From Methylococcaceae bacterium (GTDB taxonomy: Bacteria > Pseudomonadota > Gammaproteobacteria > Methylococcales > Methylomonadaceae): a stretch of DNA of 34,132 nt. Under the pieces are notes generated by a model. The model made no database searches. It was given only the letters and a program-made list of their open reading frames with translations, and was not told the origin of the DNA. This document shows positions 1 through 34,132 of the stretch, in pieces. The stretch lies in the NCBI GenBank assembly GCA_007280895.1, contig QYQN01000109.1:1-34132 (forward strand), in the 5' to 3' direction. How positions within the stretch are numbered: the stretch's first letter is position 1; each line of letters starts with the position of its first letter. Made by a program: the position numbers and the translations under genes.

Positions 1-50
1 ATGTGGGAGAGGCTTTAGCCTCGAATTCGAGGCTAAAGCCTCTCCCACAT
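1..50. repeat. 50-bp perfect palindrome (REP-like)
   Basis: The first 25 bases are the exact reverse complement of the next 25, centred on an EcoRI-like gaattc. As RNA it would fold into a long hairpin. The arm (starting atgtgggagaggctttagcc) resembles the dispersed REP-type palindromes of many gammaproteobacteria. It lies 86 bp upstream of eutB and could terminate transcription of an upstream gene outside the window, but no T-run follows it. Confidence 0.85.
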
Positions 51-135
51 AAATACTTTCACAGTCTCGACACCGACCCAGTCGTTGTATCGCCTCACAG
101 CCAATACATTATGCCTTACCGTTTTTGAATTAATT

Positions 136-1512
136 ATGTACAAAACCCATCTTGCAAACGTCAGCTACGAATTCAAAACGCTGCGTAATTTACTCGCCAA
201 AGCTTCGCCTCCGCGTTCAGGAGATTTTTTAGCGGGTGTTGCGGCAAGCAATTATCGGGAACGTGTCGCCGCACAATGGGTCTTAGCCGACGTCCCCTTA
301 AGCCAATTTTTAACTGAAGCACTCGTGCCTTATGAACACGATGAAGTGACGCGCTTAATCCTAGACGACCATAATGCCAGTGCATTTGCCCCCATCAGTC
401 ACTTCACTGTAGGAGAATTTCGCAATTGGTTATTATCACCGCACGCCAGCACTGAGGCCTTAACCGCACTTGCACCTGGGCTCACCCCTGAAATGGTTGC
501 CGCGACGTCCAAACTTATGCGGATACAAGATTTAATTCAGGTGGCAAAAAAATGCCAAATAATTACGCGTTTTCGCAATACCATTGGCTTAAGCCAGCGT
601 TTATCAACACGTCTGCAACCTAATCATCCCACTGATAACCCACAAGGCATTACCGCCAGCATTATTGATGGCTTAATGTATGGCTGTGGCGATGCTGTTA
701 TTGGCATTAATCCCGCCACCGATAATATGTCAGCCACACTGCGTTTACTGCATTTAATCAGTGATTTCATTGAACGCTACCAGATACCTACGCAAGCCTG
801 CGTATTAGCCCACATCACCACCACCCTTGCTGCCATTGAACTGCACGCCCCAGTTGACCTAGTTTTTCAATCGATTGCTGGCACCCAACGCGCAAATAGC
901 AGTTTTGGAATTAACCTCAATTTACTCACTGAAGGCTATCAAGCGGCGCAGGCATTACAACGCGGCACCCTTGGCAAGCAGTGCATGTACTTCGAAACCG
1001 GCCAAGGCAGTGCCTTATCAGCCAATGCCCATGAAGGGCTCGATCAACAAACCTGTGAAGCACGTGCCTACGCCGTTGCACGAAAATTTGATCCCTTGTT
1101 AGTCAACACCGTAGTAGGTTTTATTGGTCCAGAATATCTTTATGATGGCAAACAAATTATTCGTGCTGCCTTAGAAGATCACTTTTGCGGCAAACTGTTA
1201 GGCTTACCGATGGGCTGTGATATTTGCTATACCAACCACGCTGAAGCCGATCAAGATGACATGGACATGTTACTCACGCAATTTGCCGTAGCAGGAGGCA
1301 CTTTTATCATGGGCGTACCCGGTGCAGATGACATTATGCTCAATTATCAATCCACATCTTTTCATGATGCTTTGTATTTACGTCAAGTCTTAGGGGTAAA
1401 ACCCGCCCCAGAATTTGAACACTGGCTGATTCGTCACGGTATTTTTAATACAGAGAATACCTTAGCAGAGCGCAGTGAACTCCCAAAACTCTTCCAATCA
1501 TTAACGCTTTAG
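136..1512 (+). CDS. eutB: Ethanolamine ammonia-lyase, large subunit
   Basis: This is the catalytic subunit of adenosylcobalamin-dependent ethanolamine ammonia-lyase, which converts ethanolamine to acetaldehyde and ammonia in the cytoplasm. The 458-aa product aligns by eye with enterobacterial EutB (about 453 aa) from end to end. The residues known to bind substrate are all present: R159 and Q161 in TRLQPN, N192 in GINPATDN, E287 in FETGQGSALSAN, and D362 in GCDICYTNH. An upstream TTG at 85 is in frame, but family alignment starts at the ATG at 136 (MYKTHLANVSYEFKTLRNLL). eutC follows after 6 bp, so the two are co-transcribed. No microcompartment shell gene, reactivase (eutA) or permease is visible here. 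No cobalamin riboswitch was recognised in the 85 bp before the start. Confidence 0.97.
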   Translation: MYKTHLANVSYEFKTLRNLLAKASPPRSGDFLAGVAASNYRERVAAQWVLADVPLSQFLTEALVPYEHDEVTRLILDDHNASAFAPISHFTVGEFRNWLLSPHASTEALTALAPGLTPEMVAATSKLMRIQDLIQVAKKCQIITRFRNTIGLSQRLSTRLQPNHPTDNPQGITASIIDGLMYGCGDAVIGINPATDNMSATLRLLHLISDFIERYQIPTQACVLAHITTTLAAIELHAPVDLVFQSIAGTQRANSSFGINLNLLTEGYQAAQALQRGTLGKQCMYFETGQGSALSANAHEGLDQQTCEARAYAVARKFDPLLVNTVVGFIGPEYLYDGKQIIRAALEDHFCGKLLGLPMGCDICYTNHAEADQDDMDMLLTQFAVAGGTFIMGVPGADDIMLNYQSTSFHDALYLRQVLGVKPAPEFEHWLIRHGIFNTENTLAERSELPKLFQSLTL

Positions 1513-1518
1513 GTTTGA

Positions 1519-2325
1519 ATGATGACGCAACTTCCTACTACGCCCAACCAAACTGATCCATGGACACACTTACGCCACCTCACTCCAGCACGCATTGCTT
1601 TAGGTCGCGCAGGCACCAGTTTACCCACCCACGCGCAGCTTGAATTCCAATTAGCCCATGCCTTAGCACGCGATGCGGTACATATTCCCTTGGATTTTTT
1701 AGCACTCAGTCAGCAATTTACACAACACGGAATCAAAACGCTGCAATTACAGACGCAAGCAGAAAACCAACAGCTCTATTTACAGCGTCCTGACTTAGGC
1801 AAACAGTTAACAAATGCCTCTATTGAACGCTTACGTAAGGAGAGTAGTTCCTCTCATGATGTCGTGATTGTTATTGCTGACGGCTTATCGTCCAGTGCAA
1901 TTAGCCACCACGCCGCAGCCCTAGTCACACACTTAATTCCGCACTTACACCAACAAGGTTTGCATCTTGCTCCCGTGTGTTTAGTGCAGCATGGACGGGT
2001 TGCCATTGGCGACCCCATTGCTCAACAGCTAAATGCCACACTGTGTATAGTTTTAATTGGTGAACGCCCGGGCTTAAGCTCGCCAGATAGTTTAGGTATT
2101 TATTTTACCTATCAAGCGCAAGCGGGAGTCAGCACCGATGCCGATCGTAACTGCATTTCTAATATTCATCAGCACGGACTAAGTTACTCCGATGCGATAA
2201 AAAAATTACTGTATATACTCAGCCAAGCAACGCAGCGCAAATTATCGGGCGTGCAGTTAAAAGATGAAACCACAGACGAGGCCTGCTTAACCATGTCACA
2301 GCCCCGTGCCTTACTTGACCACTAA
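1519..2325 (+). CDS. eutC: Ethanolamine ammonia-lyase, small subunit
   Basis: This is the partner of EutB and contributes to the cobalamin-binding interface of the enzyme. The 268-aa product carries the EutC signatures: LTPARIALGRAGTSLPT near residue 20, VIVIADGLSSSAISHHA near 115, CLVQHGRVAIGD near 155, and IGERPGLSSPDSLGIYFTY near 180. RNCISNIHQHGLSY near 215 completes the set. Enterobacterial EutC is about 295 aa, so this one is slightly short at the N-terminus but complete in the core. Two adjacent ATG codons (1519 and 1522) are possible starts. The TAA stop shares its last base with the ATG of the next gene, implying translational coupling. Confidence 0.96.
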   Translation: MMTQLPTTPNQTDPWTHLRHLTPARIALGRAGTSLPTHAQLEFQLAHALARDAVHIPLDFLALSQQFTQHGIKTLQLQTQAENQQLYLQRPDLGKQLTNASIERLRKESSSSHDVVIVIADGLSSSAISHHAAALVTHLIPHLHQQGLHLAPVCLVQHGRVAIGDPIAQQLNATLCIVLIGERPGLSSPDSLGIYFTYQAQAGVSTDADRNCISNIHQHGLSYSDAIKKLLYILSQATQRKLSGVQLKDETTDEACLTMSQPRALLDH

Positions 2326-3047
2326 TGACCTCAACATTGGCGTTCACTTATCAGCTTAGACGCAGCACCAAAGCGTCTTACTTGCGCATAATCGTCAGCG
2401 CACAAAAAATTGAAGTGGTCGCCCCCCTGGCTGTCTCAGAAACAGAGATTCAGGCTTTTGTTCATGCAAAACAAGCGTGGATTCTCTCTTCTCAAAAAAA
2501 ATTAATGCTCAAAACCCAAGGCATAGCCAACAGTTTTGATTACCAAACCACACCCATCTTAGTGCAAAACAAACCCTATGCCCTTGAACTGCTTACTAGC
2601 CCAACTAACCGAATTAAACTTGACTTTACCGATCGTTTTATCGTGCACCTGCCCAGCACCCTAAACACCACAGAGGAACGCAATAGCCTCATTAAAAAAA
2701 CGCTTTTAACGTGGCTGCAACAAGCAAGCTTACCGCAGGTTAACAAACTGGTTGCTTTACATTCTCCACGATACCAACTAAAACCAACCTCAATTAAGAT
2801 AAAAATTCAAAAAAGTCGTTGGGGCAGTTGCGGCATTAATAATGACATAAGTATTAATGGCTTACTGCTAATGATGCCACCAGAAGTGCTGGAATACGTG
2901 GTCGTTCATGAACTGTGTCACATCCAAGTAAAAAATCACTCCGCTGACTTTTGGCGCTTAGTCCATACGCATTTACCCCACTACCAAACCCACAGAAGCT
3001 GGCTTAAACAGCATGGTCATAGCTTGATGAAGCAATGGCTATATTAA
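2325..3047 (+). CDS. YgjP-family zinc-dependent hydrolase (M48-like fold)
   Basis: The 240-aa protein has the YgjP/DUF45 architecture: a beta-rich N-terminal half, then KSRWGSC at about 163-169 and the metal site HELCH at 195-199. A further His at 205 (NHSADFW) is the probable third zinc ligand. The family shares the SprT/M48 metalloprotease core; E. coli YgjP has been described as acting on UTP, so the substrate here is open. It starts in the last base of the eutC stop codon, so it is probably the third gene of the eutBC operon. A functional link with ethanolamine use is not evident from the family and may be fortuitous. It is cytoplasmic, with no signal peptide seen. Confidence 0.9.
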   Translation: MTSTLAFTYQLRRSTKASYLRIIVSAQKIEVVAPLAVSETEIQAFVHAKQAWILSSQKKLMLKTQGIANSFDYQTTPILVQNKPYALELLTSPTNRIKLDFTDRFIVHLPSTLNTTEERNSLIKKTLLTWLQQASLPQVNKLVALHSPRYQLKPTSIKIKIQKSRWGSCGINNDISINGLLLMMPPEVLEYVVVHELCHIQVKNHSADFWRLVHTHLPHYQTHRSWLKQHGHSLMKQWLY

Positions 3048-3133
3048 AAAGCTGCAATGCACACAAATAGCTGAGCGCTGCGATACCGTGCTATAACCCA
3101 ATGATCACATTTTCCTGAACTTATCAAACAAGA

Positions 3134-3176
3134 TTAAGCCGTTCGTGCTGAGCGTGTCGAACCATGAGCGGCTTAA
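3134..3176. repeat. REP-type imperfect palindrome
   Basis: Outer arms ttaagccg and cggcttaa are perfect complements. The core (gttcgtgctgagcgtgtcga) belongs to the common GTTCG-TGAGC-TGTCGAA repeat type. Related copies occur at 5133-5179, 5173-5216 and inside 10486-10609. Confidence 0.8.
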
Positions 3177-3299
3177 CCGACAAGACGAAAGGGCAGGGCA
3201 AACGACTGAAGTGCTTAACTGTAGACAACTAAAAAAAGCCTGCATTCTTTATTTTTGTTAAACACCATAATGAACAGTGCTCAACCATCAAGCTCAGCA

Positions 3300-3328
3300 T
3301 TCAATCAAACGCTTTAACTGGGTATAAT
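3300..3328 (+). promoter_or_regulatory. Candidate sigma-70 promoter for the PP-loop gene
   Basis: A perfect TATAAT is at 3323-3328, 32 bp before the start codon. A weak -35 (ttcaat, 3300-3305) sits 17 bp upstream. The -10 is convincing and the -35 is not. Confidence 0.45.
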
Positions 3329-3360
3329 GACATTATTTTTTATAAGAACTGAAGCAACGT

Positions 3361-4404
3361 ATGAGTAAGCAAAGAAAAGCAGTCGCATTAATTTCAGGTG
3401 GTTTAGATTCAATGTTGGCTGCTAAAACAGTCATGGCGCAAGGCATTCATGTTGAAGGCATTAATTTTTACACAGGTTTTTGTGTAGAAGGGCATACCCA
3501 CGCCATTCGTAACAAAGATAAAGCCAATCCCAAACGTAATAACGCCTTATGGGTTGCCGAACAATTAGGCATTAAACTGCATATTGTTGATGTGATTGAA
3601 GAATACAAAAAAGTATTAATTAATCCAAAGCATGGCTATGGCGCACATTTAAATCCTTGTTTAGATTGTAAAATTTTTATGGTCAATCGTGCCAAACAAT
3701 GGCTAGCAGAAAATGACTTTGATTTTATTATTACGGGCGAAGTGATTGGGCAACGTCCCATGTCGCAACGTAAAAGTACCATGCCGATTATTGCCAAACA
3801 GTCGGGTGCAGAGGATTTATTACTGCGCCCCTTATGTGCTAAAAATTTACCCGCCACCCTGCCTGAACGCGAAGGCTGGATTAATCGTGACAAACTCCAT
3901 GACATCACTGGACGCTCCAGAAAACCACAAATAGCCATGGCGGAACAGTTTGGTTTTGAGGACTATTCACAACCTGCGGGGGGCTGTTGTTTTTTAGTGG
4001 ATAAATTTTACTCAGCAAAATTAGTTGATTTGTGGAAAGCACAAGGATCAAAAGAGTATGAATTAGATGATGTCATGCTACTTAAAGTGGGTAGACATAT
4101 TCGTCCAGCCCCCCACTTTAAATTGATTGTCGCTAGAGAGGAAGGCGAGGCGCGTTTTTTAGAAGGCTATAAAAAAGACTTCATCAGTCTACTTGCTGTC
4201 AGCCATAACGGACCCTTAGTATTACTTGACGGCGAAGTCTCTGCCGAAGACCTGCATTTAGCAGCACGCATTACCGCACGTTTTGGTCAAGGCAGAGAAG
4301 CTGAGCAAGTAGAGGTGGCTATTCTCGATAAAACAGGTATTGAACACGTGCTTACCGTCACGCCCTTAACAAAAGAAGAATTCCCAAAATCTTGGTATAT
4401 TTAA
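3361..4404 (+). CDS. PP-loop ATP pyrophosphatase, ThiI/MnmA-like, with NFACT-R-like C-terminal region
   Basis: The 347-aa protein opens with the PP-loop motif SGGLDS (12-17), which binds ATP to adenylate a nucleobase, as in tRNA thiolases ThiI, MnmA and TtuA. A CLDCK pair (C100, C103) and GGCC (C209, C210) provide cysteines suited to sulfur transfer or an iron-sulfur cluster. The segment from about 240 (LLKVGRHIRPAPHFKLIVAREEGE) resembles the NFACT-R (DUF814) RNA-binding domain, which has been reported fused to ThiI-like enzymes. A role in tRNA or other RNA sulfuration is therefore likely, but the exact nucleoside cannot be read from sequence. The gene is isolated between repeat-rich gaps and has its own promoter. 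Confidence 0.8.
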   Translation: MSKQRKAVALISGGLDSMLAAKTVMAQGIHVEGINFYTGFCVEGHTHAIRNKDKANPKRNNALWVAEQLGIKLHIVDVIEEYKKVLINPKHGYGAHLNPCLDCKIFMVNRAKQWLAENDFDFIITGEVIGQRPMSQRKSTMPIIAKQSGAEDLLLRPLCAKNLPATLPEREGWINRDKLHDITGRSRKPQIAMAEQFGFEDYSQPAGGCCFLVDKFYSAKLVDLWKAQGSKEYELDDVMLLKVGRHIRPAPHFKLIVAREEGEARFLEGYKKDFISLLAVSHNGPLVLLDGEVSAEDLHLAARITARFGQGREAEQVEVAILDKTGIEHVLTVTPLTKEEFPKSWYI

Positions 4405-4450
4405 ACGCCGTTACGCGCGTTACAACTGAATTTAGCGTTACATAGCACAC

Positions 4451-4559
4451 GAGACGGTAAAAGTATTGGGATGTAAGCACCCCCTGTGTGAAAAGGGACG
4501 CGCTTGCGAGGGGGAGTAAATCATAGATGACTGATTAAAAAAAATACGTTTATCGTCTC
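4451..4559. repeat. 109-bp element with 17-bp imperfect terminal inverted repeats
   Basis: The left arm gagacggtaaaagtatt (4451-4467) matches the reverse complement of the right arm aatacgtttatcgtctc (4543-4559) at 15 of 17 positions. The interior has a G/C-rich stretch. Size and layout suggest a small non-autonomous mobile element; no transposase is nearby. Confidence 0.5.
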
Positions 4560-4682
4560 AAATGCGTTTCAACCAGCGCTCAACAAACTTCTTAAGCTTG
4601 GCTCTATGTGATTTACAGTGGGTGACATAATTAAAAATAAGCGGGTCATAAGAAGAATTGATATGACTACACGTCCCAGAGC

Positions 4683-4839
4683 CGTCATTCCGGCATGGAT
4701 CGCCGGAATCTAGTTGCCATGGAGGGCACTTACAAAGCATACAACTAGCTAATTTATAGTTTAATGTTAATAAATTCTATGCGCTGTAGAGTAGTACATC
4801 CTTATACACTGGATCCCGGCATTCCCTGCCGGGATGACG
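4683..4839. repeat. REPIN-like pair of GTCATTCCGGC palindromes
   Basis: A forward unit at 4683-4713 has stem attccggc/gccggaat with a 7-nt loop. A reverse unit at 4811-4839 has stem tcccggc/gccggga. The two face each other, which is the REPIN arrangement mobilised by RAYT transposases. No RAYT gene is in the window. Confidence 0.75.
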
Positions 4840-4933
4840 ACTTGAACGTTTTGAGCGTGGATAAGATTTGTGTTTAGCGGTATTTTTGGCTACCCACTTA
4901 AGACGCATAGGTATCTACACAAGTTTTACAGCA

Positions 4934-5082
4934 CGTCATTCCGGCATGGATTGCCGGAATCTAGGTCACATGGAAGTGAACAATCTACTGTTTGAGCTGT
5001 TTTTTAGATAAAAAAACAGTCTGAAACTCCCAATATTGCCATCCATGGCTTCTGGATTCCGGCAATCCATGCCGGAATGACG
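4934..5082. repeat. Second REPIN-like pair
   Basis: A forward unit at 4934-4964 and a reverse unit at 5052-5082 each have stem attccggc/gccggaat with a 7-nt loop. They are near-identical to the unit at 4683 and face each other across about 87 bp. Confidence 0.8.
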
Positions 5083-5132
5083 ATCTTAAATATTTGTGTA
5101 GATACTTATGCTTAAGACGGGACACAGCGCAA

Positions 5133-5216
5133 GGCTTAACCGTTCGCCCTGAGCCTGTCGAAGGGTGGGCGGTTAAGCCGCTCATGGTTCGACAAGCTCA
5201 CCACGAACGGCTTAAC
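5133..5216. repeat. Two fused REP hairpins
   Basis: The first palindrome spans 5133-5179 (outer arms ggcttaaccg/cggttaagcc). The second spans 5171-5216 (arms ggttaagccg/cggcttaacc) and shares the central arm with the first. The core of each matches the REP at 3134-3176, in opposite orientations. Confidence 0.8.
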
Positions 5217-5274
5217 CTGAAACTGTCGCGCCTTAAGTGGGTAGCCGTATTTTTTATTATTTACCCATTACGAT

Positions 5275-5481
5275 TCACATAGAGCCTTTATCATTAACTG
5301 GTGTACTGAGTGCGGCACACTTGCCAAAAATACCTACTTTTTTGCGCGTTAGATTAATGTCAGGATACTGCGTTAACACACCAGATAATTTAATGGCGTC
5401 TTCTATGGTACTGTCCTCGGGCACTTCTATACGCAGCCATAATTGTCTATCGATTTCTGCATAACATACGCCCACATTCAT
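5275..5481 (-). CDS. rnfH: RnfH family (UPF0125/RatB-like) protein, C-terminally shortened
   Basis: The 68-aa product reads as the RnfH/RatB ubiquitin-like fold: VGVCYAEIDRQLW, EVPEDSTIEDAIKLSG, PDINLTRKKVGIFGK. Family members are about 85-100 aa and continue with a GDRVEIYRPL-type strand. Here the frame ends early in VNDKGSM and that strand is absent in all three frames downstream. The stop lies about 30 bp from the end of a MITE-like element (5246), so repeat insertion may have cut the gene. The start is well supported by AAGGAG 7 nt upstream. A short upstream frame (stop overlapping this ATG) may be a remnant partner. Whether the short form is functional is uncertain. Confidence 0.75.
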   Translation of the reverse strand: MNVGVCYAEIDRQLWLRIEVPEDSTIEDAIKLSGVLTQYPDINLTRKKVGIFGKCAALSTPVNDKGSM

Positions 5482-5700
5482 GAGACTTCTCCTTGTTCTG
5501 CTGAGCTGGTTGCCGAAGTTAGGCTTTGGGTAAACTGGGTAAACTGGCTTAGTTTTTGGTCAATTAAGCGTTTGCCGACAAGTAAATAAACCTAAGACTT
5601 GGTGAAGTTCGTGCGCCCACGCATGCATTTACAATCAAGCAGCGCAGCGCGTAGTCCATCTCTTGGTGGTGTGTGCACAGCAATTGCCATCTACGCCGTA
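5482..5700. other. Intergenic stretch with a short coupled open frame
   Basis: On the minus strand an open frame of about 38 codons with no start runs into a TGA that overlaps the rnfH ATG. It includes VGKRLIDQKLSQFTQ. It may be the 3' relic of a gene once coupled to rnfH; its identity is not recognised. Nothing else is visible between it and the kinase stop at 5701. Confidence 0.3.
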
Positions 5701-8700
5701 TTAAGTCGCTAAATATTCTGTCAATATTGCCAGTAACTCTTTAATTTTTATTGGTTTAGTCACAAAGGAGTTCATGCCAGCGGCGACACATCTGGCTTGC
5801 TCGTCTGCTGTTACGCCGCCTGTTAAGGCAATAATGGGTAAATTGGCGTAACGCGGTTCTTTTCTAATGTGTTCTGTTGCTTCCAGTCCGCTCATTTCGG
5901 GCATTTGCACATCCATTAAGATGGCGTCGTAAGTATTCTCGTCTAGCCGTTGCAAGACTTCCTTGCCATTGTTGGCGAGGTCAACAGTCATGCCTGACAT
6001 TTCTAAATACTCTTGCAGCACTTGCTGGTTTAAGTCGTAATCATCTGCAACCAAGATATGTTTGCCAGTGATGCCGACGCTGCTTTTTTGTAAGCTCTGT
6101 TGTAAGCCGCCTGACGTTGTCGTGCTGACTGTTTCAGAAACGGTTGTCGAGGCGTGCGCTGCCTTATTAAGCGCCAAACGTAGCTCAAAACTAAAACATG
6201 AACCTTGGTCAGGCTCACTGGTGACGGTAAAGTGTCCGCCCATTAAATTTAGCAATTTGTCACTGATAGCTAAGCCTAAGCCTGTGCCACCATAACGGCG
6301 TGAAGTGGACACCTCGACCTGACTATAAGCTTTGAATAATTTCTCTTGTTGTTGTGGACTCATGCCAAGACCCGTATCGTGCACACTAAACCTTAACACT
6401 GCGTGGCTTGCCGTTAAGGAAACGCTGCTTACACTTAGCGTAACACCGCCCGTGGCGGTAAATTTAATCGCGTTGGTTAATAAATTAGTTAAAATTTGTT
6501 GCAAACGCAGGGCATCACCCATTAACTCTGCTGGCACTGAAGAGGCTTTTTCAACGCGTAAAAACAAGCCTTTATTATCGGTAGTAATGACTAATAAATT
6601 GTGTAGATGAGTAAGTAATTCCTCAAGATTAAACGCCTCTTCTTCTATGCAATATTGCCCTGCTTCTAATTTAGAAAAGTCTAAAACATCATTTAAAATC
6701 AGTAATAAATTATCGGAAGCACGTTGGATATTTTGCAAATAATCGCGCACTTCAGCAGAAATAGTTTTATTTAACGCCAAGGCACACAAGCCTATCACGG
6801 CATTCATTGGCGTTCTGATTTCATGAGACATGGTCGCCAAAAAGTTTGCTTTTGCTAGTGCCTGCTCTTCGGCATAAATTTTTGCCTGTAATAGCTGCTC
6901 CTCTGCGAGTTTACGTTGGCTAATATCTTCCATAATTAACCAAATATTTGGCTTTCCCTCTAAGTCTGAAATTAATACTGCGTTAACAAAAACTGCAATA
7001 TTGTTGCCCTGTTTATCAACATAGACTGTTTCAAATGACTCGTAATTAGTGTTGCTCACTAACCAGCTCAATTGTTGCCAGCTTAAATCAGTCAGGGGTT
7101 GTGCGGAGAGTTGCTTGTGGTGCATCTGTTGTAACTCTGTTTTTGAATACCCTAATATTTTCTCAACGCCCTGATTAGCATCAAGGTAATTCCCGTCCAA
7201 ATCAAGCAAGGCAATCCCCAAGGAAGTTAACTCAAACAGTTTTTTTAATTTATCTTCATATATTTTTTTATGCTGTTCTGCACGCTTTAATTCACTAATA
7301 TCAAAGCCAAAAATATAAAACCCCACAACAATTCCCTCTGCTAATTCTGGGATAAATTCCATCATGACATGGCGCAATGATTGAGTATCCTGACAGCGTA
7401 ATTGATGCTCAAAACGTTGTGCTTGCCCAGCGAGTGTGTTGGCGATATATGGCGCAAATTCTTGATAGCACTCGGCACAGAGTAAGTTTGATAAATGTGT
7501 GTCGTGTAATGCTTCGGGGGAAATAGCAAACCACTCAAAATACGCCTGATTAGCAAACACATTGTATTGTGCTGCCGTCCAGTAACCCACTAACGCGGGC
7601 ACATGATTTAAAATGATTTGGTGCCAGCGAGATAATTGCAGAAAGCGTTGTTCTGCTAATTTTCGCTCGGTAATGTCGCGCTCTATCGACAACCAATGCG
7701 TAATCTCACCAGCATTATTAACAATGGGGGTGATGGCTATTTCATGGATAGTTTCAGCACCCGATTTAGTGTACATAAACAGTTCGGCACACACTGGCTG
7801 AACGTCCGCTAAGGATTGATAAATGCGCTCAAGTGTTGCTTTGTCTGTTTTTTCGCCTAGCCATAGGTCAGGGGTTTTACCGATAACGTCCTCGTAAGCA
7901 TAGCCAAATTGTTTTTCAAAGGCATGATTAACGTAGGTAATTGGATGCGAAACGCCCTCAGGATCGCCCACAGCAACAATAATGACTACATCATTGGCGT
8001 TGGCTAAACACGCATCTAACATGTGCATTTTTTCTTGTTGCGCGGCGTGTTTTTTGAGCAGTACCTGAATGCGCTGGCTGCCAATAAGACCCCAATACAC
8101 TAGACAGGCTAGGCTTAAGGCCGCCAGACCATTTCTATAGGCCATTGTCTCTGCAAGCTCCCGGTCATCATATTGCTGTAGTTGATACGTGAACAGAGAG
8201 GTTAACTCAAGCATGCGAGACTCTAGTTGCATAATTTTTTGTAACGCGGCGAAGTGCTCGGGTGGCGTTGAATTGGCAGTCATTAAGCGCAATGCTTTTA
8301 AATAGGTCGTGGATACGGTGTTGAGTTGAGCTAGCACAGCCCTACCTGCAGGAAATTGGCTGGCGCGTAACTGTATTTTTTTATTTGAGGCATCAAGGGT
8401 TTTTCCACCGTATTGAAACGCAGAAAAGGTCTCAGTAAACAGCAGCTTGCTTGCGTTTAACTGTTCTGTTATGAGTATTTTATTTAGCCCTAAACGCTCG
8501 GCACTCTCCATTTGCAACACCAGTAAGCCCATTCGCTCAACTAACATGCGCTGTCTTCCGGAAAGATTAATTTCTGTGCTGCTGTACGAGATTTCATGTG
8601 AAATCTGCGCTGTGATGACAATGGATAAAATTAATAATAATGTCGTTACTATCGTCCCAAACAAAATACCCAGTTCATTAAACGATAATTTTTTAAGGTG

Positions 8701-8715
8701 TTCTAAAGAAAGCAT
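5701..8715 (-). CDS. Hybrid sensor histidine kinase with PilJ-type sensor, three PAS domains and a receiver
   Basis: A 1004-aa inner-membrane hybrid kinase. TM1 is at about 17-37. A PilJ/NarX-like periplasmic four-helix region (LSGRQRMLVERMGLLVLQME, 51-70) runs to TM2 at about 195-212. Three PAS domains follow at about 230-350, 360-480 and 490-605, the first and third ending in DIxxRK-type linkers. HisKA has the phosphoacceptor H631 in MSHEIRTPMNAVIG. HATPase_c has N744/N748, DTGLGM (780-785) and GGTGLGL (809-815). The C-terminal receiver has D891/D892, phosphoacceptor D935, T965 and K987, all intact. No output regulator or Hpt gene is adjacent, so the downstream partner must lie elsewhere. 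The NIT/PilJ-like sensor suggests a small-molecule signal, but the ligand is unknown. Confidence 0.93.
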   Translation of the reverse strand: MLSLEHLKKLSFNELGILFGTIVTTLLLILSIVITAQISHEISYSSTEINLSGRQRMLVERMGLLVLQMESAERLGLNKILITEQLNASKLLFTETFSAFQYGGKTLDASNKKIQLRASQFPAGRAVLAQLNTVSTTYLKALRLMTANSTPPEHFAALQKIMQLESRMLELTSLFTYQLQQYDDRELAETMAYRNGLAALSLACLVYWGLIGSQRIQVLLKKHAAQQEKMHMLDACLANANDVVIIVAVGDPEGVSHPITYVNHAFEKQFGYAYEDVIGKTPDLWLGEKTDKATLERIYQSLADVQPVCAELFMYTKSGAETIHEIAITPIVNNAGEITHWLSIERDITERKLAEQRFLQLSRWHQIILNHVPALVGYWTAAQYNVFANQAYFEWFAISPEALHDTHLSNLLCAECYQEFAPYIANTLAGQAQRFEHQLRCQDTQSLRHVMMEFIPELAEGIVVGFYIFGFDISELKRAEQHKKIYEDKLKKLFELTSLGIALLDLDGNYLDANQGVEKILGYSKTELQQMHHKQLSAQPLTDLSWQQLSWLVSNTNYESFETVYVDKQGNNIAVFVNAVLISDLEGKPNIWLIMEDISQRKLAEEQLLQAKIYAEEQALAKANFLATMSHEIRTPMNAVIGLCALALNKTISAEVRDYLQNIQRASDNLLLILNDVLDFSKLEAGQYCIEEEAFNLEELLTHLHNLLVITTDNKGLFLRVEKASSVPAELMGDALRLQQILTNLLTNAIKFTATGGVTLSVSSVSLTASHAVLRFSVHDTGLGMSPQQQEKLFKAYSQVEVSTSRRYGGTGLGLAISDKLLNLMGGHFTVTSEPDQGSCFSFELRLALNKAAHASTTVSETVSTTTSGGLQQSLQKSSVGITGKHILVADDYDLNQQVLQEYLEMSGMTVDLANNGKEVLQRLDENTYDAILMDVQMPEMSGLEATEHIRKEPRYANLPIIALTGGVTADEQARCVAAGMNSFVTKPIKIKELLAILTEYLAT

Positions 8716-9124
8716 GAGGTGCGCCTAAGCTATTATTATTATTATTATTTACAGTATTTTAGCCTTATTGATAGAAGCATAAAAACCATAGTTATTTTAT
8801 TGTAACAAAACACGAGAATTATACAGCAAACCCCCACCGTCTAACAAACGTGAAAAGAATATTTCGCACTTTTTATAATGAAAATATGGACTCTCTTCAG
8901 CTTCACCGCCAAGCCATGCGCACCTCATGGCTTTAGGCAAACGGCTGTGTTGCTTAACTGTGCACAGCAAAGAAAAGCTGGCGCGTCTGTTTTATGCTGA
9001 AGGCTATAATAAGAATGGCTGGGCTTTTGGTAAAATAGGCATTTACGTTTATATTGACTGCACTTAGGTAAGTTTTATCTCCTAACTCAGCCCCCTTATT
9101 TTTTGTACTCTACGCGAGCATATT
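8716..9124. other. Intergenic region between divergent kinase and sirB2
   Basis: This 409-bp gap holds an (ATT)6 microsatellite at 8732-8749, 17 bp upstream of the kinase ATG. A TATAAT-like box sits at 8874-8879. A 46-codon open frame (8927-9067, plus strand) lacks a clear ribosome site, and its product is not recognised. I do not call it a gene. Confidence 0.5.
8732..8749. repeat. (ATT)6 trinucleotide microsatellite
   Basis: Six uninterrupted ATT units lie just upstream of the hybrid kinase start on the minus strand. Length changes here would alter promoter or leader spacing without touching the coding frame. Confidence 0.85.
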
Positions 9125-9487
9125 ATGATTAAACTTTTGCACCTTACTTTTATTTTATTATCTATTGTCAGCTTTGTGGGCAGAGTGATTATTTCTGAAA
9201 CCCATCCTGGCTTACTTAAACAATCCCTGTTTAAAATTGTTCCACATGTCATTACTGGCTGTTTGGTCTTGTCAGGCATTATTTTGGTTATTCAAGGTAA
9301 TTGGTTAAGTGGTGAATCTGGCTGGTTAAGTGCAAAACTTCTGGCATTATTGGGTTATGTTGGCTTGGGTATTTTTTGTTTACGCGTGCGCGGTAAAGAT
9401 CGGTGGTTGGCATTTTCGGGCGCGATGTTATGTTTTGCTTACATGGGCATGGTGGCCGTCACCAAAAACCCTTGGTTTTTCTTATAA
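9125..9487 (+). CDS. SirB2 family inner-membrane protein
   Basis: A 120-aa protein with four hydrophobic segments (about 3-21, 38-58, 67-85 and 94-112). It matches the SirB2 family in size and pattern: start MIKLLHLTFILLSIVSFVGR, middle PHVITGCLVLSGI, GWLSAKLLALLGYVGLG, and end VAVTKNPW. SirB2 was named for an effect on Salmonella invasion gene expression; its molecular role is not established. It appears to be a single-gene unit. Repeat-containing gaps flank it on both sides. Confidence 0.85.
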   Translation: MIKLLHLTFILLSIVSFVGRVIISETHPGLLKQSLFKIVPHVITGCLVLSGIILVIQGNWLSGESGWLSAKLLALLGYVGLGIFCLRVRGKDRWLAFSGAMLCFAYMGMVAVTKNPWFFL

Positions 9488-9912
9488 AAAGCACGCGTTT
9501 TAAGGATAACTCTTGGAGTAAAACTGCTTTAGCTGTTTTCGTGTAAGGTGGGCAACGCCGTTCTGCTCACCGTTCAAGCCTATTAGCCGTGCCTTTTGTA
9601 AACTCACAACAACGCTTCAGACGTAATTTTATTTAACTGACGTTACGCAGTAACGTGTTTTGCTTCCTGTTTGCCGCGCCGAGCACCGCAGGTTTTGTCG
9701 GGATAAGCCCGAAGTACCCAAGGGCATAAAGGGCGTGGCAGGGCTGCCTTTGCTTTGGATACTTTCTTTTGGCGGCGCAAAAGAAAGTATCTCGCCGTCG
9801 GGTGCGAGAACCCGATTAACAAGCCGTCGCGATAGCGACACTTTACACGTTGTTTTCAATCCGCAGTGCATGTCTGCGTAACATCAGTTATTTAATTTAA
9901 GGGTGAGCACTT
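9488..9912. other. 425-bp intergenic region carrying a widespread G/C-rich repeat
   Basis: The stretch is mostly filled by the dispersed repeat at about 9656-9870, described separately. The left 170 bp shows nothing recognisable. Open frames on both strands across the repeat are artefacts of its G/C-rich sequence. Confidence 0.6.
9656..9870. repeat. Dispersed noncoding repeat with a perfect 13-bp hairpin
   Basis: The segment contains the motif tgctttggatactttctttt followed by ggcggcgc and the exact complement of the arm. The stem 9758-9770 pairs with 9779-9791 around an 8-nt loop. Smaller hairpins flank it (tcggg/cccga near 9697 and gtcgc/gcgac near 9826). Similar 'tttgctttgg..actttctttt' repeats occur in many proteobacterial genomes and are often mis-annotated as short proteins. 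Boundaries are approximate. Confidence 0.6.
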
Positions 9913-10425
9913 ATGTTTATTCATACGTTACCTATTATCTTTACTTACACGCATTTATTTACCGTTTACGAAGCACTTATTTTTTTAGCGGCGATATTTT
10001 TGTTAAGCTTTTTTTATACCAATGAGGTAGATCGGCATTGGCAAGATAAAGCGCTGGGTAATTGGTATCACTTTTTACATGCAGCCTGGCTGGGAAATTT
10101 GTCGTTATGGCGTGCTTTCTGGCCTTTTTTTGTATTAATTAACATCGTCCTGTTTTATATTGATTACCGAATTAGTACTGTAAGCTATACCATTGCTAGT
10201 TGGAAAACGGTGCATGGTATGGTGCTGTTTCCTATTCTTTGGTGGTTGGTGTCGGTGTGGCGTTGTTCGCGTTATTGTCGACATAAACTATGGGCCGCCG
10301 CCGCACGCACCCTCACGGTTTGTCTTATTCTTGAATTATGCTTACGTTTTTTTATTGCTACACAATATCCACACACGCTCTTTGATTGCCGTTTGTTAGT
10401 GATGGAATATGGCGATTGCTTGTAA
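9913..10425 (+). CDS. Hypothetical four-TM membrane protein
   Basis: A 170-aa protein that I do not recognise. Four hydrophobic segments are visible at about 19-35, 66-84, 100-117 and 129-148, with a short charged loop (NEVDRHWQDKALGNWYH, about 37-53) after the first. A distinctive GNLSLWRAFWPFF stretch starts TM2. The protein is rich in Trp, His and Cys (including WRCSRYCRHK at about 116-125), so metal or haem contact is conceivable but unproven. The ATG at 9913 has aGGGTGAg about 10 nt upstream, a plausible ribosome site. It lies between two repeat elements with no operon partners. Confidence 0.7.
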   Translation: MFIHTLPIIFTYTHLFTVYEALIFLAAIFLLSFFYTNEVDRHWQDKALGNWYHFLHAAWLGNLSLWRAFWPFFVLINIVLFYIDYRISTVSYTIASWKTVHGMVLFPILWWLVSVWRCSRYCRHKLWAAAARTLTVCLILELCLRFFIATQYPHTLFDCRLLVMEYGDCL

Positions 10426-10485
10426 GCAGACGCTACCACAGGGCTTAAAAAATACCCTCGCCCTGATAATCCCTATTATTTTTTA

Positions 10486-10609
10486 GGCGACCCACTTAAC
10501 ACAGAACACCGTTAACACTGCCGCCGTTCGTGCTGAGCCCTAAGCCGCAAACGAAGAGTCAGCACGAACGACCCAATCTTGTCCTGTGTTCCGTGTTAAG
10601 TTGCTAGCC
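10486..10609. repeat. MITE-like element with internal REP hairpin
   Basis: The left end ggcgacccacttaacac matches the inverted right end (ggctagcaacttaacac when reversed) at 14 of 17 positions. The interior includes cgttcgtgctga and its complement tcagcacgaacg, a REP-type core. An ATTTTTT run flanks each end. The element stops 24 bp before the DUF2782 start codon. Confidence 0.65.
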
Positions 10610-10633
10610 ATTTTTTGCTATGAGAAATCTATT

Positions 10634-10996
10634 ATGCGCAGTTATTTATGTCGTTTAGCGGTACTGTCTGTATGCACGTTATTGCCGTTGATTAGTCAGG
10701 CAGTTGAAGGGGTTTATAAAGATAATTTAGAAGCTTTGCCAGAAGTGCCCGAGCCACCCAGCGCCTTGCATGATGGTGAAACTATCGAACCTGATATTAC
10801 AATTTATCGTAAAGAAAAAAAGACCATTCAAGAATTTCGTCGTAATGGTCAACTTTATATGATTAAAATTATTCCAGAAATTGGCGCACCGTATTATTTT
10901 CTTGATACCAATAATGATGGTCAACTCGATGTGCGTAGCGGTGATTTAGATAAAGGCAGCCGCGTTAATTTATGGAAACTCTTAGAGTGGAAATAA
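10634..10996 (+). CDS. DUF2782 family periplasmic protein
   Basis: The 120-aa product starts with a Sec signal peptide (MRSYLCRLAVLSVCTLLPLISQA, cleavage near AVEG). A Pro-rich stretch (LPEVPEPPSAL) and the DUF2782 core follow: EPDITIYRKEKKTIQEFRRNGQLYMIKIIPEIGAPYYFLDTNNDGQLD. The function of the family is unknown. An in-frame ATG at 10586 would add 16 residues before the signal peptide and fall inside the upstream MITE-like element, so the ATG at 10634 is preferred. The gene therefore begins right after a mobile-looking repeat that may now supply its leader. Confidence 0.85.
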   Translation: MRSYLCRLAVLSVCTLLPLISQAVEGVYKDNLEALPEVPEPPSALHDGETIEPDITIYRKEKKTIQEFRRNGQLYMIKIIPEIGAPYYFLDTNNDGQLDVRSGDLDKGSRVNLWKLLEWK

Positions 10997-11023
10997 GCTG
11001 TTTTTTTTATTACGCTAGGAAAA

Positions 11024-11094
11024 GGCTGCCCACTTAATATGGGACACCTTGCTAGGTCTGACCTTTAACTGTGTCCCGCGTTAGCTTGGTCGCC
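11024..11094. repeat. Short MITE-like element
   Basis: The left end ggctgcccacttaatatggg pairs imperfectly with the right end (gtgtcccgcgttagcttggt then cgcc), with gggacac fully conserved inside both arms. An A-run precedes it and a T-rich run follows. It stops 25 bp before the flavoprotein start. Confidence 0.6.
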
Positions 11095-11119
11095 TATTTT
11101 TTATTTTTGTTTCTTGTCT

Positions 11120-12724
11120 ATGCTAAGAATTATTGAGCTAAAACTTCCGTTAGATCATTCTGACGATGATTTAAACACCGCAATTTTACAGCGCTTGGCC
11201 ATTCCTGCTGAGGCGGGTATGCGTTATAGCATCTTTCGTCGCAGTGTTGATGCACGCAATCGACAACACATTTTTTTTATCTACACCTTAGATATTGATA
11301 CACCGTTAGAAGCGGCTATTCTTGCCCGTAACCCTCAAGACCCTCAGCTGGTATTAACACCCGACACACAGTATCGACAGGTCACGCAGGCCGCAACGCA
11401 GGCGCTACGCCCCGTGGTTATTGGACTTGGACCCTGTGGCTTATTTGCAGGCTTGATTTTGGCACAAATGGGCTTTAAGCCAATCTTATTAGAACGTGGC
11501 AAAGCCGTCCGTGAACGTACCAAAGACACGTTTGGCTTATGGCGACAAGGGGTTTTAAATCCTGAATCCAATGTGCAATTTGGCGAAGGTGGAGCCGGCA
11601 CTTTTTCTGACGGCAAACTTTACACTCAAATCAAAGACCCCCATCATTACGGTCGAAAAGTGCTCACCGAATTTGTTAAGGCTGGCGCTCCTGAAGAAAT
11701 TTTATGGGTCAATAAACCACATATCGGTACCTTTAAATTAGTCTCAATGGTTGAGCGTATGCGCGCAAGCATCATTGCCTTAGGGGGGGAAATACGTTTT
11801 CAAAGTCGTGTCGATGATTTTTTAATTGAACACCAACGCCTCTGTGGTGTGCAACTTTCTAATGGCGAGATTATTAACAGTCAGCATGTGGTGTTAGCGA
11901 TAGGGCATAGTGCCCGCGATACCTTTCAGGTGCTGTATGAGCGGGGCGTGTATGTCGAAGCCAAAGCCTTTTCTATTGGCTTTAGGATAGAACATCCGCA
12001 GTCCTTAATTGATATCCAACGTTATGGGGCTTATGCTGGTCACGCTAAGCTGGGTGCTGCTGAATATAAGCTGGTGCATCATTGTCAAAATCAGCGTTCA
12101 GTGTATAGTTTTTGTATGTGCCCAGGCGGTACCGTGGTTGCGGCGGCATCCGAACCGTATGGCGTGGTGACTAATGGCATGAGCCAGTATTCACGTAACG
12201 AACGTAATGCAAATAGCGGCATTGTGGTAGGCATTACCCCTGAACGTGATTACCCCGACCATCCCCTTGCTGGCATTGCTCTGCAACGCCAATTAGAAGC
12301 CCATGCGTTTGTGTTGGGTGGCAGTTCTTATCACGCCCCTGCGCAATTAGTGGGTGATTTTTTAACTGCACAAACTTCAACGGCATTGGGTAAAGTGTCG
12401 CCCTCGTATACGCCAGGCGTAAACTTAACCGATTTAAGCACTGCATTACCTGCTTATGCCATCACCGCATTGCGCGAGGCTTTGCCTGTCTTTGATAAAA
12501 AAATCAAAGGCTTTGCTATGCCTGAGGCATTGTTGACGGGAGTAGAAACACGTACCTCCTCACCCATACGCATCAAACGTAACGCCTTGTATCAAAGCAT
12601 CAATACCCAAGGATTGTATCCTGCAGGAGAAGGCGCTGGGTACGCAGGCGGCATTTTATCAGCAGCAGTTGATGGTATTAAAGTTGCCGAGGCGGTCGCC
12701 TTAGCGTTAAATGAACACCGCTAA
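11120..12724 (+). CDS. FAD-dependent oxidoreductase, COG2509 family
   Basis: A 534-aa flavoprotein. The N-terminal ~90 residues form a small alpha/beta domain typical of COG2509. An FAD-binding Rossmann motif follows (VVIGLGPCGLFAGLILAQMG, about 99-118), then FGEGGAGTFSDGKLYT near 153-168. A second dinucleotide-type strand (VVLAIGHSARDTF) is near 255, and a C-terminal PAGEGAGYAGGILSAAVDGIKVAEA closes the FAD site. The family is widespread but its substrate is not known. An in-frame TTG at 11114 is less likely than this ATG. No partner gene is close (50 bp to msrB, which may be co-transcribed). Confidence 0.9.
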   Translation: MLRIIELKLPLDHSDDDLNTAILQRLAIPAEAGMRYSIFRRSVDARNRQHIFFIYTLDIDTPLEAAILARNPQDPQLVLTPDTQYRQVTQAATQALRPVVIGLGPCGLFAGLILAQMGFKPILLERGKAVRERTKDTFGLWRQGVLNPESNVQFGEGGAGTFSDGKLYTQIKDPHHYGRKVLTEFVKAGAPEEILWVNKPHIGTFKLVSMVERMRASIIALGGEIRFQSRVDDFLIEHQRLCGVQLSNGEIINSQHVVLAIGHSARDTFQVLYERGVYVEAKAFSIGFRIEHPQSLIDIQRYGAYAGHAKLGAAEYKLVHHCQNQRSVYSFCMCPGGTVVAAASEPYGVVTNGMSQYSRNERNANSGIVVGITPERDYPDHPLAGIALQRQLEAHAFVLGGSSYHAPAQLVGDFLTAQTSTALGKVSPSYTPGVNLTDLSTALPAYAITALREALPVFDKKIKGFAMPEALLTGVETRTSSPIRIKRNALYQSINTQGLYPAGEGAGYAGGILSAAVDGIKVAEAVALALNEHR

Positions 12725-12773
12725 ATCCTAGCACCCAACCCACATCGCCAACTGATTCAACCAAGGAGTTACT

Positions 12774-13193
12774 ATGAATAAACAAACACTTAACTCACCC
12801 TCAGTGGTAAAAAATGAAGCCGAATGGCAAGCTGAGCTCACCCCCGAGCAATTTTCAATTTGTCGTTTAAAAAGTACCGAGCGTCCTTTTACAGGTCACT
12901 ACACCGACTGCAAAAGCGCTGGCAATTATCATTGCGTGTGCTGTGATGCGCCGCTATTTAGCTCAACTACAAAATACGACTCTGGCTCTGGCTGGCCAAG
13001 TTTTTGGGCACCTATCGATAAACCCAATATCGCGGAAATTGCTGATGTGAGCCATGGAATGCGGCGCGTTGAAGTAACGTGTGCGGCGTGTGCGGCACAT
13101 TTAGGGCATGTCTTTACTGATGGCCCTATGCCAACGGGGCTGCGTTACTGCATTAATTCTGCGGCACTACATTTTTACGAAGAAACCTTATGA
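12774..13193 (+). CDS. msrB: Peptide-methionine (R)-S-oxide reductase
   Basis: MsrB reduces the R-epimer of methionine sulfoxide in proteins. The 139-aa product has the structural zinc site CVCC (C54, C57) and CAAC (C103, C106). It also has SGSGWPSF at about 70-77 and the catalytic cysteine C126 in RYCINSAAL. No second (resolving) cysteine besides the zinc ligands and C30/C46 is obvious. The start follows AAGGAG by 7 nt. Its stop overlaps the next start by four bases (ATGA), so translation of msrB and the aminopeptidase is coupled. Confidence 0.96.
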
Positions 13194-14494
13194 GTAGCCA
13201 TGCTCAGGTTCAACAATTGCTGGATTTTATTGATGCCAGCCCAAGTCCTTGGCATGCTGTAGCAACACTTGAGCAGCAGTTATTGACGCAGCATTTTCAA
13301 CGTCTTTATGAAACTGATTGCTGGACACTTCAGCCAAATCAACGCTATTACGTCATTCGTGATGATTCGTCCATTATTGCTTGGATTATGGCATCGACAC
13401 CGCTTGCCGAGCATGGCTTTAACATAGTGGGGGCGCATACCGATTCACCTGGCTTGCGCGTTAAACCACAGGCAATTAATTCTCTTGAAGGATTTTTACG
13501 CGTTAATGTTGAGGTATATGGTGGTCCCATTTTAGCGACCTTTGCTGATCGAGATTTAAGTCTTGCTGGCCGCCTTACCTATAAAAATGACCACGGCCTG
13601 ATTGCCACGACTTTGCTGCGTTTTAATGATGCCTTGGTTCGTTTACCCAATTTAGCCATTCACATGAATCGTGGCGTGAATGAGGACGGTTTAAAATTTC
13701 AGAAACACGCTGAACTGCCTTTGATATTAAGCACGGTAGTTGAACAGCAATTGCCTGCTGACTACTTTACCGCTTTATTACGCGAGCAATCAGGCCTTGC
13801 TACAGCACAGATTTTAGGGTGGGATTTAGCTGTTTACGACACCCAAAAAGGCACGTTTTGGGGGGCTAATCATGAATTTTATGCCAATAGTCAACTAGAT
13901 AATCTGGCGTCTTGTCATGCCGCGATGACTGCTTTATTAGCCAATGAGAGTGCAACGGCACCCGCCACGCAGCTGTGTGCTTTTTTTGATCATGAAGAAA
14001 TTGGCAGTGAAAGTCATAAAGGTGCTGGGGGCAGTTTTTTACCCGATATTTTGCAACGTATCGCTTTCGCCACGCAGACCAATGCTGAAGATTTTGCACG
14101 CGCCATGGCAAAAAGTTTTTTAATAAGCGCCGACATGGCACATGCCTATCAGCCCAGCTTTCCCCTAGCGTATGATGCGGATCACAAAGCCATTGTAAAC
14201 AACGGCCCTGTGATAAAAGTGAATGCAAATCAACGCTACAGCACCGAAGGACCTACTGAGGCGCTATTTATTGAATGGTGCCAAGAAGTTGGCGTGCCTT
14301 ATCAGCGTTATTCACATCGCTGCGATTTACCCTGCGGTAGCACTATCGGCCCCATTACTTCTGCTAAACTTGGCGTGCGGTCATTGGATATTGGTAATCC
14401 TATGTGGGCGATGCACAGCCTACGCGAAAGTGCCGGTGTGTTGGATCATCAGTATTTAATTCGCGTGTTACAACATTTTTTTAAAGCTACTTAA
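13190..14494 (+). CDS. apeB: M18 family aminopeptidase (aspartyl-type)
   Basis: A 434-aa di-zinc exopeptidase that removes N-terminal, usually acidic, residues from peptides in the cytoplasm. Metal and catalytic residues are where the family has them: H83 and D85 in [11 protein letters not shown]237 in NSQLDNL, E269/E270 in FDHEEIGS, D315 in ISADMAHA and the last His in MWAMHSLRE. Length equals that of bacterial M18 enzymes. The ATGA overlap with msrB suggests a protein-repair/turnover operon. The symbol apeB is that used for proteobacterial M18 proteins. Confidence 0.93.
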
Positions 14495-14607
14495 CGGATA
14501 GCAAGCGTCCTCTGTTGTTAAACTAAGGGGTCGTCGCATTTATCGCTGCTTATAAAAATAAGCTTCTGCTCACTCAGTGAAGCCAAAATTAAGCTTGGTT
14601 GCAATGT

Positions 14608-14624
14608 TTGGCATTAAACATGCT
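14608..14624 (+). promoter_or_regulatory. Sigma-54 (RpoN) promoter for the fliE operon
   Basis: TTGGCATTAAACATGCT matches the -24/-12 consensus: TTGGCA, then exactly 10 bp from GG to GC, then a TGCT -12 box. It would start transcription about 25 bp before the fliE ATG. Class II flagellar operons in polar-flagellated gammaproteobacteria are commonly RpoN- and FleQ/FlrC-dependent, which agrees. Confidence 0.75.
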
Positions 14625-14659
14625 CATACAATTAAAAATTGCACAAAGAGAGTTAATTT

Positions 14660-14980
14660 ATGAGTGACATGAATGTTAATCTGATGCTAGCCCAAATGCG
14701 GTCAATGTCTTTTGCTGCCAGTGGTGCGAGTGCTAAACCAATAACACCCGTAGCGGAAACTAATTTTGGTGAGTTACTTAAGCAATCCGTTGATTCCGTT
14801 AATTCACTTCAACAAAACGCCAAGAATTTGACAGAGTCTTTTGAAGCAGGCAAAAGCACGACCAGTATTGCCGATGTGATGGTGGCAACACAAAAAGCTG
14901 GCGTTGCTTTTCAAGCCACTTTACAAGTAAGAAATAAATTAATAGATGCTTACCAAAATGTCATGAATATGCCGATGTAA
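14660..14980 (+). CDS. fliE: Flagellar hook-basal body protein FliE
   Basis: FliE links the MS ring to the proximal rod. The 106-aa product has the standard helical C-terminal region: FGELLKQSVDSVNSLQQNA, then IADVMVATQKAGVAFQATLQVRNKLIDAYQNVMNMPM, nearly identical in form to other FliE proteins. It is exported through the flagellar type III apparatus, so it has no signal peptide. It is the first gene of the flagellar block and lies behind the sigma-54 promoter; fliF follows after 37 bp. Confidence 0.95.
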   Translation: MSDMNVNLMLAQMRSMSFAASGASAKPITPVAETNFGELLKQSVDSVNSLQQNAKNLTESFEAGKSTTSIADVMVATQKAGVAFQATLQVRNKLIDAYQNVMNMPM

Positions 14981-15017
14981 TGCGGCTTAATTAAACCCGT
15001 TCAAGCACTGATTACCC

Positions 15018-16829
15018 ATGAGTGAACAAGAAAGTACTCCACCCGCCACTAATTCGATGCTAGCTAACGTTCAGGATGCGTTAGCGAGCGAGCGAATTAT
15101 TCATCCAGCCATGAAAGGTTTGGCGCAAATGACCATTGCTAAGCAATTGGGCATTATGCTTATTCTAGCGGTAAGCATTGCCATCAGTGTGGCGGTTGTG
15201 CTGTGGTCTGATACGCCTTCTTATGCCAGATTATTTGCCGAAATTGGTCCACAAGATACCTCTGACATCATTACTTATTTAGATACCCTAGAGGTTAAAT
15301 ACAAGGTAGAACCTGGCTCTGGAGCGATCCTAGTACCAATGGACAAGGTTAATGAGCTTAAAATTAAACTTGCAGGCCAAGGTTTGCCGCGCAGTAAAAG
15401 CTTAGGCTATGAGTTACTCGATAAAGATCAAAGCATTGGCGCTAGTAAAAATGTTGAACTCATGCGTTTTCAGCGGGCACTTGAAGGTGAAATTGCCCAA
15501 ACACTCTCTTCCATTCAAAATATTAAATCTGCACGGGTATTATTAGCTTTGCCGGTGCAATCGGTTTTTATTCGTGAACGCAAAAAACCCAGCGCCTCGG
15601 TAATGGTTAATCTCTATCAAGGTCGCTCGTTAAGCAAAGAACAAATTGAATCCATCATTCACCTTGTTGCGTCTAGTGTGCCGCAATTAGAGGCTGAGCA
15701 AGTGACGGTGGTTGATCAAAAGGGACGACTCCTTAACAGCAAAGAATCCTCTTTAGGGTATTTAACTGCCAAACAATTTGATTATAAAAAAGACCTTGAA
15801 GAACATTTGATGGAACGCATTGCCAATATCATGGCACCGTTAGTGGGTGATGGTATGCGTACTCAAATTTCCGCAGATGTTGATTTTACTGAGATGGATA
15901 AAACTCAGGAAAATTTTGATCCAAAAAATACCGTGTTGCGTAGCGAACAATCTTCCGAAGAAAATAATTCTTTGCCAGGTACGCAGGGTATTCCTGGCGC
16001 CTTATCAAATCAACCCACGGCTTCAGGCGCTTCGCCACAAACCACGCCACAACAAAAACCCACCACGCCCGGTCAAAATCAGTCCAGCAGCAGTGCTAGC
16101 ACAACCCCTGCCTCGTCCTCAAAAAATGCTACAAAAAACTTTGAGGTCGATAAAACCATTACCCACACTCGCTCTGCTACAGGGCTTTTAAAACGCTTGT
16201 CGGTTGCGGTAGTGGTGGATAATAAACACTCGTTTGATGCCGAAGGCAAGCCTAAATCAGAGCCTTATAATCAAGAAGAAATTGATCGCTTTACTAACTT
16301 AGTTAAACAAGCTGTGGGGTTTGATAACGAACGTGGCGATCAAGTAACGGTCACTAATGTCGCCTTTAAAGCACCTGATGCACTGGAAGCCTTACCTGAA
16401 TTGCCGCTGTGGGAGCAGTTGTGGTTTATTGATGCAATGAAAAAATTAGCCGCTGCCTTAGCTGTATTATTCTTAATCTTTGGCGTCTTACGCCCTGCAA
16501 TGCGCCGTTTAGCAGGACGTAGTGAAGAAGAGATTAAGGCAGAAATTGTTGCTGAACATGAGGCTGAAGTCGCCAAAGAAAAAGAAATTCAAGCACAAAT
16601 GTTGGGCAGCGTTGATGCACAGGGACGCCCTGTGCAGTTTGATGAAAACGGTGTGCCTATCGCAACGCCAGCTGATGAGGATCTTTTATTACAAGCAAAT
16701 AAACAAGCCGTGGATATGTTGTTATTGGATACTCCGCAAACCTATGAAAGTCGCTTAGAATATGTAAAAAAATTAGTTGATAATGATTCACAACTGGTTG
16801 CTGAAGTCATCAAAACATGGATTAAATAA
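15018..16829 (+). CDS. fliF: Flagellar MS-ring protein FliF
   Basis: FliF forms the membrane ring on which the flagellum is built. The 603-aa protein has TM1 at about 46-63 and TM2 at about 476-492. The ring-building region between them (SYARLFAEIGPQD, GLPRSKSLGYELLDKDQSIG, ARVLLALP) is characteristic. A low-complexity Ser/Thr/Pro/Gln linker at about 315-375 is usual for the family. The cytoplasmic tail ends in LVAEVIKTWIK, the FliG-binding helix. Length is slightly above the usual 550-570. It precedes fliG, but with an atypical 267-bp gap. Confidence 0.96.
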   Translation: MSEQESTPPATNSMLANVQDALASERIIHPAMKGLAQMTIAKQLGIMLILAVSIAISVAVVLWSDTPSYARLFAEIGPQDTSDIITYLDTLEVKYKVEPGSGAILVPMDKVNELKIKLAGQGLPRSKSLGYELLDKDQSIGASKNVELMRFQRALEGEIAQTLSSIQNIKSARVLLALPVQSVFIRERKKPSASVMVNLYQGRSLSKEQIESIIHLVASSVPQLEAEQVTVVDQKGRLLNSKESSLGYLTAKQFDYKKDLEEHLMERIANIMAPLVGDGMRTQISADVDFTEMDKTQENFDPKNTVLRSEQSSEENNSLPGTQGIPGALSNQPTASGASPQTTPQQKPTTPGQNQSSSSASTTPASSSKNATKNFEVDKTITHTRSATGLLKRLSVAVVVDNKHSFDAEGKPKSEPYNQEEIDRFTNLVKQAVGFDNERGDQVTVTNVAFKAPDALEALPELPLWEQLWFIDAMKKLAAALAVLFLIFGVLRPAMRRLAGRSEEEIKAEIVAEHEAEVAKEKEIQAQMLGSVDAQGRPVQFDENGVPIATPADEDLLLQANKQAVDMLLLDTPQTYESRLEYVKKLVDNDSQLVAEVIKTWIK

Positions 16830-17096
16830 CGGCGGTTACGCCGCCATGTCGCCTTACGTTCGCGGCAAGACAGCTGGGTCTTTGCGCCTTGCCTTTGCAC
16901 GGCTAGTTAAGTTAAGTGTTCATACATTTATTAGCATTATGAACGACCACACTGGTTAACGAACCACATTTCTTAGTCGTACATGAACAACGTTGTTTAA
17001 CCACAGAATTGCTGCAAAACCTCAGCGGCTTAAGCACTGATTATAAAAATTAATATACTTAATTGTAGACCGTCACCTACTCACCAATAAACCACT
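16830..17096. other. Unusual gap between fliF and fliG
   Basis: fliF and fliG are normally adjacent or overlapping. This 267-bp gap starts with a GC hairpin (ggcgg/ccgcc, 16831-16845) right after the fliF stop. A startless frame of about 30 codons (including EPHFLVVHEQRCLTTELLQN) ends at about 17050. No gene is recognised. Confidence 0.5.
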
Positions 17097-18104
17097 ATGG
17101 CAACGAAAGAACTCAATAAAACCGAACGTGCTGCGGTACTGATGCTTGCCATTGGTATGGATAGAGCGGCGATGATTTTTAAAAATATGAACCGTCGTGA
17201 GGTACAGGTACTGGGTACCACGATGGCAAATATTACTGAAATTACGCCAGAAATGATGGATCAAGTGCTTGAAGAAGTTATTCTTGATGTTAAAAGTCGT
17301 ACCTCATTAGGCATGGATACCGACAGTTATATTCGTACTGTGTTAATCAGTGCCTTAGGACCTGATAAAGCCAGCAGCATCCTCGATCGTATCTTACAAG
17401 GCGGCAGCACTAAAGGGATTGAGCAATTAAAATGGATGGACGCGCGCTCAATTGCCGATATGATTCGTATGGAGCATCCGCAAATTGTTACCACTATTTT
17501 ATCGCTTATGGAAGGCGATCAGGCTGCTGAGATTTTAACCAATCTCCCTGAAAATATGCGCTCGGATTTAATTATGCGTATTGCTACCATGAAAGGCGTT
17601 CACCCCAGTGCGTTACGCGAATTAGATGAAATTATGGAGCGACAATTAACAGGAAGTGAAAACGTAAAATCAACAACCTTAGGCGGTGTTGATGCTGCGG
17701 CAAATATTCTTAACTTTATGGAAGGGGCGTTGAGTGACACCGTCATGAGTGAGATTTCTGATTTGCGCGCGGAATTAGCACAAGAAATTTTGGATAAAAT
17801 GTTTGTCTTCGAAGACCTGGGTGACATGAGTGGCATGGATTTACAAACAATATTACGCGAGGTATCCACGGCACAATTATTACTGGCGCTACGTGGTGCC
17901 AGTGATGATTTAAAAGAAAAAATATTTACCAATATGTCCAGACGTGCGGCGGAGATTTTACGTGATGATTTAGAGGCCTCGCCACCCGCGCGTTTAAGCG
18001 ATGTTGAGGGTGCGCAAAAAGAAATTTTGAGTACCGTTAAAAAATTAGTTGATGCAGGTGATGTTCAGTTAGGCGGCGAAGGCGGCAAAGACGCGTATGT
18101 ATAA
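17097..18104 (+). CDS. fliG: Flagellar motor switch protein FliG
   Basis: FliG couples stator force to the rotor and sets rotation direction with FliM and FliN. The 335-aa product has the full three-domain layout: the FliF-binding N-terminus (ERAAVLMLAIGMDRAAMIFKNM), the middle domain with MEHPQIVTTILSLM at about 123-136, and a C-terminal torque domain. The latter keeps the charged residues in ALRGASDDLKEKIFTNMSRRAA. Its last eight bases overlap fliH. Confidence 0.97.
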   Translation: MATKELNKTERAAVLMLAIGMDRAAMIFKNMNRREVQVLGTTMANITEITPEMMDQVLEEVILDVKSRTSLGMDTDSYIRTVLISALGPDKASSILDRILQGGSTKGIEQLKWMDARSIADMIRMEHPQIVTTILSLMEGDQAAEILTNLPENMRSDLIMRIATMKGVHPSALRELDEIMERQLTGSENVKSTTLGGVDAAANILNFMEGALSDTVMSEISDLRAELAQEILDKMFVFEDLGDMSGMDLQTILREVSTAQLLLALRGASDDLKEKIFTNMSRRAAEILRDDLEASPPARLSDVEGAQKEILSTVKKLVDAGDVQLGGEGGKDAYV

Positions 18105-18999
18105 ATATTCATTTACCAAGCGTGAGTTGGCTAGTTTAGATGTCTGGAAACCCTCTAATTTATGGGGTGATGACCAAGACGACACGCCATCTCATAAGCC
18201 TAAGTCCGAGTCTGTAGCCCCTGCGCCTGTAGTCGAACCTCTGCCTATTCTTACCGTAGAAGAAATTGAGGCCATGCAACAACAGGCTTACAAAGAAGCC
18301 TATGAGCACGGCAAGCAAGAGGGTTTTGAGCAAGGCTTAGTCGACGGCAAACAGCAAGGCTATGACGAAACTGTGCCATTAATAAAACAACAAGCGCACG
18401 AGTTTGCTGACTTAATTAAGTCCTTAACATCATCGTTGCAGGAATTAGATGCGGAGGTAGAAAAAGAACTCATTACACTTGTTTTGGGTATTGCCGCGCA
18501 AATCCTTAACACCGAGCTTAAAATTCATCCTGACCACATTACCGCTACCGTAAAAGCCGCCCTTAAATTATTACCTCTGGCTAGTCAAAAACTGCTGATT
18601 CACTTACACCCTAAAGATTGTCAAATCGTGCGTGAATGGATCGTTGCGGAAGATGTATCCGCAGCATGGAGTCTTATTGAAGACACCAGCATGAGTCCAG
18701 GCGGCTGTAAAATCGATACCGAAGTGTCGCATATTAATGCCAGCATCGAGCACCGCATCGCTCAGGTGTTAAACAATGTGTTAGGTAATGACTCTGCTGT
18801 GGGGCATCTTGACGCCTTCATTCGTATCACCACCACGCCAGAGGTGACACCTGAGTCCAATCATCTGCTTGAATTTGGTGATGAAAATTCTCACGTTGAG
18901 CTTGAAACCGATACCGCACGTGAACCCGAAACTGACCTTGACGCTGAAGCTGAAGCTGAAACTACACCACTTTTAGATCATAACGATGACCACTCCTGA
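18097..18999 (+). CDS. fliH: Flagellar assembly protein FliH
   Basis: FliH is the cytoplasmic regulator and stator of the FliI export ATPase. The 300-aa protein has a Pro-rich, variable N-terminus and a GxxxG-like helix (YKEAYEHGKQEGFEQGLVDG, about 63-82) that is the FliH hallmark. A long helical region leads to the V-ATPase E-subunit-like C-terminal domain (VLGIAAQILNTELKIHPDHI and PGGCKIDTEVSHINASIEHRI). It is longer than enteric FliH (about 235 aa) because of an acidic tail (about 262-300) rich in Glu, Asp and Thr. It overlaps fliG by 8 and fliI by 14 bases. Confidence 0.94.
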   Translation: MYKYSFTKRELASLDVWKPSNLWGDDQDDTPSHKPKSESVAPAPVVEPLPILTVEEIEAMQQQAYKEAYEHGKQEGFEQGLVDGKQQGYDETVPLIKQQAHEFADLIKSLTSSLQELDAEVEKELITLVLGIAAQILNTELKIHPDHITATVKAALKLLPLASQKLLIHLHPKDCQIVREWIVAEDVSAAWSLIEDTSMSPGGCKIDTEVSHINASIEHRIAQVLNNVLGNDSAVGHLDAFIRITTTPEVTPESNHLLEFGDENSHVELETDTAREPETDLDAEAEAETTPLLDHNDDHS

Positions 19000-20329
19000 G
19001 CAAGCACAGCGTTGGGTGCAACGCTTACATCCCTACACCGAAAGATTAAATAAAAAACCAGAATTAGTTGTCGAAGGCACGCTAGCCAGAATGGTGGGCT
19101 TAACACTTGAGGCGGTAGGGTGTCGTGCCGCAATAGGCTCGCGTTGCACTATAGAGGCAAAATCTGGACGTATTATCGAGGCGGAGGTCGTAGGCTTTGC
19201 GGGAACGCGTTTATTTTTAATGCCGACCACTGAAGTGCATGGATTGGAGCCTGATTGCAGAGTCATTCCTACCAATAATCACAGCATGGCTAAAGTGGGC
19301 TTTGGCTTGTTGGGGCGCATCTTAGATGGTTCGGGTAATCCCATCGACGGCAAAGGCCCCTTAAAAACAGACGCGTTTATTTCACTCAATGGTTCACCTA
19401 TTAATCCCTTAACCCGTAAACCCATTCGGGAATCTCTTGATGTGGGCATTCGTGCCATTAACTCTATTTTGTGTGTTGGGCGAGGACAACGCTTAGGCTT
19501 ATTTGCAGGGACGGGCGTGGGGAAAAGTATTTTATTGGGCATGATGACTAAATTTACCAAAGCCGATATTGTGGTAGTGGGTTTAATTGGCGAGCGGGGA
19601 CGAGAAGTTAATGAATTTGTTCAAAAGACCTTGGGGGAAGAAGGCTTAAAGCGTACCGTGTTAGTGGTTACGCCTGCTGATAGCCCCCCGTTAATGCGTG
19701 TTCATGGCGCGTTAATGTCCACCAGTATCGCTGAATATTTTCGTAATCAAGGTAAAGATGTTTTGTTATTAATGGATTCGTTAACGCGCTTTGCCCAAGC
19801 GCATCGAGAGATTGCTTTAGCCATTGATGAGCCGCCCGCGACCAAAGGCTATCCACCTTCAGTCTTTGCTAAATTGCCGCATTTAGTCGAACGCGCGGGT
19901 AATGCCGATCATGGTGGTGGGTCGATTACAGCGTTTTATACCGTTTTAGCAGAAGGTGATGATAATAATGATCCTATTGCTGATGCCGCGCGCGGGGTAT
20001 TAGATGGTCATATCGTACTATCCAGAGCTCTAGCAGAATCTGGACACTATCCTGCGATTGATATTGAAGCCTCGGTGAGTCGGGTCATGCCTGATATTAT
20101 TAAAGGTGAGCACATGCAATTAGCGCGTGAGTTACGCCGACTTTATTCACTCTATCAACAAAACCGCGATTTAATCAGTGTCGGTGCCTATCAACCTGGC
20201 TCAGATGCCCGTATCGATCGTGCGATTGAAAAAAATCCTGCGATAGTGCAGTTTCTACAGCAAGATATGGATGAAGCGGTGGATATTTCTCGAAGTATTG
20301 ACGAGCTTAAACGCTTATTGATGAGCTAA
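18986..20329 (+). CDS. fliI: Flagellum-specific export ATPase FliI
   Basis: FliI is the F1-beta-like hexameric ATPase of flagellar type III export. The 447-aa product has Walker A AGTGVGKS (174-181; the family more often has AGSGVGKS) and GLIGERGREV near 204. Walker B lies in DVLLLMDSLTRFAQAHREI near 260, and HIVLSRALAESGHYPAIDI near 345 completes the core. It overlaps fliH. A terminator-like hairpin follows before fliJ. Confidence 0.97.
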   Translation: MTTPEQAQRWVQRLHPYTERLNKKPELVVEGTLARMVGLTLEAVGCRAAIGSRCTIEAKSGRIIEAEVVGFAGTRLFLMPTTEVHGLEPDCRVIPTNNHSMAKVGFGLLGRILDGSGNPIDGKGPLKTDAFISLNGSPINPLTRKPIRESLDVGIRAINSILCVGRGQRLGLFAGTGVGKSILLGMMTKFTKADIVVVGLIGERGREVNEFVQKTLGEEGLKRTVLVVTPADSPPLMRVHGALMSTSIAEYFRNQGKDVLLLMDSLTRFAQAHREIALAIDEPPATKGYPPSVFAKLPHLVERAGNADHGGGSITAFYTVLAEGDDNNDPIADAARGVLDGHIVLSRALAESGHYPAIDIEASVSRVMPDIIKGEHMQLARELRRLYSLYQQNRDLISVGAYQPGSDARIDRAIEKNPAIVQFLQQDMDEAVDISRSIDELKRLLMS

Positions 20330-20394
20330 GTAAGCACGTAAACGTCTTTAGTTGTTGTTCACCCAGAGCTAAAACGCTTTGATACCTAAACATT

Positions 20395-20426
20395 GAGTCT
20401 GTGAAGCAACCTTGACTCTTTTTTTT
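20395..20426 (+). terminator. Terminator-like hairpin between fliI and fliJ
   Basis: Arms gagtc (20395-20399) and gactc (20414-20418) pair, extended by aag/ctt after a 4-nt bulge, and eight consecutive T follow (20419-20426). The stem is weak but the T-run is good, so partial termination that lowers fliJ expression is plausible. Confidence 0.5.
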
Positions 20427-20451
20427 AACCGCCTCTCCTGTCTGCCTCTTT

Positions 20452-20898
20452 GTGAAAAAATCTAAACGAATTCAAGCCTTAGTTGATCTTAACCTCATGC
20501 AAGAAAAAAAAGCCTTAGAAGTCATTGCTGAGGTTCAAAAAAGACTCCAGACCAGTCAAACGCAAGTAGAGCAGCTAAAGCATTATCGCGTAGAGTATGA
20601 CGACAAATTTAAGCGTATGGGCAGTGCTGGAACGGGAATAAGACAGCTTCTTGATTTTAGAGCATTTATGGATAAGCTGGATTCGGCTATTCAGGGTCAA
20701 GAACTTGCGCTAACAAAAATAGAAAACGAGTTACACCACAAACGTAAAGTATGGGAAGGCTTACACCATCGCACCACGAGCTTAGAAAAAGTCTGTGCCA
20801 GTGCGCACCGTGATGAACAAAAAGTTCAAGATAAGCAGGAGCAAAATGCTCAAGATGAACATGCCTCGCGTTCTAGTAGAAAAAATAAAGACCGTTAA
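20452..20898 (+). CDS. fliJ: Flagellar export chaperone FliJ
   Basis: FliJ is the coiled-coil stalk that fits into the FliI ring and helps export substrates. The 148-aa product is almost all heptad-like helix (KALEVIAEVQKRLQTSQTQVEQLKHYRVEYDDKF), has the FliJ length, and ends in a charged, Gln/Lys-rich tail. It starts with GTG: the frame has no ATG and is closed 39 bases upstream. No strong ribosome site is visible. It is the last flagellar gene here; fliK and fliL do not follow. Confidence 0.88.
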   Translation: MKKSKRIQALVDLNLMQEKKALEVIAEVQKRLQTSQTQVEQLKHYRVEYDDKFKRMGSAGTGIRQLLDFRAFMDKLDSAIQGQELALTKIENELHHKRKVWEGLHHRTTSLEKVCASAHRDEQKVQDKQEQNAQDEHASRSSRKNKDR

Positions 20899-21004
20899 TT
20901 TACTGTGAGTGCAGGGAAACGCTGTCATCTGCGTTTAATTTAGGACAAGTGCCTGGCAAAGCTTTATCATAGTGCTTTTTTTAATCATACTATAGGATTT
21001 TTAC

Positions 21005-21484
21005 ATGCAAGTTGCTGATAATATAGCAGTTACCATTCATTTTACGCTCACTGATGACGATGGCGAAATCATTGACAGCTCCATTGGCGAAGAGCCAATG
21101 ACTTATCTACATGGCTCTGGCCAAGTTATTACAGGCCTTGAAAAAGCGCTACCCGGAAAAGCTGTAGGAGAAAAATTTACCATTAGAATAGAGCCTGAAG
21201 AGGCTTATGGTGTCTTCTCTGAAGATCGCATTGAAGTGATTCCTCGCGATATGTTTGACGAGGGAGATGTCATTGAAGTAGGTATGCAATTTGAAGCCGA
21301 TGTTGCTGAAAATCCTGCCATTATTACTATCGTGGCGGTAGAAGGTGACAACGTGACAATCGATAGCAATCATCCTTTGGCTGACGTTGCCCTGACCTTC
21401 GAGGTTGAAATTATTGGCCTTAGACCAGCTACCGAAGAAGAACTTGAGCATGGTCATGTGCATGGCGAAGGCTGCCATCATTAA
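21005..21484 (+). CDS. FKBP-type peptidyl-prolyl isomerase, SlyD-like
   Basis: The 159-aa protein has a split FKBP domain (ADNIAVTIHFTLTDDDGEIIDSS, LHGSGQVITGLEKALPGKAVGEKF) with an inserted-in-flap chaperone domain at about 70-125. FEVEIIGLRPATEEELEHG follows, then a His-rich end (HGHVHGEGCHH) that would bind nickel or zinc. That order is SlyD; the metal tail is shorter than in E. coli SlyD. It acts on proline cis/trans isomers during folding and, in enterics, in hydrogenase nickel insertion. It appears monocistronic and cytoplasmic. Confidence 0.92.
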   Translation: MQVADNIAVTIHFTLTDDDGEIIDSSIGEEPMTYLHGSGQVITGLEKALPGKAVGEKFTIRIEPEEAYGVFSEDRIEVIPRDMFDEGDVIEVGMQFEADVAENPAIITIVAVEGDNVTIDSNHPLADVALTFEVEIIGLRPATEEELEHGHVHGEGCHH

Positions 21485-21554
21485 TTAGCAAAACGACCGT
21501 CAGTACCGCTTTTATCCAGCAAGAGCAAGACAGCATAAATAAACTAGGGTGTAT

Positions 21555-21579
21555 GGAGTGCAAGCAAAGCCTGCACTCC
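21555..21579. repeat. Stem-loop after the FKBP gene
   Basis: Arms ggagtgca and tgcactcc are perfect complements around a 9-nt interior that can add two more pairs. No T-run follows, so a Rho-independent terminator is only a possibility. Confidence 0.5.
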
Positions 21580-21733
21580 TGTCTTAGTTGATAGCCAAAA
21601 GTAAGCGCGTCAAGCCATTACTAAGTTAGCGTTAAGTGCTAAAATACCCGTATGTTTAACGTGTAAGCCTTTTTAAAAAGGCGCAGCACACACAACCCCA
21701 TTGATTACTCCCTTCATTTACCAAGAGGTCTGT

Positions 21734-24331
21734 ATGCGAAAGCTAACGTTTATACCCGCGTTAATTGGTGCGATACTGGTCATCGCCGTTATCTTCTACG
21801 TTGCCTTTTATTTCGTCTTTCTTGATCTATTTGTTGATTTATGGCTGTTTGAGTCACTCAAACTTGGGTCGTATTTTTGGCTTAAATTGCTCTATAAATT
21901 CTTTCTTTCTGGCGGTGTAACGCTGGTATTTTTTGTCATTTTCTTCTTTCATTTTTGGATTGCATCGCGCTATTTAGGCTTAAATCCACTCGCTGAAAGT
22001 GATGCAAAACTTAAGCGCAGATTTACTTTTTTTGCTGATACCTTTATGACAGGCTCAGTAAAAATTTATACCCCCATTTCTTTATTGCTGGCAATTTTTA
22101 TCGCCCTCCCTTTTTATAATCAATGGGAAAGTGCGTTATTATTTTTCTTTGGCGAAAGCTCCGGCACAACTGAGCCGGTGTATGGGCTAGATGTTAGTTT
22201 TTATTTATTGTCATACCCCATTTATGCACTCATTCAGCATGAATTACTGCTTACTGCCGTGCTGGTTTTTGTTATGACGGGTGCGCTCTATGTGCTTGAG
22301 CATCTGATTGTGCCTTACCAGCGTAAAGAGTTTCCGCTGGGTGCAAAAATTCATTTAAGCTTATTGATTGGTTTTATTGTGGCGTTTGTCGTGTGGGGCT
22401 TCATGCTGCAACGCTTTGCTTTGCTTTATTCCGAGACCCATGAGCCCGTTTTCTATGGCCCAGGTTTTGTTGAATTACGTTATCAATTACCATTAATTTG
22501 GCTTGGCATTCTTAGCTTTTTAGCCTTAGCTGGCAGTGCATGTTTGTTTATTTTTTCTGAAAAACACCGCATTAAAACGCCCTTTTTTATCTCCTTAGCC
22601 AGCTTTCTATTAGCTTTATTGCTGCCTAAAATTGAGTTTATCCCCCTCGCACTTCAAAAATATGTGGTCAACCCTAATCCTGTTCGGGCTGAAAAACCGT
22701 TTATTCAGCACAACATTGATGCCACGCTTGATGCGTACAACTTACGCAATATCAAAACCATTGATAAAAGTATTAATTTAAATGCACAAAAAGATATTGA
22801 AAACTGGGGCACTCAACAACGCTTTGAAAATATTCCCGTGTGGGATCGTGAATTTATTATTGATAGCTATAAACAATTACAAGAAATTAGACCGTATTAT
22901 AAATTTAGATCGGTTGATGAAGATCGGTATCCTGTCTTAGATCATATCCGCCAAGTTAATATTTCGGCACGCGAGATCAATACCTCTAAATTACCCAAAG
23001 AAGCTCAAAATTGGGAAAACTTGCATCTTCGCTACACCCATGGATATGGTGCTGTGGTCACACCCGCCGCTCAAGAGGCCGATCAACCTCAGCAATGGTA
23101 TTTACGCGATTTAAATTTACAGTCTGAAGTAGGCTTTACTGTAAAGCATCCTGATTTGTACTACGGCCAAGAACAATTTGACTACGCGATTGTTCCAAAT
23201 AAACTCAAAATTGTTGATATTGCTGGCTCACCTGATGCTGAGTTGAGTGCTGACTATCATGGGATAGGCGGCATTCCCATTTCGTCATATTTTAGAAAGC
23301 TGTTATTTGCCTTTTACTTTAAAGATGAAAAACTCTTCTTTTCCACCAATATTACTCATGACAGCAAAATAAAAATTCATCGTAATATCAGTGAGCGAAT
23401 TACTAAACTCACCCCCTTTTTACACTTGGATAAAGATCCGTATTTGGTGATGACGCGTGATCGTTTTTATTGGGTACAAGATGCCTACACGTTATCTAAA
23501 CATTATCCCGTAGCGAAACCTACCGATGATGTTTTCCAAAATGAAAAACAGCATTTCAATTACATTCGTAATTCAGTAAAGATTGTCGTGGATGCCTTTG
23601 ATGGTGACGTGGATTATTACCTCGCTGATGAAGCAGACCCAATTATCAATGCCTACAATAATGCTTACCCCAACTTGTTTAAATCGTTAACAGACATGCC
23701 GGCAGAGCTTCGTCAGCATTTACGTTATCCCCGCGATTTGTTTTATATACAAATGAAGATGTATGCAAAATATCATCAAACAACGCCAGAGTTATTTTAT
23801 GAACAAGCAGAGACTTGGGATTTTGCGCGTGTTCGTGAAAATGTCGTCATGCCTTATTATCAAACCATGGATTTTGGCAACTGTAACGATAAAGAAGAAT
23901 TTGTGCTCATTGAACCCATGACCCCCGTTAATCGTAATAATCTCAGCATGATTGGCATGGCAGGCACTATGGATAAAGAGCACTGTAATGCAGCCTATAA
24001 ACCCAGCATTACCGTGTATAAATTTGGTAAAGATACGCAGGTAAATGGCCCTGCACAAATTGAAGCCTTAACGCAGCAAGTTCCTAAAATTTCAGAACAG
24101 TTCACTTTATGGGGACAATATGGCTCAGTGATTGAAATGGGGCGTATGGTGATTTTACCAATGGGCAACACCGTGCTTTATGTCCAACCCATTTATCTTG
24201 GTGCCAATAAAAACGCCATGCCAGAATTAACCCGCGTGATTGTTTCTATTGGTAATGAAACCATTATGGATAAAACCTTGCCGGCCGCCTTTGAGCGCTT
24301 AAAACAAATTTTTATTGATAAGCGCTATTAA
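21734..24331 (+). CDS. UPF0182 family membrane protein (COG1615)
   Basis: An 865-aa protein matching UPF0182 along its whole length. Seven hydrophobic segments occupy roughly the first 300 residues. A large hydrophilic domain follows, starting near VVNPNPVRAEKPFIQHNIDATLDAYNL and containing the family's conserved stretches (RPYYKFRSVDEDRYPV, HLRYTHGYGAVVTPA, GIPISSYFRKLLFAFYF). The biochemical role is unknown. The ATG at 21734 has AAGAGG 5 nt upstream; an in-frame TTG at 21701 is less likely. A response regulator begins 21 bp after its stop, so an operon with the two-component genes is likely. Confidence 0.92.
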   Translation: MRKLTFIPALIGAILVIAVIFYVAFYFVFLDLFVDLWLFESLKLGSYFWLKLLYKFFLSGGVTLVFFVIFFFHFWIASRYLGLNPLAESDAKLKRRFTFFADTFMTGSVKIYTPISLLLAIFIALPFYNQWESALLFFFGESSGTTEPVYGLDVSFYLLSYPIYALIQHELLLTAVLVFVMTGALYVLEHLIVPYQRKEFPLGAKIHLSLLIGFIVAFVVWGFMLQRFALLYSETHEPVFYGPGFVELRYQLPLIWLGILSFLALAGSACLFIFSEKHRIKTPFFISLASFLLALLLPKIEFIPLALQKYVVNPNPVRAEKPFIQHNIDATLDAYNLRNIKTIDKSINLNAQKDIENWGTQQRFENIPVWDREFIIDSYKQLQEIRPYYKFRSVDEDRYPVLDHIRQVNISAREINTSKLPKEAQNWENLHLRYTHGYGAVVTPAAQEADQPQQWYLRDLNLQSEVGFTVKHPDLYYGQEQFDYAIVPNKLKIVDIAGSPDAELSADYHGIGGIPISSYFRKLLFAFYFKDEKLFFSTNITHDSKIKIHRNISERITKLTPFLHLDKDPYLVMTRDRFYWVQDAYTLSKHYPVAKPTDDVFQNEKQHFNYIRNSVKIVVDAFDGDVDYYLADEADPIINAYNNAYPNLFKSLTDMPAELRQHLRYPRDLFYIQMKMYAKYHQTTPELFYEQAETWDFARVRENVVMPYYQTMDFGNCNDKEEFVLIEPMTPVNRNNLSMIGMAGTMDKEHCNAAYKPSITVYKFGKDTQVNGPAQIEALTQQVPKISEQFTLWGQYGSVIEMGRMVILPMGNTVLYVQPIYLGANKNAMPELTRVIVSIGNETIMDKTLPAAFERLKQIFIDKRY

Positions 24332-24352
24332 TCCTAACTCACACTAAACAAC

Positions 24353-25018
24353 ATGCGCTTATTACTTGTAGAAGATGATGAAATATTGGGCGATGGTTTA
24401 GTCGCTGGTTTAACCATGGAAGGTTACGCTGTGGATTGGCTGACCAGCGGCAAACTTGCCGATGAAGCCTTAAAGCTTAATAGCTATGAATTAATCGTAC
24501 TAGATTTAAATTTACCCGACATGGATGGCATGACGGTATTAAAAACCTTAAGAGCGCGTAAAGATGAAACGCCCGTGATGGTGTTAACCGCCAAAGATAC
24601 CTTACCCGACCGGGTGTTAGGCTTAGATAGCGGCGCTGATGATTTTGTTATTAAACCTTTTGAACTAGACGAAGTCTGCGCGCGCTTACGGGCATTATCA
24701 CGACGTAAAGATGGTCGCAGCGTGCCCACCATCGATTATAAAGATATTAGCCTTGATCCTGCTGCCCATCAGGTAACCTGCAAAGGTGAAAAAGTTGAGT
24801 TATCGCAAAAAGAATTCGAAATCCTAAATTTCTTAATGAACAATATAGGACGTGTTATTTCCAGAGCACGACTCGAAGAAAGTCTGTATTCATGGCATTC
24901 AGATGTTGAAAGCAATACCGTGGAAGTTCATATTCATCATTTACGAAAAAAACTGGATACCGGTTTAATCAGAACAGTGCGCGGCGTTGGCTACATTATT
25001 GATAATGAAGACGAGTAA
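24353..25018 (+). CDS. OmpR-family response regulator, QseB/PmrA-like
   Basis: A 221-aa transcription factor. The receiver has the acidic pair in VEDDE, phosphoacceptor D51 (LDLNLPDMDG), T79 and K101 (VIKPFE). The winged-helix output domain is from about 125 (ISLDPAAHQVTCKGEKVELSQKEFEIL, HIHHLRKKLDTGLIRTVRGVGYII). It overlaps the kinase start by one base and follows the UPF0182 gene by 21 bp. OmpR-family regulators bind paired direct repeats of about 11 bp period; such a site is seen at 26668-26691. Confidence 0.95.
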   Translation: MRLLLVEDDEILGDGLVAGLTMEGYAVDWLTSGKLADEALKLNSYELIVLDLNLPDMDGMTVLKTLRARKDETPVMVLTAKDTLPDRVLGLDSGADDFVIKPFELDEVCARLRALSRRKDGRSVPTIDYKDISLDPAAHQVTCKGEKVELSQKEFEILNFLMNNIGRVISRARLEESLYSWHSDVESNTVEVHIHHLRKKLDTGLIRTVRGVGYIIDNEDE

Positions 25019-26637
25019 TGAATTACTCATTACGTCAATTGTTATTGGTCAGTTTGCTCTCAGCGTCCATGCTGATTTGGGGCATTGCTGCGTACATTAG
25101 TTATCAACACACCCGTACTGAGGTAGCTAGTTTATTTGATGCCGAGTTGTCTCAATCTGGCAAAGTGTTAAATGCCTTTGTGGAAAATTTATTACGTGAA
25201 GGCTCGTTATCTGCGTATTGGAGCCAACCACATCTGGATAATAATCTTCATACCTATGCGTTAAAACATAAATTCAAACGTAAAAAAGGCTTTCAGTTGT
25301 GGCCAGATGAAAGCGGTTTGTTAGCGACCGGTAAAAATCCCTTGTTATATTCATTGCATGATTTTGATGAACCTAATATCGACACGCAGTTGTGGTATCT
25401 ATTTGATGATGTATTGCAGGCCAATGCCTTAAGTCGACAATACGAGGGCAAAATTGCGTTTCAATTTTGGTCAAAAAAAGAAGGCCTATTATTACATTCT
25501 GAAAGTGCGCCACGTTTTGCTTTTTCCAGTGCTGAAACGGGTTTTAGTACCGCCAATATCGATGATCATCTCTGGCATGTGTTCAGCATTGCCAACTCTA
25601 ATGGTGAATATGTCATTCATGTCGCTCAAAAAGATGAAATCAGAGCCGAACTGACTGATGAAATTTCTGCACAATTAGTCACCCAGTTTCTCATTGGCTT
25701 ACCTATTTTAGGGGTAGTGATTTGGTTTATTGTTGGACACACCTTAAAACCACTTGATCGCTTGGAAAAATCCTTAGCAAAGCGCGAGGCGAGCTATCTA
25801 AAGCCCATCTCAACACGGCAGCTACCTAATGAAATCATCCCTGTAGTAAATGAAATTAATAATTTATTTGGGCAATTAGAAGAGGCCTTTGAGCATGAAC
25901 GACGCTTTACTTCAGATGCCGCGCATGAATTACGTACACCCTTAGCTGGCTTACTAACCCAGGCGCAAGTGGCTATGCGCACGCATGATGATGGGGTTAG
26001 AAAACAAGCACTCAAGCGCATTGAACAAGCCGTTAATCGGATGACCTATCTTGTGCAACAATTGCTTACGTTTTCTCGTATTGAATCCAGCACCGAGTTT
26101 TTAAATCGTGAACCCGCAACGCTTGGGCAAGAAATTATTCAAATCATTGCAAATTTAGAACCCGAAGCACATAAAAAACGTATTCAAATGGAGTTTCATG
26201 AAGATAATCCTATTCATGTCATTGTTAATCTGCCCTTGCTTGCGATTTTAATTAGAAATGTGCTTGATAATGCAATTAAATATACGCCAAACAATGGCAC
26301 AATTTTAATTAGCTTAGAAGGTAAGACGCAGCAATTAGTATTTAGCGTGGAAGATTCAGGGCCAGGAATTGAGCCAGATCAATATGAAAAATCATTACAG
26401 CGTTTTCATCGCTGCATAAAAACAGCAAAAGCCGCCCCTGGCACTGGCTTGGGTTTATCGATTGTGCAGCGTATTGCGGCAATTCATAATGCAGAATTAT
26501 GTTTGGGCGTGTCTTCATTAGGTGGCTTAAAAGTCACCGTCACGTTTCTTTTACATACGCCCAGCGTGGATCAAACCTGGCAGAGTAAATTGAGTTTCTT
26601 TAGTAGTTTAAGTGAAAAGCTCAAGCATCATAATTAA
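25018..26637 (+). CDS. Sensor histidine kinase, QseC-like
   Basis: A 539-aa inner-membrane kinase, presumably partner of the preceding regulator. TM1 is at about 8-28 and TM2 at about 221-240. The periplasmic domain between them holds two related segments: about 90-129 (GFQLWPDESGLL, NIDTQLWYLF) and about 146-190 (AFQFWSKKEGLLLHS, NIDDHLWHVFSI). The HisKA site is H303 in DAAHELRTPLAGL. ATP-binding residues are N414/N418, DSGPGI (446-451) and GTGLGL (475-480). E. coli QseC is about 449 aa; part of the extra length is the additional copy of the sensor segment. The TAATG overlap shows translational coupling. The signal is not predictable. Confidence 0.93.
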   Translation: MNYSLRQLLLVSLLSASMLIWGIAAYISYQHTRTEVASLFDAELSQSGKVLNAFVENLLREGSLSAYWSQPHLDNNLHTYALKHKFKRKKGFQLWPDESGLLATGKNPLLYSLHDFDEPNIDTQLWYLFDDVLQANALSRQYEGKIAFQFWSKKEGLLLHSESAPRFAFSSAETGFSTANIDDHLWHVFSIANSNGEYVIHVAQKDEIRAELTDEISAQLVTQFLIGLPILGVVIWFIVGHTLKPLDRLEKSLAKREASYLKPISTRQLPNEIIPVVNEINNLFGQLEEAFEHERRFTSDAAHELRTPLAGLLTQAQVAMRTHDDGVRKQALKRIEQAVNRMTYLVQQLLTFSRIESSTEFLNREPATLGQEIIQIIANLEPEAHKKRIQMEFHEDNPIHVIVNLPLLAILIRNVLDNAIKYTPNNGTILISLEGKTQQLVFSVEDSGPGIEPDQYEKSLQRFHRCIKTAKAAPGTGLGLSIVQRIAAIHNAELCLGVSSLGGLKVTVTFLLHTPSVDQTWQSKLSFFSSLSEKLKHHN

Positions 26638-26667
26638 GCTTGTGTAGCTCAAATTGCGGCGTTTTTT

Positions 26668-26691
26668 GTAACGTTTTCGTAACAATGTTAC
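26668..26691 (+). promoter_or_regulatory. Candidate OmpR-family operator
   Basis: GTAAC at 26668-26672 and again at 26679-26683 are direct repeats with an 11-bp period, the geometry of OmpR/PhoB-type sites. A third, inverted half (GTTAC, 26687-26691) makes cgtaac-aat-gttacg a perfect inverted repeat. The site ends 17 bp before a -10-like TATGCT (26709-26714), so it covers the -35 position, as expected for direct activation. Confidence 0.5.
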
Positions 26692-26801
26692 GGCTTAAAC
26701 TAAAAAATTATGCTACAGTCCATGCCGTCAAAAAACCTATAATTACACTTGGTATTTAATGGTTATAGACACACTAATAACAATAACAAAGTGGACACAC
26801 T

Positions 26802-27293
26802 ATGAAATTAAGCAACATCACCATCGTGGCAGCGGCACTTACCCTGTCTTTAAGTTCCTTTACAAGCTCAGCAGAGCTCTGTTTAGGAATGGCCTGTATG
26901 TACAATAAAATGACACCCTTGGAAGGGATAGATGCAACCTTAGGACAAATTTCAAAAGCCTTAAGTACAATTAAAGACCAAAGCAAAACTGCCAATCATG
27001 ATGTCATTGTTGACGACATCAAAGAGGCGTTAAAACTTAGCAAAGAAATTAATGCCAATGACAAACTGGATAGAAATCGCAATCGAGCCAATGGGTATTT
27101 GAAACAAGCACGACAAGCGCTTCAACACGGGGATGTAATTAAGGCAACAGAACAACTGCACGAAGCAGAAAAACGCTTTGCAGAGCTTAAAGGTATGATT
27201 GATTTATCTCAAGATGACCGCGTATCACAGCAAACCAATTTAATTAATCGTATATTAGATACACCAGATCCTGCGGCAGGATCAAGAAAATAA
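26802..27293 (+). CDS. Secreted helical protein, function unknown
   Basis: A 163-aa protein with a clear Sec signal peptide (MKLSNITIVAAALTLSLSSF, cleavage near SSA-EL). A mature N-terminus with a Cys pair (ELCLGMACMYNK) follows, then a nearly all-helical body (IVDDIKEALKLSKEINAND, YLKQARQALQHGDVIKATEQ). The repeated charged helices recall small periplasmic metal-binding helical-bundle proteins (SmbP-like), but this is only a resemblance of pattern. It is preceded by the candidate operator at 26668-26691 and lies just after the kinase gene in the same direction, so it is the obvious first target of that two-component system. Confidence 0.75.
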   Translation: MKLSNITIVAAALTLSLSSFTSSAELCLGMACMYNKMTPLEGIDATLGQISKALSTIKDQSKTANHDVIVDDIKEALKLSKEINANDKLDRNRNRANGYLKQARQALQHGDVIKATEQLHEAEKRFAELKGMIDLSQDDRVSQQTNLINRILDTPDPAAGSRK

Positions 27294-27353
27294 ATCAACG
27301 CTTAAATCCCAATTCGGTAAGTTGTCCCCCTACTCTATGCAGTAGGCGTTAGC

Positions 27354-27395
27354 CGTATTGCACCCAGAATGGCATTAACCATTTGGTGCAATACG
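27354..27395. repeat. Long hairpin between convergent genes
   Basis: Perfect 11-bp arms cgtattgcacc and ggtgcaatacg enclose a further aatgg/ccatt stem and a small loop. It lies between the stop codons of two convergent genes and may help terminate both, though neither side has a T-run. A smaller ctttag-tct-ctaaag hairpin follows at 27431-27446 and echoes the core of the palindrome at 1-50. Confidence 0.7.
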
Positions 27396-27454
27396 CTATC
27401 GACATTGTGAACGTATTTATTTGCTAGAGGCTTTAGTCTCTAAAGGCTACTGAG

Positions 27455-27784
27455 TTATGCCGCATCAACCGTTTTCACAATATCATTAAAGCCTTCGACT
27501 CTAGTTTTACCCGTTTTAACCATTTCAACGCCAGTATCAATGACCATTTGACACAGACCTGGAGTTTTATAAACCAGTAGACAAATATAACCGACCATTG
27601 GGATGGCAATTAATGCAGCAATAAATCCGTGTAAACCAAATGTGGTGAGTAATTTAATCAGTAAGGCGATAATATCTAAAGGCAATAAAACCATTGCTCC
27701 AAAATACGCAATAACCATAAAGGTGAACAGTACAAATACGACAAATTGAAGCAGCCTTACTAACGCAATGTTGAGTTTTTTCAT
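27455..27784 (-). CDS. Small two-TM membrane protein, function unknown
   Basis: I do not recognise this 109-aa protein. Two hydrophobic regions are seen: a long one at about 8-48 that may be one or two helices, and another at about 53-72. A hydrophilic tail ends in KTRVEGFNDIVKTVDAA. There is no signal-peptidase site. It is on the same strand as the rhomboid gene but 98 bp downstream of it, so co-transcription is possible. Codon usage looks like that of the neighbours, which supports a real gene. Confidence 0.65.
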   Translation of the reverse strand: MKKLNIALVRLLQFVVFVLFTFMVIAYFGAMVLLPLDIIALLIKLLTTFGLHGFIAALIAIPMVGYICLLVYKTPGLCQMVIDTGVEMVKTGKTRVEGFNDIVKTVDAA

Positions 27785-27882
27785 GAGGTTATGATCCTAA
27801 TAACTTAATTAAATTGAGTTGTAAGCTGTGATTGAGCCTACTTTTTTAGCCGCGAATTATACCTTAAAGCAGCTAAATGACT

Positions 27883-28572
27883 TTATTTTTCTTGTGTGGT
27901 CTTATTAAGAAGAAAAAATCGATACAGCACCCAACCGGCTAAAAATCCACCTAAATGTGCCCACCAAGCGACATCAATGGGGGTGTTTTTAAAGACCAAG
28001 GCAGTGGTTGCATTATGCAATTGTAAAATAATCCACACCCCCAAAAAGGCAATAGCCGGCACATGAATAACAATGGGGAGAAATAAAATAGGCACCCAAA
28101 TAACCACGCGTTCAAGTGGATAGAGAAAAAAGTAGGCGGCCAAAACACCGGCTATAGCTCCCGAAGCACCAATAACAGGAATTGTTAAGGTTGGATCAAA
28201 TACCCATTGCAGATACGTAGCCAGCACGCCGCATAATAAATAAAATACGAGAAAGCGCCAGTGCCCCATGCGATCTTCAACATTGTCTCCAAAAATCCAC
28301 ATAAACCACATGTTCATCAACAAATGCCACCACGTGGCGTGTAAAAATAAATTAGTAACGAAAGACAGATAGCCATCAAAGGGTAAACCTTGAATACCAA
28401 GCCAGCCGTGCGTATAGCGGATTGGAACCATGCCATAAAGCGTCATTAAGCGAGTACTATCACTCATTGGCATGAAGTACATAGTGATAAAGATAAGCGT
28501 GCAAAGTGCCATGATCGACCACGTGACAATAGGCGTTGTGTCGCAAGGAGCAGTATCTCTAATGGGTATCAT
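27883..28572 (-). CDS. Rhomboid-family intramembrane serine protease
   Basis: A 229-aa polytopic protein with the rhomboid catalytic dyad: S137 in GASGAIAG and H206 in AWWAHLGGFLAG. The oxyanion-site HxxxxHxxxN residues H78, H83 and N87 are also present (LHATWWHLLMNMWFMW). Six hydrophobic segments fit the bacterial rhomboid core. It cleaves membrane-embedded substrates; the natural substrate is unknown. The opening IPIRDTAPCDTTPIVTW is typical of the subfamily with a short cytoplasmic N-terminus. It sits between trxB and a small membrane protein, all on the minus strand. Confidence 0.94.
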   Translation of the reverse strand: MIPIRDTAPCDTTPIVTWSIMALCTLIFITMYFMPMSDSTRLMTLYGMVPIRYTHGWLGIQGLPFDGYLSFVTNLFLHATWWHLLMNMWFMWIFGDNVEDRMGHWRFLVFYLLCGVLATYLQWVFDPTLTIPVIGASGAIAGVLAAYFFLYPLERVVIWVPILFLPIVIHVPAIAFLGVWIILQLHNATTALVFKNTPIDVAWWAHLGGFLAGWVLYRFFLLNKTTQEK

Positions 28573-28723
28573 TGGTCACCTCAAATAACAGGTAAAAGCG
28601 GAAGAAATAGCCCGTGCTCAGCCCCCACTTTACCAACATGAGGGCAATCATTGACTAAGATAACTCACCGTCATGCCCGCAAGGAAGATCAGGTGATCAA
28701 TCAATATAAGCACGACAACTAGC

Positions 28724-29749
<1,026 letters not shown>

Positions 29750-29876
29750 TTACAATATAGCGCAGCATAAACAAAGTGCCGATGCACGACTGCTTGCGGC
29801 CTGACCTTAAGGATTGTTCTGTTTGTGCTGACTCCCTAAGCTTGTCGAATGATTTACCTTCAATACCTTAATTAAC

Positions 29877-29917
29877 ATTACTGTTTTATAGTGGCAAATC
29901 AGCGTTAAAACAGTAAT
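29877..29917. promoter_or_regulatory. Inverted repeat upstream of the ftsK promoter
   Basis: attactgtttta (29877-29888) and taaaacagtaat (29906-29917) are perfect 12-bp complements with a 17-nt spacer. A TATAAT -10 box lies 6 bp further at 29923-29928, so the right arm covers the promoter spacer. It looks like an operator; the regulator is unknown. Confidence 0.5.
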
Positions 29918-29922
29918 AACCG

Positions 29923-29928
29923 TATAAT
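29923..29928 (+). promoter_or_regulatory. ftsK -10 box
   Basis: Perfect TATAAT 46 bp before the chosen ftsK start. No good -35 is visible at 17 bp, which would suit a regulator bound at the adjacent inverted repeat. Confidence 0.4.
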
Positions 29929-29973
29929 TACCTTTTATTATTATTTTTTATGCTTGCTGTAATGGAAGAAAAA

Positions 29974-32214
29974 ATGTTTCGAGGTTTACGAGAAGTCGCC
30001 GCCTTAAGTTTATTAGCTAGTGCGTTATTTTTATTAATTTCGTTAGTGACGTTTAACTTAGAAGACGCGGGCTGGACGCATAGCGGCACAACGCGCACCA
30101 TAAGTAATGCCTGCGGTCTTATGGGGGCATGGATTGCTGATGTAGGACTCAGCTTATTTGGCTTAACCGCCTATTTATTCCCCATTATTTTAGTGTGGCA
30201 AAGTTACTTGCTGTACGGTCAAATAAAGCACAAACGGGAAAAAGTCATTATTTGTTGGTTAGGTTTACTAGCGCTAACGGCGTCCAGTGCAGCCTTGCTG
30301 CATTTACATATCTTACGAGTGGGGTTTCAATTGCCGCGCAATACTGGCGGTATTTTAGGTGAAGAGACTGGCGAAACCATCTTAAATTTAATGGGTAACT
30401 CAGGCGCGACCTTATTTTTGATTGTGCTGTTATTGGCAGGAATTACCTTAGCGACCGAGCTGTCATGGGTCGCTTTAATTGATATTATCGGCAAATATAC
30501 CGCCTTAATTTGCCATCGCTTGTGGCAACAATTAGGTCGTTATGGGCAACCAGAGCTTTCTTCAGAGCCACGCTCTGTTAAAAAAGTGAGCGCCAAAATA
30601 AAGAAAAAACCCAACATCACCCCACCTGAAAAAACAGCAGACAACACGCCCCCACACGTAGCTAAAACACCTAGCCCAAACAAAAATAAATCTGTCACTT
30701 ATGACCCGAAAAAAGGCGTCCTACCCAGCTTAGAATTATTAGACAAGCGCGAATCTCATGCCGTTAGTTACTCTGATGCCGATTTAGAAAACATGTCCAG
30801 ACAAGTTGAAGGGATACTGGCTGATTTTAATGTCACGGTAAACGTGGTCGGTTTTCACCCAGGCCCAGTCATTACGCGCTTTGAATTACTGCCCGCCGCA
30901 GGAGTAAAAGTAAGTCGTATTAGTACCTTAGCAAAAGACTTAGCCAGAGCATTATTAGTCACCAGTGTGCGTATCGTTGAAATTATTCCTGGCAAATCGG
31001 TAGTAGGTTTAGAAATTCCCAATCGTGAGCGAGAAATGGTTAATTTGCGTGAGTTAATCGTCTCCCCTATTTTCATGAACTCAAAATCTTTACTCACCTT
31101 AGCCATGGGTAAAGATATTGCAGGCACCTCCATCGTGGCAGACTTGGGTAAAATGCCCCATGTATTAGTGGCTGGGACAACAGGCTCAGGAAAATCAGTG
31201 GCCATTAATACCATGATTTTAAGCTTGCTCTTCAAAGCCACGCCGCAGCAAGTGCGGATGATTATGATTGATCCAAAAATGTTGGAATTATCAGTCTATG
31301 AAGGCATTCCTCATTTGCTTACGCCCGTCGTGACTGATATGAAAGAAGCCAGCAATGCCTTACGTTGGGCAGTGGCAGAAATGGAACGGCGCTATAAATT
31401 AATGTCTAAATTAGGGGTGCGTAATATCGCAGGTTTTAATCAATTAATCACCGACGCCACCAACCGTAACGAAGAGATTCGTGATCCCTTATGGCAACAA
31501 ATCATGCCCTTAGCAGAAGGCGACAGTTATCCTGTATTAACCACGCTACCCAGCATTGTCATCGTTATTGATGAATTAGCAGACATGATGATGGTGGTGG
31601 GGAAAAAGGTTGAAGAGTTAATTGCTCGCTTAGCACAAAAAGCCCGTGCGGCCGGCATTCATCTTATTTTGGCCACGCAACGCCCCTCAGTGGATGTATT
31701 AACGGGGTTGATAAAAGCAAATATTCCCACGCGTATTTCTTTTCAAGTATCGTCACGCATAGATTCACGGACAATTTTAGATCAGGGCGGTGCTGAGGCC
31801 TTATTGGGAAATGGTGATATGTTATTCTTACCTTCAGGCACCAGCATTCCCATTCGGGCTCATGGCGCATTTGTTGATGATCATGAAGTGCACCGCGTGG
31901 TGGAGTTTTTGAAACAAACCGCCCCCCCAGACTATTTGGATTTAGTCACGCAAGAGGCTGTTGAAGGGCTAGAAAGTTTTGTCAATGGCGGCTCTGCGCC
32001 AACTTCAGGCGAAAGCGATGCCCTGTATGACCAAGCCGTTCAATTTGTTACTGAATCAAGAAAAGCCTCGATATCCAGTGTGCAACGACGCTTTAAAGTT
32101 GGGTATAACCGAGCAGCCACCATGATTGAAGAAATGGAAGCCGCAGGCATTGTGAGTGCGGCAGAAACCAATGGCTCACGAGTAGTATTAGCACCTTCGC
32201 CAGTAAAGCCATAA
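29974..32214 (+). CDS. ftsK: DNA translocase FtsK
   Basis: FtsK anchors at the division septum and pumps DNA to resolve chromosome dimers with XerCD. The product (746 aa from this start) has four or five N-terminal TM segments within about 7-170 and a short Pro/Lys-rich linker (about 195-250). The motor has Walker A GTTGSGKS (about 401-408) and Walker [13 protein letters not shown] (about 529-540). A C-terminal gamma winged-helix domain ([35 protein letters not shown]) reads KOPS. The linker is far shorter than in E. coli. ATG codons at 29950 and 29962 are in frame; 29974 is chosen because GGAAG lies 5 nt upstream. lolA, the usual next gene, is not present. Confidence 0.96.
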
Positions 32215-32405
32215 TTCCTACTCTTGGTAGCCTCGACTATGTTGACGTCTGCAACGGTACAGATATTTTGTGGGTATTGTGTAGAGGTCTCTACCTCCGC
32301 ACAGCCTCCATGCCGTGCGTTTTCTGACTAATTTCGCTGACTAGCTCCGACAACAGATCTAAATATCAACAATAGCACCACGTAATCGATTGCGTTATCA
32401 ACACC
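32215..32405. other. Gap after ftsK
   Basis: No gene is seen. A short gaggt-ctct-acctc hairpin is near 32285. This is where lolA would be expected in many relatives, and nothing of it is recognisable. Confidence 0.4.
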
Positions 32406-32944
32406 CTACGCCATGTGACTAAAACGTGCTCGAAGCTTCTGCAGAATAACCCAGCGCTTTGCAAACCAAGGTGGTGGCGCGTCAACTACGCATTGAAATT
32501 CTTTTAGTTGCTCCAGTGCGTCAGTGACGTCGGGAACTTTTATGGGATAAATGTCTGCACGAATCACTTTTGCAGCGGCAGGCTCACCTATTGATTGCAC
32601 GAAGACAACATGGCAATCGTTAATTAAATTAGCACGAAATAAATTTCTATCATCGCAACTGTCTGCGTCAAGTGTGGAGCTTTTATCACTTAGCGTGCAC
32701 GCGTGTCGAGATAATTAGCCAAGCCAATACCGATATCTTCACCATCTTCCTCGCCATCAAGACTACCTAAACCCGTTTTTAAGTTAGTTACGGTAATGGC
32801 TTTTAGTTTTTCATCCTCTAAAGGTGAGCCTAAGCGTTCATGTAATATTTCCAATAATTTCGGTACCGAAATGGCAGGTAAAATACGCACCGCTAAGGCA
32901 ATACGTAAAGCAAGTTCACGGGGTAATTCGGCTATTTTTTTCAC
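32406..32944 (-). pseudogene. Broken NafY/NifX-like nitrogenase cofactor protein
   Basis: Two frames together resemble one NafY-type protein. The upstream frame (32944-32690) is the N-terminal domain: ELPRELALRIALAVRILP, KLLEILHERLGSPL, and an acidic EEDGEDIGIGLANYL end. The downstream frame, shifted by one and open from 32714, is the C-terminal cofactor-binding domain: LDADSCDDRNLFRANLINDC, VVFVQSIGEPAAAKVIRADI, then PIKVPD and a PPPWFAKRW end. The segment that should join them (about 45-50 residues, including the HFGS-type loop) is absent. The gene thus has an internal deletion plus a frameshift. NafY/NifX proteins carry iron-molybdenum cofactor to nitrogenase. No other nif gene is in the window. 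The first frame overlaps the upstream gene by 29 bp. Confidence 0.7.
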
Positions 32945-33365
32945 CTTGCGCTCTCAGTAATTGACCGATAGAGAATACGGCAAGCGAAGTGACCCAAAGA
33001 CCATATCCCCACCCGTAGGATATAATCACCTCATACGTTGGTGCCTCGCTTACGATGATATTCTTGTGAAACAAGAATGAAACGGCCAATGCGAACGCAA
33101 TAAATCCAAGAGTGCTTGATCTTTGTGGTCGATTCACAAAGATTAAAGCAAGCAGAAACAGAGGATTGGCATACCAGGAGAAATGACCATCAAGAGGACC
33201 TAGCCAGCCGATCATTAAAGCTGCATATGCCATCTGCGGTTCAAATTGTTCACCGATGTAATAGGCCGGTAAGGTCAAGCAAGCCAAATAGCACAAGACA
33301 CTAATTGGCACGTGAACGTTATTGATCTTCACTGACGCATCCGATGCAAAGTTCATAATGCCCAA
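32916..33365 (-). CDS. Hypothetical four-TM membrane protein
   Basis: A 149-aa protein I cannot name. Hydrophobic segments are at about 19-36, 45-58, 66-77 (SWYANPLFLLALIF), 85-100 and 113-133, giving four or five TM helices. There is a characteristic GWLGPLDGHFSWYANPLF stretch. A charged C-terminus (RAQGEKNSRITP) reads into the start of the broken nafY-like gene with a 29-bp overlap, implying the two were an operon. The overlap suggests an ancestral link with the nif-type gene, but this is inference. Confidence 0.65.
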   Translation of the reverse strand: MGIMNFASDASVKINNVHVPISVLCYLACLTLPAYYIGEQFEPQMAYAALMIGWLGPLDGHFSWYANPLFLLALIFVNRPQRSSTLGFIAFALAVSFLFHKNIIVSEAPTYEVIISYGWGYGLWVTSLAVFSIGQLLRAQGEKNSRITP

Positions 33366-33397
33366 CGTAAATTAGACATCCTAATGGACGCAAAAAT

Positions 33398-33709
33398 CTA
33401 TACATAAACATCAAAGCCACCTGAATCTATTTTGTTTTGCTGAGTTAAATCAATGATTCTCATTTTATTAAAATCATTCTCAAGCCGTATCATTTCAAGA
33501 GAATGAGAATTCTCAATTGAGAATTTTTGTTCAGATTCAATATTTAAATTTAAATCTTCTGGTTGGTTTTTAAACGCCCCGTAAACCCTTAATAATTCTG
33601 CAACATCAAAGCCATCAGTGCTTTTGGATAGCTTTCCTTGTTTGATGTGTCGGTAAATCGTGGCAATACTTACACCAGTCAACCTACTGGCTTCTCTAAT
33701 ATCAATCAT
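33398..33709 (-). CDS. Small helix-turn-helix DNA-binding protein
   Basis: The 103-aa protein begins with a MerR/excisionase-like HTH: IREASRLTGVSIATIYRHIKQGKLSKSTDGFDVAELLRVYG (residues about 4-45). A Gln/Asn/Glu-rich helical tail follows. The same HTH form is common in plasmid- and phage-borne small regulators. The gene is AT-rich compared with its neighbours and contains six GAGAAT/ATTCTC hexamers within its own coding sequence, with two more upstream of its start; it may recognise them. It is divergent from the lipoprotein gene at 33865. Confidence 0.7.
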   Translation of the reverse strand: MIDIREASRLTGVSIATIYRHIKQGKLSKSTDGFDVAELLRVYGAFKNQPEDLNLNIESEQKFSIENSHSLEMIRLENDFNKMRIIDLTQQNKIDSGGFDVYV

Positions 33710-33724
33710 TCTTAACCTAAATCA

Positions 33725-33745
33725 TTGAGAATCAAAATTGAGAAT
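33725..33745. promoter_or_regulatory. Tandem TTGAGAAT repeats upstream of the HTH gene
   Basis: TTGAGAAT occurs at 33725-33732 and 33738-33745 (13-bp period), 16-36 bp upstream of the HTH start on the other strand. The same octamer recurs inside the gene at 33517-33524. This is a candidate autoregulatory operator. Confidence 0.45.
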
Positions 33746-33864
33746 TTTATTATAAATATTAAAGTAACCATAAAAATATTAATCCCTAACAAAATAAATT
33801 GTTGCTTAATGCCAGTACAAAAACAATTACAATTAATCTCTAATTTTAATGAGAAGGTAACAAG

Positions 33865-34132
33865 ATGAAAAAAACATTAGCCATTATATTATCGATTGTT
33901 TGTTTAATGTTCGCCGTCGGCTGTTCAGAAAAAGTAACTGATACGATACAAGAACGTGATGGATTAGCCTATCTTCCAAACGAAACTAAGCCATTTACCG
34001 GCGTATACATACTAAGCTATCTGAACCAACAAAAAAAAGAAGAAACCCATTACAAAGACGGCAAATTAGAAGGCTTGGGAATTGTCTGGTATGAAAATGG
34101 ACAGAAAAAATCAGAAGGCAATGTCAAAGACG
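33865..34132 (+). CDS. Lipoprotein with MORN-like repeats, cut by window end
   Basis: The first 89 residues are present. A lipoprotein signal peptide (MKKTLAIILSIVCLMFAVGC) has the lipobox Cys at position 20. Repeats of the MORN/YwqK type follow: YKDGKLEGLGIVWYENGQKK then SEGNVKDG. YwqK-like MORN proteins are annotated as antitoxins in some genomes, on weak grounds; here the lipid anchor points to the envelope. The start has GAGAAGG 7 nt upstream. The 3' end lies outside the window. Confidence 0.7.
   Translation, partial: MKKTLAIILSIVCLMFAVGCSEKVTDTIQERDGLAYLPNETKPFTGVYILSYLNQQKKEETHYKDGKLEGLGIVWYENGQKKSEGNVKD

Follow-up and report, generated by a model that had tools for sequence, protein, structure and literature searches.

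Gene-specific repeats at the promoter and inside the coding sequence of a Methylococcaceae helix-turn-helix gene and of a subset of its plasmid-linked relatives

Here we show that a small helix-turn-helix (HTH) gene in a 34,132-nucleotide stretch of Methylococcaceae DNA (referred to throughout as the window) is accompanied by a local cluster of GAGAAT hexamers, which fall into one block at its promoter and a second block inside its coding sequence. The motif is gene-specific, and the two-block layout is shared by a subset of the relatives of this gene, each with a sequence of its own. About a quarter of the gene groups compared carry their own repeat in both promoter and gene, which suggests built-in sites for the gene's own product. 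What appears to be new, judging from the open-access papers searched, is that a subset of a large plasmid-linked family has a second, gene-specific block within the coding sequence.

Small genes for DNA-binding proteins (DBP genes) adjoin rep on many small plasmids, including those of hospital bacteria, and the accessible parts of two reports state no function for them (PMC7031236, PMC7885321). Such genes are described as common behind repB, with no function stated in the accessible part of the source (PMC7031236), and as having been misannotated as RepA (PMC7885321, likewise in its accessible part). For those members that have one, a built-in array provides a predicted and directly testable binding sequence, and the family as a whole would offer a natural series of matched HTH/motif pairs from which the choice of DNA by such proteins could be learned. 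It would also place two codes in a single stretch, with presumed operator DNA written into the part of the protein-coding sequence that varies most freely.

Results

A local GAGAAT cluster in two blocks

The features of the window on which the analysis turns are the following.

33360–33396, minus strand: half of an integron attI-like site with the core GTTGGGC; neither the other part of the site nor an integrase gene is present here.
33398–33709, minus strand: HTH gene of 103 amino acids, with an N-terminal helix-turn-helix, a variable linker and the start of a presumed helical tail.
33409–33437, no strand assigned: 29-bp sequence, found again at 27 of 29 positions in contig C75 (377–405), where it forms the 3' end of a YdjM-like gene.
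33428–33533, minus strand: 106-base stretch identical in the same-genus genome G004 (CAJAQT010000136.1, uncultured Methylococcaceae), in which the gene has a different C-terminus.
33456–33527, minus strand: gene-internal block at +185 to +253, with six GAGAAT in both orientations, a palindrome and a 13-bp repeat.
33725–33748, minus strand: promoter block, with two TTGAGAAT whose starts lie 13 bp apart and GAGAAT at −36 and −23 from the start codon.
33865–34132, plus strand: 5' part of a lipoprotein gene with a weak match to MORN_2 (19.5 bits against a cut-off of 29.6), presumably continuing on contig C75.
GAGAAT sites: 33456–33461 (−), 33476–33481 (−), 33499–33504 (+), 33505–33510 (+), 33509–33514 (−), 33519–33524 (+), 33727–33732 (+) and 33740–33745 (+).

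All eight copies of GAGAAT or its complement ATTCTC that the preliminary description had counted within 33456–33745 are in place, two in the promoter and six in the HTH gene; relative to the start codon they lie at −36 and −23, and at +185, +195, +199, +205, +228 and +248. Seven of the eight read TGAGAAT and five read TTGAGAAT. The idea of a spreading array is not supported: the copies are gathered in two blocks with about 220 bp between them, and neither the promoter pair nor the palindrome is found elsewhere in the genome. The palindrome itself, reported at 10 bp, had been drawn too short and extends to 16 bp (ATTCTCAATTGAGAAT, 33509–33524). The promoter pair noted at 33725–33745 is present, and to it can be added that 13 bp are common to the gene-internal block, as a repeat AAAATTCTCAATT on the minus strand with a promoter copy at 33736–33748 and a gene-internal copy at 33515–33527.

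The cluster far exceeds chance, as had been claimed: across 2000 dinucleotide shuffles of 33398–33865 (468 bp), GAGAAT occurred 0.38 times on average and four times at most. This region is AT-rich (29% G+C), and when any hexamer is allowed, those of A and T only included, one of them reached eight copies per 290 bp in 151 of 2000 such shuffles; among hexamers with at least two G or C, at least eight copies per 290 bp arose in 1 of 300 locally shuffled 34-kb windows. The six sites within the gene were reached in none of 50,000 codon resamplings with the codon usage of the window and in one of 50,000 within-gene synonymous shuffles. Coding constraint and base composition do not account for the GAGAAT cluster. 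The excess is local, because the total over the whole 34-kb window, 18 in all against 12.45 expected, was reached or passed by 5 of 100 whole-window shuffles.

A genome-wide count gave 64 occurrences of TTGAGAAT in 2.86 Mb, five of them in the cluster. Allowing at most one mismatch, the promoter pair TTGAGAAT-N5-TTGAGAAT has a single occurrence in the source genome, and 2 of the 19 other genomes of the genus hold a one-mismatch match, in settings that look unrelated. The 16-bp palindrome, at the same tolerance, is found in 2 of 20 genus genomes, that of the window and G004, where the copy sits on the identical 106-bp stretch.

A plasmid-linked gene family

The protein of the window scores 26.5 bits against the HTH_17 profile, just under the cut-off of 27. 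Among curated families it matches NF038291 best (rep_pAB02_ORF2, described as a "plasmid replication DNA-binding protein"), at E 1.7e-13; the score of 51.3 bits is below the curated cut-off of 85, and the match stops at position 92 of 172, short of the full profile span. This homology, together with 775 plasmid records that match the HTH gene in a search for relatives, supports a plasmid kinship of the gene. Among the plasmid records that were opened, eight have the gene immediately after an annotated initiator and five have it after rop, and six others have no initiator annotated directly before it; six of ten alphaproteobacterial plasmid relatives follow an initiator. The initiators that relatives adjoin are of unrelated kinds, being Rep_3 (L201), RepA_C (L123) and TrfA (L112) in genomes, and RepM and replication initiator protein A on plasmids. 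None of three viral contigs with pattern matches encodes a relative. A search of solved structures returned one match at a non-significant E of 0.58, and a single-sequence structure prediction, with a mean pLDDT of 53, was too poor to use.

Across the family the HTH part, up to about residue 47–55, is alike in protein alignment, and both sequence and length vary after it. The inner block falls in this variable part behind the HTH domain, so operator DNA placed there would presumably do the protein little harm.

The gene of the window is not directly behind an initiator gene but is preceded by a 155-bp gap and the divergent lipoprotein gene, and inspection by eye of the open reading frames of the window revealed no initiator gene beside the repeats. 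Its protein departs from the same-genus relative after residue 94. Because the G004 protein continues differently past the identical bases, the gene of the window has a different tail from its relative, and the 29-bp sequence overlaps the point of divergence and provides the last codons of the HTH gene. By its sequence it looks like a plasmid-type gene, probably of plasmid origin, stranded beside half an integron site with its C-terminus replaced. It may be a relic, given the half integron site beside it, the lack of a recognised initiator nearby and the replaced tail.

Samples and comparisons

The first set held 65 genes: 51 relatives from genomes of the window's family, 13 plasmid genes and the gene of the window. 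The genome relatives came from 58 places, and the window's own place was taken from the window sequence; six places were left out, namely G143 (a C-terminal part in a long frame), G207 (21 positions) and four in G139 (partial or stop-containing). The second set comprised 33 genes, 18 from other gammaproteobacterial genomes and 15 from plasmids, ten of these alphaproteobacterial. Its genome genes were short proteins with the N-terminus matched, and long frames and partial or interrupted places were left out, as was the window. Two genes added later under the same entry rule (G588 and G271) bring it to 35 and are absent from the 98-gene and 47-cluster counts; both score 9, and one is PilZ-like by eye. 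The gammaproteobacterial plasmid genes (13 and 5) were picked by hand for spread from the 775 matching records, with L069 left out, and the ten alphaproteobacterial ones were picked by hand from 21 records. As controls we used 233 open reading frames of at least 110 codons in the same stretches, picked mechanically and thus not curated genes.

The first comparison scored, by ungapped match, the promoter (−120 to −1) against positions +100 to +330 of the same gene. Score, window of comparison and geometry were chosen on the first set and applied unchanged to the second; the two sets are not phylogenetically independent, and L225 and L228 in the second are close relatives. For a further comparison the 98 genes were grouped by their first 50 residues into 47 clusters, each represented by the member listed first, and the promoter of each representative (−60 to −1) was matched to the inner stretch (+140 to +260) of every representative.

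The two-block layout recurs with different motifs

In a subset of the 98 related genes, a promoter block at about −50 to −10 repeats some 200 bp downstream in the same orientation, with the inner copy at +150 to +240, just past the HTH-coding part. Hexamer clusters around these genes consist of a different motif in each case, among them CCGAAC (10 copies), CGTTAC (10), AGAACG (9), GTGACA (10), CCTACC (7), TGACCA (in the relative of Phaeobacter inhibens pP83_i) and GGAAAC (in that of Sulfitobacter); the motif changes from gene to gene and yet occurs in both blocks of one gene. In the clearest cases the copies are confined to the promoter and +150 to +250, as in the following two.

CCGAAC copies: −61, −51, −28, −16 and −7; +153, +159, +187, +199 and +208.
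CCTACC copies: −66, −55, −31 and −17; +151, +185 and +207.

PL_L074 departs from the two-place layout in that its copies are continuous from −56 to +238.

Matches between promoter and gene in the same orientation comprise 35 of 36 positions in L105, 24 of 24 in L097, 18 of 18 in each of L108 and L120, and, for the window, 13 of 13. In the first set, a score of at least 12 was reached by 12 of 65 HTH genes as against 2 of 233 controls, with the match reversed in L125 and the orientation kept in the other eleven; a score of at least 16 was reached by 8 of 65 against none of 233, and a hexamer count of at least seven by 10 of 65 against 1 of 233. With the settings carried over, 5 of 33 genes in the second set scored at least 12 (5 of 35 with the two added genes; Fisher p 0.0005 against the 233 controls). 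The expected geometry, with a promoter copy at −50 to −30 and an inner copy at +161 to +199 in the same orientation, was found in all six second-set genes scoring at least 11, compared with 17 of 23 in the first set and 2 of 13 among the controls. A rank test over all scores was weak in the second set (p 0.03), so the effect sits in a minority of genes.

Matching every promoter to every gene shows how specific the pairing is. Among the 47 clusters, own pairs scored at least 12 in 12 of 47, as against 2 of 2162 foreign pairs, and the own gene was the single best partner in 14 of 47, where about one would be expected. Because foreign pairs do not match, the repeat is not a conserved element of the family such as a common promoter or ribosome site. 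The window shares this gene-specific two-block layout: its promoter block is repeated within the gene in the same orientation, with an own score of 13 at −39/+182, and the best of the 46 other representatives scores 9.

Relatives without the layout

An own score of at least 11 was found in 16 of 47 clusters, and about two thirds are without a clear match. The ten relatives that share the SIPTIYRH-like helix of the window have no cluster and zero to two copies of GAGAAT each (1, 2, 1, 1, 2 and 0 in six genes of one genus; 2, 0, 0 and 0 in four of another). Four of the six have GAGAAT at −13, a position from which it could serve as a ribosome-binding site. Conservation of GAGAAT as a motif in close relatives, with these zero to two copies per gene, was judged weak and set aside.

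In the enterobacterial plasmids examined, where the gene directly follows rep or rop, a promoter block is absent and the gene contains an inner array of TGAACA/GAACAG. All six rop-type genes have TGAACA between +158 and +271, and five of them show an additional copy at −166. The excess of the inner array is modest: the three rep-type genes tested gave p 0.04–0.07, and in both rop-type genes tested another hexamer ranked above TGAACA. If this array is real, its confinement to the gene means that self-repression cannot be the whole story. A shift of specificity was considered for the trio L114, L117 and L121, in which an L-to-Q change in the recognition helix is accompanied by T-to-A changes at two sites within the gene; their promoters do not sort cleanly, and the trio was not counted as evidence.

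Several loci show other settings or arrays. In L107 (3575–5646) an HTH gene that has AGAACG blocks is followed after 84 bp by the type I restriction gene hsdM, so defence loci may have recruited some members. A shorter HTH relative is conserved in one genus (L063, L064, L124, L127 and L129–L131) and, in both loci inspected, adjoins genes identified by eye as atpI/atpB of the ATP synthase; four of five such genes have no hexamer cluster, and L130 has CAACAA five times (p 0.025). On two Klebsiella plasmids (L070 and L077), 10–11 copies of CGACTC in both orientations stand 600–790 bp past the start of the HTH gene, as an array separate from it. In L042, from a genome of the window's family, eleven copies of TGACAA lie 284–667 bp before the HTH gene.

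Genomic surroundings of the window gene

Whole integron integrases (TIGR02249, 490 bits) adjoin sites like the half-site of the window both on contig C159 and in a further genus genome. The attI-like block occurs in 10 of the 19 other genus genomes (L015, L016, L024, L030–L040), in varied chromosomal places, some with whole or cut integrase genes adjoining; its neighbours, named by eye, include argG, mutM, uvrB and dusA. We considered that the HTH gene might be an integron cassette and rejected this, for the attI-like left flank is conserved but no attC was seen by eye, and the GAGAAT cluster lies outside the flank.

Contig C75 is the presumed continuation of the window contig, with an overlap of 141 bases. 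If the two join, the 29-bp sequence forms a direct repeat that brackets about 960 bp with the HTH and lipoprotein genes. A hairpin common to C75 and G004:C136 occurs in one copy each in 2 of 6 genomes.

The preliminary description had suggested that the HTH protein might control the divergent lipoprotein gene as well as itself, and the loci compared lend this no support: as far as their sequence was fetched, all 97 other HTH loci lack that lipoprotein, and a 5' half of the lipoprotein gene is also present on contig C140, where neither the HTH gene nor the GAGAAT sites accompany it. A 98% copy of this half is at L014 (5995–6184), on a contig other than that of the window, near a transposase fragment named by eye. 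Elsewhere in the window, a gene of the nitrogenase cofactor family with a DIMCO_N domain (32406–32944, minus strand) looks, by eye, broken into two reading frames.

Discussion

A proposed function and its alternatives

Both blocks are probably binding sites of the gene's own HTH protein. The earlier proposal of an operator or iteron array for this protein survives in one part, to which the gene-specific blocks at the same two places in a subset of homologues lend indirect support, and not in the other, that the array spreads. The HTH protein is predicted to bind its own motif at both blocks. At the promoter block (−36 to −18), binding would most likely let the gene repress itself; the inner block (+185 to +253), in linker-coding DNA, would be bound by the same protein, and the tail would probably join both blocks or several DNA copies. 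Joined blocks could act as a loop or roadblock on one molecule or as a pairing platform on a plasmid, in which case the inner block could position plasmid copies. Binding, self-repression, looping or pairing and an origin from a plasmid are what we infer from the DNA and its relatives. A sigma-70-like scan found promoter-like sites on both strands (8, as against a mean of 3.4 in shuffles), a count that is not decisive in so AT-rich a stretch.

A bolder version is speculative and, in our judgement, rather doubtful: the coding sequence may carry its own recognition array, such that protein, operator and plasmid-pairing (partition or incompatibility) site make up one transferable unit of about 400 bp. 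If this were true, an array flanking the HTH-coding DNA would allow changes of motif and of recognition helix to be inherited together and, since the array stands on both sides of that DNA, new incompatibility specificities could arise within one gene.

Several other explanations compete with self-binding and self-repression. The blocks could quite possibly be a cis-acting plasmid maintenance site (for partition, pairing or copy control) for the DBP, with self-repression a by-product and the window a plasmid remnant; this overlaps with the explanation we prefer, as both require binding by the HTH protein. Relatives adjoin plasmid initiators of unrelated kinds, enterobacterial plasmids of the rep/rop-operon type show a gene-internal array only, and the repeats of StbA and KfrA are required for plasmid stability, according to the accessible parts of the reports (PMC3098194, PMC7783346). 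Against it, the first block of two-block members lies immediately ahead of the start codon, in the position expected of a promoter, and some relatives are found in other settings, before hsdM or adjoining atpI/atpB. We regard it as unlikely that the blocks are remnants of recombination or duplication, direct repeats flanking the HTH segment left where HTH modules were swapped or a promoter was copied, with no binding involved. The strongest cases are indeed near-identical direct repeats (L105 and L097 above all) at a spacing of about 190–240 bp; each block, however, holds several short copies of one motif, in some genes in both orientations, and the copies are there even where the blocks differ overall (the window, PL_L074 and L136). 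Multiple short copies are not what a single copying event would leave.

Fur boxes are built from similar hexamers, and sites of another regulator such as Fur therefore deserve mention, improbable as we hold them to be. A 15-bp stretch within the gene (33468–33482) fits a Fur-type 7-1-7 pattern at 11 of 12 fixed positions, but a distant stretch of the window (16778–16792) scores equally, no match to that pattern of at least 10 falls on the promoter pair, and relatives have quite different motifs at the same places. Chance or base composition, finally, is strongly disfavoured and ranks lowest of all. It can appeal to the low G+C content and to the shuffles in which some hexamer reaches eight copies; GAGAAT itself stays at four or fewer in them, resampled codons (for six sites) and hexamers bearing G or C (for eight) reach the target once each, and the layout is common to relatives.

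Relation to known systems

The DBP genes of Rep-3 plasmids behind repB or repM (NF038291) encode an HTH protein homologous to that of the window. Unlike these, the gene of the window scores below the family cut-off, is not behind rep and has had its C-terminus replaced. The accessible parts of the two reports on such genes (PMC7031236, PMC7885321) do not mention a two-block operator, and we found no description of a repeat block inside such a gene in the open-access literature, including the accessible parts of PMC3832669 and PMC5570271.

KfrA of the IncU plasmid RA3 represses itself via five 9-bp repeats at its promoter, in both orientations, and its binding is needed for the stability of RA3; the motif is absent elsewhere on that plasmid (PMC7783346, in its accessible part). 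KfrA-type proteins have an N-terminal HTH, a long helical tail that oligomerises and a repeat operator at their own promoter; the window gene, with an HTH just under the profile cut-off, a short presumed tail and two TTGAGAAT before its start codon, may be comparable; as far as the accessible text describes it, the KfrA repeat is confined to the promoter, with no block in the gene, and the KfrA tail is much longer. StbA of R388 acts in plasmid segregation and recognises five 9-bp repeats in each of two sets that lie around its promoter (PMC3098194, accessible part). StbA and its stbDR resemble the window in combining one DNA-binding protein, presumed in the window, with two sets of short repeats at its own gene. 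The accessible account places both sets in the promoter region, unlike the window, and a few more copies in three other promoters, with none in the gene. HTH dimers of the plasmid repressor ArdK bind direct as well as inverted repeats, according to the accessible part of PMC9723621.

KfrA and StbA are likened to the window gene as analogues, by layout and proposed function. In lac-type systems, an auxiliary second operator in transcribed coding DNA aids repression by looping. There the auxiliary operator lies in a target gene, whereas the inner block of the window lies in the coding sequence of the presumed regulator itself, beside the part that encodes its DNA-binding domain.
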